Assembly: GCA_949281375.1 (NCBI GenBank) | Contig: CASDLT010000010.1 | Location: 183,182 to 247,181 of the forward strand | DNA from: an uncultured Nitrosomonas sp. | GTDB taxonomy: Bacteria > Pseudomonadota > Gammaproteobacteria > Burkholderiales > Nitrosomonadaceae | Length of the DNA: 64,000 nucleotides | Reading direction: 5' to 3' | Part shown: one piece after another, positions 1-64,000 of the stretch | Layout: every line of letters begins with the position of its first letter | Numbering within the stretch: the first letter of the stretch is position 1 | Notes under the pieces: model-generated | Databases searched by the model: none | Seen by the model: the letters and a program-made list of their open reading frames with translations, nothing else | What the model was told of the DNA's origin: nothing | Position numbers and translations under genes: made by a program

Positions 1-732
1 GAAGTTGGATCAGTGCCGGAATGTCTAGAACAATTGGCCAAAGGTACATTTGATTGCATGATCCTCGACCTGGGATTGCCCACAACCTCGGGATTTTCCC
101 TACTAGAGACGTTGAGCACCGAAGATCGTTACTCATTCCCACCCGTCATCATTTATACCTGTCTCGAGCTGACTGCGGATCAGGAATTATTCCTGAACAA
201 ATTTTCTCAATCCATCATCATCAAAGGCACGAAATCTCCTGACCGGCTACTGGATGAAGTCACGCTATTCCTGGAGAGCACGGGATCGCTAATGGCTGAA
301 CGGGAAGCAGTCGATCAAAGCAACGACCTGATTCTCGACGTGTCCCTGGAAGGCAAGCACCTGCTCATCGTAGAAGACGATATCCGCAATATATTTGCGC
401 TCACCAGTATTCTGGAGCCGCGTGGAGCCACTGTTCAGGTTGCTCGCAATGGTATGGATGGACTGGAAGCATTGCAGGCTTCTCTGGAAGACGGAGAAGA
501 GCTTATCGATCTGGTACTCATGGATATCATGATGCCCAAGATGGATGGATTAACCGCCATACGCAAAATCCGACAGCACCCTAAATTAAATGAGATTCCA
601 ATCATTGCTTTGACCGCCAAGGCAAGGCAAATAGATCATGATGAAGCGTTGGCTGCAGGCGCAAATGACTATATCTCCAAACCACTGGATACGCATAAAT
701 TCATTCCATTAATCTCTAAATGGCTTCAATGA
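1..732 (+). CDS. Hybrid sensor kinase C-terminus, two receiver domains (partial)
   Basis: The frame is open to the left edge, so this is the C-terminal part of a larger protein, probably a hybrid sensor histidine kinase. The visible 243 residues hold the end of one receiver domain, with phospho-acceptor Asp at visible residue 23 in ILDLGLP, and a complete second receiver at about 115-243 with the acidic pair in VEDD, phospho-acceptor Asp175 in LMDIMMP, the ALTA threonine and the SKPLD lysine. Tandem receivers at the C-terminus of a GAF or HAMP kinase are common in phosphorelays that also carry CheR, which follows here with a 13-base overlap. The kinase part and input domain are outside the window, so the signal is unknown. 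Confidence 0.85.
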   Translation, partial: EVGSVPECLEQLAKGTFDCMILDLGLPTTSGFSLLETLSTEDRYSFPPVIIYTCLELTADQELFLNKFSQSIIIKGTKSPDRLLDEVTLFLESTGSLMAEREAVDQSNDLILDVSLEGKHLLIVEDDIRNIFALTSILEPRGATVQVARNGMDGLEALQASLEDGEELIDLVLMDIMMPKMDGLTAIRKIRQHPKLNEIPIIALTAKARQIDHDEALAAGANDYISKPLDTHKFIPLISKWLQ

Positions 733-1601
733 ACGCAATGAACAATCGGGAAGATATTGAAGTCGATTTATTTCTGGAAGGGATTTTTCGTTTATATCAT
801 TACGATTTTAGAAATTATTCACGGACATTCATCAAGCGGCGGCTCAACTTGATAAAAACGCTTCTGCAGTGCGAGAGCTTCTCGATTCTGCAGCATAACG
901 TATTGCACGATCCGCTCATAATGACCAAGATATTGAATTATCTTACCATTCAGGTTGGCGATATGTTCCGCGACCCCGGCTATTTTCTCTCTCTGCGCCA
1001 AATCATTTCGTCTTATCTATCAACCTACTCGTCAATCAAAGTGTGGATCGCTGGCTGTGGCACCGGTGAAGAATTATATTCGCTGGCGATTCTTTTTCGA
1101 GAGGAAGGTCTGGAAAACCGTACTCAATTTTTTGCCACTGATATCAATTATGAAGCGTTAAAGAGAGCGGAAGCGGGTGTCTATGGCATGGACCGGCTCG
1201 AATCCTTTGAAAATAACTTTATACTCACGGATCCTAAGCACTCATTCTCAAGCTACTACACCACAAAGAATAACTGCATCGTTATGGATAGCAGTTTGAA
1301 AGAAAATGTTGTCTTTTATAATCATAGCCTGGTATCCGATTCGGTATTTGCCGAAATGCATCTGATATCATGCCGCAATGTCCTGATATATTTTGACGAC
1401 TCTCTCCAGGAACGGGCGATCGGCCTTTTCTGCGATGCACTGGTGCGCAAAGGTTTTTTAGGATTAGGCGCAAAAGAAAGCCTGTATTTATCTCCTCATG
1501 CAAGCATCTTTACCGAATTTCACCGTAAAGACCGCATCTATCAGAAAATGGCTGTGCAGGAACAAGCGCCGCCAAGAGTCAGAGGTATTATCAAATTGTA
1601 A
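720..1601 (+). CDS. cheR: CheR-type protein-glutamate methyltransferase
   Basis: SAM-dependent methyltransferase of the CheR family, about 290 residues, the usual length of a free-standing CheR. The N-terminal helical domain is followed by the SAM-binding motif VWIAGCGTGEE at about residues 108-118 and the family signature ISCRNVLIYFD near residue 220. CheR methylates glutamates of chemoreceptors, but copies placed inside hybrid-kinase clusters such as this one usually modify a non-flagellar signalling complex. The gene overlaps the upstream receiver gene. ATG codons at 720, 729 and 738 are all possible starts; 729 would give an ATGA stop/start overlap. No clear ribosome-binding site separates them. 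No cheB lies beside it in the window. Confidence 0.9.
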   Translation: MASMNAMNNREDIEVDLFLEGIFRLYHYDFRNYSRTFIKRRLNLIKTLLQCESFSILQHNVLHDPLIMTKILNYLTIQVGDMFRDPGYFLSLRQIISSYLSTYSSIKVWIAGCGTGEELYSLAILFREEGLENRTQFFATDINYEALKRAEAGVYGMDRLESFENNFILTDPKHSFSSYYTTKNNCIVMDSSLKENVVFYNHSLVSDSVFAEMHLISCRNVLIYFDDSLQERAIGLFCDALVRKGFLGLGAKESLYLSPHASIFTEFHRKDRIYQKMAVQEQAPPRVRGIIKL

Positions 1602-1912
1602 GCGGATGCAAAGATACAGCCTAATTCGAGCTGCTAATTTCTCAGCCCCAAAAAATCAAAAGAACTGAAATCATGTCATACAAGCCGAAAATGGATAAGC
1701 AATGGACTCCAAATGAAAGCCCCCGAGGAGGTGAGTTCGATGTGAGGATGCCAGACTAGGCGAATGAATGACCTCGCATTAATCGCGAGAGATGCCACAT
1801 ACCCATCAATTATGCTAGGATTTTTTCTTATAACAGCAATATCATGAATACCAGCAGGCTATTTTTCGCTCAGCCTGAGATTATTCATTTTTTAACAATT
1901 GGTTAACTCATT
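1602..1912. other. Intergenic region, no supported gene
   Basis: About 310 bases between cheR and the next kinase. The longest small frame on the plus strand, 1673-1759, would encode 28 residues and has no recognisable ribosome-binding site or similarity. I see no strong terminator. The promoter of the downstream REC-PAS kinase probably lies in its AT-rich right half, but no convincing hexamer pair stands out. Confidence 0.4.
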
Positions 1913-3556
1913 GTGCGCAGATCTAAACGAACATCGCTGACCCATTCGACGGCTGCGGATGATAAAGCCAGGATCTTGATAGTGGATGACCGTCAAGAAA
2001 ATATTTTAGTCCTAATGGGTCTTCTGAAACATGTCAATGTCGATTTTTTGCCCGCTGGCTGTGGGGAAGAAGCCCTAGAACTGCTGCTGAAATTTGACTG
2101 TGCTCTGGCCATTATCGATGTACAAATGCCGAAGCTGAATGGCATCGAACTGGCAAAAATCATGAGGAGTGTAGAGCGCACAAAAAAAATCCCCATCATT
2201 TTCGTGACCGCCGGCCCGCGAAATGGCGAGACTTCCATTGATGGCTACCAGGCAGGTGCAGTAGACTTTCTTTATAAGCCCATCGTTCCTGAAATTTTGA
2301 CCAGCAAAGTGCTGGTTTTCCTGCAAATCTATGAACAGCAACAAGAGTTGATCCGTCAAAGGGACGCCATTCATGAATTAGCACAAGAAAAATCTAAGCT
2401 ACTGGAAGATCAGGAAGCAACCCAGAAGAAACTGGCCGCCAGTCAACGGCAGCTCACGGCAATCATCAACACCACCAGCGCTCTGGTGTATCTGATCGAT
2501 AAAGAAAATCGCTTCCTGCATGTGAATTTGGAATTTGAAAAAATATTCGGTCAAACGCTTGAAAATATCATCGGAAAATCCATTTTCGACGTATTTTCGG
2601 CTGAGTCCGCTGCTCTCCACGAGTCGAACAACTTCAAGGTGATGACTGAGCTTCATACGATAGAGTTTGAAGAGCCGCTCTATCAATCGAATGAAGTATA
2701 TTACTACTCCTCCGTAAAATCTCCGCTGCTCGATGATCACGGTCAACCCATCGGAATCGTCAGTATTTCCACGGACATCACGGCCCGCAAACGAATCGAG
2801 CAGGCATTGCGCCAGGCCGATCGCCGCAAGGATGAGTTCATCGCGATGCTGGGGCATGAATTGCGCAATCCATTGACGCCGATCAATACGATTGCCACCC
2901 TGCTGCACACCAAGTCGCTGGCGCCCGACGATTTTAAATGGGCCTGTGATGCCCTCCTCAGAAATGTACAAATCATCAATCGACTAGTCAGCGACTTAAT
3001 GGATGTATCCCGGATTACGCGAGGTCTTATCACGCTTCATTTAGAGCACATCGAACTGACCAAACTGATCGAGGATGCTCTGCAGACGGTCAATGAACTG
3101 ATCAACGCCAAGCAGCAGACTCTACGATTCACGCACCAGCAAAAACCCATCATGATCTGCGGTGATCAAGTCAGACTCATGCAAATCTTCACGAATCTTA
3201 TTCATAATGCTACTAAATATACGCCCGCAGGCGGACATATCGGCATTGAACTCAGGATTGATCATGATCATGCCATTTTCCAGATTCAAGACAACGGCAG
3301 AGGCATTTCTGCTGATTTCTTACCGTACATTTTTGAACTTTTTGCTCAAGATAGCGATAGTATTCGAGATCATTCGCAGGGCGGACTCGGGATAGGATTG
3401 ACGCTGGTCAAAAAGCTTGTCGAACTCCATAAGGGACACATTACAGCGCATAGCGCCGGGTTGAACAAAGGTTCAACGTTTACAATCAATTTACCTTTGC
3501 ACACCGAAGTGAATCGCCATTCAGACCATGAAAAGCTTAACTATTCTTTTAATTGA
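1913..3556 (+). CDS. REC-PAS-histidine kinase (soluble hybrid sensor)
   Basis: A 547-residue cytoplasmic kinase without membrane segments. Domains in order: an N-terminal receiver (about 20-140) with VDD acidic residues and phospho-acceptor Asp69 in AIIDVQMP; a Gln/Glu-rich coiled coil (about 143-185); a PAS domain (about 185-300); a HisKA dimerisation domain with phospho-accepting His315 in LGHELRNP; and an HATPase domain with N-box NLIHNATKY, DNGRGI and GGLGIGL motifs. A receiver at the N-terminus suggests that the kinase is itself driven by phosphorylation, plausibly from the kinase at the left edge. The start is a GTG with a weak upstream site. The 3' end overlaps the single-domain receiver that follows, its likely partner. 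Confidence 0.9.
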   Translation: MRRSKRTSLTHSTAADDKARILIVDDRQENILVLMGLLKHVNVDFLPAGCGEEALELLLKFDCALAIIDVQMPKLNGIELAKIMRSVERTKKIPIIFVTAGPRNGETSIDGYQAGAVDFLYKPIVPEILTSKVLVFLQIYEQQQELIRQRDAIHELAQEKSKLLEDQEATQKKLAASQRQLTAIINTTSALVYLIDKENRFLHVNLEFEKIFGQTLENIIGKSIFDVFSAESAALHESNNFKVMTELHTIEFEEPLYQSNEVYYYSSVKSPLLDDHGQPIGIVSISTDITARKRIEQALRQADRRKDEFIAMLGHELRNPLTPINTIATLLHTKSLAPDDFKWACDALLRNVQIINRLVSDLMDVSRITRGLITLHLEHIELTKLIEDALQTVNELINAKQQTLRFTHQQKPIMICGDQVRLMQIFTNLIHNATKYTPAGGHIGIELRIDHDHAIFQIQDNGRGISADFLPYIFELFAQDSDSIRDHSQGGLGIGLTLVKKLVELHKGHITAHSAGLNKGSTFTINLPLHTEVNRHSDHEKLNYSFN

Positions 3557-3917
3557 TGATCAACCCGATATTACCGAAAGTATTGGAATATTTTTAAAAC
3601 TGGAAGGCCACACCGTTCAAATTGCCCGAAACGGCGAACAAGGCATTGCCGAAGCACAACGTTGCAGGCCGCACATCATCATTCTCGACATCGGACTTCC
3701 CGATCTCGACGGCCTGCAGGTTGCTCAACGGATCAGAGCCTTGCCATCTTCACCGCCCCAACAATGGATCATCGCTTTGAGCGGCTATGCGCCGTCTTGG
3801 CTGAAGACCACCGCGTCACCTTTTGATAATTATCTGATCAAACCTCCCGATATCGTCCAATTGCAACACATGATTTCAAATTACCCACATATTGCAGTCA
3901 ACGCTGGACTCCGGTAG
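3528..3917 (+). CDS. Single-domain response regulator
   Basis: A stand-alone receiver of 129 residues with no output domain. It shows the acidic pair Asp10-Asp11, phospho-acceptor Asp54 in ILDIGLP, Ser85 in the Thr/Ser switch position (ALSGYA) and Lys105 in LIKPP. The gene begins inside the last 29 bases of the preceding kinase gene, so the two are translationally linked and the kinase probably phosphorylates it. Proteins of this form act as phosphate shuttles, phosphate sinks or CheY-like effectors that bind a partner protein. Which of these applies cannot be told from sequence. Confidence 0.88.
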   Translation: MKSLTILLIDDQPDITESIGIFLKLEGHTVQIARNGEQGIAEAQRCRPHIIILDIGLPDLDGLQVAQRIRALPSSPPQQWIIALSGYAPSWLKTTASPFDNYLIKPPDIVQLQHMISNYPHIAVNAGLR

Positions 3918-4144
3918 TGATGGGCAATCGACCATCTGCCTGAGCCCGGATTTATTGAATACCGACTGGAATACGCTGGCAAGGGTGTGATGCGAACATC
4001 TCCAACGCTGCGGACTCACAGTTGGCGTCGAAACCGCCAGCTTCGATGGGGAAAAAATCCAGCAACGAAATGAGTTCGATCAGGCATGGTCCATCAGTAA
4101 GGCTAACCAGTTTCGGGGCACAGCTACTTAGGTTAAGGCAATGA
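3918..4144. other. Intergenic region with a possible coding remnant
   Basis: Between the convergent receiver gene and czcA. On the plus strand a frame from 3901 to a TAG at 4129-4131 is open except for one TGA at 3988-3990, giving about 75 codons with protein-like composition, including the string CGLTVGVETASFDG. I cannot assign a family; GVET recalls EAL-domain proteins but the neighbouring residues do not fit well. No start codon with a ribosome-binding site is seen. It may be a decayed gene end or chance. Confidence 0.2.
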
Positions 4145-7100
4145 TCAGGAGTTGCGAAGTGTTTTGCCGTGGACAATCCGGTACAGCACCGGCAGTACTA
4201 ACAACGTCAAAGCAGTCGACGAAAGAATTCCCCCAATGACGACCGTAGCCAAAGGCCGTTGCACTTCCGCACCAGTACCAGTCGCCAGCGCCATCGGCAG
4301 AAACCCGATCGATGCGACCAATGCAGTCATCAGCACCGGACGCAAACGAGTCAATGCTCCGGTTTGTATCGCCTCATCCAATGGCATACCTTTTTCACTC
4401 AAGCCGCGGATGAACGCCAGCATTACTAAGCCGTTCAGCACTGCGACGCCAGATAGCGCAATAAATCCGACACCGGCAGAAATCGAAAGAGGAATATCCC
4501 GCAGCCATAATGCAAAAATCCCGCCGGTCAAGGCAAATGGCACGCCGGTGAACATCAGCAATCCATCCCGCACATTGCCGAACATCGTATACAACAGAAT
4601 GAAAATCAACCCGAGTGCGACGGGGATGACGATCTGCAGACGCTGTGCGGCAGAAATCATTTGTTCGAACTGGCCTCCCCAGGTCATCCAATAACCGGGG
4701 GGGATGCGCATTTTTTCCGCGATCAATTGTTCTGCGTCATGAACGAATGACCCCAAATCGCGGCCGCGCACATTGGCGGTGACCACGATCCTGCGTTTGC
4801 CATTTTCGCGGCTGACCTGATTCGGTCCCTGCGTCAACTCAAACCGCGCCACCTCGCCGAGGCTGACGAACACTGGCGCGGCCGGTTGCGCTGCCTGAAC
4901 CGGTTGCCCGATGATGGGCGCAACCGCCGTGCTTTGCAGCGGTACGCTTATGGGCAGGCGTTTCAGTGCTTCGATATCGATCCGCAAATGCTCCGGCAAC
5001 CGGATCTGCAAATCGAATCGCCGGTCGCCTTCGAAGATCAACCCGGTGCTGCGTCCGCCCACCGACATGGCGATGACATCCTGCACGTCTCGGCCATTCA
5101 ATCCATAACGGGCCATCTTGGCCCGATCCATCTGGATCGATAACACCGGCAAGCCTGAGATCTGTTCGGTTCTGACATCCGCGGCGCCGGGAACGGTTTT
5201 CAGCAATTTTTCGATAGCTTCTCCTAAATCCAGCAGCGTATCCATGTCATCGCCAAATACCTTGACCGCCACATCGGCGCGTACCCCCGACAACAGCTCA
5301 TTGAAGCGCATCTGGATCGGTTGCGTGAATTCGTAATTATTGCCCGGCACTTTCTGCACAGCCTGCTCCATCGCTGCGATCAGTTCCGTTTTTGTGCGGT
5401 GCTCGCCCGTCCACTCCGCCTGCGGTTTCAGAATGATGAACGTATCCGCGACACTCGGCGGCATGGGATCGGTCGCTATTTCGGCGGTGCCGATCTTGGA
5501 AAATATCCGTTCGACTTCAGGGAATGTCTTGATGGTTTGCTCCAGTTCATTCTGCATTTCAATGGCTGTGGTCAAACTGGTGCCGGGAATGCGAATGGCG
5601 TGCAGCGCGATATCGCCTTCATTCAAGCTGGGAACGAACTCGCTGCCAACGCGGGTGGTCAACAAACCGGACAAAATCACGATGACGATCGCAATCGTAA
5701 CCGTCAGTTCACGATTCTTCATCGTGGCAGCCAGTAACGGAACATAGGTTTTTTTAGCCCAGGTCATGACACGGCTTTCCTTTTCCTGCACCTTGCCGGA
5801 TAAGAACAATGCAATGGCAGCCGGAACAAACGTAATCGAAAGTATCATCGCGCCCACCAGAGCTGTGACCACGGTCAGCGCCATTGGATGAAACATTTTC
5901 CCTTCGACGCCCGTCAGCGCAAAAATCGGCAAATAGACGATGATGATGATCAACTCACCGTAGATGAGCACCCGCCGCGCTTCGCGCGAGGCATCGAACA
6001 CCAGTTCGAGGCGCTCTGGAAGCGTCAGACTCCGTCCCAGCCGCGTCTGTTCATGCGCCAGCCTGCGGATGCTATTTTCGACGATCACGATCGCGCCATC
6101 AACGATGATGCCGAAATCGATCGCGCCCAGGCTCATCAGATTGGCGCTGACATGATTGGCTACCATGCCGGTGAACGTGAACAACATCGACAACGGAATC
6201 ACGAAGGCCGCAATCAGCGCCGCGCGCAAATTGCCGAGGAATAGCAACAGTACCACGATCACCAGCGCCGCGCCTTCGAGTAGATTTTTCGCCACTGTAT
6301 GAATGGTTTTATCGACCAGCGTGGTGCGATCGTATACCGGTGTCGTGACGACGCCTTCAGGTAAGTTGCGGCTGATTTCTTCGAGTTTTCTGGCGGCAGC
6401 CTGGGCCACGATGCGGCTATTTTCCCCGATCAGCATATGCACCGTGCCCATCACGACTTCCTTGCCATTTTGCGTCGCCGCACCGTTGCGCAATTCCTTG
6501 CCGATCAGAATATCGGCCACGTCCTTGACGCGGATCGGTGTCCCTTGGCGAGATCCCAGAATGATATTGCCGATTTCAGCCAGATCAGCAATCTGACCGG
6601 GAACGCGAACCAGATACTGTTCACCGCTTCTTTCGATATAGCCGGCGCCGACGTTCAAATTGTTGCGCTCCAGCGCCGTCATCAAATCGACCAGCGATAG
6701 ACCGAAGGAAATCATTTTTTCCGGATAGGGCACGACATGAAATTGTTTGACATAGCCGCCGACGGTATTGATCTCGGTCACTCCTTTCACCATGCGAAGT
6801 TGCGGCCGGATCACCCAATCTTGAATTTCGCGCAAATCGGTGGTGGTATAGGGAGTGCCATCAGGTTTCCGCGCACCTTCCTTGGCCTCGATCGTCCACA
6901 TGAAAATTTCACCCAAGCCGGTCGAAATCGGCCCCATCATCGGCTCGATGCCAATGGGCAAACGGCCTTTGGCTTCCTGGATGCGCTGACTGACCTGCTG
7001 GCGCGCGAAATAAATATCCGTTCCATCATCGAAAATGACCGTGACTTGCGACAATCCATAGCGGGAAATGGAGCGGGTATAGTGCAAATGCGGCAGCCCT

Positions 7101-7321
7101 GCCATGATCGTTTCAATCGGAAAGGTAATGCGCTGCTCAGCCTCGATCGGCGAATAACCCGGGGCATTCGTGTTGATCTGCACCTGCACGTTGGTAATAT
7201 CGGGCACAGCATCGATCGGCAGTTTCTGGTAGCTATAAACGCCGATGATAGCCACCATCGAAACCACCATCAAAACGATGGCGCGCTGATAGATGGAGAT
7301 ATGGAGTATGCGTTCAAACAT
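4145..7321 (-). CDS. czcA: CzcA-type heavy-metal RND efflux pump
   Basis: Inner-membrane trimeric RND pump of 1058 residues, the usual length of CzcA/CusA. It uses the proton gradient to export divalent metal cations from periplasm or cytoplasm through the CzcB-CzcC conduit. The N-terminal membrane helix (about 13-33) is followed by a large periplasmic loop, and the fourth membrane segment carries DFGIIVDGA with Asp402, Asp408 and Glu415, matching in spacing and numbering the proton-relay residues known in Cupriavidus CzcA. That motif favours the Zn/Co/Cd (HME1-like) group over the CusA copper/silver group. It is the last gene of czcCBA, 28 bases after czcB. Metal specificity is inferred. Confidence 0.95.
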   Translation of the reverse strand: MFERILHISIYQRAIVLMVVSMVAIIGVYSYQKLPIDAVPDITNVQVQINTNAPGYSPIEAEQRITFPIETIMAGLPHLHYTRSISRYGLSQVTVIFDDGTDIYFARQQVSQRIQEAKGRLPIGIEPMMGPISTGLGEIFMWTIEAKEGARKPDGTPYTTTDLREIQDWVIRPQLRMVKGVTEINTVGGYVKQFHVVPYPEKMISFGLSLVDLMTALERNNLNVGAGYIERSGEQYLVRVPGQIADLAEIGNIILGSRQGTPIRVKDVADILIGKELRNGAATQNGKEVVMGTVHMLIGENSRIVAQAAARKLEEISRNLPEGVVTTPVYDRTTLVDKTIHTVAKNLLEGAALVIVVLLLFLGNLRAALIAAFVIPLSMLFTFTGMVANHVSANLMSLGAIDFGIIVDGAIVIVENSIRRLAHEQTRLGRSLTLPERLELVFDASREARRVLIYGELIIIIVYLPIFALTGVEGKMFHPMALTVVTALVGAMILSITFVPAAIALFLSGKVQEKESRVMTWAKKTYVPLLAATMKNRELTVTIAIVIVILSGLLTTRVGSEFVPSLNEGDIALHAIRIPGTSLTTAIEMQNELEQTIKTFPEVERIFSKIGTAEIATDPMPPSVADTFIILKPQAEWTGEHRTKTELIAAMEQAVQKVPGNNYEFTQPIQMRFNELLSGVRADVAVKVFGDDMDTLLDLGEAIEKLLKTVPGAADVRTEQISGLPVLSIQMDRAKMARYGLNGRDVQDVIAMSVGGRSTGLIFEGDRRFDLQIRLPEHLRIDIEALKRLPISVPLQSTAVAPIIGQPVQAAQPAAPVFVSLGEVARFELTQGPNQVSRENGKRRIVVTANVRGRDLGSFVHDAEQLIAEKMRIPPGYWMTWGGQFEQMISAAQRLQIVIPVALGLIFILLYTMFGNVRDGLLMFTGVPFALTGGIFALWLRDIPLSISAGVGFIALSGVAVLNGLVMLAFIRGLSEKGMPLDEAIQTGALTRLRPVLMTALVASIGFLPMALATGTGAEVQRPLATVVIGGILSSTALTLLVLPVLYRIVHGKTLRNS

Positions 7322-7349
7322 GATGATCTACCTCGGTTATGTTGCCGAA

Positions 7350-8849
7350 TTAATGATCGTGGCTGGCGCCAGCCTTGCCCAGTTCCGCCTTCAGCGCGAA
7401 ACTATTGCCGCCGGCGTATTGTTCCCCCGCAGACAGCCCCTTCAGCACTTCAACCATTTCGCCATCGCTGCGCCCCAGCTCCAGAGGACGAGCTTCAAAA
7501 TACTGATCGTAACGGCCGAATACCACCGTCCAGTCTCGTAACGTTTGCAGGGCGCTCACCGCCACCGCCACGGGAACCTGGATTTCTTCCGCCACCAGTT
7601 CAGCATTGACAAACATACCGGGACGCCAGCGCCCATCTTTGTTGTCAAGCTCGACCCGGGCCGTCGCGGTGCGGGTCTGGCCACCGATCAGTGTGGAAAT
7701 ATACGTCACAGTGCCCTGGCTTTCGATATCCGAAGCGGTTGCTTTGACCGCAACCTTCTGGCCTTCGTGAATGATATTGAGATCTTTTGGATAAACCGTA
7801 ACCGCCGTCCATACCGTGGACACATCGGCGATAGTATAAATTTCGCGATCTTCCTTCAGCGCTTCCCCCAGCGCAATCGCTTTGGCGATGATGATTCCTG
7901 AGATCGGCGCGCGTATTTCATAATGCGCGTAATTGGATTTGAGGTAATTAGCGTCTGGTTGCACACCCAGGGCGCGCAGTTTGGTGGTGGCAAGTTCCAA
8001 AGCAATCTGGGCTTCGTTCCACAATTCCTGCGCCAAAAGAAAATCTTGTTTGGCGCTGATCTTTTCCTCCCATAACTGTTTTTCACGTTCATATGTCGTT
8101 CTCGTCAGCGCCAAGCGTTTTTTCGCAACGAAATACTGGCTGCGCAAATCCGCCAGCATCGGGCTTTCGATCACCGCCAGCACCTGGCCCTTTTTGACAT
8201 GCTGACCATGATGTCCTTGCACATCGGTCACCAGACCGGCAACCCGCGGCACCACCCGCACGATGTTATGTTCGTTGAAAACCACTTCTCCCGGCAGTTT
8301 CAGCGTCGGGCGAATGATTGCCGCCCCTGCGGTCAGAAGTTCGATACCCATACTTTTCAGCATGTCATCGGCTATTTCCACCCGTCCTTCGACCTGGCTA
8401 TGGCTCCAGCGCATGATTTTGCCGTTATGTTCAGCCGCAACGGCGATATCAAATGAATGCGGCTCTTCCACGACATGATCGCCAAGCAAATAATCCGCTT
8501 CCGGCGTAAATTTAAAGAGCTGCGCTGGCGCGCCCAGGCGAGATAACGTTACCGCTGCTTTGGCCGCCGTCGGCGGCAACAATGTCCCTTTTTCATACAA
8601 AAATATCCGGAACTGCGGCGGCACGCCTTTTTCAAAAATTGTCAGTTCCAGGCTGAAATCCTTATCGGTAAATAACTTGCCGCCTCGAGGCCCAATATTG
8701 ACTTGGTTATCGGTCAGTTTTTCATGGACCGCATCGCTTTCCGCTCCTTCTGGTACCCCAGAAGGCTTATCCAATATGAGTATCAATCCACCCAGTACAA
8801 TCCCTGTGCCGATCACGGCCAGGATGGGCATCCATTGTGTTTTGTTCAT
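7350..8849 (-). CDS. czcB: CzcB-type periplasmic adaptor (membrane fusion protein)
   Basis: A 499-residue adaptor linking CzcA to the outer-membrane channel. It has an N-terminal membrane anchor (about 7-27), an extra N-terminal domain with IGPRGGKLF as in CzcB proteins of heavy-metal systems, then barrel-sandwich and alpha-hairpin regions; VVPRVAGLVTDVQGHHGQ and the IRAPISGII stretch are typical lipoyl-like halves. The C-terminus GASHDH could contribute metal ligands. Start at 8849 is 3 bases after the czcC stop, so the two are one transcript. Membrane fusion proteins of this kind may also bind metal and deliver it to the pump; that role here is inferred. Confidence 0.93.
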   Translation of the reverse strand: MNKTQWMPILAVIGTGIVLGGLILILDKPSGVPEGAESDAVHEKLTDNQVNIGPRGGKLFTDKDFSLELTIFEKGVPPQFRIFLYEKGTLLPPTAAKAAVTLSRLGAPAQLFKFTPEADYLLGDHVVEEPHSFDIAVAAEHNGKIMRWSHSQVEGRVEIADDMLKSMGIELLTAGAAIIRPTLKLPGEVVFNEHNIVRVVPRVAGLVTDVQGHHGQHVKKGQVLAVIESPMLADLRSQYFVAKKRLALTRTTYEREKQLWEEKISAKQDFLLAQELWNEAQIALELATTKLRALGVQPDANYLKSNYAHYEIRAPISGIIIAKAIALGEALKEDREIYTIADVSTVWTAVTVYPKDLNIIHEGQKVAVKATASDIESQGTVTYISTLIGGQTRTATARVELDNKDGRWRPGMFVNAELVAEEIQVPVAVAVSALQTLRDWTVVFGRYDQYFEARPLELGRSDGEMVEVLKGLSAGEQYAGGNSFALKAELGKAGASHDH

Positions 8850-8852
8850 AGT

Positions 8853-10301
8853 TCAATCCTTAACCTTTATCTCGCCGCTAGGCTGATGGATGTTGACGTC
8901 TTGATGGGGTTTGAGATTATCGATCGGCTCCGCAATCAAGCGTTCGATATCATTGATCAAACGTTGATAGTTAGCCAAGGCACGCACATAAAGCAATTGA
9001 TTCTGAAACAGAATCCGTTGCGCATCCAGCAGTTCGAGCAAACCAAATTTACCTAACTCATATCCTCTGCGAGTCACATTGAAAGCACTCTTGGCGCCGG
9101 GTAACACCTCGTCGCGCAGAATACTGATTTCGTTCCATACCGCCGACATTGTTTCATAGGATTGTGCGAGTTCTGTTTTTAGCCTCAACTCAGCAGACAT
9201 TTGTTCATCGACTGCTTTGTCCACACGCTGATGAGCATCGGTCAGATTACCCTGATTGCGGTCGAACAACGGCAGCGGTATTTGCAAACCAGCTATGATA
9301 GTCGTGCCCCCAAGCTGTGAGTGATGTACAGCCCCCGCGTTAACCGTCAGATTAGGTATACGCTTCGTCTGCTCCACTTCCAGCAGGGCTTTACGCTGTT
9401 CGATATTTTTTATGGCGCGCAGCGCAACCGGATTATTCAGTACGCGCTCTTCCAGAGTTGGAAAATGGGGCGGTGCAATCGAGGTCTCAAGATTTCCCAG
9501 AGCTTGGTTGAACTGAGGCGATGAGCTGTTCCACAATAACGCCAGGCGCTTGCGGGCACCCGTTAAATCGCGCTGCGCCTGTTCCAGTTCGATACGTGTC
9601 GTCGATAGTCCCACCTTGACTCTCGTTTCTTCGATGGGGGCTACTTTTCCTCCCTGAACGCGTTCCGTCACGGTACTCACGACGTTTTGGGCCACCCGCT
9701 TGGTTTCCTCAGCCAGCCTCAGCCGCTCTTGAGCAGCGAGTACTTCGGTAAAAACATTGGCAACCCGGAAAATAATATCAATACGCTTGATTTCATAGTC
9801 TTTGGCAGCAAGCTCTTCACTCAGCAAGCCCGCTTTTACTCGGGCAGCGCGTTTCCCACCGAGTTCTATCAATTGATAGATGCGGATCGTCGACAGTTGC
9901 TGAACCACTTCTTGCGCCACCGCTTGCGCCGAGTTGACGTCGCCAGGCAACTTCTGAACATTGCCGGCATTCTCCACATTCAGATTCAGTTCCGGATTCT
10001 TGAGCAACCCTGCTTGAAGCGTCAAACCTTCCAGTGCACGTATTTCTCTGGAGAAAGCCGCTAATTCAGGGTTTCGCGACAATGCGAGATTGACCGCATC
10101 TCGTAATGTCAAATCACCCAGTTCAGTCACGATCGTCTTCGCGAGAGGTTCTTGAACATTGCCGGCCGAGGTACTGAAAGAATCAGCGCCAGCATTAGAT
10201 TGAGATAAAAAAATTAATAAAAATACCAAAACCAGCAGCATGAGCCGCAACCCGAGCGCAGCCCAATAACAGAGCGCCACAAATAAGCCACTGAATATCA
10301 T
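8853..10301 (-). CDS. czcC: CzcC-type outer-membrane efflux channel (TolC family)
   Basis: Outer-membrane factor of 482 residues that completes the tripartite pump. The N-terminus has a long hydrophobic stretch (ALCYWAALGLRLMLLVLVFL) acting as signal sequence, followed by two repeats of the outer-membrane efflux protein fold, recognised by LRDAVNLALSRNPEL near the N-terminus and the matching repeat with GKFGLLELLDAQRILFQNQ near the C-terminus. I place the start at the ATG at 10301 because GGAGG lies just upstream; a longer frame would put that ribosome-binding site inside the coding sequence. First gene of czcCBA. Confidence 0.93.
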   Translation of the reverse strand: MIFSGLFVALCYWAALGLRLMLLVLVFLLIFLSQSNAGADSFSTSAGNVQEPLAKTIVTELGDLTLRDAVNLALSRNPELAAFSREIRALEGLTLQAGLLKNPELNLNVENAGNVQKLPGDVNSAQAVAQEVVQQLSTIRIYQLIELGGKRAARVKAGLLSEELAAKDYEIKRIDIIFRVANVFTEVLAAQERLRLAEETKRVAQNVVSTVTERVQGGKVAPIEETRVKVGLSTTRIELEQAQRDLTGARKRLALLWNSSSPQFNQALGNLETSIAPPHFPTLEERVLNNPVALRAIKNIEQRKALLEVEQTKRIPNLTVNAGAVHHSQLGGTTIIAGLQIPLPLFDRNQGNLTDAHQRVDKAVDEQMSAELRLKTELAQSYETMSAVWNEISILRDEVLPGAKSAFNVTRRGYELGKFGLLELLDAQRILFQNQLLYVRALANYQRLINDIERLIAEPIDNLKPHQDVNIHQPSGEIKVKD

Positions 10302-10432
10302 AATTTCCTCCACACACACGTCAGCTTACCTACGCCAAGTAAATGGATCGTAAAAATTAATTGGAATAATCTGTTTTGCCTGACTAGGGATTACTGCAAT
10401 TAACCTACAAACCACATCATTATTTTTTACGT

Positions 10433-10813
10433 CTAGCTAAGAGCAAGAAAAGAGCTTCGAGGAGGGCGCAAAAGTAAATCGGGAATGGTTTCGGGAAAAA
10501 ATGTGGAAATAAAGACTAGCAACAGATCCGTTGAATCCTGAGCAGGAATAAGCGGCAATGAATTGAAAAAGAAGGGTTGATATTGTCCCGCGGAATGCAA
10601 ACATAAGTGAGTCGCGGCATCAAGATCCGCACCATCCATGGAAACATTATTGCGATGGTATTCCAGATGTGCGACAGGATCCGCAGGCAATACTTGATGG
10701 ATATGATCCAGTTCATGAGCAAATACCTCTCCTCTGAAGGACAAGCTCAACCCATTCGTCAGAATGCTCACGACGAGCATCAGGATGATAGAGTAAGCCG
10801 AATATTTTCTCAT
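10433..10813 (-). CDS. Small exported His-containing protein, CzcI-like position
   Basis: A 126-residue protein with an N-terminal signal sequence (MRKYSAYSIILMLVVSILTN) and a mature part with His clusters (HELDHIHQV, HLEYHRN, THLCLH) and a C-terminal LRPPRSS motif. It lies 131 bases upstream of czcC on the same strand. In Cupriavidus and relatives a small periplasmic protein, CzcI, occupies this place and influences czc expression. Similarity to CzcI is of layout and composition only, so I leave the symbol empty. The start is taken at the ATG at 10813 instead of the TTG two codons earlier. Metal binding is inferred from the His residues. Confidence 0.6.
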   Translation of the reverse strand: MRKYSAYSIILMLVVSILTNGLSLSFRGEVFAHELDHIHQVLPADPVAHLEYHRNNVSMDGADLDAATHLCLHSAGQYQPFFFNSLPLIPAQDSTDLLLVFISTFFPETIPDLLLRPPRSSFLALS

Positions 10814-10896
10814 GAACAAATTATATAAGCAGTGAAAATCTCACTGACGTGCAATAATTTCACATTCCTCTTCAATTTGCAATCGTATGGTTTATT

Positions 10897-11487
10897 TCAG
10901 ATAACCCTCACGTCTTCGTTCCCTAACATATCGATCAAAGCAATGAGCGGCAAACCGATCAGAGCATTGGGGTCATCTCCAGTCATCCTCTCGATGAGAG
11001 CAATCCCTAATCCCTCGGATTTGGCGCTACCGGCGCAATGATAAGGCTGCTCCTTTTGCAAATAGCCTTCGATCTGCTGGGGAGTCAGCGACCTGAATTT
11101 CACGCGATAAGAAACAAGACGTGTTTGCAGACGATCGGTGGCACTGTTGAATAAACATATTGCGGTATGAAAAAATACTTCTTTGCCTTGTATGAGCCGT
11201 AACTGCGCAGTTGCATTGGCATGATTCAATGGTTTGCCGAGACGCTCATTTCCCAGTACTGCGACCTGATCGGAACCGATGATCAATGCATGTGGGTATC
11301 GCGTGGCCACCATCCGCGCTTTGGCTGCTGCCAGGCGCAACGCGGTTTCTTCCGATGTCTCATGTTCCAATGAAACTTCATCAATGTTCGGACTCATTGT
11401 TTCAAATGGAATTTGCAAGCGCTGCAATAATTCCTTCCGGAAAATTGAGCTGGATCCCAAGATGAGCTTGTGGCTGTGTTCATTCAT
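10897..11487 (-). CDS. maf: Maf/YceF nucleotide pyrophosphatase
   Basis: A 196-residue Maf-family protein closest in wording to E. coli YceF, which hydrolyses modified nucleotides such as 7-methyl-GTP. Signature segments are [14 protein letters not shown] at the N-terminus, [12 protein letters not shown] with the catalytic Asp, GKPLNHANA, and [12 protein letters not shown] followed by [10 protein letters not shown] near the C-terminus. It is transcribed away from yceD, as in many proteobacteria where yceF sits beside yceD-rpmF. The enzyme is a house-cleaning activity against non-canonical nucleotides. Substrate choice is inferred from the YceF-type motifs. Confidence 0.93.
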
Positions 11488-11514
11488 GTGTGGTCTTAAA
11501 TCCTTCTTATTTTT

Positions 11515-11543
11515 TTGACACTTACAGGTAAAAAATATAACAT
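11515..11543 (+). promoter_or_regulatory. Sigma-70 promoter of yceD-rpmF-fab operon
   Basis: A perfect -35 TTGACA at 11515-11520, a 17-base spacer and -10 TAACAT at 11538-11543. The predicted start of transcription, about 7 bases after the -10, falls at roughly 11550, only a few bases before the yceD ATG at 11553, so the mRNA would be almost leaderless. Confidence 0.7.
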
Positions 11544-11552
11544 GCGCGCCTT

Positions 11553-12062
11553 ATGTCTGTGCGATTTGTGATAGACTCCCTTGATTTTGTACGTAATGCG
11601 GGCATACAACATGGTAGAATCCCGTTGCTTGAGCTTGCGCGTTTGCATGATCTGTTATTTGACAAAGAAGGTGAAGTGACCTATCAGATTCGTGGTTATT
11701 TTGATAAAAATAACAAACCAAGTTTACATCTGGAAATTAAAGGCGAAATCCATCTGTCTTGTCAACGCTGCCTTGATAAGTTAATCCATGTCATTGATCT
11801 GCAGAATGATCTAATCCTGGCTCAAAATGAGGTGGAACTTAACCAGAATGACGCAGAAGATGGCATCGACGCCATTCTGGCCAGCAACGATCTGGACGTC
11901 ATGAATCTAATCGAAGAGGAAATTATTCTGGGCCTAGCAATTTCTTCCCGGCATCCGGAGGGTGAATGCATAGTCCACCAAAAAGATTTAACAAGCAGTT
12001 CAATGGATGAATCACAATCAGCACATCCATTTGCAATTTTGTCATCACTTAAAAAACATTGA
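11553..12062 (+). CDS. yceD: YceD (DUF177) ribosome-associated protein
   Basis: A 169-residue member of the YceD/DUF177 family, which is needed for normal accumulation of 23S rRNA in E. coli and plants. The conserved Cys pair is visible in IHLSCQRCLDKL, followed by an acidic stretch (VELNQNDAEDGID) and the DLDVMNLIEEEIILGLAISSRH block typical of the family. It is co-transcribed with rpmF, whose ATG follows 19 bases after its stop. The linkage yceD-rpmF-plsX-fab is ancient and conserved across proteobacteria. The start at 11553 sits right behind a strong promoter, which implies a very short leader. Confidence 0.92.
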   Translation: MSVRFVIDSLDFVRNAGIQHGRIPLLELARLHDLLFDKEGEVTYQIRGYFDKNNKPSLHLEIKGEIHLSCQRCLDKLIHVIDLQNDLILAQNEVELNQNDAEDGIDAILASNDLDVMNLIEEEIILGLAISSRHPEGECIVHQKDLTSSSMDESQSAHPFAILSSLKKH

Positions 12063-12080
12063 ATCCAAGGAGTTAATCAC

Positions 12081-12260
12081 ATGGCAGTTCAGCAGAATAA
12101 AAAATCTCCCTCAAAACGCGGCATGCATCGCTCTCATGATTTTCTGACCAACCCTCCTCTGGGCATTGAACCGAGCACTGGAGAAGTTCATTTACGTCAC
12201 CATATCAGTCCCAACGGATATTATCGTGGCAAAAAAGTCATCAAAACCAAAAACGATTAA
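12081..12260 (+). CDS. rpmF: 50S ribosomal protein bL32
   Basis: A 59-residue protein beginning [20 protein letters not shown], the classic bL32 N-terminus, with the middle segment reading [20 protein letters not shown] and a basic C-terminus KTKND. A good ribosome-binding site AAGGAG stands just before the ATG. It lacks the zinc-binding Cys pairs of some bL32 forms. It lies between yceD and plsX, the normal place in proteobacteria. Confidence 0.97.
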
Positions 12261-12326
12261 CAGCTCCACCTATTGCTACAATCCGAACGCACTGTATAGT
12301 TTCTTTCTGTCACAAGAGCACCAAAA

Positions 12327-13367
12327 TTGGACATTACCGTAGCAGTAGATTGTATGGGTGGCGATCATGGCCCCCATGTCACCGTTCCATCCGCGCTTGA
12401 ATATCTCCGGCATGACCCTGAAGCCAATCTCATCCTTGTCGGTATTCCTGACGCCATCGAGGCGGAATTGCGCGCTGCAAATACGAAATTAAGCCCCCGA
12501 ATACGCTTGCACCCAGCAACTGAGGTCGTGGGCATGGATGAATCCCCGGCCATGGCGTTGCGGTGGAAAAAAAACTCATCCATGCGGATTTCGATCAACT
12601 TGGTCAAAACCGGTGAGGCCCAAGCTTGTATCAGTGCTGGAAATACCGGCGCATTGCTGGCAACGTCACGATTCGTATTAAAGACCATCCCAGGTGTAGA
12701 CCGCCCGGCGCTTGCAGTCATATTGCCTACGTTGACAGGCCACACCTATGTATTGGATCTGGGCGCCAATGTCGATTGCACAGCCGAGCATTTATTTCAA
12801 TTCGGAATCATGGGCGCCTCATTGGTATCGTCAGTGGAAAACAAGCCTTATCCGAGCGTTGGACTGCTGAACATCGGTGAAGAAGAAATCAAGGGAAATG
12901 AAATCGTCAAGCAAGCAGCCGAATTGTTACGAAATAGCGGACTTAACTTTTATGGCAACGTAGAAGGCAACGACATTTACCGCGGCACCACCGATGTCGT
13001 TGTCTGCGACGGATTTGTAGGTAACATCACCCTCAAGACTTCCGAAGGCCTGGCTCAAATGCTGGCCACTTATTTACGCGAAGAATTCAAACGCAATTTA
13101 CTGACGAAATTGGCCGGTATCATTGCAATGCCGGTCATTAATTCTTTTAAGCACCGAGTCGATCATCGGCGCTATAATGGCGCCAGTTTCTTGGGCCTGC
13201 GCGGGATCGTCATCAAAAGCCATGGCTCCGCCGACGCTTATGCATTTGGTTTTGCCATCAAACGCGCCGCTGATGAAGTGCGCGGCGGCATGTTACGGCG
13301 GATCAGCGAACGAGTGTCTGAATTTTCCCACCATTCTCAAATTTCTCCACAACCAATGGCAAAATAA
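12327..13367 (+). CDS. plsX: Phosphate acyltransferase PlsX
   Basis: PlsX makes acyl-phosphate from acyl-ACP for PlsY, the first committed step of phosphatidic acid synthesis. The 346-residue protein shows the N-terminal [12 protein letters not shown] motif, [12 protein letters not shown], the ANVDC segment and [16 protein letters not shown], all diagnostic. The start is a TTG, the first in-frame initiator before the conserved motif. It is followed by fabH with TAATG overlap of stop and start, so the two are translationally coupled. Peripheral membrane enzyme, standard length. Confidence 0.96.
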
Positions 13368-14323
13368 TGTATTCAAGAATCATTGGAACAGGCAGTTATC
13401 TCCCTGAAAAAGTACTCACCAACCGTGATCTTGAAAGCATGGTCGACACCAGCGATGAATGGATACGTACCCGCACAGGCATTGTCGAACGACATATTGC
13501 GCGAGTAGATCAAACCGCCAGCGATTTGGCAGTATATGCCAGTAAAAATGCGATGGAAGCGGCGGGGGTCACCAGCAAGGATATCGATCTGATTATTGTG
13601 GCCACCACCACGCCCGACATGGTTTTTCCGAGCACGGCTTGCATTTTGCAGAACAAGCTGGGCATCGACAATTGTCCTGCATTCGATGTTCAGGCAGTCT
13701 GCAGTGGGTTTGTATACGCGCTAGCAACAGCCGATATGTTTGTCAGTTCGGGTAAATGCCGCAATGCACTGGTGGTAGGCAGCGAAATTTATTCTAAAAT
13801 CATCGACTGGAATGACCGCAGTACCTGTGTACTGTTCGGCGATGGCGCGGGCGCCGTTGTGCTGTCACAAAGCGAGCAGCCGGGCATTATGTCTTCCCAC
13901 CTGCACGCCAGCGGCAATTACAGTAAAGTGCTCTCCGTTCCGGGCAGCATCAGTGGAGGCAAAGTTCAAGGGAATCCATACATCAATATGGAGGGCAATA
14001 CCGTGTTTAAATTTGCGGTAAAAGTCCTGGAAGAAGTTGTTCAGGAAGCAGTTGCTAAAAACGATCTGCAGCCGGCCGACATCGATTGGTTAATTCCCCA
14101 TCAAGCCAATATCCGCATTATTCAGTCCACTGCAAGAAAACTTGGCATCCCGATGGATAAAGTAGTGGTAGCGGTCGATAAGCATGGCAATACCTCAGCA
14201 GCGTCGATTCCGTTGGCCCTGGACCTTGCAGTACGCGACGGACGCATTCATCCGGGACAATTGGTTCTGCTTGAAGGCGTCGGGGGCGGTTTTACATGGG
14301 GGGCAGTGCTGTTGCGCTGGTAA
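13367..14323 (+). CDS. fabH: Beta-ketoacyl-ACP synthase III
   Basis: FabH condenses acetyl-CoA with malonyl-ACP to start fatty-acid synthesis. The 318-residue sequence carries the catalytic triad Cys112 (AVCSGF), His245 (PHQANIR) and Asn275 (HGNTSAAS), and ends with the GGGFTWG signature. Its ATG shares an A with the plsX stop codon. Expected cytosolic dimer with substrate preference for short acyl-CoA; chain preference cannot be read from sequence. Confidence 0.97.
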
Positions 14324-14326
14324 TTG

Positions 14327-15271
14327 ATGAATATTGCATTTGTATTTCCCGGACAGGGATCCCAGTCGATCGGAATGATGAATGGATATGCAGACTTTCC
14401 CATCATCCAGCAGACATTTCAAGAAGCAGCGGACATCCTTGAACAGGATTTCTGGTCTCTGATCAACTCAGGAGCCGCTGAAGACATCAACTCGACAGTG
14501 AACACGCAGCCGCTGATGCTGATCGCCGGTATCGCAGTTTATCGAGCCTGGATCAGTTCGGGCGGCCGGCAACCATCATTAGTGGCCGGACACAGCCTTG
14601 GAGAATACTCCGCTCTTGTCGTCTCGGAAGCACTGAGTTTCGCTGATGCGTTGAAATTAGTCCGTTTCCGTGCGCAATCGATGCAGCAGGCAGTTCCCGA
14701 AGGGATGGGTGGAATGGCCGCAGTATTGGGATTGGAAGATGGTATTGTGGAACTGATATGCCATGAGGTAACAAGCTCGGGTAATGGTGAAACTCTCGAA
14801 GCAGCCAATTTCAATTCCCCTGGACAAATCGTCATTGCCGGACATAAAAATGCCATTCTGCGCGGTATTGAATTAGCCAAAGCAAAAGGGGCAAAGCGTG
14901 CACTCATGTTACCGATGAGCATTCCTTCACACTGCTCGCTCATGAAGCCAGCAGCGGATCATATGCGTCAGCAACTGGAATCAGTTACGTTGCACTCACC
15001 TCGCATTCCCATACTGCATAATGTCGATGCAAAATCCCATGCCGATACTGCGACGCTTAAACAGATTCTGGTTCAGCAGCTTGTAAGCCCCGTGCGTTGG
15101 GTAGCCACTATCCAAGCGTTACCAGCTTTTGGCATTACCCATGTGATTGAATGCGGCCCAGGGAAGGTATTGATGGGACTGAATAAGCGCATTGATTCCA
15201 ACTTACAGCATATCTCTCTTGCCAACAGTGAAGCAATTAAACAGACCATTAGTAATTTAAATGCACAATGA
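14327..15271 (+). CDS. fabD: Malonyl-CoA:ACP transacylase
   Basis: FabD loads malonyl groups onto ACP. The N-terminal FVFPGQGSQ motif, the nucleophilic Ser90 in GHSLGEYSAL, and the later SIPSHCSLM segment with the catalytic His identify it; 314 residues is normal. I use the ATG at 14327, which directly follows a TTG that also could initiate; the fabH stop is one codon earlier, so coupling is tight either way. Confidence 0.96.
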   Translation: MNIAFVFPGQGSQSIGMMNGYADFPIIQQTFQEAADILEQDFWSLINSGAAEDINSTVNTQPLMLIAGIAVYRAWISSGGRQPSLVAGHSLGEYSALVVSEALSFADALKLVRFRAQSMQQAVPEGMGGMAAVLGLEDGIVELICHEVTSSGNGETLEAANFNSPGQIVIAGHKNAILRGIELAKAKGAKRALMLPMSIPSHCSLMKPAADHMRQQLESVTLHSPRIPILHNVDAKSHADTATLKQILVQQLVSPVRWVATIQALPAFGITHVIECGPGKVLMGLNKRIDSNLQHISLANSEAIKQTISNLNAQ

Positions 15272-15321
15272 TGCCATGATTTTTAGCTACGAATGTTCAT
15301 AGTTAGATCCAGGAATTGTAT

Positions 15322-16059
15322 ATGGAAAATAAAAAAGCGTTAATTACCGGGGCCAGCCGAGGCATTGGGGAAGCCATTGCGCTCAAGCTGGGTCGATCAG
15401 GTGCAATCGTCATTGGAACCGCGACTACGGAACATGGCGTCAATAACATCAACCTTTATCTGCAGCAGGCCAAGATACAAGGCATGGGAATTCTACTAAA
15501 TGTCAATGATGCTGAACAAATTGCCTCTGCTTTGCAAGGCATTCGCGAGAAATTCGGCGACATTGAGATCCTGGTCAACAACGCCGGAATCACACGGGAC
15601 AATTTACTTGTGCGGATGAAAGATGAAGAATGGGATGAGATACTCGAAACCGATCTCAAATCCGTTTTCCGGTTGAGTCGAATAGTGCTTCGCGCTATGA
15701 TGAAAGCTCGTTATGGACGAATTATCAATATTTCTTCTGTTGTCGGGGCCATCGGAAACGTCGGTCAGGCAAATTATGCCGCAGCCAAAGCCGGTATGTT
15801 CGGTTTCAGTAAATCACTAGCCCGTGAGGTAGGCAGCCGCAACATTACTGTCAATTGTGTCGCACCCGGTTTTATTGATACTGATATGACCCGCGCTTTG
15901 ACGAATGAACAGCAACAGAGCTTAATTCAACATGTTCCTCTGGGAAGATTAGGACGCTCTGAAGACATTGCTTCAGCGGTAGCTTTTCTAGCTTCTTCTG
16001 CAGCAGGCTATATCACCGGCGCCACACTGCATGTGAATGGCGGGATGCATATGGATTGA
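15322..16059 (+). CDS. fabG: 3-oxoacyl-ACP reductase
   Basis: NADPH-dependent short-chain dehydrogenase for the first reduction step of elongation. It has the Rossmann motif TGASRGIGEA near residue 9, the NNAG motif at 87-90 and the catalytic Ser139, Tyr152 and Lys156, one residue off E. coli FabG numbering. Length 245. The start is taken at the ATG at 15322, spaced correctly from AGGA; a TTG two codons earlier is less likely. A 50-base gap separates it from fabD. Confidence 0.95.
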   Translation: MENKKALITGASRGIGEAIALKLGRSGAIVIGTATTEHGVNNINLYLQQAKIQGMGILLNVNDAEQIASALQGIREKFGDIEILVNNAGITRDNLLVRMKDEEWDEILETDLKSVFRLSRIVLRAMMKARYGRIINISSVVGAIGNVGQANYAAAKAGMFGFSKSLAREVGSRNITVNCVAPGFIDTDMTRALTNEQQQSLIQHVPLGRLGRSEDIASAVAFLASSAAGYITGATLHVNGGMHMD

Positions 16060-16199
16060 AATGATTTGAAAAAAAGATGGACTAGAATGCAAATAAAAAA
16101 TGAAAAGCTTCTTGTACTACAGGGCAAACTCAGTTTTGTTGGCATCTAAAATTTGATAGAATCAACCAGTTTTTCTTACCTGATAAGGAAGGTATCTCG

Positions 16200-16436
16200 A
16201 TGGAAAATATAGAGCAGCGTATTAAAAAGATTGTTGCCGAGCAACTTGGTGTTAATGAAGCAGAAGTCAAAAATGAATCATCCTTTGTCAATGATCTCGG
16301 AGCAGATTCTCTCGATACAGTCGAACTGGTCATGGCCTTAGAAGAAGAATTCGAATGTGAAATTCCCGATGAACAAGCTGAAAAAATAAACACTGTTCAA
16401 GAAGCCATTGATTACGTCACTGCAAACACAAACTAA
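16200..16436 (+). CDS. acpP: Acyl carrier protein
   Basis: A 78-residue acidic protein with the phosphopantetheine attachment site Ser37 in [10 protein letters not shown]. It carries growing acyl chains for all fab enzymes and for lipid A and phospholipid acyltransferases. A strong ribosome-binding site (AGGAAGG) precedes the ATG. The 140-base gap before it contains a TAGAAT box at 16157-16162 that could serve as an internal -10, with only a poor -35, so an extra acpP promoter is possible but weakly supported. Confidence 0.98.
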
Positions 16437-16464
16437 TTTTTTCTGTTAAATAGGTGGAGTTATT

Positions 16465-17706
16465 TTGTCTAAACGCAGGGTCGTCATAACTGGGCTCGGA
16501 ATTATTTCGCCCGTCGGAAATTCTGTATCAAGTGCGTGGGAAAGTCTCGTTGCAGGAAAATCGGGAATTTCGCGGATCACCCGTTTCGATACATCCAGTT
16601 TTTCTTCTCAAATTGCTGGCGAAGTAAAGGATTTCGATATTCACGATTATCTATCAGTCAAGGAAGCCCGTCGTATGGATATCTTTATCCACTACGGCAT
16701 GGCCGCGGGAATGCAAGCCATCAAGGATGCCGGCATAGACGACATAACAGGACTTGCCTCAGAACGGATAGGGATTAATATTGGGTCAGGCATTGGCGGT
16801 TTACCCATGATCGAAAACACTGACTCCGCCTATCATGCTGGTGGTCCGCGCAAAATCTCGCCGTTTTTCATACCTAGTACGATCATCAATATGATCGCTG
16901 GTAATTTATCCATCATGTATGGGTATAAAGGTCCCAATCTTGCCATTGTCACGGCATGCACGACGGCTACCCACAGTATCGGCAGTTCGGCGCGCATGAT
17001 CGAGTATGGAGATGCCGATATCATGGTATGCGGCGGCGCGGAATCCTGCGTCACTCCTCTTGCCATTGGCGGATTCGCCGCTGCGAAAGCATTGTCAGTG
17101 AACAACGATCATCCTGAAAGCGCTAGCCGCCCTTGGGATAAAGATCGGGATGGCTTTGTTCTAGGAGAAGGCGCAGGCATTCTGGTGCTGGAAGAAATTG
17201 AACATGCCAAAAAGCGCGGTGCAAAAATTTATGCTGAATTGGCTGGTTTTGGAATGAGCGCCGATGCGTTTCATATGACCGCCCCTAGCGAGGATGGCGA
17301 AGGTGCAGCTCGTTGCATGACCAATGCACTTAACAGCGCTGGAATCCACACTTCCGAGGTTGAGTACATTAATGCACATGGTACTTCCACGCCGCTGGGC
17401 GATATTGCGGAAACCATTGCAGTAAAACGATGTTTTGGAGATCATGCCAGAAAGCTCGCAGTTAATTCCACAAAATCAATGACCGGTCACTTACTCGGTG
17501 CTGCCGGTGGTGTAGAAGCAGTGTTTTCCACGTTGGCTATCCATCATCAAGTTGCCCCTCCGACGATCAATCTGGTCAATCAGGATCCACTCTGCGATCT
17601 GGACTATGTTCCTAACACTGCCCGTGAAATGACCATAAACGTAGCTTTATCAAACTCATTTGGGTTTGGAGGTACCAACGGAACACTGGTTTTCCGTAAA
17701 GTATAA
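16465..17706 (+). CDS. fabF: Beta-ketoacyl-ACP synthase II
   Basis: FabF elongates acyl-ACP chains. The 413-residue sequence has Cys165 (TACTTATHS), His305 ([11 protein letters not shown]) and His342 (TGHLLGAAG), the Cys-His-His set of KAS I/II enzymes, and the C-terminal NSFGFGGTN. The start is a TTG preceded by GGTGGAG at good spacing. It follows acpP by 28 bases, the usual acpP-fabF pair. Confidence 0.97.
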
Positions 17707-17723
17707 ATTGACTTTTCTGGCGC

Positions 17724-18719
17724 ATGCATACCCTTATCCGCCGATTGTTCTGGGCAATATTTTCAATCATTTTGCTGGTGGGATGGTTTTATCTTCACGT
17801 CCACTCCAGCATCAAGTTAACTTCATCACCCTACGAATTTTCCATTTCACCCGGTAGCAATCTTAAGCAAATTTCTCAGCAACTCGAGGATGCTGGGGTC
17901 ATTCATAGCAAATGGTCATTCATTCTTCTGGCCCGCTATCTTAATCGAGAATCTGCAATCAAGGCCGGCGATTACCAAATCACCAGCAATCTGACTCAAA
18001 TAGCTCTTCTCGATTATTTAACCCAGGGTGATGCCAAACAGAATGCGATCCAATTCATCGAAGGCAGGACTTTCAATCAACTAAAAAAAATCCTCCTGGA
18101 AAATCCCAATATTCAGCATGATACAGTGAGTTTGACTGAGCAGGAAATTCTGTTTCAGATTGGCGCAACAGAAACTGTTGCCGAAGGATTATTTTTTCCG
18201 GATACCTATTATTTTATCAAGGGCGACAGCGACATGCATATTCTGCGTCGCGCCTATCAAGCCATGCAAACCCATTTGCATACGGCTTGGCATTCACGGT
18301 CTGAAGACTTACCTCTAACCACCCCCTATGAAGCACTGATTCTTGCGTCCATTATCGAAAAAGAAACCGGAATGGAAAGCGATCGCTCCCAAATTGCGGG
18401 AGTTTTCATCAACCGCTTGCGAAAAGGGATGAAACTACAAACCGACCCCTCGATTATTTATGGATTGGGCGAACAGTTTGATGGTAATTTAAGGAAACAG
18501 GATTTACTTGCAGACCAAGCATACAACACTTATACTCGCGCTGGTTTGCCGCCCACTCCTATTGCTCTGCCGAGCTTGGCTTCCATCCGTGCAGCACTCA
18601 ATCCAGCCGAAACTGATGCATTGTATTTCGTTGCAAAAGGAAATGGAGAATCAGAATTTTCCACCAATCTGACCGATCATAATAAAGCGGTTAACAAATA
18701 TCAAAAACAACAAAAATAA
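17724..18719 (+). CDS. mltG: Endolytic murein transglycosylase MltG
   Basis: YceG-family lytic transglycosylase that cuts nascent glycan strands in the inner membrane and limits their length. One N-terminal membrane helix (about 8-28) is followed by a LysM-like part and the catalytic region with the essential Glu in LASIIEKETGM, then FINRLRKGMKLQTDPS and YNTYTRAGLPPTPI, all family hallmarks. Length 331. It follows fabF by 17 bases. In many proteobacteria pabC lies between fabF and mltG and tmk-holB follow; here pabC is absent and a glycosyltransferase fusion comes next. Confidence 0.93.
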   Translation: MHTLIRRLFWAIFSIILLVGWFYLHVHSSIKLTSSPYEFSISPGSNLKQISQQLEDAGVIHSKWSFILLARYLNRESAIKAGDYQITSNLTQIALLDYLTQGDAKQNAIQFIEGRTFNQLKKILLENPNIQHDTVSLTEQEILFQIGATETVAEGLFFPDTYYFIKGDSDMHILRRAYQAMQTHLHTAWHSRSEDLPLTTPYEALILASIIEKETGMESDRSQIAGVFINRLRKGMKLQTDPSIIYGLGEQFDGNLRKQDLLADQAYNTYTRAGLPPTPIALPSLASIRAALNPAETDALYFVAKGNGESEFSTNLTDHNKAVNKYQKQQK

Positions 18720-18767
18720 CATCCATGCGGCTCACCATCACGACTCAATTTTAATCTGTGGAACTAC

Positions 18768-21365
18768 ATGACCCAATTTACCATCGTAGTGCCCACCCTC
18801 AACGAATCTGAAAATATCGATTTACTATTGACCCGTTTATTTGCACTGGACATTCCCAGTAAAAATTTCGAGGTTATCATTGTTGACGACGGATCAAGCG
18901 ATGGTACCCCGGATAAGGTACATGCTTGGGAAAAACGCGCCCGGGTTCATCTGATTCAGCGTACAGAGAAGCCAGATTTAACTGCCTCGATCTTGGCCGG
19001 TGTAGCCGCGGCGCACAGCGATGTCATCGTTGTGATGGATGCTGACCTCAGCCATCCGCCGGAACGCTTATCCGCACTGGTTACCCCGGTATTGAATGGC
19101 AATTTCGACGTCGCGGTCGGCAGTCGTTATGTGCCTGGCGGCAGTACGGAAAATTGGCCCCTGCATCGGCAATTGTTGTCCCGCATCGGCGGATGGATAG
19201 CGCGGCCAATTTGTGATGTCAATGATGCAACGTCCGGTTTTTTTGCATTTCGACGGGAATTGGCGGCCAATATCTCTGGCAATGCCCGTGGTTATAAGAT
19301 TTTACTCGAGCTATTGATGGCTCATCATGGCAAATTACGCGTCATCGAAATACCGATCTGCTTCCATGACCGTACCTATGGTAATTCCAAGCTGTCTTTC
19401 TTTCATCAGCAGGCATATATTCAACGTCTGATCACTCTGGCTGGTGGCACGGTCAACGTTAACACAGCCAGTCGTTTCGCAGCCGTGGGATTATTGGGTG
19501 TTCTCATCGACGCCATCGCCTTTCAATGGATGATAAGCCAGAATACCGGATTGGCGTTGGCGCACTGTGTCAGTTTCCTGGTTGCAGCTACTGCCAATTA
19601 CATCCTGAATTCAAAGTGGTCATTTCGGGCGCATCATGCCGGTTATCTCCAATGGCACCAGTTCGGCCGTTTTCTGACCGTAGGCATGCTTGCACTGCTA
19701 CTGCGTGGCGGCGTACTGGCTTTATTGGTGTATGTACTGGATATATCTCCCATGCTGGCGATATTTCCCGCCATTATCACCACCGCTGCGGTCAATTATC
19801 TTGGCTCAGCATTTTACGTTTTTCCCGACAAAAATAATCTTCCGTCTACTGAAATCCGCTGGCGCATCGCAGCCATTGGCATTGTGCTGTTTGCGGTATT
19901 ACTGCGCTTGGTTTACTTCGGTCTGGCGCAACTCATACCTGATGAAGCCTATTACTGGCAATATGCCCAAAACATGGATCTCAGCTTTTACGATCATCCT
20001 CCGATGGTGGCGTGGTTGATTTGGTTGGGTACTTCGTTGTTGGGAGATAATGAATTTGGCGTGCGCATAGGGGCGATTCTGTGCGGGTTCATCACCATGG
20101 GATATCTGTACGCCTTGGCGCAAAACCTCTACGACAAATCCACTGCGATGCGCGCTGTGCTGTTACTGACCATCTTGCCGATGGGGTTCGCATCAGGTTT
20201 GTTGATGACCCCGGATGCACCATTAAATGCCGCCTGGGCAGCAACATTGTATTATATGGAACGCGCGTTACTCGCCGACCAGCGTTCCGCATGGTTGGGA
20301 ATGGGCATCGCCTTCGGACTGGGATTGCTCTCGAAATACACGCTGGGATTACTCGGCATAGCCGCATTGGTGTTTGTCATCATCGATTCGATAGCACGGC
20401 AATGGATGAAGCATCCGCATCCGTATCTCGCCGCGCTGCTGGCATTACTGCTTTTTTCGCCGGTAGTGATCTGGAACTACCAACACGACTGGGCTTCGTT
20501 CGCGTTCCAGTCAACTCGCGTTCTGGCTGACAACGATCAATTCGGCATCCATGTATTGATTTTCCACATGCTCATTTTACTGACGCCGGTAGGTTTTATT
20601 GCGGCGTTAATGGCCTTGTTTGCGCGTCACGATCAGCAGGCGGATCAGCAGAATAATCGAAGACGCCGTCTCTTCGTGCAAATTTTCACCGGTGTGCCAC
20701 TCGTCATTTTTTTTGCCACGAGCGCTTTCGATGCTCCTCGCTTTCATTGGACGGGGCCGCTCTGGCTTGCCTTATTGCCCACCCTGGCATGGATGATGGG
20801 GCAGACCGAACAGATCGGCAATTTTACTAGGCGAATCCAGGCCGCATGGCAGCCCACGATTATTTCATGCGTATTCGTTTATGCGGCAGTATTGCACTAT
20901 ATGGTGCTAGGCATACCCGGCATACCGTATCAGTTCTTCACCGAGCACTATTTCTGGCGTGAAACTGCTCGTGAGATTCGTCAAATTGTCGCAGATGTCA
21001 GAGAGAAAACCGGTGAAAATCCGATTGTCGTCGGAATGAGCAAGTGGTCGGTTGCAAGCTCGCTGTATTTTTATAATCACGGCGAGGCGGCGCTCGATAT
21101 ACGCTCGCGCAACATGTTTGGTGACAGTGGCGCCATGTATGAATATTGGCATCCTGATCAGTCGCCGACAGACCGCCCCATCATTCAGGTCAGTATGACC
21201 GAGAAACACATCGAGAAAACCCGACGGGGCATCGATGTCAATCCTATGCTGATCCATCCGGGTGCGATCGAATCACGAATCATTGTACGCCATGGAACGC
21301 CCGTGCGACGGGTCTACTATCGTATCTCTGAAGGATTTAAAGGCGTGCCAGACAGCAAAACCTGA
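18768..21365 (+). CDS. GT2-GtrA-GT-C fusion: lipid-linked sugar synthase, flippase and transferase
   Basis: An 865-residue protein of three parts. Residues 1-225 are a GT2 polyprenyl-phosphate glycosyltransferase of the DPM1/GtrB/ArnC kind, with VDDGSSDGT at 39-47, the nucleotide-sugar metal motif DAD at 91-93 and RTYGNSKL. Residues about 230-355 are a GtrA domain of four membrane helices, thought to move lipid-linked sugar across the membrane. Residues about 365-865 are a multi-pass GT-C enzyme of the ArnT/PMT type with Asp392-Glu393 in the first periplasmic loop (PDEAYYW) and YDHPPMVAW. Taken together it could make, flip and transfer a sugar from a polyprenyl carrier to a periplasmic acceptor such as lipid A. 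The sugar and acceptor are unknown. Confidence 0.85.
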   Translation: MTQFTIVVPTLNESENIDLLLTRLFALDIPSKNFEVIIVDDGSSDGTPDKVHAWEKRARVHLIQRTEKPDLTASILAGVAAAHSDVIVVMDADLSHPPERLSALVTPVLNGNFDVAVGSRYVPGGSTENWPLHRQLLSRIGGWIARPICDVNDATSGFFAFRRELAANISGNARGYKILLELLMAHHGKLRVIEIPICFHDRTYGNSKLSFFHQQAYIQRLITLAGGTVNVNTASRFAAVGLLGVLIDAIAFQWMISQNTGLALAHCVSFLVAATANYILNSKWSFRAHHAGYLQWHQFGRFLTVGMLALLLRGGVLALLVYVLDISPMLAIFPAIITTAAVNYLGSAFYVFPDKNNLPSTEIRWRIAAIGIVLFAVLLRLVYFGLAQLIPDEAYYWQYAQNMDLSFYDHPPMVAWLIWLGTSLLGDNEFGVRIGAILCGFITMGYLYALAQNLYDKSTAMRAVLLLTILPMGFASGLLMTPDAPLNAAWAATLYYMERALLADQRSAWLGMGIAFGLGLLSKYTLGLLGIAALVFVIIDSIARQWMKHPHPYLAALLALLLFSPVVIWNYQHDWASFAFQSTRVLADNDQFGIHVLIFHMLILLTPVGFIAALMALFARHDQQADQQNNRRRRLFVQIFTGVPLVIFFATSAFDAPRFHWTGPLWLALLPTLAWMMGQTEQIGNFTRRIQAAWQPTIISCVFVYAAVLHYMVLGIPGIPYQFFTEHYFWRETAREIRQIVADVREKTGENPIVVGMSKWSVASSLYFYNHGEAALDIRSRNMFGDSGAMYEYWHPDQSPTDRPIIQVSMTEKHIEKTRRGIDVNPMLIHPGAIESRIIVRHGTPVRRVYYRISEGFKGVPDSKT

Positions 21366-21486
21366 AATTCTGGCAAGCTCTGCAGAATAATATCAGTGAT
21401 TAAACCAAGCGAAAATGAATGAGCACAGTAATACCTGATTGCAACATTTCAGCCAAGCGCAACGGTTTTTTATTCGCTCAGGCGCT

Positions 21487-21903
21487 CTACTTCATCACAT
21501 AGTCAACAACCTGCCAGGTTTCATCGGCCGTTTTGCCGAGCGAGATAGTTTCCAGCACGAGATTCTGCGGTGCAAACGTCGCATAGAATTGCAACACAAT
21601 GTATTCTCCTTCGGGGTAGCCCGACAGTGAAGTTGTCGCTCCAGCCGTTGCAATATACCGGGCGGTCACTTTACCGCGGGACGACCGCAGGGCCATTGTC
21701 GATTTCACCCATTCAGCCTGAGCCGTTTTTGACTTCAATAGTTTAGAAGCCTGTTCCCAGCTTTCCTGATAGTCTCCAGCATCTATTCGAGCGAGCCAAT
21801 CACGGGCACTTCGTTCCACTTGAGCCAGAACAGCCCTGTCATCCGCGTATACGTTCGACGCAAACATCAGCAACCACCCTAACAACCAGATTTTCTTTAT
21901 CAT
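21487..21903 (-). CDS. Exported DUF4019 protein
   Basis: A 138-residue protein with a clear signal peptide (about 1-20, ending near VYA) and a body matching the DUF4019 layout: an N-terminal helix with ARDWLARIDAGDYQESW, then SSRGKVTAR and YIVLQFYATFA, ending with ETWQVVDYVMK. It is predicted periplasmic. Function of DUF4019 is not known. It lies 13 bases downstream of the ZIP transporter gene on the same strand, so the two are probably one transcript, which hints at an envelope or metal-related role but does not show it. Confidence 0.75.
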   Translation of the reverse strand: MIKKIWLLGWLLMFASNVYADDRAVLAQVERSARDWLARIDAGDYQESWEQASKLLKSKTAQAEWVKSTMALRSSRGKVTARYIATAGATTSLSGYPEGEYIVLQFYATFAPQNLVLETISLGKTADETWQVVDYVMK

Positions 21904-21916
21904 GCGGGTAACCTTC

Positions 21917-22714
21917 TTAAGTATGCGTAAAAATATTTCCCATTAGCCAAATCGACGATATACCGAGCAAAATGAGCGTCACCTGCTGAATAGTCGCATT
22001 GATTTCAGGACGTTTATGCAGGCTGGGAATCAGATCTGACATTGCCACATAAATCATGCTGGCGGATGCGAGACTCAGCAACGGTTGCACCAGAAAATTC
22101 ATGCTATGCAGCATGAAATAGGCCAGAACGCCGCCGAACACCGTCGCGAAGCTGGACAACATGTTCATTAACAACGCCATGCGCCGGGTATAACCAGAAT
22201 TCAACAGAATGATGAAATCGCCGGCTTCTTGAGGAATCTCATGCGCGATGATCGCAATCGACGTCACGATGCCCAATTGCACGTCAGCAATGAATGCAGC
22301 CGCAATGAGAATACCGTCCACGAAGTTATGAAACGTATCGCCCACGATGACCATCATTCCACTACGGCCATGATCGTGAGCATGATTTCTTATGGTTGTA
22401 TCTACAGCATGGACTGGATCGTGCGCCTCGCAGTCATCCAAATGGCAATGACGCCACAGAACCAGCTTTTCAAGGATGAAAAATATCAATATACCGATCA
22501 GTAAGGTACTGGTCACCTGCACCGGGTTATCTGACAACTCAAACGCTTCCGGCAATGTATTCAGAAAAGCAGCGCCCAGCAACGCGCCAATCGCGTAGGA
22601 AATTAATACCGAAAGCCACGTCACCTTCGCATTCAGTGACAATATTGCTGCACACAATATGCTGAGTATTCCACCCAGCAAGCTAGCGGCAATGATCCAG
22701 GTAAGCGTTGACAT
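21917..22714 (-). CDS. ZIP-family divalent metal transporter
   Basis: A 265-residue polytopic membrane protein with about eight helices. The signature HEIPQEAGDF with metal-binding His and Glu lies in the fourth to fifth helices, preceded by DTFHNFVDGI. A cytosolic loop between helices 3 and 4 has a His/Asp/Cys cluster (HCHLDDCEAHDP, HAHDHG) that could sense or bind zinc. ZIP proteins bring Zn, Fe or Mn into the cytoplasm. The substrate here is not resolved; the His-rich loop favours zinc. Located between pgeF and the DUF4019 gene, all on the minus strand. Confidence 0.88.
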   Translation of the reverse strand: MSTLTWIIAASLLGGILSILCAAILSLNAKVTWLSVLISYAIGALLGAAFLNTLPEAFELSDNPVQVTSTLLIGILIFFILEKLVLWRHCHLDDCEAHDPVHAVDTTIRNHAHDHGRSGMMVIVGDTFHNFVDGILIAAAFIADVQLGIVTSIAIIAHEIPQEAGDFIILLNSGYTRRMALLMNMLSSFATVFGGVLAYFMLHSMNFLVQPLLSLASASMIYVAMSDLIPSLHKRPEINATIQQVTLILLGISSIWLMGNIFTHT

Positions 22715-22789
22715 AAACCAGTAAACAGAAAATAAAGGCCGGATTATACGCTGTTGCAGAACAATACATTAATTAGTTACCGATAATGA

Positions 22790-23539
22790 TTATTCCATCC
22801 ATATCAACGCCGCCATGCGGCCGGTTTCTCCGTCTCTCCGGTAAGAAAAGAAGCGCTCCGGATCACTGAAGGTGCATATTCCCCCGCCATAGACTCTAGA
22901 AACGCCCTGCTTGGCCAAACGTTGGCACGCCAACAGAAAAATATCCACCAGCCATTTCTGTTGCCCAGAACCACTGATCGGCACGAAAGCGTGTTCTGCT
23001 TGCGCATCGTGCCGCACGAAAGCTTCATAGACATCAACGCCCACCTCAAAATGCTGAGGACCAATCGCAGGGCCGAGCCAAGCCATTAGTTCGTCAGACT
23101 TTCTCTCCATCGCAGCAATCGTTCGTTCGATGATGCCGCCAGACAATCCACGCCAGCCCGCATGGGCAATACCAACCGCGCTTCCCGCGGTATCGCATAA
23201 AAACACTGGCAAGCAATCAGCCACCATGATGGCGCACACTGAACCTGGTGTGGTGCTGAGCGCCGCATCCCCTTCCGGCACCTCTGTTTGCGCATTTTCC
23301 ATTACAACCGGATGGGTGCCATGCACCTGTTTCAGCCACAGAGGCGAAGCCGGCAAATGCTGGCGAAGCAAGGCCCGGTTTCGTTCGACATCCCGGCAGT
23401 CATCATTGACATGCATAGCCAGGTTGAACGAAACATAAGCCTGGTTGATCGAACCACTCACGCCACCACTACGCGTCGTGAATAACGACTTTACATTACT
23501 GGGTGCCGGCCAGTCCGGAATGATCCATTCATGATTCAT
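22790..23539 (-). CDS. pgeF: Peptidoglycan editing factor (YfiH/laccase-like)
   Basis: A 249-residue YfiH-family protein. E. coli PgeF hydrolyses wrongly built UDP-MurNAc-L-Ser to protect peptidoglycan composition; older annotations call it a polyphenol oxidase. The characteristic segments are TTRSGGVS near the N-terminus, VNDDCRDVERNR, the zinc-ligand region ADCLPVFLCD followed by AHAGWRGLSGG, and the C-terminal FFSYRRDGETGRMA. Start at the ATG at 23539. It stands at the 5' end of a minus-strand run followed by the ZIP gene after 75 bases. Confidence 0.92.
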   Translation of the reverse strand: MNHEWIIPDWPAPSNVKSLFTTRSGGVSGSINQAYVSFNLAMHVNDDCRDVERNRALLRQHLPASPLWLKQVHGTHPVVMENAQTEVPEGDAALSTTPGSVCAIMVADCLPVFLCDTAGSAVGIAHAGWRGLSGGIIERTIAAMERKSDELMAWLGPAIGPQHFEVGVDVYEAFVRHDAQAEHAFVPISGSGQQKWLVDIFLLACQRLAKQGVSRVYGGGICTFSDPERFFSYRRDGETGRMAALIWME

Positions 23540-23847
23540 AGGGTCTGCATCGTTAATTGGTTAGTTTGGGTCAGATTGAAATCGACAGTCAGCCGCCAGA
23601 CAATGCCGCCATCGACTAAATAGGCCTTGAAACTGATGTTTCTGGGTTAAAATACCCGTCTATAAATTCCAATCGAAGGGACCGCGTGTTGCAGATAGCG
23701 TGAGTAAAAACGGAGAATCAATGATAATCTCGGCAATTTTTCATGTTCGCACGGGATGATCACAGATCATCATTTGCTTATTGACTCTCGATCAACAAAT
23801 CAGCCTTACAAATTTCATAACTAAAATACCAGAAATAGGTGTACTCA
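23540..23847. other. Divergent intergenic region with short leader ORF and hairpin
   Basis: About 300 bases between pgeF and the ankyrin gene. Near 23620-23650 a TTGAAA/TAAAAT-like pair may be a plus-strand promoter, with sub-optimal spacing of 15. A 12-codon frame at 23721-23759 (ATG after CGGAG) ends inside the 5' arm of a hairpin: GATGATC at 23755-23761, loop ACA, GATCATC at 23765-23771, followed by a T-containing run. This resembles a leader peptide with attenuator, but both elements are small enough to be chance. Confidence 0.3.
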
Positions 23848-24999
23848 ATGATTCAATTAAAAAATATGGTTAATTATATCCGCACTTTCCTCATCCTGAC
23901 GATCAGTTCAACCCTGCTTTGGATTTCTCCCGTCAGGGCCGATGATACAGATTTTCTCAAAGCGGCGTTCTCCGGTGAAATCTCAACCCTCAAGCAGTTA
24001 TTGGAGAAAGGCACGAATGTTGACTATCAGAACGAAATGGGATTTAGCGCACTGATCGTTGCATCCCAATATGGCCATACCGATATCGTTAAATTCCTGC
24101 TGGAAAACAACGCCACGATCGATCTGAAAAATGCAGGTGGAGCTTCGGCGCTGATTATTGCCGCTAAAAATGGCCATGCCGATATCGTCAATCTGTTGCT
24201 GGAAAAAGGCGCCCAGCTCGACACCCAGACCACGGATGGTATTACCGCATTAATGCTGGCGGTACAAAAGGGCCACGAAGCAATTATCGATACTTTGCTA
24301 GCGAATGGTGCGAATATTCATCTACAAACCAAGGAGAAATTAACAGCGCTGATCATCGCCGCAATGGAAGGCAGGGCAACTATCGTCGACAAATTATTGG
24401 CAAAAAATGCCCAAGTCGATGCACAAGCATCCGACAACACCACCGCACTGTATATGGCGGCCAGAAATGGCCATACCGCCATCGTCGAAAAATTGCTGGC
24501 GCACAAGGCTGCGGTCAATTTACTTGCAATCAACGATACCACTCCGCTGTTCGTGGCAGCCCAGAATGGTCATACCGATATTGTCAAAGCACTGCTGGCC
24601 AAAAATGCCAAAGTCGATTTACAAGACAAGAATGGCGCCACCGCATTGACGCTGGCAGCCCTGATTGGCAATACCGATATTGTAGAATTACTGATCAAAC
24701 ATGGCGCCAAAGTCGATCACAAGGCCACCAACGGGTTTACCGCACTGATACTGGCCGCTCAAAACGGACATACCGCCACCATCGAAGCATTGTTGAACAA
24801 TGGCGCCACGATAGATCTGCAAAACAACGACGATGTAACCGCACTAATGTGGGCTGCACTGCATGATCACGCTGATGCGGTTAAAGTGTTACTGGCCAAA
24901 GGTGCCAGCACCAAACTCAAAAGCAAAACAGGTAAAACTGCCGCAGAGATAGCCAAAGATCCGGCCATCAAAGAAATGCTGCAGTCGGTTTCGAACTAA
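23848..24999 (+). CDS. Exported ankyrin-repeat protein
   Basis: A 383-residue protein with an N-terminal signal peptide (hydrophobic stretch about residues 10-28, cleavage after VRA) and about ten ankyrin repeats of 33 residues filling the rest, each with the TAL-x-AA-x-x-GH-x-x-IV-x-x-LL pattern. The last, partial repeat ends near EIAKDPAIKEML. Ankyrin arrays bind other proteins; the repeats are close in sequence to each other, suggesting recent internal duplication. I use the ATG at 23848, correctly placed behind AGGTG; a GTG three codons earlier would include that site. It appears to be a single-gene unit; the partner protein is unknown. Confidence 0.9.
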   Translation: MIQLKNMVNYIRTFLILTISSTLLWISPVRADDTDFLKAAFSGEISTLKQLLEKGTNVDYQNEMGFSALIVASQYGHTDIVKFLLENNATIDLKNAGGASALIIAAKNGHADIVNLLLEKGAQLDTQTTDGITALMLAVQKGHEAIIDTLLANGANIHLQTKEKLTALIIAAMEGRATIVDKLLAKNAQVDAQASDNTTALYMAARNGHTAIVEKLLAHKAAVNLLAINDTTPLFVAAQNGHTDIVKALLAKNAKVDLQDKNGATALTLAALIGNTDIVELLIKHGAKVDHKATNGFTALILAAQNGHTATIEALLNNGATIDLQNNDDVTALMWAALHDHADAVKVLLAKGASTKLKSKTGKTAAEIAKDPAIKEMLQSVSN

Positions 25000-25049
25000 A
25001 CTGCTTCGATCCCGTCCATCCTATTGTTCAAGACTCACTCATTCCTAAA

Positions 25050-25802
25050 ATGCCGGAATCAATTCAGGAGTCATCTCATCGCTGCTTGATATATGCTCAT
25101 CGAGGCGCCAGCAGCGAAGCAATGGAAAATACTCGCGAGGCGTTCGATAAGGCTCTGCATTATGCAATCGATGGCATCGAGACGGATGTTCAATTGACTC
25201 GAGATGAGATTCCGGTACTTTGGCACGACCGATTCCTCGACAAGATCGGTTTGAACAATAAACATATTGACAATTTTGATCATCACCAGCTTCAGAGCAT
25301 GATCAATGCCGAGTCATACGGATATAGCCTCATGACGCTACAGGATTTTCTCGTTAGTTTCCGGGAGCGCTGCCGCTTATTGATCGAAGTTAAGAACCGC
25401 GACTGGGAGCCGGTTTCGCGACATGCGCTAAAAATGCAAAAGACACTCGACTTGATCGGCGATAACTCGGATCAGCGCATCATCATGTCTTCATTCAATT
25501 TACCCAGCCTGGAATATGCGCACCAGCTTCAACCAGAGTTTCCGTTGATCTACAATATCGAAGCTCAACAAACAATTCCAGAAATTCGCCAGTTATTGAA
25601 AACTCACGACTTTCTGCATGGATTCTGCTTACCGATCGAAAGCTTACAGCAGGAGGTCGTCGAATTATTGCGCGAACACGCCAAATTGATAGGGGTTTAC
25701 ACTTGCAACAGCGAGCCTGAAATCAGCACAGGCCTGCATTTCTCGGTGGATATCCTCATCAGCGATGTGCCTCAAAATGCGTTGATCATGCGCGGCCCAT
25801 GA
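25050..25802 (+). CDS. Glycerophosphodiester phosphodiesterase
   Basis: Cytoplasmic GDPD of 250 residues (UgpQ-like) that splits glycerophosphodiesters from phospholipid turnover into sn-glycerol-3-phosphate and an alcohol. The catalytic N-terminal motif AHRGASSEAMENT is followed by GIETDVQLTRDEIPVLWHD with the metal-binding Glu, Asp and His, and EVKNRD holds a further conserved Glu/Lys. No signal peptide is seen. Its stop overlaps the start of glpD as ATGA, so the product, G3P, is handed to an enzyme made from the same message. Confidence 0.92.
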   Translation: MPESIQESSHRCLIYAHRGASSEAMENTREAFDKALHYAIDGIETDVQLTRDEIPVLWHDRFLDKIGLNNKHIDNFDHHQLQSMINAESYGYSLMTLQDFLVSFRERCRLLIEVKNRDWEPVSRHALKMQKTLDLIGDNSDQRIIMSSFNLPSLEYAHQLQPEFPLIYNIEAQQTIPEIRQLLKTHDFLHGFCLPIESLQQEVVELLREHAKLIGVYTCNSEPEISTGLHFSVDILISDVPQNALIMRGP

Positions 25803-27388
25803 AAAGAGGGTTTCCGTCGCCAACTCACCAGCAGGTCGATCTGCTGATCTGTGGCGGAGGTATCTACGGTGCCTGGACGGCATATGATGCGGCGCTGCGG
25901 GGCTTGAAAGTAATGCTGGTCGAGCAAGGAGACTGGGCCAGCGCAACCTCCTCGGCATCGAGCAAACTCATACACGGCGGTTTACGCTACTTGGAAACGT
26001 ACGATTTCAAGCTGGTCAGCAAGGCGCTCAAAGAGCGGGAAATGCTATTGCGCACCGCTCCGCATCGGGTATGGCCGCTACGTTTCGGCGTGCCCATATA
26101 TTCCCATCAGCGCATCAGCCGGGTGCAACTCAAGTGTGGATTGATCATCTACGATTTTCTCGCCGGAGACAGCCATCTGCATAAGCCTCACGCCTACCTC
26201 AACCCAAAACGATTTTCCGAACACTTCCGCTTTCTGACTGAAAGCACGCTCAAAGGCGGTTTTACCTATGGCGATGCCCAAACCGATGATGCGCGATTGG
26301 TGCTTGAACTGATCGCGGGAGCTGTCGATGCCGGGGCATGCTGCATCAATTACTGCAGATTGACTCAACTGCTGGAAAGCAATGGCCGGGCTAGCGGCGC
26401 CATTATTCAAGATCAACTCTCTCAGGCCGAACAAACCATCGACGCCCAACAAATCGTTTTCACTACCGGCCAATGGCTGGCTAACGATTCTTACAGCCAA
26501 AGTCATTGCCGTCTTGCCAAAGGCATTCATTTGGTCATGCCACCGGTCATGAATCAGGAAGCTTTGCTATTGACAGCACGCTCAGATGGCCGGGTGTTTT
26601 TTCTGATTCCATGGTACGGCCTGACTCTGCTGGGCACCACCGACACCGATTTCAAGAGCGATGTGGAACACACCCCAGTCGACGGATCAGATATCGACTA
26701 TTTGCTTGCTGCCGTGAATGATTACTTGAGATCACCATGGACCCGCTCGGATGTTATCGGTAGTTTTGCAGGTGTAAGAGTGTTCAAGCAGTCGATGCTG
26801 ACCGACGCAGCCGATCCGCCGTCGGAGGTCAGCCGCGACTGGGAATTGAAATCTGCGCCGAACGGTGTTCATTACGCCATCGGTGGCAAAATTACCTCCT
26901 CGCGGCCCGATGCTGCGCGTATCGTCGATACGGTATGCGAAAAACTGGGTATTTCATCCGTCTGCGCAACCGAAGACCGGTTTTTCCCGTGGGCACCCCA
27001 AGGGGATGCTGAAATCTGGTTTTCAAGCATGCACAACCGCGCCCTACAATTGGGCATCGATCCCGAAAGCGCCTTATGGCTTTTGCGCCGCCATGGCACG
27101 CACAGCGAGGAAATCTTCAGCAATATTGCAACAGATGTCCGTCTGAACCGGCGCATCCTTCCGTCGCTACCATTCATTTATGCTGATCTGCTGTATTGCG
27201 CGGCGACTGAAATGGTGATCCATCTCGACGATCTTTTACGTCGCCGATTGCCGATCCTGATCCTGGCAAAATTGACCAGCGATCAACTTTCTCAGATCGC
27301 CGAACGCGTAGCCGTAACTTTACAATGGAACGACACCCGGCTACGCCAGGAAATTGAACACTGCCGCCATCAATGGAACCTAACCTAA
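25799..27388 (+). CDS. glpD: Aerobic glycerol-3-phosphate dehydrogenase
   Basis: FAD-dependent membrane-associated enzyme that oxidises G3P to dihydroxyacetone phosphate and passes electrons to quinone. 529 residues. The N-terminal dinucleotide-binding motif is ICGGGIYGAWTAYDAALRG, followed by SSASSKLIHGGLRYLE, a GlpD signature, and the C-terminal domain with LLRRHGTHSEEI. It overlaps the phosphodiesterase gene by 4 bases and the FGGY kinase gene by 16, which makes this a tightly coupled glycerol/glycerophosphodiester unit. Confidence 0.94.
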   Translation: MKRGFPSPTHQQVDLLICGGGIYGAWTAYDAALRGLKVMLVEQGDWASATSSASSKLIHGGLRYLETYDFKLVSKALKEREMLLRTAPHRVWPLRFGVPIYSHQRISRVQLKCGLIIYDFLAGDSHLHKPHAYLNPKRFSEHFRFLTESTLKGGFTYGDAQTDDARLVLELIAGAVDAGACCINYCRLTQLLESNGRASGAIIQDQLSQAEQTIDAQQIVFTTGQWLANDSYSQSHCRLAKGIHLVMPPVMNQEALLLTARSDGRVFFLIPWYGLTLLGTTDTDFKSDVEHTPVDGSDIDYLLAAVNDYLRSPWTRSDVIGSFAGVRVFKQSMLTDAADPPSEVSRDWELKSAPNGVHYAIGGKITSSRPDAARIVDTVCEKLGISSVCATEDRFFPWAPQGDAEIWFSSMHNRALQLGIDPESALWLLRRHGTHSEEIFSNIATDVRLNRRILPSLPFIYADLLYCAATEMVIHLDDLLRRRLPILILAKLTSDQLSQIAERVAVTLQWNDTRLRQEIEHCRHQWNLT

Positions 27389-28776
27389 TTTCTGCCATCG
27401 CGCTCGACCTGGGCACCACATCGATCAAAGCTGCCCTGGTCGATGGATATGGAAACCTTCATCATATGTCGAGCCTGCCAGCACCGGCCATCGATGGCCA
27501 TGACGGACGCTATGAGAGCAACGCTCTGGATTATGCCAACCGCGCGGAAGATGTATTGCAGCAATGCGCTGCCAACTTTTCTTACAAACCGCCACTGGGA
27601 CTCTGCAGTCAACGCTCGTCATTTCTGCTGTGGGAAAACGTCACTGGTGAACCGGTGACACCCTTGATTTCCTGGCAAGATAATCGAGGATCGCGTTGCT
27701 GCGACCGTTTGCACGATTCAGACGACAACATTCACTCGCTGACAGGTTTGCGTTTGACTCCGTATTATTTTGCTCCAAAACTTAGTGTGCTGTTACAAGT
27801 CAATCCGGACTGGCGCCATCAACTGACCGAGGGAAAATGGTCAGTAGGAACGCTTGATACATTCTTGATCTGGCGTTGGACGAATGGCCAGCAATTCATT
27901 ACCGATGCATCCATGGCAGCACGCACATTGTTGATGGATATTCAGCATCGGCAATGGTCAAGTCAATTATGCAAGCTTTTCGACATTCCTTCGCCTGTTC
28001 TGCCACAGATCAAGCCTACTACCCGGTTGAATGTACCCTTAAATAATGGTTTCACATTACAGTCGAGCGTTGGCGATCAATCTGCAGCGCTACTTGCATG
28101 CGTAGCGGGTAATGCCGATGAAGCTTTGATCAATTTAGGCACTGGTGGTTTTGTCATTCGTATCCTTGCGCAGGAAACAACAGCTTTGAAAGGCTATCTG
28201 CAAACACTCGTGTGTCAGGAAGAGAATCACCCGCCTCGATTTGCCATCGAAGGCACGCTCAACTCCATCTCCGCGGCAGTGGCGCCTTATCCAATCATGA
28301 AGTGTCATTTTGACGAGCTGGCACAAAGTAAGATTTTCTGCATTGCCGAGCCGAGTGGATTGGGTGCACCCTATTTTCGCAAAGAATGGGGAATTCATTT
28401 TTCTGAATCAACGGCTGCACTGACGGCGCCGCAGATGGCCATCCTGATGCTGGAGGCCATCATCTTTCGCGTAGCACGCATCCTTGAAGACTTTCATCAC
28501 AATGCCCCGCTTTCCCGGGCTTATTTATCGGGAGGATTATCCGAATCGTCTTGTCTGCAATTGGGAATCGCTCACTGCGCGCCATGTCCGATCGTTCATG
28601 TGGCGCAAAAAGAAACCAGCCTCCAGGGCGCAGCCCTGCTGGCTTTTCAGCAAGGAATAAAATCCTCTCGAAGTGGTGACACGATTCCCATTATTCCAGG
28701 AGAAAATGCATTATTCAGAAAATACCAACACTGGAAGAACTGGCTCGATACATTACTGGGAACACAACACAATTAG
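27373..28776 (+). CDS. FGGY-family carbohydrate kinase, glycerol kinase-like
   Basis: A 467-residue kinase, shorter than typical GlpK (about 500). The ATP-binding N-terminus IALDLGTTSIKAALVD, the middle segment LISWQDNRGSR and the second half with VGDQSAALLACVAG and NLGTGGFV match FGGY kinases. The operon with glpD and a glycerophosphodiesterase argues for glycerol as substrate. However, the family motif GITNQRET of GlpK reads GLCSQRSSF here, so the enzyme is a divergent member and another polyol is possible. Start overlaps glpD. Confidence 0.85.
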   Translation: MEPNLISAIALDLGTTSIKAALVDGYGNLHHMSSLPAPAIDGHDGRYESNALDYANRAEDVLQQCAANFSYKPPLGLCSQRSSFLLWENVTGEPVTPLISWQDNRGSRCCDRLHDSDDNIHSLTGLRLTPYYFAPKLSVLLQVNPDWRHQLTEGKWSVGTLDTFLIWRWTNGQQFITDASMAARTLLMDIQHRQWSSQLCKLFDIPSPVLPQIKPTTRLNVPLNNGFTLQSSVGDQSAALLACVAGNADEALINLGTGGFVIRILAQETTALKGYLQTLVCQEENHPPRFAIEGTLNSISAAVAPYPIMKCHFDELAQSKIFCIAEPSGLGAPYFRKEWGIHFSESTAALTAPQMAILMLEAIIFRVARILEDFHHNAPLSRAYLSGGLSESSCLQLGIAHCAPCPIVHVAQKETSLQGAALLAFQQGIKSSRSGDTIPIIPGENALFRKYQHWKNWLDTLLGTQHN

Positions 28777-28908
28777 CGCCTCCTAAAAAGGCTAACCGCA
28801 CAATTCTCAATCCTGTAGAATCCGCCTTTCAAATCACTCATCGGTTTGATTTTTAGTTATAATTTGACACGAATTCATTGCATAACCGCATGATATCAGG
28901 AACATAGC

Positions 28909-28930
28909 GTAACAGCATCCATAGTGTTAC
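28909..28930 (+). promoter_or_regulatory. Inverted repeat upstream of protoglobin gene
   Basis: GTAACA at 28909-28914 and TGTTAC at 28925-28930 form a perfect 6-base inverted repeat with a 10-base spacer; with one inserted base the symmetry extends outward as ATAG(C)GTAACA / TGTTACCTAT. It sits 35 bases before the ATG and downstream of a TATAAT box at 28858-28863 (no good -35). It looks like a regulator-binding site; the regulator is not identified. Confidence 0.4.
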
Positions 28931-28965
28931 CTATGATCATTAACACATCTTAAAAAGGAAATTTC

Positions 28966-29559
28966 ATGGCAAATACAAATATACCGGGCTATACCTATGG
29001 CAGCGCTGCGCTTGCCAAATCACCAGTATCGCTGGATGACTTCGCCAAACTTAAACAAGCTGCTTTGTTCGGCGATGAAGATGTGCGCTATTTAAAAATG
29101 TCTCATGACATTCTCAAGGATCAGACTGAGCAGATTTTGGACGTATGGTATGGCTTTGTTGGATCGACCCCTTTCCTGCTGCATTATTTTACCAATGCAG
29201 CCGATGGGCAACCCAACATGGATTATTTAGGTGCAGTGCGCAAACGCTTCGGTCAATGGATTCTCGACACGGCAAACGCTGAATATGGTCAGGATTGGCT
29301 CAATTATCAATATGAAATCGGGTTACGTCATCATACTTCCAAGAAAAATGCGACCGATAACGTCAAATCAGTACCCATCATTCATGTGCATTATATTTTT
29401 GCCTTGATAATTCCCATTACCACTACATTACGTCCTTTCCTGGAAAAAGGCGGGCATTCCCGTGATGACGTAGATCGCATGCAGGATGCATGGCGCAAAT
29501 CCGTATTGATGCAGGTAATTCTATGGTCTCAACCGTATATCAAGACCGGAGAATTCTAA
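28966..29559 (+). CDS. Protoglobin-family heme protein
   Basis: A 197-residue single-domain protein without signal peptide. The body matches the protoglobin/globin-sensor fold: DEDVRYLKMSHDILKDQTEQ in the N-terminal helices, then QYEIGLRHH with His122/His123, one of which should be the proximal heme ligand (His120 in the Methanosarcina protein), followed by VPIIHVHYIFA. There is no attached signalling domain. Protoglobins bind O2, CO and NO; some isomerise or oxidise small molecules. In an ammonia oxidiser a role toward NO is plausible but not shown. AAAAAGGAA precedes the ATG. Confidence 0.85.
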   Translation: MANTNIPGYTYGSAALAKSPVSLDDFAKLKQAALFGDEDVRYLKMSHDILKDQTEQILDVWYGFVGSTPFLLHYFTNAADGQPNMDYLGAVRKRFGQWILDTANAEYGQDWLNYQYEIGLRHHTSKKNATDNVKSVPIIHVHYIFALIIPITTTLRPFLEKGGHSRDDVDRMQDAWRKSVLMQVILWSQPYIKTGEF

Positions 29560-29565
29560 ATTATC

Positions 29566-29606
29566 TTTTGCGAAGCGTGGTATTTTCTGTGCCATTCTTC
29601 GCAAAA
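29566..29606 (+). terminator. Hairpin just after the protoglobin gene
   Basis: TTTTGCGAAG at 29566-29575 pairs perfectly with CTTCGCAAAA at 29597-29606, and the 21-base loop can pair further (TGGTA with TGCCA, one G-T pair). It begins 7 bases after the stop codon. No T-run follows, so it may stabilise the mRNA end instead of acting as a classic terminator. Confidence 0.5.
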
Positions 29607-29760
29607 CCCCGGACTGTCCAGGATTCGTTGCCAATTAAGAACAGAATAGAAGACTTATTTTGATTCGATAAATAACGAAGTGCGTGCTCGCGGTTTCTTG
29701 ATCGAGTGACAAGACCTGATCTGCCTGAGACGGTTTGCTTCAACAAACTGGATAGCTTAA

Positions 29761-29805
29761 TGCCCATTTTATCGGATATTTCATCCGATAAAATGGGCAT
29801 TCTTG
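29761..29805 (+). terminator. Strong 17-bp hairpin, probable bidirectional terminator
   Basis: Perfect 17-base stem: TGCCCATTTTATCGGAT at 29761-29777, loop ATTTC, complementary arm at 29783-29799, followed by TTCTTGTTT. It lies between the protoglobin gene and the convergent small gene at 29934-30041, so it may stop transcription from both sides. The A/T tracts inside the stem make it effective on either strand. Confidence 0.6.
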
Positions 29806-29933
29806 TTTCGTGTTATCAAGCTGTGTCCTTTAATCACTGAATTAGTGATTGAAGTAAGTTTTGTTAATTTGCCAATGCTCTTAGTTCATCATTAAGCATC
29901 ATTAACAAAACTCTGGACATAAGAATCTTTTAT

Positions 29934-30041
29934 TTAGAAAACGCCGTAAATGATCGCGCCAATAACAATAAAAGCTGCTACTGAAATGAAGAACAATCTT
30001 AAAACTTGTGCATCTGTTTCTCTTCTATTAATTTCGCTCAT
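29934..30041 (-). CDS. 35-residue single-span membrane protein
   Basis: A small gene below usual length cut-offs. The ATG at 30041 is preceded by a good ribosome-binding site (AAGGAG, 6 bases away) and the frame runs 35 codons to TAA. The protein has a charged N-terminus MSEINRRETDAQ and one hydrophobic helix (about residues 14-35, LRLFFISVAAFIVIGAIIYG) ending IYGVF. This is the form of small accessory subunits of respiratory oxidases or transporters, but I do not recognise a family. Palindromic sites lie about 80 bases upstream, supporting an independently regulated unit. Confidence 0.6.
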   Translation of the reverse strand: MSEINRRETDAQVLRLFFISVAAFIVIGAIIYGVF

Positions 30042-30121
30042 ATTTATCTCCTTATAAATGGATTTTTTTGATTACCACTGACTTACTTAACTAAAGCCGA
30101 TAAAATCGACCCCCTTTTTTG

Positions 30122-30147
30122 CACAATCGTGAAATTCCACAATTGTG
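30122..30147 (-). promoter_or_regulatory. Tandem CACAAT(T/C)GTG sites
   Basis: Two 10-base sites, CACAATCGTG at 30122-30131 and the perfect palindrome CACAATTGTG at 30138-30147, lie 16 bases apart centre to centre, about one and a half helical turns. They are upstream of the 35-residue membrane protein gene. The arrangement looks like an operator for a dimeric regulator; none is known to me with exactly this site. Confidence 0.45.
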
Positions 30148-30403
30148 TAACCTCCCTGCTCCATTAAGCGTGATTAAAATTACCTAAGGAACTGAGTACA
30201 TTGTAAATATGCAGCCATCATACAGACTATTATCATGGTTTAGCCAGTGAATTCTAACTCACATTTATCAACAATGAAAGTGTTGAAATTGAGTAAGCCT
30301 TAATAATGTGATTTATCAGTGAATCAATGCGGACATTACTTACCAAACTTACTACAGAACGAAGCGGTGAATGCAATGAGTGAGTCGCGTGTCATTGTTC
30401 ATA
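30148..30403. other. Intergenic region, nothing recognised
   Basis: AT-rich stretch between the palindromic sites and the 3' end of the AttH-like gene. I see no supported gene, no strong hairpin and no convincing promoter hexamer pair. Confidence 0.35.
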
Positions 30404-31519
30404 TCACAAAGTCAAGGGGCTGACATAACCTGTCAATTCGAGATAACCACGGCCAGCAGGTTGTTGATTCCTGGTCAGCGTTACCGCTCCCTCCCAGTAC
30501 ACTGCTCCGGTTGATTGGCGCGAATCGAGCTCCTGATCATCCAGAAACGGGCTCAGTCGCCATTCAATGTCTTCTGTGCGAATATGCATCGCGACGGGAT
30601 ACACTGCTTCGGTATGAGGCGATTTCCAAGTACGTAACGGAGTAAATTCCACCTGATCCGGACTGAAGAATCTCACTTCACCCGTTGGATTGCGCAATGC
30701 AGCATAAGCCCATACTTTTCCACCATTCTTTCCGCGTATTTGAAAAGCCATCAAAGCAGACCCATCATCCAAGTTAGCTCCAACCCAATCCCAGCCATCG
30801 GCATCACTATCCAAGTAGGCCGTTGACCACTCATGATCCAGCCAGGCGCTGCCGTTGACGGTCACCGGCTTATTGTTTCGAGAAACTATTCCGCTTACCC
30901 GCAAATGCGGTTCGCTGTAGTAATAGCTCGCCTGCTCCGGTTTGGGGCCCTTGCGGGAAAATCCTTTGTCCCCTTGCAGCATCACCGCCTGAGTCGGAGC
31001 CAGAGACAGCTTCAAACCGAATTCATCAGTCTGCATCTCCACCTGATAATGCCCCTGGTCGTCCCGCACCAGATACCAATCATCCAGCTTTACATCAGTA
31101 TTACCTGATCTGGCATAGGCCAAATCGAACCCCTCTCGCAAAGTTTTCTCATGGTGCATCAATTTTCCTGTGGCGGGATCGGATAGCGCCACATGCGCAA
31201 TGATCAGGTATTTCGCAGCAAAGTGGCTCGGGTTGTCATGATTCTGATCCGTTGCATAGCGAAAGAAAGTCACCTGAAAACCCAGCGGCTTGTCATCGTC
31301 GGTATCCAACCATCCTGTGATGTACCACCATTCGATCCGGAAATCGTGATGCGCGCCATAATCAGCCGGGAAGCTCAGATGATGATCCGGAACCACTGGC
31401 TTCAACCGCGAAACTGGCTCATCAGCCAAGGTTTCTATGCTCAAGAATGCCGCCATCAGCAACCATGCAAGCAGAAATTTTGCATATCTGAGCTTGCCGA
31501 TTTTTTGCATGATTTTCAT
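30404..31519 (-). CDS. AttH/CrtC-like lipocalin-fold exported protein
   Basis: A 371-residue protein with an N-terminal signal sequence (AKFLLAWLLMAAFLSIETLA) and the AttH signature FRIEWWYITGWL followed by LGFQVTFFR, and later AWLDHEWSTAYL, which place it in the AttH/CrtC lipocalin-like group (often labelled secreted hydrolase). I start it at the ATG at 31519, preceded by GGAGG; that ATG shares its A with the permease stop TAA (TAATG), so translation is coupled. It lies third after an ABC ATPase and FtsX-type permease, which suggests it binds a lipid or hydrophobic ligand moved by that transporter. Enzyme activity is not established. Confidence 0.8.
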   Translation of the reverse strand: MKIMQKIGKLRYAKFLLAWLLMAAFLSIETLADEPVSRLKPVVPDHHLSFPADYGAHHDFRIEWWYITGWLDTDDDKPLGFQVTFFRYATDQNHDNPSHFAAKYLIIAHVALSDPATGKLMHHEKTLREGFDLAYARSGNTDVKLDDWYLVRDDQGHYQVEMQTDEFGLKLSLAPTQAVMLQGDKGFSRKGPKPEQASYYYSEPHLRVSGIVSRNNKPVTVNGSAWLDHEWSTAYLDSDADGWDWVGANLDDGSALMAFQIRGKNGGKVWAYAALRNPTGEVRFFSPDQVEFTPLRTWKSPHTEAVYPVAMHIRTEDIEWRLSPFLDDQELDSRQSTGAVYWEGAVTLTRNQQPAGRGYLELTGYVSPLTL

Positions 31520-34068
31520 TACCCATCCTCCTTCACAGCGCGCATCACCTGACCGGAAATTGCCTGACGCCCAGCCATCAACGCCGTCAATGAAGCTGAT
31601 ACCAGCATCATCAAAGCAATCGACATTAACCAGCTCCACGGCAAGTAAAGTTGCATTGTCCAGTGAAACGATTGCGGATTGACGACAAATATCAGGATTA
31701 AACTGATGCTCCACCCCAACACAAAACCGAACACAATCCCTAAAGCCGTCAACAAGCCGCCTTCAGCAGCCAGCATAATCAAAATTTGCTTGCGGGTCAT
31801 GCCAACATGCCGCAGCATGCCAAATTCCTTCGCCCGCGCCAACGTCTGAGCTGAGAAACTGGCGCCCACGCCCAATAGACCGATGATCACCGCAACCGTT
31901 TCCAGCACATAGGTTACTGCAAAACTACGGTCGAAGATTTTTAAACTCAAAGCCCGCATGTCGCTCGAGCGTGAAATTTCCAAAGCGCTGCCAAAGGATA
32001 ATTGACGCAAATTTTCAATGACGGTATCCATCGCCATGCCGTCATGCAACCATAGCGCAACCGTATTGACGCTCATGTCTCCCGTCAAGCGTTGATAGTC
32101 CGTTAGTTGCATCTGCACTGCCCCAAATTGCCGACCATAATCGCGCCATATGCCAGCTACCACAAACTCATGAAATGCCGTACCTACCGGGAATACAACC
32201 TTCTCGCCGACTCGAAACTTATACAAATCAACCATCGCCTCCGATACCCAGATCGGTATGATCCCCTCCGGTAAGGATTCTGGTGGAATCACATCATCCG
32301 TGAGCGGCAGTGTCTTGCGCGGATCATCGTGATCAATAGGACGGGCGAGCAAAGTGATGTCCGGCCGACTGGCATCGAGAGTCAATTGCTGAGTACGGAA
32401 AAAATCGACCCGATCAAAACCGATCGATTCAGCAATGACCTTTTGCTCTTTTAGCTGGAATCCTCCCTGATCACCTGTGGTCGCAACGCGCACATATAGA
32501 TCGGCCGGCAATACCTGCCCCAGCCAATGATCAATCGACACTCGAAAACTCATTACCATGATCGCCATCGCGACCATCAAACTGAAGCTTGCCAGGATGC
32601 CGCCAAGCGCAATCGCAGCTTGACCGGGCGCATTGGTCAAGCGGGCCAATACCAGCGTAGACACAGCGCCCATCTCACAGCGATGCAACCTTCCAGTCAG
32701 CAAAGAAAAAAACCCAGCCGTGAAACGAGGCATCAGTGCAATACCTCCGATCAACAGCAGCGCAATAGCTACATAACCCAACACGGGCAATTCAAAGATG
32801 GGCGGCAATTGAGTAAACAACAGAGCAGCAATCAAGCAAATAACCGCCGGCCACGGTGAAGACCATTTCTCCACGACGGTTTGCCCGCTCCCTGCTCGCA
32901 GAGCCGGGGCAGGTCTTGCATACGCCGCCTCCATCGCAGGCACGATGCCGCCGATCAGCGTTATGCACAATCCCACACCAAAAAACAATACTGCTGCGGC
33001 TGGATCGAAGAAAATATTGGGTTTGACACCAGGAAAAAAACTGCTGCCCAGCCCCCCATCCAATAACTGGAGCGCCATGACCGCAATCAAATATCCGAGA
33101 CTCAGCCCCAACACTGAACCCAAAGCTCCTAGAAAGAGTCCTTCGGTAAGAACATATCGCAGCAATTGCGCGCGGGTAACGCCCAACACCCGCAGCAATG
33201 CAAATTGCTGACGCCGCCGTATAACCGAAAGAGCCTGCGTGGAAAATACCAGAAACGCACCGGTAAACAACGCCACCAAAGCCAGCATATTCAGATTGAT
33301 GCGATAAGCTCGAGACATGTTCGCAACCCGCAGTTCCTGATCTGCCACCTCAGTGAGCCAATAAGTGGCACCAAGTTCTTCGGTCAACCACGTTTTGAAC
33401 GACGCGTGATTAACGCCGGGTTGCAATTTCAATTCGATCCGCGACAATAATCCCAGTTGATCGAAACCCCATTGCATTGCGCCAATATCCATGACGGCTA
33501 ACCGTTGTCCTGCTCGCGCCCGCACCAGCCCCCCCGCCACACGAAGCCTGAGCGTGTGCAATCCGGCATAAACGTGTAAATCATCCCCCTGCTTAACTTG
33601 TAACCACTCCATTGCAGCAGGCGAAAGAAAAATGGTATCACTTGCCAGTCGATCCAGTATTTTTCCTTGTTCAGGCAGTCCGAGCAGATCAGGAGAAATC
33701 TGTGCCGCCCGGAACATATCGATACCCAGAATTTTCAATTTCTGATCGTTGCGGGTACTCTGCTGACCCACTACCGCAACATCCAGTTCCAGCACCGGAT
33801 TGGCAACTGCAATTCCTTTTTGCTTTGCCAACCAAGGATACAATGACTCATCAAAGTAAGATTTGCGGCTGCGCACCTGCATATCCGCTTGACCCGAGAG
33901 ACTCTTGCTGGCGGCCGAAAACTCATTGAAAGCGGCAGTATTGATGAGATGTATCGAATAGGCCATTGCCACTCCGATCGCAATAGCAATGAGCGTTACA
34001 CCGACTTGGGTATAATGACTGCGCCACTCACCCAGCATCAACCAACGGGATAACGATGCCGTTGTCAT
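31519..34068 (-). CDS. Large FtsX-type ABC transporter permease
   Basis: An 849-residue permease with two FtsX/MacB-like membrane sets. One N-terminal helix (about 22-42) is followed by a large periplasmic domain, a three-helix set from about 262 on, a central pair of hydrophobic segments, a second periplasmic domain and a C-terminal three-helix set (about 720-835). Permeases of this size with a single ATPase partner occur in exporters or extraction systems for lipids or lipoproteins, not importers. It overlaps the ATPase gene by 4 bases (ATGA) and the AttH-like gene by one base. Confidence 0.87.
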   Translation of the reverse strand: MTTASLSRWLMLGEWRSHYTQVGVTLIAIAIGVAMAYSIHLINTAAFNEFSAASKSLSGQADMQVRSRKSYFDESLYPWLAKQKGIAVANPVLELDVAVVGQQSTRNDQKLKILGIDMFRAAQISPDLLGLPEQGKILDRLASDTIFLSPAAMEWLQVKQGDDLHVYAGLHTLRLRVAGGLVRARAGQRLAVMDIGAMQWGFDQLGLLSRIELKLQPGVNHASFKTWLTEELGATYWLTEVADQELRVANMSRAYRINLNMLALVALFTGAFLVFSTQALSVIRRRQQFALLRVLGVTRAQLLRYVLTEGLFLGALGSVLGLSLGYLIAVMALQLLDGGLGSSFFPGVKPNIFFDPAAAVLFFGVGLCITLIGGIVPAMEAAYARPAPALRAGSGQTVVEKWSSPWPAVICLIAALLFTQLPPIFELPVLGYVAIALLLIGGIALMPRFTAGFFSLLTGRLHRCEMGAVSTLVLARLTNAPGQAAIALGGILASFSLMVAMAIMVMSFRVSIDHWLGQVLPADLYVRVATTGDQGGFQLKEQKVIAESIGFDRVDFFRTQQLTLDASRPDITLLARPIDHDDPRKTLPLTDDVIPPESLPEGIIPIWVSEAMVDLYKFRVGEKVVFPVGTAFHEFVVAGIWRDYGRQFGAVQMQLTDYQRLTGDMSVNTVALWLHDGMAMDTVIENLRQLSFGSALEISRSSDMRALSLKIFDRSFAVTYVLETVAVIIGLLGVGASFSAQTLARAKEFGMLRHVGMTRKQILIMLAAEGGLLTALGIVFGFVLGWSISLILIFVVNPQSFHWTMQLYLPWSWLMSIALMMLVSASLTALMAGRQAISGQVMRAVKEDG

Positions 34069-34730
34069 TGCCGATGCTCTGATTGAGTCAGAAACAAGCC
34101 ATCCTTCGTCAAGTTCAGAACGAGATCCGCTGTTGCAGCGGCTGCATGAGAATGGGTTACGATAATACCGGTAGCGCCATTGGCCTTAATTTCTGTACGC
34201 ATCAACTGCAAAATATCGTGTGCGGTGTCCGGATCGAGATTACCTGTCGGTTCATCCGCCAGAACCAGTGCAGGACGATGGATCAATGCCCGGGCAATAG
34301 CAACCCGTTGCAGTTCTCCTCCAGACAATTGATGCGAAAAATGTTGACCGCGGCCTCGCAATCCTACATTGATCAGCATCTGTTCGACCTGATCGGTCGA
34401 GCCATTATTCAGCAATAGTGGCAACGCAACGTTTTGATGTACTGTTAAGTGTGGCAACACATGAAACGCCTGAAATACGAAGCCGAACTGCTTGCGCCGC
34501 AGTTGCGTCGCAGCGTCATCATCCAGTTGAGAAATAGCAACGCCATTCACGCGTATCTCTCCTGAATCCGGATTATCCAGTCCTGCGATCAGATTCAATA
34601 ATGTAGATTTCCCCACACCCGACTCCCCCATAATCGCCACATAGGCGCCCGATTCCAACGTGTAGCACAGATTGGTCAGGACTTTGCGACTTTCAGCATA
34701 GGCTTTATTGACGTTCATGAGCTCAAGCAT
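34065..34730 (-). CDS. ABC transporter ATPase (LolD/MacB type)
   Basis: A 221-residue nucleotide-binding protein with Walker [10 protein letters not shown] at 35-43, signature LSGGE at 135-139, Walker B VLADE at 156-160 and the following PTGNLD typical of LolD/MacB/FtsE-type ATPases. It drives the FtsX-type permease encoded immediately downstream; the two overlap by an ATGA. First gene of a three-gene minus-strand operon ending with the AttH-like protein. The substrate is not identified. Confidence 0.93.
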
Positions 34731-35025
34731 GTGAACACCTTCTTACTATTGAAATTGAAATACTTTTTTCCATTCCTTGAATTGTCCAGATTTCTCTTTA
34801 TCATTGTATCGTTAAGCAAAGCTTCACCACGCGCGTCAATCGTGCTTAAATGTAACATGTAACAGAAGTAGAGAGCTTCCGAACACTCAAAGTTCGAGGC
34901 AATTCTCGAAGAGATCAGTCAATCCCGATGAATCATTCATCGCCAGCCACTGAACTCCAGGTTTTGTGACGTGGTATCAAAAATCCAGGCACATCCGAAT
35001 AATTCTAACGTTCAAGGAGCAACAT

Positions 35026-35307
35026 ATGGCACGCGCCAGCGCACGACACATTTTGGTAAAAACCGAAGAGCAATGCAATCAACTGAAAACAGACATCGAG
35101 AATGGCGCTGAATTTGCAGAATTGGCTCAGCAACATTCGCTGTGTCCTTCTGGCAAAGAAGGCGGAGATCTGGGTGAATTTGGCCCAGGACAAATGGTAA
35201 AAGAATTCGATACGGTGGTATTCAGCGCGCCGGTAGGCGAAGTGCAAGGCCCGGTAAAAACGCAGTTTGGTTATCACTTAGTGGAAGTGACCCAACGTAG
35301 CGATTAG
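35026..35307 (+). CDS. ppiC: Parvulin peptidyl-prolyl isomerase
   Basis: A 93-residue single-domain parvulin without signal peptide, matching cytosolic PpiC. It begins MARASARHILVKTEEQC and carries GGDLGEFGPGQMVKEFD and FGYHLVEV, the hallmarks of the fold. The start at 35026 is set by AAGGAG at the right distance; a longer frame from 34966 has no such site. It catalyses cis-trans isomerisation of prolyl bonds in folding proteins. It stands alone, divergent from the ABC transporter operon. Confidence 0.93.
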   Translation: MARASARHILVKTEEQCNQLKTDIENGAEFAELAQQHSLCPSGKEGGDLGEFGPGQMVKEFDTVVFSAPVGEVQGPVKTQFGYHLVEVTQRSD

Positions 35308-35646
35308 CTGGAATCATGCTGGAAACGAAACCCGAGTAACCCGATCACTCAGCTTCGCTCGGCAGGGTCATTATCGTATCAATCGCTTGAGCTGTATTGA
35401 CAAATAAAGCCGAAGAAAATTACCAGGCGGCAGACGAACAGGAGGAAGTCGGCTGAACACTCCCGGTGCCTGAGTGACTGATGATCATTTTGAGCAAGCT
35501 GCTGCCTGATATGCATTCAATTGCTCAACGAAGAGTCAGCCAGATCAGTTCTTTATTATCGCTTGGATTGAGTTGCGAAACAGGACAGATGACGGACTGC
35601 GATAGGTACAAATACACTTGGCTTTCGCGATCCGTCATTTCAAACT
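35308..35646. other. Intergenic region with one long inverted repeat
   Basis: About 340 bases between ppiC and the convergent lipoprotein gene. The 8-base inverted repeat ATGACGGA (35589-35596) / TCCGTCAT (35631-35638) could form a hairpin after the lipoprotein gene but has a long loop and no T-run. A 110-codon plus-strand frame crosses the region and the lipoprotein gene; its composition is not protein-like and I reject it. Confidence 0.35.
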
Positions 35647-35973
35647 TTAATGAACGCGTCCGGATGGGAAGCATTGATAAACGCCAAAGCTTCTCCGACC
35701 ACCGACAATTTCCGAAACCGGAACAATGGTATCACCACCCATCAACCCTGCTTCGTTGCGAGCGAGATCAGCAAGTTCGCCCGCGACTTTGTCGGAATTC
35801 CGGTCAAAAATAATTTCGCTCACGACTTTGGTACTGACCGTACCCAGCTTTTTGCACGACTCGACAGCATTCATTGACGACACTAAACGAACGCCCTCAC
35901 CTTTGGCCGTCACTTTAACCCACGCACAGGACATCAACATTACGCAGCACAGGGCGATCATGATTTTTTTCAT
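35647..35973 (-). CDS. DUF4156 lipoprotein
   Basis: A 108-residue predicted lipoprotein. The signal peptide MKKIMIALCCVMLMSC ends in a lipobox with the lipidated Cys16. The mature part VTAKGEGVRLV...SCKKLGTV...LADLARNEAGLMGGDTIV matches the DUF4156 pattern. The start is placed at the ATG at 35973 behind GAGG; two earlier ATG codons in frame lack a site. Function unknown; probably anchored in the outer membrane. Monocistronic. Confidence 0.8.
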   Translation of the reverse strand: MKKIMIALCCVMLMSCAWVKVTAKGEGVRLVSSMNAVESCKKLGTVSTKVVSEIIFDRNSDKVAGELADLARNEAGLMGGDTIVPVSEIVGGRRSFGVYQCFPSGRVH

Positions 35974-36061
35974 ACTGAACCTCATGATGAACAAGATATG
36001 AACGATTTACACGGATTTTTCATAGCAATCTGATTTTTTATTGTAACCCGATACTTAGAGA

Positions 36062-37831
36062 ATGAAAGAATTTTCATCCACCACCTCATCTCGCTGGCAA
36101 GCCATCAAGCGCGCTGCGCAATTTATCGCACCTTATCGGCGTCAGGTGATTTATAGCCTCGTGGCGTTATCTTTTACCGCAACGATTACCTTATCGATTG
36201 GGCAGGGTATTCGTCTGCTGATTGATCAGGGATTTGCAACCCAGTCAACTGAATTGCTAAGTCAATATGTTCTGATTTTTTTAGGATTGGTAATTGCTTT
36301 GGCGGTGGGGACCTTTACGCGGTACTACTGGGTAACGTGGTTGGGTGAACGCGTCATTGCTGATATTCGCCGTCAGGTTTTCAATCATTTGATTCATTTG
36401 CATCCGGGCTTCTTCGAGGCCAACCGCAGCCTGGAAATCCAATCGCGATTGACTGCCGACATGACCTTGCTTCAGACCGTGATCGGATCATCGGTCTCAT
36501 TTGCGTTGCGTAACTTGATCATGTTGCTGGGTGGCATCGTGTGGTTATTCATCACCAATGCCAAACTGACCGCGTTAGTAACCGTATCAGTGCCTCTCGT
36601 CGTAATTCCCATTCTGGTGTATGGTCGACGAGTACGACATTTGTCGCGCCAAAGCCAGGACAAAATCGCTGCAGTTGGCGCGTTTGTCGGCGAAATACTT
36701 GGTCAAATCAAAACCGTGCAGGCCTACAATCATCAGTTCATCGATCAGCAGCAATTTCACACTCAAGTGGAAGATGCTTTTGCGATCGCCAAGCAACGCA
36801 CCACCCAACGGGCATTGTTGATTACCATCGTCATTCTACTGGTGATGGGCGCCGTGGGTTTGATGCTCTGGGTGGGCGGCATGGATGTCATCCAAGGCCG
36901 CATCAGTGCAGGAGAACTTGCCGCATTTGTGTTCTACAGCGTCATTGTCGGCTCGGCTGTTGCTTCCATTTCCGAAGTCATCGGTGAACTGCAACGTGCC
37001 GCAGGCGCTGCCGAGCGCACCATGGAATTATTGGATGCGACGAATCTCATTCAATCCCCTCCTGATCCCCATCCTTTACCAAACGTAGCAGGAAACATTT
37101 TCCTCAATCAAGTATGCTTTGCTTATCCTTCTCGTCTTGAAACACTTGCCATAAACCATCTTACACTGACGATACGGGCTGGAGAAACGCTGGCGCTCGT
37201 CGGTCCATCGGGTGCGGGAAAATCGACGGTGTTTGATTTGCTGTTACGTTTTTTTGACTGTCAATCCGGCTCAATTCAATTAGAGGGTATCGATATCCGC
37301 GATCTCGACCTGATGGCATTGCGCCGATGCTTTGCACTGGTTTCACAGAATCCGGTATTATTTCACGGCAGCATTCGCGACAATCTACGCTATGGACGAC
37401 CAGACGCAACCGATGCGGAAATTGCAACGGCGGCCGAAGCGGCTTATGCGCATGATTTTATTAGCAAGCTTCCACAAGGCTATCACACGTTGCTGGGGGA
37501 TACCGGTTTGGGTTTATCGGGTGGACAAAAACAGCGACTGGCCATCGCTCGCGCCATCTTAACCGATGCGCCGATTCTACTCCTGGATGAAGCAACCAGC
37601 GCGCTTGACGCATACAGTGAACATTGGGTGCAACAAGCACTGCAGCAACTGATGCAGAATCGAACAACACTGGTCATTGCGCATCGTTTGGCTACGGTGC
37701 AATCGGCTGACCGGATTGCCGTGCTCGATCATGGTGGTCTTGATGCGCTGGGAACGCATGCGCAATTGCTGCACTCAAGTCCGTTATACGCCCAACTGGC
37801 TGCGCTGCAATTTCAATCGATGGATGATTGA
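36062..37831 (+). CDS. MsbA-like ABC exporter (fused permease-ATPase)
   Basis: A 589-residue half transporter with six membrane helices (about 30-320) and a C-terminal ATPase with Walker A GPSGAGKST, signature LSGGQ (GLGLSGGQKQR) and Walker B ILLLDEATSALD. Homodimers of this design export lipids, drugs or peptides; the closest general match is MsbA, and the size fits. It ends 19 bases inside the convergent hpnG gene, so the two 3' ends overlap. Proximity to the hopanoid genes may be coincidence since it is on the other strand. Confidence 0.88.
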   Translation: MKEFSSTTSSRWQAIKRAAQFIAPYRRQVIYSLVALSFTATITLSIGQGIRLLIDQGFATQSTELLSQYVLIFLGLVIALAVGTFTRYYWVTWLGERVIADIRRQVFNHLIHLHPGFFEANRSLEIQSRLTADMTLLQTVIGSSVSFALRNLIMLLGGIVWLFITNAKLTALVTVSVPLVVIPILVYGRRVRHLSRQSQDKIAAVGAFVGEILGQIKTVQAYNHQFIDQQQFHTQVEDAFAIAKQRTTQRALLITIVILLVMGAVGLMLWVGGMDVIQGRISAGELAAFVFYSVIVGSAVASISEVIGELQRAAGAAERTMELLDATNLIQSPPDPHPLPNVAGNIFLNQVCFAYPSRLETLAINHLTLTIRAGETLALVGPSGAGKSTVFDLLLRFFDCQSGSIQLEGIDIRDLDLMALRRCFALVSQNPVLFHGSIRDNLRYGRPDATDAEIATAAEAAYAHDFISKLPQGYHTLLGDTGLGLSGGQKQRLAIARAILTDAPILLLDEATSALDAYSEHWVQQALQQLMQNRTTLVIAHRLATVQSADRIAVLDHGGLDALGTHAQLLHSSPLYAQLAALQFQSMDD

Positions 37832-38571
37832 TCGCGGCTCTCTTCGACATGCTGGTAAGGAACATAGTCGCTGGCGAAGCTCAGGCCGGTTTTCTGCACC
37901 ACTTCAATCAGCGCAGCGCGTGCCACGTGCATAGCCATCGCCAGATGAATCAGGGTCTTGATTGGAATCGCCCCATTCATCACCAATTTGATTAATTGCA
38001 TGATATCCGCACTACCATCGGGATACACCGCATCCATCAACGCTTCTGGCGGAGAAAATTCGAGCGGATCGATAATCGCTCGGATGGCCAGAAACGAAAT
38101 CCCGGCATCCGCCGCGACTTTCGCTACTGCTGCTGATTCCATATCTGCGGCACATGCACCAGTTGCTTCACCTAAGGCAAGTTTCTGCTGACGGGTGGTC
38201 AAAGGAGCGTCGCAGGCAGTAATGATACCGCCAGCAACGGTCAAGTGCTTTGACATGATCCCTTCCAACCGGTTTCGCCATTCTAGATCAACCGGCAGAA
38301 TTTCATCGTCCTTGATAATCGCTTCAGGCAATACTAAGTCACCAGGAATCAGATTGTTATCTACTGCAGCGGCAACACCAAAACTCACCAGCGCATTCAC
38401 ACCATGGTCACATAATTTCAGGGCAGCGCCGCGCGCGGCACTATAACCGATGCTGCTGAGGCATAATGACGTGCGAGTACCAATCTCCACCACCTGATAC
38501 AGAGGAAAACGTTGGTCCGCCAAACACTTTGCTTCAGATCTCAGCGCCGAAACCACGCCTATGATTTTCAA
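37813..38571 (-). CDS. hpnG: Hopanoid-associated purine phosphorylase HpnG
   Basis: A 252-residue nucleoside-phosphorylase-fold protein (MTA/SAH nucleosidase group). HpnG removes adenine from adenosylhopane, giving the ribosylhopane line of extended hopanoids. The segments IIGVVSALRSEAKCL, LVSFGVAAAVDNNLIPGDLVLP and ADMESAAVAKVAADAGISFLAIRAI hold the conserved core, including the catalytic-type Glu and the Asp of the final strand. The start is a TTG at 38571 sharing bases with the shc stop (TTGA), with GGGAG upstream, so it is coupled to shc. A much longer frame would lie inside shc. Confidence 0.88.
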   Translation of the reverse strand: MKIIGVVSALRSEAKCLADQRFPLYQVVEIGTRTSLCLSSIGYSAARGAALKLCDHGVNALVSFGVAAAVDNNLIPGDLVLPEAIIKDDEILPVDLEWRNRLEGIMSKHLTVAGGIITACDAPLTTRQQKLALGEATGACAADMESAAVAKVAADAGISFLAIRAIIDPLEFSPPEALMDAVYPDGSADIMQLIKLVMNGAIPIKTLIHLAMAMHVARAALIEVVQKTGLSFASDYVPYQHVEESRDQSSID

Positions 38572-40565
38572 TTGATAATCTCCCTTGTCAACGCACGATA
38601 ACGCGCCAGTGCCCATATTGGGAAGAATTTCGAATAACCATGGTAACGCAAGTAAAAAACTCGTGGAAAACCTGGAGCTGTAAACCAGGGCTCTTCCCAT
38701 AAATGATCAATGGATTGATGGGATAACAAATAATTGATCCCCTTACGTACCGAATCACTATGAACTTCGCCTGCCGCCATTAAACCAAGCACAGCCCAGG
38801 CAGTTTGAAATGCAGTGCTGGTCTCCGCAAACCGGCCAGCAAGATCAGCGTCTAAATACGAATCGTTAGTTTCGCCCCAACCCCCATCGTTTCTTTGTAC
38901 GGATTTCAACCATTTCACGGCTCGTTGCACCGAAATATGCTGCCGGTCGAATTGAGCCAACTGCAGTGCTTCGAGCACCGACCAGGTGCCATAGATATAA
39001 TTAGTGCCCCAACGACCAAACCAGGCGCCACTTTTTTCTTGTTCCCGCAATAAAAAACTAATGCCCCGCCACACTTCACGCTGGTGCTTGCCATATTTAC
39101 CCAGAAAACCGACACAGCGGGCTGTCACATCGCTGGTGGGTGGATCAATCAGCGCACCATGATCGGCAAAAGGAATTTCATTTAGATAGTGATGCACGTT
39201 ATCGATGTCAAACGCAGCAAACCCCCCGTTTCTCGATTGCATGCCAGCAAGCCAGTTGGCAGCGCGCTCAAGCGCATAAGGATGAGGGTTCTCCTCGGCC
39301 TGCTCCAATGCCCAAGCGACTGCAGCTGTATCATCCAGATCTGGATAGTGCGGATTGGCGTATTGAAATGCCCATCCTCCCCCGGGCAAATCCGGCCGTT
39401 TATCGCGCCAATCTCCCGGCTCATCCAAAACCTGTTGTTCAACTAGCCAATCCAAAGCTTTGTAAACCGGTTTCTGATCCGTAGTGGAATCTTCCTGCAG
39501 CGCCAAGCACGTCAGAACCGTATCCCAGACAGGCGATGTACAGGGTTGGCACCAGGCGCGCTCACCTTCATCGATCAGCAGGCCGCGCAATGCATTGCGG
39601 CATTGCACTCGACTCGGATGATCATAGTCATAACCCAATAAGGTCAACGCTTCATGCGCATTGACCATAGCCGGGAAAATAGCCCCAATGCCACATTCGC
39701 CATTCAATCGTTCGAGCGTCCAGCGTTCTGCCCGGCGAATCGAATACTGGCGAATGGATTGAGGAAGGTGAGGCTCAACCTTGGATAACAGTCGTTCCAC
39801 CAGCATGAAGATGCGCTTGAGGAATGTATCTGCTTTAGGAAAATAATTTTTTTCCTCTTCGGGAGGTACAATAAATAATTCGCGTATGTTTACCTGGCGC
39901 GGATTAATAGCCCTGGCTTTGAGCGTGCATAAAATGGACAGAGGAATCATCACAGTACGCGACCAGTAGGAAACCTTACTGATATGAAAAGGAAACCAAC
40001 TTGGCAGCAACACCAGTTCTGAAGGCACAACCGGCACCGCGCGCCACGGAATCTGATCATACATCGCCAGCAACAAGCGCGTGAACACATTCGCCTTGGC
40101 CGCCCCGCCATGGTGATGAATGGCTTCCCGGGCACGAACCATATGCGCTGCATCTGGAGAATCTCCCGCCAGTTTCAACGCATAATATGATTTGATCGTA
40201 CAGCTAATATCAAAGGCTCCACCATAATATAGCGGCCACCCTCCATGGCTCATATCCTGTTTGTCTCGAAGGAAGCGTGCAATTTTATTCTCGAGAATCA
40301 CATCGATTTCGTCCATGAAATGCATCATCAGGATATATTCCGCCGGAATAGTACAGTCTGCTTCAAGCGGAAAACACCAATGACCATCAGGATTTTGCAA
40401 CGATAGAATCGCATTCCTGGCTTGCGTGAATTTTTCTTCTAATTCATGCCGATCGATTTCATTGCGCACTGAATAGAGTGCTGCTTCGGATTGCGGAAGT
40501 TCATGCTCGAAAGTGGAATCGTTCTGCTGCTGTGATATGTGAGATATTCCGTGAGAACCGTCCAT
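38568..40565 (-). CDS. shc: Squalene-hopene cyclase
   Basis: Membrane-associated cyclase turning squalene into hopene/hopanol in one step. 665 residues, normal length. The catalytic DXDD motif is DLDD at residues 409-412 (HYPDLDDTAAVAW). Several QW-type repeats are visible: GGWPLYYGG, GGGWAFQYAN, GGFAAFDID, GAWFGRWG and GGWGETNDSY. It lies between mlaA and hpnG in a hopanoid cluster. The squalene synthase genes hpnCDE are not in the window. Confidence 0.96.
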   Translation of the reverse strand: MDGSHGISHISQQQNDSTFEHELPQSEAALYSVRNEIDRHELEEKFTQARNAILSLQNPDGHWCFPLEADCTIPAEYILMMHFMDEIDVILENKIARFLRDKQDMSHGGWPLYYGGAFDISCTIKSYYALKLAGDSPDAAHMVRAREAIHHHGGAAKANVFTRLLLAMYDQIPWRAVPVVPSELVLLPSWFPFHISKVSYWSRTVMIPLSILCTLKARAINPRQVNIRELFIVPPEEEKNYFPKADTFLKRIFMLVERLLSKVEPHLPQSIRQYSIRRAERWTLERLNGECGIGAIFPAMVNAHEALTLLGYDYDHPSRVQCRNALRGLLIDEGERAWCQPCTSPVWDTVLTCLALQEDSTTDQKPVYKALDWLVEQQVLDEPGDWRDKRPDLPGGGWAFQYANPHYPDLDDTAAVAWALEQAEENPHPYALERAANWLAGMQSRNGGFAAFDIDNVHHYLNEIPFADHGALIDPPTSDVTARCVGFLGKYGKHQREVWRGISFLLREQEKSGAWFGRWGTNYIYGTWSVLEALQLAQFDRQHISVQRAVKWLKSVQRNDGGWGETNDSYLDADLAGRFAETSTAFQTAWAVLGLMAAGEVHSDSVRKGINYLLSHQSIDHLWEEPWFTAPGFPRVFYLRYHGYSKFFPIWALARYRALTREIIN

Positions 40566-40711
40566 ATATTCCTAATTACTTGTATCCATCACAATTTTAA
40601 TCGGTATAAAAAATATACCCGCCCTGTCCAGCTTTATCTTTATATTGTGTATAAAGATCATTCCTCCTGACTATTGCTCATTTTCTTCAGCATATAGCCA
40701 TGAAGTTCATA

Positions 40712-41572
40712 TTACAATTTCTTTTCAGTTTTAGGTTTGGCTTTCGATTTCGATTTCGATTTCTCGGACTCTTTATCAAAAGGGTTATCTTGAAAAGGCT
40801 CATAATAAAGATCAAGTGGCAAATTGCCGTCATGAATCAAAAATTCGCGCTGTTGCAAAGTAGCTTCCCGAACGAAAAGATAAGGATCGATTGCCGCTTC
40901 ATCGCGAACTCTCATCGGGCCAGCCAAGCGCGCTCGTTTATCGATGGCCCCCAAAATTGTCAAGGGTGCAGCAAAGTATGAGCCCACGACCAGACCCGCA
41001 TAAAAAAGCACATTGGTGAAAATACCGATTGGAATATTAGTCACATCACGCTCACTACTCGGTCCCAGGAAAGGTATAAATAGATAAGAGCCAGGATTAA
41101 CTCCCCACACGCCCAACGTTTGACCAAAATCCTCATCATGTTTTTGCAAACCCATGTGCGTAGCCATATCGAATAGCCCAAACATGCCAATCGTTGAATT
41201 TACAAAAAAACGAACCGTATCTTGAGCGCCTTGTTTCATTTTCCCTTGCAGAAAAGAATTCAGCACAACATTGGGATAAGATAAGTTATCGTAAAAATTC
41301 CCGATGGATCTTTGTGCAGCATTCGGCACATAGTCAATATAGGCATTGACGATAGGTTCGAAAACGGCCCGATCCACTCTGTCGGTTAAATCATAGGAAG
41401 CGCGATTAATTTTTTCGTGGGGATCGACTGGATCGAGATCAGCGTCGATCTGCTTTGGAGTGGAAGCACATCCTTGAAAAAAACAAATGCACAGGATGAA
41501 TAAAATGATGACCTTATTGTTTTTTTCTATTACCGAGGTTACGTTTCTCAAAATCTTGATACTCTCATTCAT
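40712..41572 (-). CDS. mlaA: MlaA/VacJ outer-membrane lipid-trafficking lipoprotein
   Basis: A 286-residue MlaA-family lipoprotein. The signal segment VIILFILCICFFQGC places the lipidated Cys at residue 35. The body has DPHEKINRASYDLTD, NLSYPNVVLNSFLQGK, GLFDMATHMGL, EDFGQTLGVWGVNPGSYLFIPFLGPS and a basic C-terminal tail rich in Ser-Lys. MlaA takes phospholipids out of the outer leaflet. A copy beside shc is typical of hopanoid clusters, where it may act on hopanoid or phospholipid transport. The 146-base gap to shc holds no other gene. Confidence 0.93.
   Translation of the reverse strand: MNESIKILRNVTSVIEKNNKVIILFILCICFFQGCASTPKQIDADLDPVDPHEKINRASYDLTDRVDRAVFEPIVNAYIDYVPNAAQRSIGNFYDNLSYPNVVLNSFLQGKMKQGAQDTVRFFVNSTIGMFGLFDMATHMGLQKHDEDFGQTLGVWGVNPGSYLFIPFLGPSSERDVTNIPIGIFTNVLFYAGLVVGSYFAAPLTILGAIDKRARLAGPMRVRDEAAIDPYLFVREATLQQREFLIHDGNLPLDLYYEPFQDNPFDKESEKSKSKSKAKPKTEKKL
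40742..40763. repeat. Short tandem hexamer repeat in mlaA 3' end
   Basis: Three and a half copies of TTTCGA on the plus strand at 40742-40763, read on the minus strand as Ser-Lys repeats in the C-terminal tail of MlaA. The number of units may vary between strains by slippage without shifting the frame. Confidence 0.6.
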
Positions 41573-41770
41573 TTACAAACAATCAATCTTGAGCTTTCTA
41601 AAGTAGGGAAATGCCTAATGATCAATCCGCTATTCAATAAGCATTTAATTTCATCTGATAGCGCCAGGCCAAGCGGATGACCGTGGGTGACGCTTCAGAG
41701 CACGATGGATAACAATAATCCGCCATTAAATCAGAAACAGCGCTTGTCATTAAAGACCGCCAAACGGCAC

Positions 41771-42532
41771 CTAGCGTTTAGCTATTGCTAGTACGGTGAT
41801 CTCTTCAATTCGTCGCAATAATTCGCCAAGCGCCAAATTCTCGTTACCCGGAATATATCCTTCGTCTATCCGATCTTTTTCTGCGGCAAGCAAATGCGTT
41901 TTAGCAACGTCTTTCACGTCGACCCTATCAAAATAAAACCAAAATCCAGGTAAGTAGGTATATTGCAAGAAAATCAAGATTTATTCGAGTCGGCGGCCTA
42001 ATTGACCGATCTCCCGATCTAACGGGTTTGATTCACGCCAAGATCACAACTGGCAATCCTCTCTCCAACGCCTTAAATTTTTCTTATTCGGAAAAAATTT
42101 TGAACGACAATAAGGCCTCGGCATTTGTTTAAAGGTACGTTCCCCGTCCGCATCAATCGGACTAAATCGCTGCGCTTTCCCGGATAAAATCGATTCGGTT
42201 GAAGTATACACTATAACTTCAATATCTTGCTTTGCGACTTCTGCAAAAATCGTTTGTAATCTATCAAAATTTATTCGATGAAAATAATCTTTTTTAGCAG
42301 TCCATAATGTGGATGGCTTGCCAAATGAAAGACTCTGTGACCCCCTTCCAAGGCTTAACGGGACAGTTTCAATATCACAAACTGAGCCGCGTAAAACCTC
42401 CACCCTGCAAGCGAAAGGCACATCCTATAATTCCAGAATTCGAACCGTATCCCTCTTTTCCTGCAACAATCTAACCACATGCGATCCAATAAAACCGCCT
42501 TCTCCCATAAGCAAAGAACGCTGGTTGTTCAT
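41771..42532 (-). pseudogene. Decayed hopanoid-type sugar epimerase (HpnA-like)
   Basis: From an ATG at 42532 behind GGAG, one minus-strand frame reads through to a TAG at 41773-41771, but it contains three stop codons: TAG at 42427-42425, TGA at 42046-42044 and TAA at 41983-41981. Segments match NAD-dependent epimerases of the HpnA kind: LLMGEGGFIGSHVVRLLQEK, FDRLQTIFAEVAKQDIEVIV, then YTSTES, YCRSK (catalytic-type Tyr-Lys), and FDRVDVKDVAKTHLLAAEKD with GNENLALGELLRRIEEIT. The middle and C-terminal end are shortened compared with about 330 residues in intact relatives. It lies just upstream of mlaA-shc-hpnG, where hpnA often stands. Confidence 0.72.
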
Positions 42533-42636
42533 GTCATCTCCAGCCAAGTATCAGAAATGTTTCAGAAACAAAAAGAAATTTCCAGTTCATTCTGAATGAC
42601 TCAGGATGATGCGTTGCCGTTTATAGCGAATCAAAC

Positions 42637-43245
42637 TCAACTTTCACGTTCGCCGTGAACAATTTCCATGAGCTTTAATGCTTGGAGTTCCATTTCAAGC
42701 ACAAAGCCATCGACTTTCGCACGAAAATGACGATAAAAAATCATACTTGGAATCGCTACGAGAATTCCAAAGGCGGCATTATAAAGTGCCACTGAAATAC
42801 CATACGCAAGTTGAGCAGGGTTGCTGCCGGTAGGAGAATTCGAACCAAAAATTTCTATCATCCCTACTAAAGTGCCGAACAATCCCATTAAAGGGCTCAA
42901 TGCCGCAATCGTTCCAAGTGTCGTAAGATACCGACTTAAATCATGCGCAACCAAGCGCCCTGATTCTTCTAAAGACTCCTTCATAATTTCGCGCGTGCTT
43001 TTTATGTTCTTAAGCCCTGCAGCAAGAATTTTCCCTAATGGTGAATGCAGTTGTAAGCGCGCAATCATTTCCGGATTGGTGCCTGTTCTTTTATACTCAT
43101 TCAGTACCCTCGGTAACAATTCTTTCGGAGAAATAACACTTAAACGCAGTGTCCACATGCGCTCAACAATGATGCCCATAGCGACGATCGATGCAATGAT
43201 GATGGGCCAGATTGGCCAGCCGGCAGCTTGAATCAATGATAACAC
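42637..43245 (-). CDS. exbB: MotA/TolQ/ExbB proton-channel protein
   Basis: A 202-residue ExbB/TolQ-family protein with three membrane helices (about 8-30, 110-135, 150-175). TLGTIAALSPLMGLFGTLVGMIE is the family signature. It uses the proton gradient with an ExbD/TolR partner to drive an outer-membrane process. The GTG start at 43245 has GGAG before it. No exbD follows: the next item downstream is the HpnA-like pseudogene. In many betaproteobacteria exbB is followed by exbD, lpxK and kdsB, so the partner is either elsewhere or lost. Confidence 0.85.
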   Translation of the reverse strand: MLSLIQAAGWPIWPIIIASIVAMGIIVERMWTLRLSVISPKELLPRVLNEYKRTGTNPEMIARLQLHSPLGKILAAGLKNIKSTREIMKESLEESGRLVAHDLSRYLTTLGTIAALSPLMGLFGTLVGMIEIFGSNSPTGSNPAQLAYGISVALYNAAFGILVAIPSMIFYRHFRAKVDGFVLEMELQALKLMEIVHGERES

Positions 43246-43397
43246 GCGATAATCTCCTCACTCTGACAATGGATCCGGGTAGTATGAATTTATGACCTCT
43301 ACATTACTGTAGGTGTGCGTATTTTATAACTAAGCAATCAATTTCGCATGTAATGTATCTTGATAGTGGATTTTCAGCAACAAGTGAGAAATTTTAT

Positions 43398-43418
43398 ATC
43401 CACAATTTCTGTGGATAA
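43398..43418. promoter_or_regulatory. Palindromic pair of DnaA-box-like sites (left)
   Basis: ATCCACA at 43398-43404 faces TGTGGAT at 43410-43416 with a 5-base spacer. The right arm extends to TGTGGATAA (43410-43418), the exact reverse complement of the consensus DnaA box TTATCCACA; the left arm with its flank is ATATCCACA, one mismatch. Confidence 0.45.
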
Positions 43419-43587
43419 GTTTGTTAATAAAGTTAGAATTTAATCACTAAAGGTGTAGATTCAAACATCTTTTTAAAACTGATTAGTTATTAATCTAAAC
43501 ACAATATCTTTTAAGAACAATTAATTACAATATGAATGAAAGAATTTCCGCGGTACTTGCCACACGATACAGAGTCGACTTCATCCG

Positions 43588-43604
43588 TGTGGATTATTTC
43601 CACA
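43588..43604. promoter_or_regulatory. Palindromic pair of DnaA-box-like sites (right)
   Basis: TGTGGA at 43588-43593 and TCCACA at 43599-43604 form an inverted repeat with a 5-base spacer, 8 bases before the xseA ATG. The left arm extends to TGTGGATTA, one mismatch from a DnaA box. Location overlaps the expected ribosome-binding region of xseA. Confidence 0.4.
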
Positions 43605-43611
43605 TAATGCG

Positions 43612-44961
43612 ATGAATCTGTTTTCAATGCTTCCCATCAACATTCATAAAATGCTTACTGTCAGTGAGTTAAATCATACTGCTAAGCAACTTCTTGAACA
43701 GAACATTCCCCTGATGTGGATTCGAGGTGAAATCTCAAATCTAAAATGTTATCCATCAGGCCATTGGTACTTTTCACTTAAAGATGCTACCGCGCAAGTC
43801 CGGTGTGTGCTCTTCAGTCACAAGAATCAATATATCGAGTGGCAGCCTCAAGATGGCATGCAGGTCGAGCTGTTAGCACTGGTGACATTATATGAGCCAC
43901 GCGGAGAGTTTCAGCTCAATGTCGAAACCATTCGCCGCGCTGGCTTGGGGCAGCTGTTTGAAACATTTGAGAAACTGAAATTCAAGCTGGAACAGGCTGG
44001 TTTATTCAATCCGGCTCATAAAAAAACTCTTCCTGGCTTTCCCAGGCAAATCGGCGTTATCACTTCACCGAATACTGCGGCTCTACGGGATGTCCTAGTA
44101 ACGTTATATCGCCGCCAGCCTTCGTTGCCCGTTATTATCTATCCGACATCCGTACAAGGCAAACAATCGACCGAGAACATCGTCAGCGCCATTCAACTGG
44201 CAAATATCCGTGCGGAATGCGATGTGCTGATCCTTTGCCGAGGGGGAGGGAGTATCGAAGATTTGTGGGCTTTCAATGAAGAAATGGTGGCATTGGCGAT
44301 CTACGCTAGTACCATTCCCATCATTTGTGGCGTAGGCCATGAAACAGACTTTACTATTGCTGATTTTGTCGCCGATCTCCGGGCCCCAACACCTACAGGC
44401 GCTGCTGAGCTGGCCAGCAAGGATTATAGGGAGCTGACTCAATACACGCATCTTTTACAGCAACGCATAATTCGTTCCGCTGCGCATCGCATCGAACTGG
44501 CCATGCAACAAGTCGACATTCTGTCACATCGCCTCATTTATCCAGGCAATCGAATTCGCAGCCAGTCGCTACAGTTGAACCATTTAAACGATCGATTCAT
44601 GAAAAACTGGATGTACCAGATCGAAAGAAAGCAATGGAAACTGATGGACATTATTCAACGATTGATAGCATCCAGCCCCAATATTCTGAGCAAAATATAC
44701 AATCACAATCAGTTGGCGGCACGCTTCCTTTCCGCAATATCGAGGCATTGCGAAACTCAGACGATCAGGCTAAATCATTTACAGGCACAACTTTCACAAT
44801 TGAATCCTCAATCTGTGCTATCGCGCGGATACAGCATTGCGTATTCCCAGGAAAACACCATCATTCGAGACAGCAAACAACTCCATCCTGGTGAAAGAAT
44901 TCGGGTAAAATTCGCACATGGCGCATGTGAAGCGGATATTGCAAAACTTGATAACGCTTAA
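43612..44961 (+). CDS. xseA: Exodeoxyribonuclease VII large subunit
   Basis: A 449-residue XseA. The N-terminal OB fold begins near LTVSELNHTAKQLLEQNIPLMWIRGEISN, followed by the catalytic domain with GVITSPNTAALRDVL, RGGGSIEDLWAFNEE and GVGHETDFTIADFVADLRAPTPTGAAEL, all diagnostic. A coiled-coil segment and the C-terminal SVLSRGYSIAYS follow. It needs XseB, not present in this window. The start could be the ATG at 43612 or the one five codons later; the conserved part begins after both. The gene is divergent from exbB. Confidence 0.95.
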   Translation: MNLFSMLPINIHKMLTVSELNHTAKQLLEQNIPLMWIRGEISNLKCYPSGHWYFSLKDATAQVRCVLFSHKNQYIEWQPQDGMQVELLALVTLYEPRGEFQLNVETIRRAGLGQLFETFEKLKFKLEQAGLFNPAHKKTLPGFPRQIGVITSPNTAALRDVLVTLYRRQPSLPVIIYPTSVQGKQSTENIVSAIQLANIRAECDVLILCRGGGSIEDLWAFNEEMVALAIYASTIPIICGVGHETDFTIADFVADLRAPTPTGAAELASKDYRELTQYTHLLQQRIIRSAAHRIELAMQQVDILSHRLIYPGNRIRSQSLQLNHLNDRFMKNWMYQIERKQWKLMDIIQRLIASSPNILSKIYNHNQLAARFLSAISRHCETQTIRLNHLQAQLSQLNPQSVLSRGYSIAYSQENTIIRDSKQLHPGERIRVKFAHGACEADIAKLDNA

Positions 44962-45029
44962 TCAACCTAATATCTACATTATATCTACTCAATTTTTCTG
45001 TTAAATCACTACCAAGGACAAGCTCGTCA

Positions 45030-45428
45030 ATGGCGAAAACTTTTTTGATGTTGGGTGCTTTCAACACCTTCTTATGCATTGCATTGGGAGCTTTTGGCGC
45101 CCATGGCCTAAAAAATCTGCTTTCTGCAGACATGATTGCGGTATACCATACCGGAGTGCAATATCATTTTTATCATGCCTTTGGGATCCTCATCATCGGA
45201 TTACTTTTGCTACATTTTCCCAAATCCCGTCTTTTACCTATTTCCGGGTGGCTTATGATGCTCGGGATCATCCTGTTCAGCTTCAGCTTGTACGCACTGA
45301 GCCTCACCGGAACACGCGGACTTGGCATGGTTACTCCTTTGGGTGGCGTTTCATTTCTGATCGCCTGGGGATTATTCATTTTCGCGTTTTGGAAAGAAAA
45401 TGTGATTTCATTGCAATCACAGCGGTAA
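45030..45428 (+). CDS. DUF423 membrane protein (YgdD-like)
   Basis: A 132-residue protein with four membrane helices. The N-terminus FLMLGAFNTFLCIALGAFGAHGLK and VYHTGVQYHFYHAFG in the next loop are the hallmark of the DUF423/YgdD family, whose function is unknown. It ends in LFIFAFWK followed by a short tail. The stop codon lies inside a terminator hairpin. Confidence 0.9.
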   Translation: MAKTFLMLGAFNTFLCIALGAFGAHGLKNLLSADMIAVYHTGVQYHFYHAFGILIIGLLLLHFPKSRLLPISGWLMMLGIILFSFSLYALSLTGTRGLGMVTPLGGVSFLIAWGLFIFAFWKENVISLQSQR

Positions 45429-45449
45429 TCCTCAGAGATTACCGCAATT
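45422..45449 (+). terminator. Terminator of the DUF423 gene
   Basis: GCGGTAATC at 45422-45430, a 6-base loop, and GATTACCGC at 45437-45445 form a perfect 9-base stem followed by AATTTTG. The stop codon TAA of the DUF423 gene lies within the left arm. Confidence 0.65.
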
Positions 45450-45525
45450 TTGAGAATTTCTTTTATAGATAAACTGAGCTACGAATTAATTTTTACGCAG
45501 GCAGAGCACGTGTTGAAAAAAAATG

Positions 45526-45879
45526 CTATTTAACTCTGCCAGCCATTTTGCGATGAGAAGCAGCCATTTCTTTATTACGTTCAACAGCTTTCGAATATTT
45601 CCGTAATAATGCCTCATGATGTGACTGAAAATCCTGTCCTTCCCGGCCATAATATTCACTGTGCTCCTCATATTCCCGCAACAATTCTTTTTGTTCTTGG
45701 ACTTTTGCATTCATTTCGTTAGCTTCTTTCTCGTACATTTGCGCCAGTCCAATATGATCAAATTTAGTTTTCGCCTGCGCCTCAGCTTTGTCCATATTCC
45801 CCAACTCTGCAGCAATATGCCCACTTGAAGTAAAAAATACAAAAGCAATCAATAAAGAAATAGTTGTTTTCGCTTGCAT
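45526..45879 (-). CDS. Exported charged helical protein, unknown function
   Basis: A 117-residue protein with a signal peptide (ISLLIAFVFFTSSGHIAA, cleavage near residue 24) and a mature part that is almost wholly helical and charged, rich in Glu, Lys and Gln (for example LAQMYEKEANEMNAKVQEQK), suggestive of a coiled coil. It has a Tyr/His-rich middle, EEHSEYYGREGQDFQSHHEA. I do not recognise a family. The ATG is preceded by AGGAG. It is divergent from dsbB. Confidence 0.75.
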   Translation of the reverse strand: MQAKTTISLLIAFVFFTSSGHIAAELGNMDKAEAQAKTKFDHIGLAQMYEKEANEMNAKVQEQKELLREYEEHSEYYGREGQDFQSHHEALLRKYSKAVERNKEMAASHRKMAGRVK

Positions 45880-46006
45880 AGTCGTCTCCTAAATTAACTC
45901 ATTAATAAAATTAATGTGCTGCTATCATAAATATTCAATCTGATATATTCATCATAGCAAATTACCAGACAAACCTATAAACATTTCAGGGATAAGTGCT
46001 CTAAGA

Positions 46007-46498
46007 ATGACTAATCCAAAAAATCACATGAAATTATTTTTTTTATTTATTTTGTTTAGCTGCCTCGGCCTTCTCATCTATGCATTGTATCTGCAACATG
46101 TGAAGGGACTGCTTCCTTGTCCTTTGTGTGTAGCACAACGTGTAGTTTATGGATTAATGGGCTTGACCGCACTTCTTGCACTAATTCATAATCCAGGCAT
46201 TTTCGGAAATCGATTATATTGTGCTTTGATGAGCGCCTGGGCCTTACTCGGTGGAATAGTCGCGGCTCGGCACACTTGGCTTATACGCTATCCTGAGGCA
46301 TTTGAGTGCGGCATCAGTCCGGAAGAAGCATTTCTGAATGCTTTACCGATCGCACAGTGGTGGCCTGAAATGTTTGAGGCTAACGGAGATTGCGCCAGTA
46401 TTGATTGGAAATTTTTATCACTCACCATACCTGACTGGTCGCTAATCGCCTTTATTGGTCTTGGGGGCTTAGCGTTTTATTCACTACTTAAAAAATAA
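46007..46498 (+). CDS. dsbB: Disulfide bond formation protein DsbB
   Basis: Inner-membrane oxidase that re-oxidises DsbA and passes electrons to quinone. 163 residues with four membrane helices. The first periplasmic loop carries Cys38-Pro-Leu-Cys41 (CPLCVAQR) and the second loop Cys101 and Cys129, the two disulfide pairs needed for the relay. ARHTWLIRYPEAFECG is a typical segment. DsbA is not in the window. Start at the ATG at 46007; Met8 is an alternative. Confidence 0.95.
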   Translation: MTNPKNHMKLFFLFILFSCLGLLIYALYLQHVKGLLPCPLCVAQRVVYGLMGLTALLALIHNPGIFGNRLYCALMSAWALLGGIVAARHTWLIRYPEAFECGISPEEAFLNALPIAQWWPEMFEANGDCASIDWKFLSLTIPDWSLIAFIGLGGLAFYSLLKK

Positions 46499-46522
46499 CG
46501 ACAGAATGCTAAAACCTTGAAA

Positions 46523-47434
46523 TCATCCACGCGGATGATGCTTGGCATGAAGTTGCTTTAACCGTTCACGTGCGATATGGGTATAAATTTGGGTAGTCGA
46601 GATATCGGCGTGACCTAACAGTAATTGCACGACCCGCAAGTCAGCGCCGTGATTCAACAAATGGGTAGCAAAAGCATGTCGCAACGTATGGGGTGAAAGT
46701 TTCTTATTGATCCCTACTAACTGCGCATAACGCTTGATCAGATACCAGAAGGCTTGGCGCGTCATTGCAGCACCACGCGTGGTCACGAATATTGTATCGG
46801 TCACGATACCATTCAACAGAGTAGGCCGGGCTCCTTTGGTATAGCGGTTTAACCAATCAAGAGACTCTTCACCCAAAGGTGCCAGGCGTTCTTTTCTGCC
46901 TTTACCCATTACTCGCAAGACCCCCATATCCATACCCACTTGAGAGTACTTCAGATTGATCAGCTCAGATACACGTAATCCACTCGCATATAATACTTCG
47001 AGCATTGCGCGATCACGTAACCCAAGCGGCTGGTTCAAATCGGGGGCACTCAGCAATAAATCAACCTCTTTTTCTGTCAAACTCTCAGGTAAGCTACGCA
47101 TTAGCTTGGGAGTTTCAATGTTGAGGCTGGGATCGATGGTAATTTTGCCTTGTCGCAGCAGGAAACGATAGAAGCGTTTTAAACTCGATAATTCACGGCT
47201 GGTAGTACTTGCCTTAACCTTTGCAGATACCCTTGACGCTAAAAACTCAAGTAAGTCAGAGTGAGTCGCATCCGTTAGTACTCTATCTTTTTGATTACGC
47301 TTTTTCAGCCATTCAGTGAACAATCGTAAATCATTACGATAACTATCTAGCGTATTGCGTGACAGGCCATCTTCCAACCATAGAGCATCGGAAAACTCAT
47401 CTAAGAGATTGGCATCTAAATCAAGTACTCTCAT
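46523..47434 (-). CDS. xerD: Tyrosine recombinase XerD
   Basis: Core chromosome-dimer-resolution recombinase acting with XerC at dif under FtsK. With the start at 47434 the protein is 303 residues and has the catalytic set Arg154, Lys178, His249, Arg252, His275 and Tyr284 (TTQIYTHIA). The wording follows E. coli XerD closely, including DALWLE near the N-terminus and SPHTLRHAFATHLLNHGADLR, which separates it from XerC and from integrative-element integrases. A longer frame to 47473 would lie further into ogt. It overlaps the ogt 3' end by 14 bases. Confidence 0.94.
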   Translation of the reverse strand: MRVLDLDANLLDEFSDALWLEDGLSRNTLDSYRNDLRLFTEWLKKRNQKDRVLTDATHSDLLEFLASRVSAKVKASTTSRELSSLKRFYRFLLRQGKITIDPSLNIETPKLMRSLPESLTEKEVDLLLSAPDLNQPLGLRDRAMLEVLYASGLRVSELINLKYSQVGMDMGVLRVMGKGRKERLAPLGEESLDWLNRYTKGARPTLLNGIVTDTIFVTTRGAAMTRQAFWYLIKRYAQLVGINKKLSPHTLRHAFATHLLNHGADLRVVQLLLGHADISTTQIYTHIARERLKQLHAKHHPRG

Positions 47435-47924
47435 GGCGCAATAACCATCGTTTAATTTCCAAAGGATTCCCATCGCTAGAATTCATGAAGCCTCCCAGCC
47501 CACCATTTTTTGAAATGACGCGATGACACGGTATGATAATTGGAATTCTATTTGCACCACACGCTCGACCAACTGCTCTTGGAGCTGAATGCAATTGAGC
47601 AGCAATTTCAGCATAACTAACGGTACTCCCACTCGAAACATCCTGAATAGCTTGCCAAACTCTTCGTTGGTGAGGGGTGCCTGCAATATGTATACTAATG
47701 TCAAATTTAAAATCTGGTTCTACTAAATAAGCCTGTAATTGCCGGCATACTTCCTTAGCAAGGTAGCCTTGTGGTGCCATGGATGGCACATTCAGCGGTA
47801 AATAATCGATATCAGTCAACCAGTCTTCCTCAGTAATAATCCCCAATACAGCAAAAGGCGTAACTAATTGTGCCTGGTACTTTCTCACCAATTCAGCCTT
47901 ATGATTATTATTATTTTTTCTCAC
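47421..47924 (-). CDS. ogt: Methylated-DNA--protein-cysteine methyltransferase
   Basis: Suicide repair enzyme for O6-methylguanine and related lesions. 167 residues, a single-domain Ogt form without the AdaA part. The acceptor Cys133 lies in IIIPCHRVI, preceded by the helix-turn-helix region TPHQRRVWQAI with SYAEIAAQL and ACGANRIP. It is transcribed ahead of xerD with a short overlap, so a repair and a recombination gene share one message. Confidence 0.95.
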   Translation of the reverse strand: MRKNNNNHKAELVRKYQAQLVTPFAVLGIITEEDWLTDIDYLPLNVPSMAPQGYLAKEVCRQLQAYLVEPDFKFDISIHIAGTPHQRRVWQAIQDVSSGSTVSYAEIAAQLHSAPRAVGRACGANRIPIIIPCHRVISKNGGLGGFMNSSDGNPLEIKRWLLRHEST

Positions 47925-48164
47925 CTGGTTTACTCTATTGTCTAAGCAAAATTGACATTAGAAATAAAAAGAAGTTTCAAGTTATCCTCAGGTTACATAT
48001 CATTGAGTCTATATCGGAGCCAATTTTTTAAACTTGAGAAAACACTTGGAAACTAATGTGTTTGACTATGACACATAAAAATAAATCTTGCACTGACTCA
48101 AGTATCGACTGTGAGAATAGATAGCGCAAGGCATCTTTCGCAGAGCTTACTCGAGGCTCTTGTC

Positions 48165-50075
48165 CTATGTCTTTAGCATCAGCAATTCATTCAGTCTTTT
48201 TACAAAAGCTGCGGGATCTTCTAATTGGCCTCCCTCAGCAAGTAATGCTTGATCAAATAAAATTTGACTCCAATCTTCAAAATTATCCATCTCGGTTTTT
48301 AATTTCATCACCATAGGATGATACGGGTTGATTTCCAAGATCGGTTTCGTATGCGATATTTTTTGTCCCGCAGATTTCAACAATCGTTCGAGATTACCAC
48401 CCATATCATATGTATCTGCGACTAGGCAGGCAGGTGATTCAGTCAAACGGAATGTAACTCGCACATCCTTCACTTGTTCTTCCAGAACGGACTTCATCTT
48501 TTCAATTAATTCCTGATACGCGCTGGCTTCTTTTTCACGCTGTTCTTTTTCCGATTCATCCTCCAGATCTCCCAAATCGAGTCCACCTTTGGCTACGGAT
48601 TGAAGTTGTTTACCTTCAAATTCTGTCAGACTATTTACGAGCCATTCATCGATGCGATCCGACAACAAGAGAACTTCAATACCTTTTTTACGGAAAACTT
48701 CCAAATGGGGGCTATTTTTTGCTGCCTTTAAACTATCTGCTGTTACATAGTAAATTTTATTCTGCCCCTCTTTCATGCGCTGGGCATACATTTCTAAAGA
48801 AACTTCAGGTTCATCGCTTTCACTGTGAGTAGTCACAAAGCGCAACAATTTGGCTATCCGTTCTCGATTTGTATAATCCTCTCCCACGCCTTCTTTGAGG
48901 ACTTGGCCGAATTCCCGATAGAAAGTTTTAAACTTGGCTTTATTTTCCTCATCTTCACCTTTTGATAGATCCTCAATCAATGCAAGAATCTTCTTCACCA
49001 CACCGGCACGGATAGTATCTATATCTTTGGATTCTTGGAGAATTTCACGTGATACATTTAAAGGCAAATTATTAGAATCAATCACTCCTCGAATAAAACG
49101 CAAATAGTTGGGTAAGAGCTTCTCCGCATCATCCATAATAAATACCCGTTGCACATACAATTTGATGCCGTGCCGATGCTCACGGTCGAACAAATCAAAA
49201 GGCGCACGCGAAGGTATATACAATAGTTGAATATATTCCTGTTTACCTTCAACTCGAGCGTGTAAATAAGCGAGTGGAGGATCAAAATCATGTGCAACAT
49301 GTTTATAGAATTCGTGGTACTGCTCTTCAGTGATTTCGTTCTTGGGACGCGCCCATAGAGCACTCGCCTGATTTATCGTTTCGTCATCATCAGTGATGGT
49401 ATTTTTCTTGTCTTCTTGCGACCATTCCTCTTTTTTCATCACAATGGGCAATGTAATGTGGTCGGAATATTTACGAACGATGTTACGCAGTCTCATCCCG
49501 TTCAAAAATTCATCTTCATCCTTGCGTAAATGTAGAATGACTTCAGTACCGCGAGTGGGCTTATCGATAGTCTCTAGACTATATTCACCCTCACCACTTG
49601 ATTCCCATCTGACGCCGTGCTCACTTGTTAAGCCTGCCCGTCGGGTATTCAACGTTACCTTATCAGCAATAATGAATGCGGAATAAAAACCAACCCCAAA
49701 TTGTCCAATTAAATTCGCATCTTTGGCTTGATCACCAGTTAAGGAATCGAAAAATTCGCGCGTTCCGGATTTAGCAATTGTACCAATATGATCAATTACT
49801 TCTTGCCTGGACATACCAATGCCATTATCGCAAATGGTGATGGTTCGGTCCGTTTCATCATAACTGACACGAATCTCAAGATTTGAATCCGATTCATACA
49901 GTGCTGCATCTGTCAAAGCTTCAAAACGAAGTTTGTCAGCAGCATCAGAAGCATTTGAAATAAGTTCACGCAAAAAAATTTCCTTATTGCTATATAAGGA
50001 ATGAATCATCAGTTTTAATAATTGCTTAGCCTCGGTCTGGAAACTCAAGTGTTCTTTGGCTGTTTCAGTATGCAC
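48165..50075 (-). CDS. htpG: Hsp90-family chaperone HtpG
   Basis: ATP-dependent dimeric chaperone. I start at the GTG at 50075, giving 636 residues, because AAGGAG lies directly upstream; a longer frame from a TTG at 50090 would include that site. The N-terminal ATPase domain shows [17 protein letters not shown] with the catalytic Glu, ICDNGIGM and [10 protein letters not shown]; the middle domain has [24 protein letters not shown] and NVSREILQ. A sigma-32-like promoter precedes it. Confidence 0.97.
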
Positions 50076-50103
50076 TTTGTACTCCTTCAAAAATTTTTAA
50101 CTT

Positions 50104-50132
50104 AACTGGGGGCAGATGCAGATGAATTCAAG
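50104..50132 (-). promoter_or_regulatory. Heat-shock (sigma-32) promoter of htpG
   Basis: On the minus strand CTTGAA (50132-50127), a 14-base spacer and CCCCCAGTT (50112-50104) fit the RpoH consensus CTTGAA-N13/14-CCCCATnT well. The predicted transcription start is about 20 bases before the htpG GTG, leaving room for its ribosome-binding site. Confidence 0.75.
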
Positions 50133-50350
50133 TCAATTGCTCAAGTATCTTTAATATGACTAATTCCAAGAGGTGAGATTTTCAATACTAACGTCAAACA
50201 ATAACAATGTTAAACTTTCAAGCGATACCCAAAAGTTTTACTCCAAAAAATACAAAAAATATTACACTCCATTGAATAATGAAGTTCAGGTAAGAGTATG
50301 AATTGGACGAAAAATACCGTTAACAAAAAAACGGAAGTTAAAAGCACAAA

Positions 50351-51796
50351 TCACATTGAATTTTGAATAGCGTACAAGCTGAGTCCCATCAGAGCTTGAG
50401 GAAATATCCCTAATGCAAGCACAGCAAAACCATTTGCGCTTAGAAGAATTTTCACATCGCTATTGGAAACAATTGGCTCCTGGGTCTCAGGTTCATCAAA
50501 ATACATTAATTTAATAATGCGAAGATAGTAGAAAGCACCTATCAATGAGAACAATACCGCGGCAACCGCTAACCAAACATAGCCAGCATTAACTACCGCT
50601 TGAAGTACCGCAAATTTGGCATAGAAACCAATCATGGGTGGAATACCCGTCAACGAAAGCATCAGCAACAGAGTTATAAACGCATACCATGGGTTACGTT
50701 TGCTGAGTCCTTTGAAATCATCAATATTTTCTGCTTCAAAACCGTAACGACACAACGTCATAATGACTGCGAAAGTCCCTAATGTCATTAGAACGTAAGC
50801 GATCACATAAAATAACGCAGAACTGTAACCATTTGAGTCAGCACTAATAAATCCCAACAATAAGAAACCCATATGGGAAATTGTTGAATACGCTAGCATA
50901 CGTTTGATATTTGATTGAGCAATAGCAGCTATATTACCTACCGCCATCGAAAGCACTGCCAAAATTACAAGCATACCTTGCCAATCGGCCACCATTTCTC
51001 CCATACCTTCTACCAACAACCGCATTACAAAGCCAAAAGCGGCCAATTTAGGGGCTGAGCCGATAAAGAGTGTTATAGCGGTTGGAGCACCTTGATAAAC
51101 ATCAGGAGCCCACATATGAAATGGTGCAGCACTAAGTTTAAAAGCTATGCCGGAAACGATAAAAACTAATCCAACCACGAGAACTTCTTTACTGCTAGCT
51201 TCGCTTTGTATGATTTGAGCTAGATGAGAAACATGCAATGTTCCAGTCGCACCATATACCATGGACATCCCGTACAGCAAGAAACCTGATGCGAGCGCGC
51301 CCAATACAAAAAATTTCATTGCTGCTTCGGTCGCAACCACCGAGTCTCGCTGCAGCGCCACAAGCGCATACATAGAAAGAGAAAGTAGTTCCAAACCAAT
51401 ATAGAGCGTCAAGAAATGACTGGATGAAATCATGACCATCATTCCCAATGTCGCAAAGAGTATCAAACTGAAGAACTCCCCTTTCAGCATACCTCGATCG
51501 CTGATATAGGCATGAGAGTAAATCAATACAGCAGAAACTGTGGCATATACCATCAGTTTCAGAATATCTGCCATCGCATCATCTACGAACATGCCAGAGA
51601 ATGTTTCTATAACGTCCGTTGTGAATGATAGAAAAGTAAGTAACGCACAACCTAATAATGTAATTTGCGTCAATAAGTAAGCTACATAACGCCTGCCTTC
51701 TCCAGCAGAAAGGTCAGCCAGCATCACAATGCACACCATAATAAGCATGAAAATTTCGGAAGAAGCCGGGGCAAAATCAGGTGGTATAAAATTCAT
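50351..51796 (-). CDS. nuoN: NADH-quinone oxidoreductase subunit N
   Basis: Antiporter-like membrane subunit of complex I, 481 residues with about 14 helices. [19 protein letters not shown] and [22 protein letters not shown] hold the conserved Glu and Lys residues of the proton channel, and [15 protein letters not shown] is another family mark. Last gene of the operon, transcribed after nuoM with a 50-base gap. Its 3' end faces the htpG promoter region. Confidence 0.96.
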
Positions 51797-51846
51797 TACT
51801 TCTTAATCCTCATTATCGGGGAAGTGGTCATTCCAGAATATTTTTA

Positions 51847-53331
51847 TCACAATTTACTATTGCTGACATGTACCAATAAATGATCGATAGTCGCATGCAT
51901 CACTTCAGTGACTGGATAGGGATAAAGTCCCATCCATAAGACCGCGATAGCCAATATGGCCAAAATTGCAAATTCACGCTTAGAGATATCATTCAGTTGC
52001 TGAACAGCTGGGCTTGCGACAGCGCCGAAAATGACTCTTTTATACATCCATAAGGTATAAGATGCACCGAATATCAACGTCGTGGCAGCCAGAAATGCAT
52101 ACCAGAAATTGGTTTTAATGCTGGCCATGATGACCATGAATTCACCGACAAATCCACTCGTGCCAGGCAATCCTGCATTTGCCATGGCAAATAACATAAA
52201 GAAAGCTGCGAATATAGGCATTTTATTAACGACCCCGCCATAATCAGCAATTTGCCTAGAATGCAATCTATCGTAAAGCACACCTACGCATAAAAACATG
52301 GCTCCGGAAATAAAACCGTGCGATATCATTTGTACCATTGCTCCTTCTATTCCGATGGCATTAAACAAGAAAAATCCAAGGGTAACAAATCCCATATGAG
52401 CCACAGAAGAATAAGCAATCAGTTTTTTCATATCAGCTTGAATCAAGGCAATCAAACTAATATAAACGACAGCTATCAGTGACAAGGCAATCATCATATC
52501 CGCCAGGTAATGACTGGCATCCGGAGCGATAGGCAATGAAAATCTCAGAAATCCATATCCTCCCAATTTAAGCAAAATCGCTGCCAGAACGACTGAGCCG
52601 CCAGTCGGCGCCTCTACGTGAGCATCCGGTAACCATGTATGCACCGGCCACATCGGTACTTTGACTGCAAATGCCAACAAGAAAGCTACAAAAATTAAAA
52701 TTTGAGGAGTTAATGGTATCGCGAGCTGATGATAATCCTGAATCGAAAAACTGCCTCCAGAAGTTTGATACAAATAGATGAAAGCGATCAGCATCAATAA
52801 AGAGCCGAGCAAGGTATAAAGGAAGAATTTGATTGCTGCGTATACACGATTAGGTCCCCCCCAAATTCCGATGATCAAAAACATCGGTATCAGAGAAGCT
52901 TCCCAAAACACATAAAATAAAATTGCATCCAGGGACGCGAAAACCCCATTAACAATACCTGACATCAGCAGGAAAGCACCCATATATTGCGATACCCTGT
53001 CTTTAATCACCTCCCAGCCAGCCACGATTACAAGAGGAGTGATAAAGCAGTTAAGCAGTATCAGAGGCATTGATATACCATCGATGCCCACATGATAATT
53101 AACATTGAATCTCTCGAACCATACAAGATGTTCGACAAACTGCATCGTCCCACTTGCCGAATTAAAGTTGCTATAAAGAGGTATGGCTGCAATGAAGCCA
53201 AGTATGGCTCCAATCAGTGAGATGACGCGTGCAGAGTTTGCATTGCGATCATTTCCCGTTGCAAGTACGGCAATACCGAACACGATTGGTAACCAAATAA
53301 CTAAACTTAGAATTGGGAATTCAAACGACAT
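51847..53331 (-). CDS. nuoM: NADH-quinone oxidoreductase subunit M
   Basis: Antiporter-like subunit of complex I, 494 residues. Conserved features are FYVFWEASLIPMFLIIGIWGG with the key Glu, AFAVKVPMWPVHTWLPDAHVEAPT with a channel Lys, and LIAYSSVAHMGFVTLG. It forms one of the three proton channels with NuoL and NuoN. It follows nuoL after 81 bases. Length and motifs are standard, with no sign of decay. Confidence 0.97.
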   Translation of the reverse strand: MSFEFPILSLVIWLPIVFGIAVLATGNDRNANSARVISLIGAILGFIAAIPLYSNFNSASGTMQFVEHLVWFERFNVNYHVGIDGISMPLILLNCFITPLVIVAGWEVIKDRVSQYMGAFLLMSGIVNGVFASLDAILFYVFWEASLIPMFLIIGIWGGPNRVYAAIKFFLYTLLGSLLMLIAFIYLYQTSGGSFSIQDYHQLAIPLTPQILIFVAFLLAFAVKVPMWPVHTWLPDAHVEAPTGGSVVLAAILLKLGGYGFLRFSLPIAPDASHYLADMMIALSLIAVVYISLIALIQADMKKLIAYSSVAHMGFVTLGFFLFNAIGIEGAMVQMISHGFISGAMFLCVGVLYDRLHSRQIADYGGVVNKMPIFAAFFMLFAMANAGLPGTSGFVGEFMVIMASIKTNFWYAFLAATTLIFGASYTLWMYKRVIFGAVASPAVQQLNDISKREFAILAILAIAVLWMGLYPYPVTEVMHATIDHLLVHVSNSKL

Positions 53332-53412
53332 GCTTATTCCGTATTATTTATTGTAAGGCTTATTTGCTTTAAGAAATTGAGCTTATATTTAAACTTGATA
53401 TTTAAAAGGGGC

Positions 53413-55353
53413 TTAATAAAGCCATAACGTCAGAATAATAAATATTCCGACAATCATCGTGAATGCGTAATGATAGATATATCCCGTTTGATAGCGGCGA
53501 ACCAAAGAAGCTGAAAATGCAACTGCCCGGGCTGTTCCATTCACGAAGAAACCATCAATTATTTTAATATCACCAAATTTCCACAATGCAGTACCTAATG
53601 TTCGCGCACCTTTTGCGAACAACCATGAATACAGTTCATCGATATAGTATTTTCGATCCAGAAGGTTATACAAAAAGCCAAAACGCAGTCTTATCTTTTC
53701 AGGTATATCGGTTCTCACGTTATACAAATACCATGCAGTGAAAATACCTGCCACCGATAGCCAGAATGGTAGCGTAGAAAGTGCGTGAATCATCATGCCG
53801 CCGACGCCAGTAAATTCTGCACCAAGTCTTTCGATAGCATTATGCTGAGGCAGCACCTGAATAACTTGATTGAAATAATCTCCAAATACAATGGGGCCAA
53901 TAAACCAGCCTGCTGCTACAGTGGGTATTGCCAGAATGACGAGCGGCAAAGTCACAACCCAAGGCGATTCATGCAGATGCCCCTTAGTATGCTCATCCAT
54001 CCGAGTTGCTCCATGAAAAGTCATGAATATCAAACGGAAAGTATACAAAGCCGTTACAAATACAGTAAATAATACACAGAAATAGGCAAACCCTACCCCG
54101 GGAACATTGGCATAATGAACGGCTTCGATAATTGCATCCTTGGAAAAGAATCCTGAGAAACCCGGCACACCGGCACTTGCCAATGCCGCTATAAACATTG
54201 TGGCGTAGGTAATTGGCATATAACGTCGGAGTCCACCCATTTTCTGCATGTCCTGCTCATGATGCATGGCAATAATTACAGAACCCGCACCCAAAAATAG
54301 AACTGCTTTGAAAAAGGCATGCGTCATCAAATGGAAAATGGCAGCTGAATATGCTGATGCACCCAAAGCAACGGTCATGTAGCCCAGTTGCGATAAGGTA
54401 GAATAAGCTACTACACGCTTGATGTCATTCTGAACAACAGCCACCAGAGCCATAAATAAAGTAGTAATGCCCCCAATTACTAATATGACGGACAATGCTG
54501 TCTCAGACAATTCAAATAACGGAGACATACGCGCTACCATGAATATACCTGCGGTTACCATTGTTGCAGCATGGATGAGCGCAGAAATTGGAGTAGGGCC
54601 TTCCATTGAGTCTGGCAACCATACATGGAGTGGGAATTGAGCCGACTTGCCCATAGCACCTACAAATAACAAAATACAGATGACCGTAATAATGAGCCAC
54701 GATGTCCCTGGGATAATTGCAATTGTCTCATCGACTTTCTCAGGTGCTTGTAAAAAAACCGTCGCATAATCTAGGGAACCGAAATACATCAGCACCATAG
54801 CAATGCCTAGAAGAAACCCAAAATCCCCTACCCGATTCACCAAAAAGGCTTTCATATTGGCGTAAATTGCGGTAGGACGGGTATACCAAAATCCAATCAA
54901 TAAATACGATACCAAACCAACAGCTTCCCAGCCAAAAAACAACTGCAAGAAATTATTCGACATTACCAACATCATCATGGAAAATGTGAATAAAGAGATG
55001 TAGCTAAAGAATCGTTGATATCCAGCATCATCATGCATATAACCAATGGTGTAGATATGCACCATTAAGGAAACGAAGCTGACGACTATCATCATCGTTG
55101 CAGATAACTGATCAATCAAAAAACCAACTTCAAATCGAGTATCCCCTGAAATCAGCCAGGTATAGACACTACCATTGAAAGTATTTCCATCTAACACATC
55201 GAAAAAAATGACGATTGATGCAAGAAATGAAGCAAACACGAGAGAAATTGTTATACGGTGACTCCAGTTACGCCCGATATAACGACCGAATAAACCCGCT
55301 AAAAGTGCTCCCAGAAGCGGGGCAAGCGGCACCAATAAATAAAGTTTTTGCAT
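53413..55353 (-). CDS. nuoL: NADH-quinone oxidoreductase subunit L
   Basis: The largest antiporter-like subunit, 646 residues, with a C-terminal extension that includes the long lateral helix characteristic of NuoL. FFGWEAVGLVSYLLIGFWYTRP and GKSAQFPLHVWLPDSMEGPTPISALIHAATMVTAG are diagnostic. The final hydrophobic helix (IYHYAFTMIVGIFIILTLWL) anchors the extension at the far end. It begins 36 bases after nuoK. Confidence 0.97.
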   Translation of the reverse strand: MQKLYLLVPLAPLLGALLAGLFGRYIGRNWSHRITISLVFASFLASIVIFFDVLDGNTFNGSVYTWLISGDTRFEVGFLIDQLSATMMIVVSFVSLMVHIYTIGYMHDDAGYQRFFSYISLFTFSMMMLVMSNNFLQLFFGWEAVGLVSYLLIGFWYTRPTAIYANMKAFLVNRVGDFGFLLGIAMVLMYFGSLDYATVFLQAPEKVDETIAIIPGTSWLIITVICILLFVGAMGKSAQFPLHVWLPDSMEGPTPISALIHAATMVTAGIFMVARMSPLFELSETALSVILVIGGITTLFMALVAVVQNDIKRVVAYSTLSQLGYMTVALGASAYSAAIFHLMTHAFFKAVLFLGAGSVIIAMHHEQDMQKMGGLRRYMPITYATMFIAALASAGVPGFSGFFSKDAIIEAVHYANVPGVGFAYFCVLFTVFVTALYTFRLIFMTFHGATRMDEHTKGHLHESPWVVTLPLVILAIPTVAAGWFIGPIVFGDYFNQVIQVLPQHNAIERLGAEFTGVGGMMIHALSTLPFWLSVAGIFTAWYLYNVRTDIPEKIRLRFGFLYNLLDRKYYIDELYSWLFAKGARTLGTALWKFGDIKIIDGFFVNGTARAVAFSASLVRRYQTGYIYHYAFTMIVGIFIILTLWLY

Positions 55354-55389
55354 CTAGTATCTTCTATCAGTTAAGTATTTTCTTTTTGA

Positions 55390-55695
55390 TCAACCTTTGA
55401 GTTTGTCAAGGTCATCAACGTTGATCGTTTGTTGATTACGGAACAATACTACTAGTATGGCCAAACCGATGGCTGATTCTGCGGCTGCAACTGTCAAAAT
55501 AAAAAATACGAAAATCTGTCCTGATATATCCTGTAAATAATGCGAAAAAGCGACAAAATTCATATTAACTGCCAATAACATCAACTCAATCGACATCAAT
55601 ATGATAATGACATTCTTTCGATTAAGAAAAATACCGACAATACCGATCGCAAACAAAATTGCGCCAAGTACTAGATAATGAGATAACGTTACCAA
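55390..55695 (-). CDS. nuoK: NADH-quinone oxidoreductase subunit K
   Basis: A 101-residue three-helix membrane subunit (MrpC-like). [21 protein letters not shown] carries the buried Glu that is part of the central proton path, and [18 protein letters not shown] the second. It lies between nuoJ and nuoL in standard order. Confidence 0.97.
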
Positions 55696-55736
55696 ACTAA
55701 GTCCCCTATTTTTCTCATTAATTTATAAAAATGACA

Positions 55737-56342
55737 TTATTCTTTTTTTTCCGATGGCATAGCCACAATTCTTATCCGATCTTGTTTTTTAACCTGAACC
55801 TGTTTCGATGGATCAAGGGATTTTTTGTCCTCGCGATGGCGTAGCGTCAATGCAATTGCTGCAACCATTGCAACAAGTAAGAGAACAGCGGCCAATTCAA
55901 ATGGATAAACATATTCTGTATAGATAAGGCGACCAAGCTCGCGGGTATTATTGTAGTCGGCACCTTGAGCACTGGGTTCGGGCATTTCCTCCAATCCGAA
56001 ATACCTTCCCATGAGAACCATCGATATCTCTCCTACCAGAACCAATGCGACAAGCGCTCCAAACGGGAACCATTTCCAAAATCCTTCTCGAAGTTGATCG
56101 AGATTAATGTCGAGCATCATCACCACAAATAAGAACAACACCATTACTGCACCCACATATACCAGCACGAGAGCTATGGCAAGAAACTCTGCTTCCAACA
56201 ATAGCCACAGTCCGGCGCAGCTCACAAATGCAACCACCAATAACAAAGCTGAATAGACAGGGTTTCGAACAGTAATCACACCAAGCGCGGATGCTATCAA
56301 TATCGCTGAAAAACTATAAAAAATTAGATCCTGAAAATTCAT
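55737..56342 (-). CDS. nuoJ: NADH-quinone oxidoreductase subunit J
   Basis: A 201-residue membrane subunit with five helices. PVYSALLLVVAFVSCAGLWLLL, then LAIALVLVYVGAVMVLFLFVVMML, the helix with the pi-bulge that couples quinone chemistry to proton pumping, identify it. The C-terminal tail is charged and slightly long (KSLDPSKQVQVKKQD), as often in betaproteobacteria. It starts 19 bases after nuoI. Confidence 0.96.
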   Translation of the reverse strand: MNFQDLIFYSFSAILIASALGVITVRNPVYSALLLVVAFVSCAGLWLLLEAEFLAIALVLVYVGAVMVLFLFVVMMLDINLDQLREGFWKWFPFGALVALVLVGEISMVLMGRYFGLEEMPEPSAQGADYNNTRELGRLIYTEYVYPFELAAVLLLVAMVAAIALTLRHREDKKSLDPSKQVQVKKQDRIRIVAMPSEKKE

Positions 56343-56361
56343 ATGTATTTACCAGCAATAT

Positions 56362-56850
56362 TCAACGATAACGTGCATCAGCTTCTCTATCCTTGGCAAT
56401 TTGCTCTTCATAACGATCTCCGACCGCCAAGAGCATTTCCTTGGTATAAATAAAATCTTCTCTTTTTTCACAGTGATATTCCAAGATACGTGTCTCTACG
56501 ATTGAGTCAACTGGACATGATTCTTCACAAAAACCGCAAAAAATACATTTGCTCAGGTCTATATCATAACGAGTAGTACGCCGAGTACCATCTGCACGCT
56601 GCTCTGATTCAATGGTAATTGCCATTGCCGGACATACCGCTTCGCATAATTTACAGGCAATACACCGTTCTTCCCCGTTAGGATAGCGACGCAATGCATG
56701 CAAGCCACGGAAGCGTGGCGATTGCGGTGTTTTTTCCTCAGGGTAATGTACGGTAATCTTGGGTTTAAAAAGATACTTACCAGTCACTGCCATACCTTTC
56801 CATAACTCTAGGAGTAGAAAGGTGCTAAAAAATTTTTTAATACGATTCAT
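56362..56850 (-). CDS. nuoI: NADH-quinone oxidoreductase subunit I
   Basis: A 162-residue iron-sulfur subunit with two ferredoxin-type motifs, [12 protein letters not shown] and [12 protein letters not shown], binding the N6a and N6b [4Fe-4S] clusters that carry electrons toward the quinone site. The N-terminal amphipathic part fixes it to the membrane arm. It follows nuoH by a single base. Confidence 0.97.
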
Positions 56851-56851
56851 T

Positions 56852-57949
56852 TTAAAACCAAATGGTTAATGGAAAATTATCGCGTATTGATTCAGGCAAT
56901 TGCATGATCAATCCCAATAGAACAATCCATACAAGTGTAATAGGAATAAATATTTTCCAGCCCAATCTCATGATCTGATCATACCGGTATCGTGGAAACG
57001 TCGCACGAAACCACAAGAAAAAGAATAAGATAAAAGCAATCTTCAACAGTAACCAAATAAAACCAGGAATCAGGGTAAATGGCGCAACATCAATAGGTGG
57101 CAGCCATCCGCCCAAGAATAATATCGAGGTCAATGCCGCCACTAATATCATGTTTGAATATTCAGCGAGGAAAAAAACGGTAAAAGCCATTCCTGAATAA
57201 TCAACATGAAATCCCGCAACGATTTCAGATTCACCCTCGGCCACATCGAACGGAGCACGATTCGTCTCTGCAATCCCCGAAATCAGATACACCAAAAACA
57301 TCGGGAACAGAGGAATTAAATACCAGTTCAAGAAGCTGTCTCCCTGCTGCCCTTTAACGATATCACCCAGATTTAGACTTTGCGACATCATTAATACACA
57401 TACTAGAGCAAATCCCATGGCCAGTTCATAAGAAACCACCTGTGCCGCTGAACGCATCGCACCAAGAAATGCATATTTAGAATTAGACGCCCAACCGGCA
57501 ATAATAATGCCGTATATACCCATCGAGGTCATCGCTAATATATATAATAAACCTGCATTAATATCTGACAACACCATTTCCGGGGAAAATGGAATAACTG
57601 CCCAGGCAGCAAGTGCCGGCATAATCGTAAGTATAGGAGCTAATATAAATAAAACTTTATTGGCGCCTGTTGGAATGACAATCTCTTTCATGATTGCCTT
57701 TACTGCATCAGCAATCGGTTGCCCCCAACCTCTCAACCACGGAATACCAAAGAAAGTCACTCTATTAGGACCGACTCGTGCCTGCATATAAGCGATTATT
57801 TTGCGCTCGGCAAAGGTTAAATACGCAACGCCTAATAAAAGAGGTATTACAATTGCAAAGATCAGTACCAAATTAGTGGTCAAAGAAAACAGCATAGAAC
57901 CCCATTCGGTCCCAAAAATCTGCGCAAACTGTTGTTGTATATAATCCAT
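56852..57949 (-). CDS. nuoH: NADH-quinone oxidoreductase subunit H
   Basis: A 365-residue membrane subunit forming part of the quinone cavity. [23 protein letters not shown], then [30 protein letters not shown] with the conserved acidic loop, and [18 protein letters not shown] are family signatures. It sits between nuoG and nuoI as usual, 22 bases after nuoG. Confidence 0.97.
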
Positions 57950-57971
57950 TAATAAATCCTAACCTTTACCA

Positions 57972-60383
57972 TTACAGCTTTTCGACCTGAACTTCTCCAA
58001 ACAAATCTCCTAGAGCGATCGTGTCAGAATGAGCACAAGGTATCCGTATACAATCAGCTGGCAATTTTTCATCAGAAGCGATTTCAAGTTGTACAGATTC
58101 TTTTCCTTGCCTGATCCTGACTGAAGTTCCAGGAGTAACATCCAGTCGCTCCAGAATTGCAGCAGAAACCCATGCTTTTGGCGGTAAAGCATCGCGCGTT
58201 AATTGTAGTGATTCTGCACGTCTGACAATTGGGTCTGCTTGATAAATCGGAACTTCCCCAATGCGCTGCAATTTTGGCTGATCAGATTCTCCAAGATCAC
58301 ATTCAAAACTTTTCATTGAATTATTAAGATATTGATTGATATCTAACCCAGACGGAAAAATCTCCTGTCGGATCTGCTCGGGTGTTTCATAGTCAAATTT
58401 TTCAAGAGCAAGTAAATTGGCTAGCACGCGCAAGACTTTCCATGCCGGTCTTGCCTCTCCAAAAGGAGCCACAACACCATTAAAACTCTGAACACAGCCT
58501 TCAGTATTTACATAAGTACCTGAGGTTTCGGTAAAAGGAGTTATTGGGAGCAATATATTCGCATATGACTCAGCATTACCTTTATAAATGCCCAATGAAA
58601 TGACCAGTTCACTTGCGTGCATCGCTTGCATTGCTTGCTGAGAGTTATAAGTATCGAACTCTGGTTCTACATTCATCAAAATAAAAGCTCTGCATGCTGA
58701 ATCTGTATTGTCTTTGCCAAAACCCAACATTTGAGCCGCATTCATTCCTATCATTTCGTGATTTGACTGAATTGCTGTCTTGAATCCACTCACATCTGGA
58801 ATTGCCCCCGCCCAATGAGCACCTACGCTATTAGCCGCTTCGCCTAGTATGCCAAAACTGGCGCCAGTTACTTGCGCAAGTAGACCGGACAAAAGTTTTA
58901 TTCTTGAATACTCTGGATGATGCTGAGATAAATTACCTAAATAGATAGCTGCGGGAGAATGTTCCATCAAACTTGAAGCAATGCCGAATGCGCTTGCTGT
59001 ATTCGATGCATTGGTCAGGCCCATCAGATAGTGGATTTCTTCTGGTTGATTATTTCCTTTGATCTCAACGGCGGCCTTAAGAATTTCTGCCAACACTTTT
59101 ACCATTGAACTCGGTGCAACAATTGCTTTATTGGCGACTTTTACCAATAAGTCATCATCAATCGGATTGATGATGTTCAGTTGCAGGCCATTCTTCGCCG
59201 CTTGACGCAACCGTTGTGCAATAAGCGGATGATCCTTGCGCAGTGTGCTACCAATAATCAAGCAGGACTTCAACTGTGAAAGTTCGGCAATGCTGGTTCC
59301 CAACCATGGTATTCCTTGAGCATAGGCGTCCCCACGGAAATCCGATTGACGTAAGCGATGATCTATATTTCCACTTCCCATCGTCCGCATCAATTTCTGC
59401 AGCAAATACAGTTCCTCAGCCGTACTATGAGCAGATCCGAGCGCACCAATACTTTGGGCTCCATATTTTTGCTTGATGGCTTGTAAAGCATTTGCAGTAA
59501 ATTCCAGAGCTTCCTGCCATTCGCATTCCATCCATTGCCCATCACGCTTTATCATCGGACGCGTCAGTCGGTCATCAGAGTTCAATCCCTCGTAAGAAAA
59601 ACGATCCTTATCCGATAACCAGCATTCGTTGATTGCTTCGTTATCTCGAGGAAGAATTCTCATGACACGGTTCTGCTTAACCTGTACCACGAGATTTGAT
59701 CCTAAGCCGCAGTGCGGACTTATTGATTTTCTCCGCGATAATTCCCAAGTGCGTGCTGAATAACGAAATGGTTTGCTCACTAACGCACCAACCGGGCAAA
59801 GATCTATGACATTGCCGGATATCTCAGAATCTACTGTTTTCCCTACAAATGAGAGTATCTCAGAATGCTCGCCACGACCGGCCATTCCAAGCTCCATGAT
59901 TCCGGCTATTTCTTGCCCAAAGCGCACACAGCGCGTGCAATGAATACAGCGCGTCATGTCAGTAGAAATCAAGGGTCCTAAATTTTTATTGACGACCACA
60001 CGTTTGGGTTCGTTATATCGAGACCCGCTAGCGCCATAACCTACAGCCAAATCTTGCAATTGACATTCACCGCCCTGGTCGCAGATTGGACAATCGAGAG
60101 GATGATTAATCAACAAAAATTCCATCACACCTTTTTGGGCGGTGATTGCCTGTTGAGAATGTGTATAAACCTTCATTCCATCCATAACAGGAGTGGCGCA
60201 AGCTGGTAACGGTTTAGGGGCTTTTTCGACCTGAACTAAACACATGCGGCAATTAGCGGCAATAGATAATTTTTTGTGATAACAAAAATGCGGTATATAC
60301 ACTCCGATCTGCTTAGCACCATCCATAATGGTACTTCCCTTAGGGACAGATACTGGCTTACCGTCGATTTCTATATTGATCAT
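57972..60383 (-). CDS. nuoG: NADH-quinone oxidoreductase subunit G
   Basis: The 803-residue peripheral-arm subunit. Cys34, Cys45, Cys48 and Cys62 bind the [2Fe-2S] cluster N1b, NHPLDCPICDQGGECQLQ the His-ligated N5 cluster and CIHCTRCVRFGQEI part of N4. The C-terminal two thirds are a molybdopterin-oxidoreductase-like domain without a recognisable cofactor site, as in other bacterial NuoG proteins. Standard betaproteobacterial length. Confidence 0.96.
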   Translation of the reverse strand: MINIEIDGKPVSVPKGSTIMDGAKQIGVYIPHFCYHKKLSIAANCRMCLVQVEKAPKPLPACATPVMDGMKVYTHSQQAITAQKGVMEFLLINHPLDCPICDQGGECQLQDLAVGYGASGSRYNEPKRVVVNKNLGPLISTDMTRCIHCTRCVRFGQEIAGIMELGMAGRGEHSEILSFVGKTVDSEISGNVIDLCPVGALVSKPFRYSARTWELSRRKSISPHCGLGSNLVVQVKQNRVMRILPRDNEAINECWLSDKDRFSYEGLNSDDRLTRPMIKRDGQWMECEWQEALEFTANALQAIKQKYGAQSIGALGSAHSTAEELYLLQKLMRTMGSGNIDHRLRQSDFRGDAYAQGIPWLGTSIAELSQLKSCLIIGSTLRKDHPLIAQRLRQAAKNGLQLNIINPIDDDLLVKVANKAIVAPSSMVKVLAEILKAAVEIKGNNQPEEIHYLMGLTNASNTASAFGIASSLMEHSPAAIYLGNLSQHHPEYSRIKLLSGLLAQVTGASFGILGEAANSVGAHWAGAIPDVSGFKTAIQSNHEMIGMNAAQMLGFGKDNTDSACRAFILMNVEPEFDTYNSQQAMQAMHASELVISLGIYKGNAESYANILLPITPFTETSGTYVNTEGCVQSFNGVVAPFGEARPAWKVLRVLANLLALEKFDYETPEQIRQEIFPSGLDINQYLNNSMKSFECDLGESDQPKLQRIGEVPIYQADPIVRRAESLQLTRDALPPKAWVSAAILERLDVTPGTSVRIRQGKESVQLEIASDEKLPADCIRIPCAHSDTIALGDLFGEVQVEKL

Positions 60384-60448
60384 CGATTAAAATTTTTGGA
60401 TTAATTACGAATTGTAAAACTGACGCGTTTGTAAAATTAACTTAGCAT

Positions 60449-61726
60449 TCAAGCCATACATTTTTTTTGTTCAATATGGTAAACAAACTCGTCTCTAAAG
60501 TGTTGAATCATGGCACGAACAGGCATTGCCGCCGCATCTCCCAACGCACAAATCGTTCGTCCTTGGATGTTGTCCGCTATGTTATCTAAAAGATCAAGGT
60601 CTTCTGGTCTTCCTTTACCATGTTCTATACGATTGACGATGCGGTACAGCCAACCAGTTCCTTCACGACACGGAGTACATTGCCCGCAGGATTCTTCATA
60701 GTAAAAATAGGACAACCTTTCCAATGCTCTAACCATGCAAGTTGTCTCATCCATAATGATAACAGCACCTGAACCCAGCATTGACCCCGCTTTAGCAATG
60801 GAATCATAGTCCATGTCTGTTTGCATCATGATTTCTCCCGGCAGAACCGGCATGGACGATCCACCAGGAATACATCCTTTCAGTTTTCTTCCACCCCGCA
60901 TACCCCCTGCTAGCTGCAATAGCTCTGCAAATGGCGTTCCCAGAGGAATTTCATAATTACCTGGTTTATTTACATGACCAGACACAGAGAAAATTTTTGT
61001 ACCACCATTGTTTGGCTTTCCGAGCTCAAGATATTTATCCCCGCCATTTCGAATAATCCAGGGAACCGACGCGAACGTTTCGGTATTATTGATGGTAGTG
61101 GGCTTGCCATACAATCCAAAATTTGCCGGAAAAGGAGGTTTGAATCGCGGTTGACCTTTTTTACCCTCGATAGATTCTAGGAGGGCAGTTTCTTCGCCGC
61201 AAATATACGCGCCGTATCCATGATGATTAAATAAGTCAAAACTGAACGATGAACTTAGAATGTTATTTCCTAAATAGCCGGCTGCGCGCGCTTCATCAAC
61301 AGCCTCTTCCATTCGTTCATAGGTTTCCCATATTTCCCCATGAATGTAATTGTAGCCTGCTTTAACCCCCATCGCGTAAGCCGCAATGATCATTCCTTCA
61401 ATGAGTATATGAGGATTAAAGCGCATGATGTCACGATCTTTAAACGTACCTGGTTCACCCTCATCTGAGTTACAAACGATATATTTATCGCCTTCATACC
61501 CTTTGGGCATGAAGCTCCACTTCAAGCCGGTAGGAAACCCCGCTCCTCCACGCCCTCGCAGCGCAGATTTCTTAACCTCTTCAATGATTTCTTCTGGTTT
61601 AATTTTTTTTGCCAGAATTTTTCTGAGCGCGGCATAACCTTCACGTTTTTCGTAGCTTTTCAGACGCCAATTATTGGGGTCAGAGGGATCCACTCCATTC
61701 ATTAATGTTTGGGGATACTGGTTCAT
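60449..61726 (-). CDS. nuoF: NADH-quinone oxidoreductase subunit F
   Basis: The NADH- and FMN-binding subunit, 425 residues. [19 protein letters not shown] holds the FMN/NADH glycine-rich site, [18 protein letters not shown] is another signature, and [15 protein letters not shown] with a later Cys in TICALGDAA ligate cluster N3. Its start overlaps the nuoE stop by an ATGA, tying the two flavin/iron-sulfur partners together. Confidence 0.97.
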
Positions 61727-62199
61727 TTTTTCAGATCCTCCAACAATTGATCAATATTTTCATTCGACATAAAACTGCACATCCGCTTATTATTAACGAG
61801 AAATACGGGAGCATCTCCACACGCACCGAAACACTCACCTTCTTTAAGCGTAAACTTGCCATCTGGCGTAGTTTGATTGAATTCTATCCCGAGTTTCTGC
61901 TTCAAATAAGCCGCACTCTCATTGCTTCCAGACAAGGCACACGGTAAATTGGTACACACTGTGATCTTATATTGCCCCACGGGTTCCAGATTGTACATAT
62001 TATAGAATGTGGCCACTTCATACACTGCAATGGCTGGCATCTCTAAATATTCTGCGACAAAATTGATAGTTTCGGTAGCCAGCCAGCCTTTTTCATCTTG
62101 CGCTATCGCAAGCGCTGACATGACAGCCGACTGTTTTTGATCATGTGGATATTTAGCGATCTCTCGATCAATTTTTTTTAGGGATTCAGCACTTAACAT
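61723..62199 (-). CDS. nuoE: NADH-quinone oxidoreductase subunit E
   Basis: A 158-residue thioredoxin-fold subunit with the [2Fe-2S] cluster N1a bound by Cys82, Cys87, Cys123 and Cys127 (VCTNLPC and [11 protein letters not shown]). The N-terminal helical bundle includes [16 protein letters not shown]. It partners NuoF in the NADH-oxidising tip. It follows nuoD by two bases. Confidence 0.97.
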
Positions 62200-62201
62200 C
62201 G

Positions 62202-63455
62202 TTATCTATCTATTTCACCAAATACAATATCTTGCGTACCAATGATCGCAACCACATCAGCAATCATATGTCCTTTCGACATCTCATCCAACGATGCTAA
62301 ATGCGCGAAACCCGGTGCACGAATTTTCAGTCGATAAGGCTTATTCGCCCCATTTGATACTAGGTAAATCCCAAACTCACCTTTAGGATGCTCAACTGCT
62401 GCGTAGGTTTCACCGGGAGGAACGTGGAAGCCCTCAGTGAATAGTTTGAAATGATGAATCATTTCTTCCATATTTTGCTTCATATTTACTCGCGAGGGAG
62501 GAGCAACTTTATGGTTATCAGTGATGACAGGGCCTGGATTTTGACGTAACCATTCAACACACTGCCTTATGATTTTGTTGGATTGGCGGAATTCTTCCAT
62601 GCGCACCAGATATCGATCATAGCAATCACCATTGACGCCTACCGGGATATCAAAATCCATTCGATCATAAACTTCATATGGTTGTTTTTTTCTCAGATCC
62701 CATTCCACACCAGAACCGCGCAACATAGGACCTGTGAAACCCAATGCTTTGGCGCGTTCCGGAGATACCACTCCTATATCAACCAATCGTTGCTTCCAAA
62801 TCCTATTATCTGTCAACAACGTTTCATATTCATCAACATATTTTGGAAAGCGGTTAGTAAAATCCTCGATAAAATCCAATAACGAACCTTCTCGATTTTG
62901 ATTTCTTGAACGTGTCTGTTGTTCATTATGAATTTTAGAAGATTGATAACGCGGCATCGTATCTGGTAGATCACGATATACCCCTCCCGGTCTATAATAG
63001 GCGGCGTGCATTCTGGCTCCGGAGACGGCTTCATAACAATCCATCAAGTCTTCCCGCTCACGAAAGGCATACAAAAACATTGTCATTGCCCCCACATCCA
63101 ACGCATGCGCACCTATCCATAGCAGGTGATTCAATATCCGCGTAATCTCGTCAAACATTACCCGGATATACTGCGCTCTGAGCGGCACATCGATACCCAG
63201 CAGCTTTTCGATCGCCATGACATAGGCATGTTCGTTAACCATCATAGATACGTAATCTAATCGATCCATGTAAGGAACGGACTGCAGGTAGGTTTTGCTT
63301 TCTGCCAGCTTCTCGGTAGCACGATGTAATAATCCAATATGCGGATCCGCACGTCTTACCACCTCACCATCCAGTTCCAATACTAACCTCAGCACGCCAT
63401 GAGCGGCAGGATGCTGAGGTCCAAAATTCATAGTGTAGTTTCGTATTTCAGCCAT
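62202..63455 (-). CDS. nuoD: NADH-quinone oxidoreductase subunit D
   Basis: A 417-residue hydrogenase-large-subunit-like protein forming the quinone pocket with Nuo[47 protein letters not shown] and the C-terminal [18 protein letters not shown] are diagnostic; the conserved His of GPQHPAAHG contacts quinone. It is a separate gene from nuoC here, as in most betaproteobacteria, with a 53-base gap. Confidence 0.97.
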
Positions 63456-63508
63456 AGCTTACTTACTTCAATGGATACGTATAAAAGTCCAAAAGCAAAT
63501 TCGAGAAA

Positions 63509-64000
63509 TCAGGATTCACAATCCCCGTAGTGTTCTTCGCGAATTACGTGTGGTGTTATTTCTCGCGGTTCAATAGTAACAGGCTGATAGATGACACGCT
63601 TCTGGTTTTCGTCATATCGCATCTCGACATAGCCCGTCAACGGAAAATCTTTGCGGAACGGATTTCCTATGAAACCATAATCCGTCAATAATCTGCGCAG
63701 ATCATGATGACCATCAAAAACAATACCGTACAAATCAAATGCCTCTCTCTCAAACCAATCGGCGACTGGCCATATCTCAGTTACTGAATCGACAACTGGA
63801 TATTCATTATTTTCCGCTAATATTCTAATACGTAATCTATGGTTAAGACTGACCGACAGCAAATGATAAATCACTCCAAATCTTTTATCCCGCAATTCAT
63901 GCTTAATTGCCAGATTCTCACCATAAGTCAAATAATCAATCCCGCACACATCTATCAACGTATCAAAACCAAAATCCGGTTCATCGCGCAATAATTTACC
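63509..64000 (-). CDS. nuoC: NADH-quinone oxidoreductase subunit C (partial)
   Basis: The frame stays open to the right edge, so the N-terminus of this 30-kDa-type subunit is missing; about 163 of roughly 200 residues are seen. [50 protein letters not shown] and [15 protein letters not shown] are family signatures. Upstream genes nuoB and nuoA and the operon promoter should lie beyond the window. Confidence 0.95.

Follow-up and report, generated by a model that had tools for sequence, protein, structure and literature searches.

An open reading frame of Nitrosomonas appears to unite in one chain the jobs of donor synthesis and GT-C glycosyl transfer, which are normally held by separate proteins; its relatives have kept the second half, whereas the first has been lost or swapped repeatedly. 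We put at roughly two in three the probability that the protein combines in one chain the two enzymes of a three-component, periplasmic type of glycosylation system. The gene lies in the window, by which we mean the whole stretch of 64,000 nucleotides that was analysed, and the features that bear on it are these:

13367 to 17706, forward strand: the genes fabH-fabD-fabG-(gap where acpP is expected)-fabF, with fabF assigned by its ketoacyl-synthase Pfam domain and fabH, fabD and fabG by eye.
17724 to 18719, forward strand: mltG (Pfam YceG), directly upstream of the fusion gene across a 48-bp gap.
18768 to 21365, forward strand: the three-domain fusion gene, 865 aa, joining a DPMS-type GT2, a four-helix GtrA/DPMS transmembrane (TM) domain and an ArnT/PMT-type GT-C (Pfam, predicted model and fold match).
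18768 to 19442, forward strand: GT2 catalytic domain of GT-A fold, residues ~1-225 (Pfam PF00535, PDB 5mlz and residue mapping).
19458 to 19823, forward strand: GtrA_DPMS_TM domain, residues ~231-352, with helices at 231-257, 262-285, 296-323 and 328-351 (Pfam PF04138 and model helices).
19842 to 21335, forward strand: GT-C domain, residues ~359-856, with the first periplasmic loop and a C-terminal domain (Pfam PF13231 and ArnT 5f15).
21487 to 21903, reverse strand: a convergent DUF4019 gene (Pfam), which closes the gene run.

The frame that the sequence-only reading had pointed to is real, opening with ATG and encoding 865 aa at exactly these coordinates, and its proposal of GT2, GtrA and PMT_2 domains in pathway order was borne out by a domain search in which all three exceeded their Pfam cut-offs. 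Glycos_transf_2 (PF00535) matches residues 5-166 with E 1.5e-31, above its curated cut-off, GtrA_DPMS_TM (PF04138) covers residues 236-352 over 117/117 profile positions (E 2.7e-21; 76.4 bits against a gathering cut-off of 26.1), placing the middle part in the GtrA family, and PMT_2 (PF13231) takes in residues 409-569 over 160/160 profile positions with E 6.7e-51, again above cut-off. An AlphaFold2 model computed from an input alignment of 51 fusions has a mean pLDDT of 88.2 and a pTM of 0.89. Its residues 1-354 match, TM domain included, an entire archaeal dolichol-phosphate-mannose synthase (DPMS), that of Pyrococcus furiosus (PfDPMS, structure 5mlz), with Z 30.0 over 344 aligned residues, and the high rmsd of 7.7 may reflect domain angles that differ in the model even though the parts agree. 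Residues 359-856 match ArnT 5f15 with Z 28.4 over 434 aligned residues at an rmsd of 4.2; the match takes in the first periplasmic loop as well as the C-terminal domain, so that the GT-C is of ArnT/PMT type with the loop in place, as had been claimed. Pmt4 and Pmt2 match the same fold with Z 23-25 over ~355 residues. Because sequence alignment alone relates ArnT to the GT-C part weakly (E 0.017), the likeness to ArnT rests on the fold match. The model suggests a topology in which the GT2 domain would be cytoplasmic, followed by the four helices and a first GT-C helix at 361-383, the first loop, at 384-412, facing outward like that of ArnT. The same three-domain order recurs at 35-90% identity across many genera, and the fusion is therefore neither a chance product nor a misassembly.

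The active-site residues are intact in the window copy, from which activity itself would follow by analogy. In PfDPMS, as set out in the excerpted text of PMC5526996, mannose is contacted by D89, H94, R117 and K178, the carrier phosphate is bound by R117, R131 and S135, and D91, R202 and K208 lie at the donor phosphates or in the A-loop. The residues D89, D91, H94, R117, R131, S135, K178, R202 and K208 map to D91, D93, H96, R120, R134, S138, K177, R202 and K208 of the window protein, all of which are present and, where counted, kept in 50 or 51 of the 51 aligned fusions; H96 and K177 are listed as invariant. The metal ligand Q93 of PfDPMS corresponds to S95 (DADLQH against DADLSH). On the GT-C side the first periplasmic loop carries E393 and D409-H410-P411-P412, and E393, D409, H410, R433 and D483 are found in 51/51 fusions. 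The two catalytic motifs named from the letters of the sequence, DAD at residues 91-93 and DE at 392-393, are both there in the window, and the DAD aspartates hold across the fusions (D91 in 50/51, D93 in 51/51), but only E393 of the DE pair is invariant, position 392 being D in 35/51, E in 10, Q in 5 and H in 1.

In the mechanism that we propose, the GT2 domain, judging from its fold and residues, would move a sugar from a nucleotide sugar onto polyprenyl phosphate at the cytoplasmic face. The lipid-linked sugar would then reach the outer leaflet through the GtrA/DPMS TM domain or with the help of another protein, and the ArnT-type GT-C would pass it to a periplasmic acceptor, most likely a part of LPS or another envelope glycan to judge by the neighbours of relatives. 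By holding donor synthesis and donor use at 1:1, the fusion should avoid trapping scarce carrier lipid, a kind of trapping that is described in the excerpted text of PMC12826051.

The second of these steps turns on the middle domain, which had been called a GtrA flippase. The presence of a PF04138 domain stands, whereas the domain is here the TM domain already carried by type-III DPMS, and in the excerpted texts of PMC11127046, PMC8035078 and PMC7389260 the membrane crossing of polyprenyl-monophosphate sugars, the role of GtrA-type domains in it and the flippase activity of GtrA proteins are proposals only. We hold it slightly more probable than even that the middle domain flips nothing, serving as a type-III DPMS membrane domain that offers an anchor and a carrier-lipid surface while another protein moves the lipid-linked sugar. 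Structure 5mlz aligns over residues 1-354 with the middle domain included, and PfDPMS still makes Dol-P-Man when its TM domain is removed, its authors giving the domain functions apart from catalysis (PMC5526996, in the excerpted text). The domain also diverges faster relative to the GT-C in paralogs that lack GT2, with a median GtrA-domain/GT-C divergence ratio of 1.38 in 16 GT2-less copies against 0.98 in 37 full-length ones (Mann-Whitney p 1.3e-6, kinship uncorrected). Relatives consisting of a GT-C without GtrA exist in other families (L023) and in a Nitrosomonas genome (G472), where no GtrA match was found in the kilobase preceding the GT-C-only copy. What speaks for a more active part is an arginine of the third TM helix, R313, which is kept in 55/55 rows, GT2-less ones included. 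It may match by position R95 of Listeria GtcA, which lies in TM3, is essential together with N132 in TM4 and is needed for glycosylation of both LTA and WTA (PMC7389260, in the excerpted text), although P22 GtrA has no arginine matching R313 in the alignment; among the fusions R313 is found in 49/51 and N343 in 40/51, both set against GtcA R95/N132 by position only. Since the 16 GT2-less copies were picked by a match starting at ~residue 181-232, their possession of a GtrA domain proves little. The idea that GtrA is kept for the sake of the GT-C is accordingly weakened by the faster divergence, by this selection of copies and by the GT-C-only copy of G472. That a single chain makes, hands across and transfers the polyprenyl-phosphate sugar by way of the shared TM domain, with a swapped GT2 slot changing the sugar while the GT-C stays constant, we regard as doubtful.

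Within the Nitrosomonadaceae the two ends of the protein have fared differently. The GT-C residue set is complete in 58/58 family copies checked, and the GT2 set is complete in the window and in 22/22 copies read from its genus, a favoured sample in that the window's best matches (L001-L020) make up 20 of the 22. Paralogs that retain GtrA and GT-C and lack GT2 are common in the family as second copies, G014 and L128 carry broken copies, and in many Nitrosospira-like copies the GT2 is altered: DAD is deleted in G442, D93G is combined with H96Y in G416, several GT2 changes occur in each of G424, G440 and G461, and the fused GT2 of G410 is degenerate as well. Given so many damaged or missing GT2 domains in Nitrosospira-like copies, the performance of all steps by one chain is not a family-wide rule. 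A free-standing GT2-GtrA DPMS is found at E<=1e-45 in 15/120 family genomes, all belonging to one genus (23 genomes), and the best-preserved fused GT2 is missing or carries at least one changed residue in 10 of the 15 genomes of that genus that have it against 1 of the 8 that do not (Fisher p 0.027, kinship uncorrected). Raising the limit to two changes gives counts of 8/15 and 1/8 (p 0.086), and after removal of the doubtful genomes G448 and G467 they are 9/14 against 0/7 (p 0.007), or 7/14 against 0/7 at the stricter limit (p 0.047), kinship being uncorrected throughout.

These counts lend something to the suggestion that the chain is in practice mainly a GT-C, its GT2 a redundant remnant and its carrier-linked sugar drawn from a common pool. 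We consider that quite improbable for the window protein, as its GT2 residue set is complete, like those of the 22 largely favoured genus copies, and a free-standing DPMS of this kind was not found in its genome at E<=1e-45. The free-standing proteins may also serve a different end. Residues matching E13, D91, D93, H96, R120, R134, S138, R202 and K208 occur in all eight copies read as well as in L205, the different one of G410, but position 177 is A, not K, in all eight Nitrosospira-like copies, L205 keeping the GFK motif. With A at this position the free-standing DPMS may use another sugar, and its standing as a like-for-like replacement is weakened. Its gene lies <=25 kb from ManC in 12/15 genomes and in some adjoins a membrane-protein gene of its own, so that the enzyme may work in a different polysaccharide pathway and supply the GT-C only as a by-product. 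We return to the reading of two enzymes in one chain with the qualification that the GT-C is the conserved core and the GT2 an exchangeable feeder, probably able to act in trans.

The phylogenies point the same way. In the tree of GT2-GtrA parts, 41 core fusions make up a single branch (support 100/100); in the GT-C tree their GT-C parts fall in a single group (100/99), which includes GT2-less and GT-C-only proteins as well. Among 20 listed of 39 plasmid records with a match, the match is in one piece in 7 and in two pieces in 13. In three two-piece Rhizobium records the GT-C (GT39) gene adjoins a GT2 (DPMS) gene in the same direction, and the split GT-C nests among alphaproteobacterial fusions in a group of eight rows (95/94), whereas the adjacent GT2-GtrA protein falls in a different clade with unfused DPMS proteins (100/100). 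A GT-C of the fusion lineage beside a DPMS from another clade suggests that the feeder was replaced and yet stayed adjacent; the native GT2 probably disappeared from these plasmids and a DPMS of foreign origin was taken up next to the GT-C. GtrA scores above cut-off on one of the three split GT-C proteins (L132) and was not found on the other two, L133 and L134. As the GT2 is damaged, lost or swapped for a separate DPMS in relatives, the covalent link is not obligatory, while gene arrangement and tree placement argue that synthase and GT-C are genetically coupled. In both trees the fusions of G203, G303 and G397 branch outside the core lineage, which suggests a second fusion lineage; long branches, which the GT-C tree contains, call for caution here. 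The placement of L025-L027, suggestive of a second fusion lineage, is weak.

The survey of Nitrosomonadaceae that had been proposed was run on 120 sampled genomes at a threshold of E<=1e-40, and 117 of these have a relative, at least 108 a near-full-length copy. Among the best 80 loci listed from named genomes are copies from Nitrosomonas, Nitrosospira, Nitrosovibrio, Bosea, Rhizobium, Ancylobacter, Pararhizobium, Wenzhouxiangella, Synergistota and Desulfobulbales. As nearly every sampled genome of the family carries it and other groups have it as well, the fusion is not special to the window genome. Outside the Nitrosomonadaceae it is sporadic: a class-wide sample, in which two candidates were scored per genome, has it in at least 5 of the 367 genomes that do not belong to the window's genus (G225, G084, G203, G303, G397), and in a phylum-wide sample 6/396 genomes outside the genus have a match at E<=1e-60, judged by score alone and not by architecture. 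An origin as a phage gene or moron is rejected, since phage and viral matches fall on the GT2 part. None of the 30 phage records with a match spans 80% of the query, the GT-C is unreached in the 20 of these 30 that were listed, and three loci on viral contigs match the GT2 part. A description of the three-domain fusion was not found among the titles and abstract openings listed from the open-licence PMC literature, the words 'fused', 'fusion' and 'single polypeptide' are absent from PMC11127046, and 'fused' and 'fusion' from PMC8035078. The fusion may be known in subscription papers or database architecture pages.

The fusion gene is the last in the row fabH-fabD-fabG-fabF-mltG. Its place after mltG, noted earlier from the window, is a regular one in the genus, where it directly follows mltG in 76/77 genomes that have both genes. 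The accompanying view that tmk is common after mltG holds outside the genus, in 14/16 same-order genomes sampled, and fails in the family, where tmk was not found within 20 kb of mltG on the same contig in any of 109 genomes with both, although contig breaks could hide some cases. The step from there to an insertion into a core operon, between mltG and tmk, is unsupported. The two genes are apart in 109/109 family genomes, including those with the fusion elsewhere, and the fusion lies away from mltG in all 30 genomes of other genera of the family that have both (0/30 adjacent). In G010, a genome without the fusion, tmk is on another contig and small ORFs follow mltG. Throughout the sampled family genomes tmk and mltG are thus separated with or without the fusion, and there is no need to invoke an insertion that displaced tmk. 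Promoter-like sites number 11 against 13.7 in shuffles, thus not above expectation, and terminator-like sites 17 against 9.1, above it.

In the window's genus the neighbours, being fatty-acid and mltG genes, offer no clue to the pathway. The DPMS-type pocket makes GDP-mannose our best guess for the donor, and a ManC match is present in 116/120 family genomes, including the window's (G000). An obligatory GDP-mannose donor is not established, as the patterns conflict: G410 (99% complete) has no ManC match and keeps the fusion, with a degenerate fused GT2 and a free-standing DPMS, G461, whose GT2 is degenerate, does have ManC, and in G434 (72% complete) an intact GT2 occurs without a ManC match. 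As for the acceptor, genes for envelope glycans lie near some distant relatives, picked by eye from >40 loci and without a background rate: at L126 a gene of the lipid A acyltransferase type, lying 38-71 bp upstream according to the start codon chosen; a dTDP-glucose dehydratase and rml-like genes upstream of L153, L156 and L157 (RmlB tested for L153, the others by eye); NeuB-like (below cut-off, nonulosonate-like), surface-carbohydrate and Wzy_C genes at L144, near a GT2-less copy; and a D-glycero-D-manno-heptose kinase-like gene (below cut-off) with an epimerase at L116. Two-component regulators lie near L096 and L116, L134 has annotated MprF, MipA and histidine kinase (two-component regulator) neighbours, and at L071, L084, L120 and L125 no envelope-glycan neighbour was recognised. 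That the acceptor is a protein rather than LPS, as in bacterial O-mannosylation by PMT-like enzymes, would agree with the PMT_2 domain, the Pmt4/Pmt2 fold match and a GT2 with the full DPMS pocket, but ArnT covers more of the GT-C, its C-terminal domain included, and lipid A and surface polysaccharide genes stand beside some distant relatives, so that we think a protein acceptor unlikely and keep an LPS part or other envelope glycan as the favoured target.

A synthase, a GtrA-type domain and a GT-C held at a fixed 1:1:1, together with natural relatives whose GT2 is missing or damaged, make a ready test set for the flip step, and the same set would suit a test of channelling against free diffusion. 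Nitrifying bacteria would, moreover, gain in the fusion a defined and nearly universal enzyme for glycosylating the envelope; in the open-licence PMC literature on nitrifier LPS, none of the matches listed names Nitrosomonas europaea.

Set beside known systems, the first half of the window protein is closest to the type-III DPMS of Pyrococcus furiosus (5mlz/5mm1), with which it has the GT2 and the four-helix TM domain in common over residues 1-354 at 30% identity; PfDPMS ends after the TM domain, whereas the window protein continues with a complete GT-C. Over residues 359-856 it shares the GT-C fold of ArnT from Cupriavidus metallidurans (5ezm/5f15) at ~15% identity, and yet scores 36.7 bits on the NCBIfam ArnT equivalog NF009784 against a cut-off of 567, which sets it outside that family. 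In the Ara4N pathways ArnT is a protein apart from ArnC. The split form on Rhizobium plasmids has a GT-C of the same lineage as the fusion, with its DPMS as a separate gene from another clade. The window fusion follows the three-component logic of GtrA-GtrB-Gtr(type), in which a carrier-linked sugar is made, moved and used outside (PMC11127046 and PMC8035078, in the excerpted texts) and of which P22 gtrABC is an example; the synthase and the GT-C are present and the flip step is putative. Phage P22 has three separate genes in the order gtrA-gtrB-gtrC, in agreement with the earlier remark that these are separate proteins in the best-known systems, and its GtrB lacks the DPMS-type H96, R134, S138 and K177 that the fused synthase retains.

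Second paralogs of the fusion that carry the GtrA and GT-C parts without the N-terminal GT2 domain occur in Nitrosospira-like and some Nitrosomonas genomes (loci L143, L144, L146, L151 and L159-L170), and at L143 a GT2 remnant lies directly 5' of such a GT2-less paralog, where an ORF at 7830-8264 matches residues 3-70 of the fusion. A GT-C-only relative was found at L233, on contig C64 of a genome of the genus Nitrosomonas (G472), where a 518-aa frame matches residues 363-860 at 59%; the full fusion is present in the same genome. A GT2-less paralog is adjoined by NeuB-like, cytidylyltransferase/KdsC-like, surface carbohydrate and Wzy_C genes (L144:517-5318; L151; L149). In genome G474, the region containing this paralog and the surface carbohydrate genes is present twice, with the GT-C frame broken in one of the two copies (L149).

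One copy of the fusion in genome G495 lies in two pieces, 2.2 Mb apart (L147, L148). The GT2 piece sits after mltG within a new 589-aa frame, while the remaining piece still has the downstream genes of the window 3' of it. This split represents either a rearrangement or a misassembly, the assembly being 89% complete and containing a run of N; another fusion copy, of intact length, is located elsewhere in the genome.

In none of the 109 Nitrosomonadaceae genomes with both genes were mltG and tmk seen as neighbors, an arrangement common in the order. In G010, a Nitrosomonas genome without the fusion, mltG is followed by two similar small predicted secreted proteins (L150:5344-6254), for the first of which a Pfam scan found no family. 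Downstream in the window, positions 23839-24999 encode a 386-aa protein, apparently with many ankyrin repeats, that has relatives in the same place in some Nitrosomonas loci only.

On a Rhizobium rhizogenes plasmid, a few kb separate the split GT-C/DPMS pair, two adjoining genes, from genes annotated as caspase-family and TIR-domain (L133:1-2304). Inspection by eye of contig C34 of the window genome revealed a small GtrA-like ORF overlapping the 3' end of a GtrB-like GT2 ORF (L214:531-1893), so that this genome may also possess a conventional GtrA-GtrB pair.
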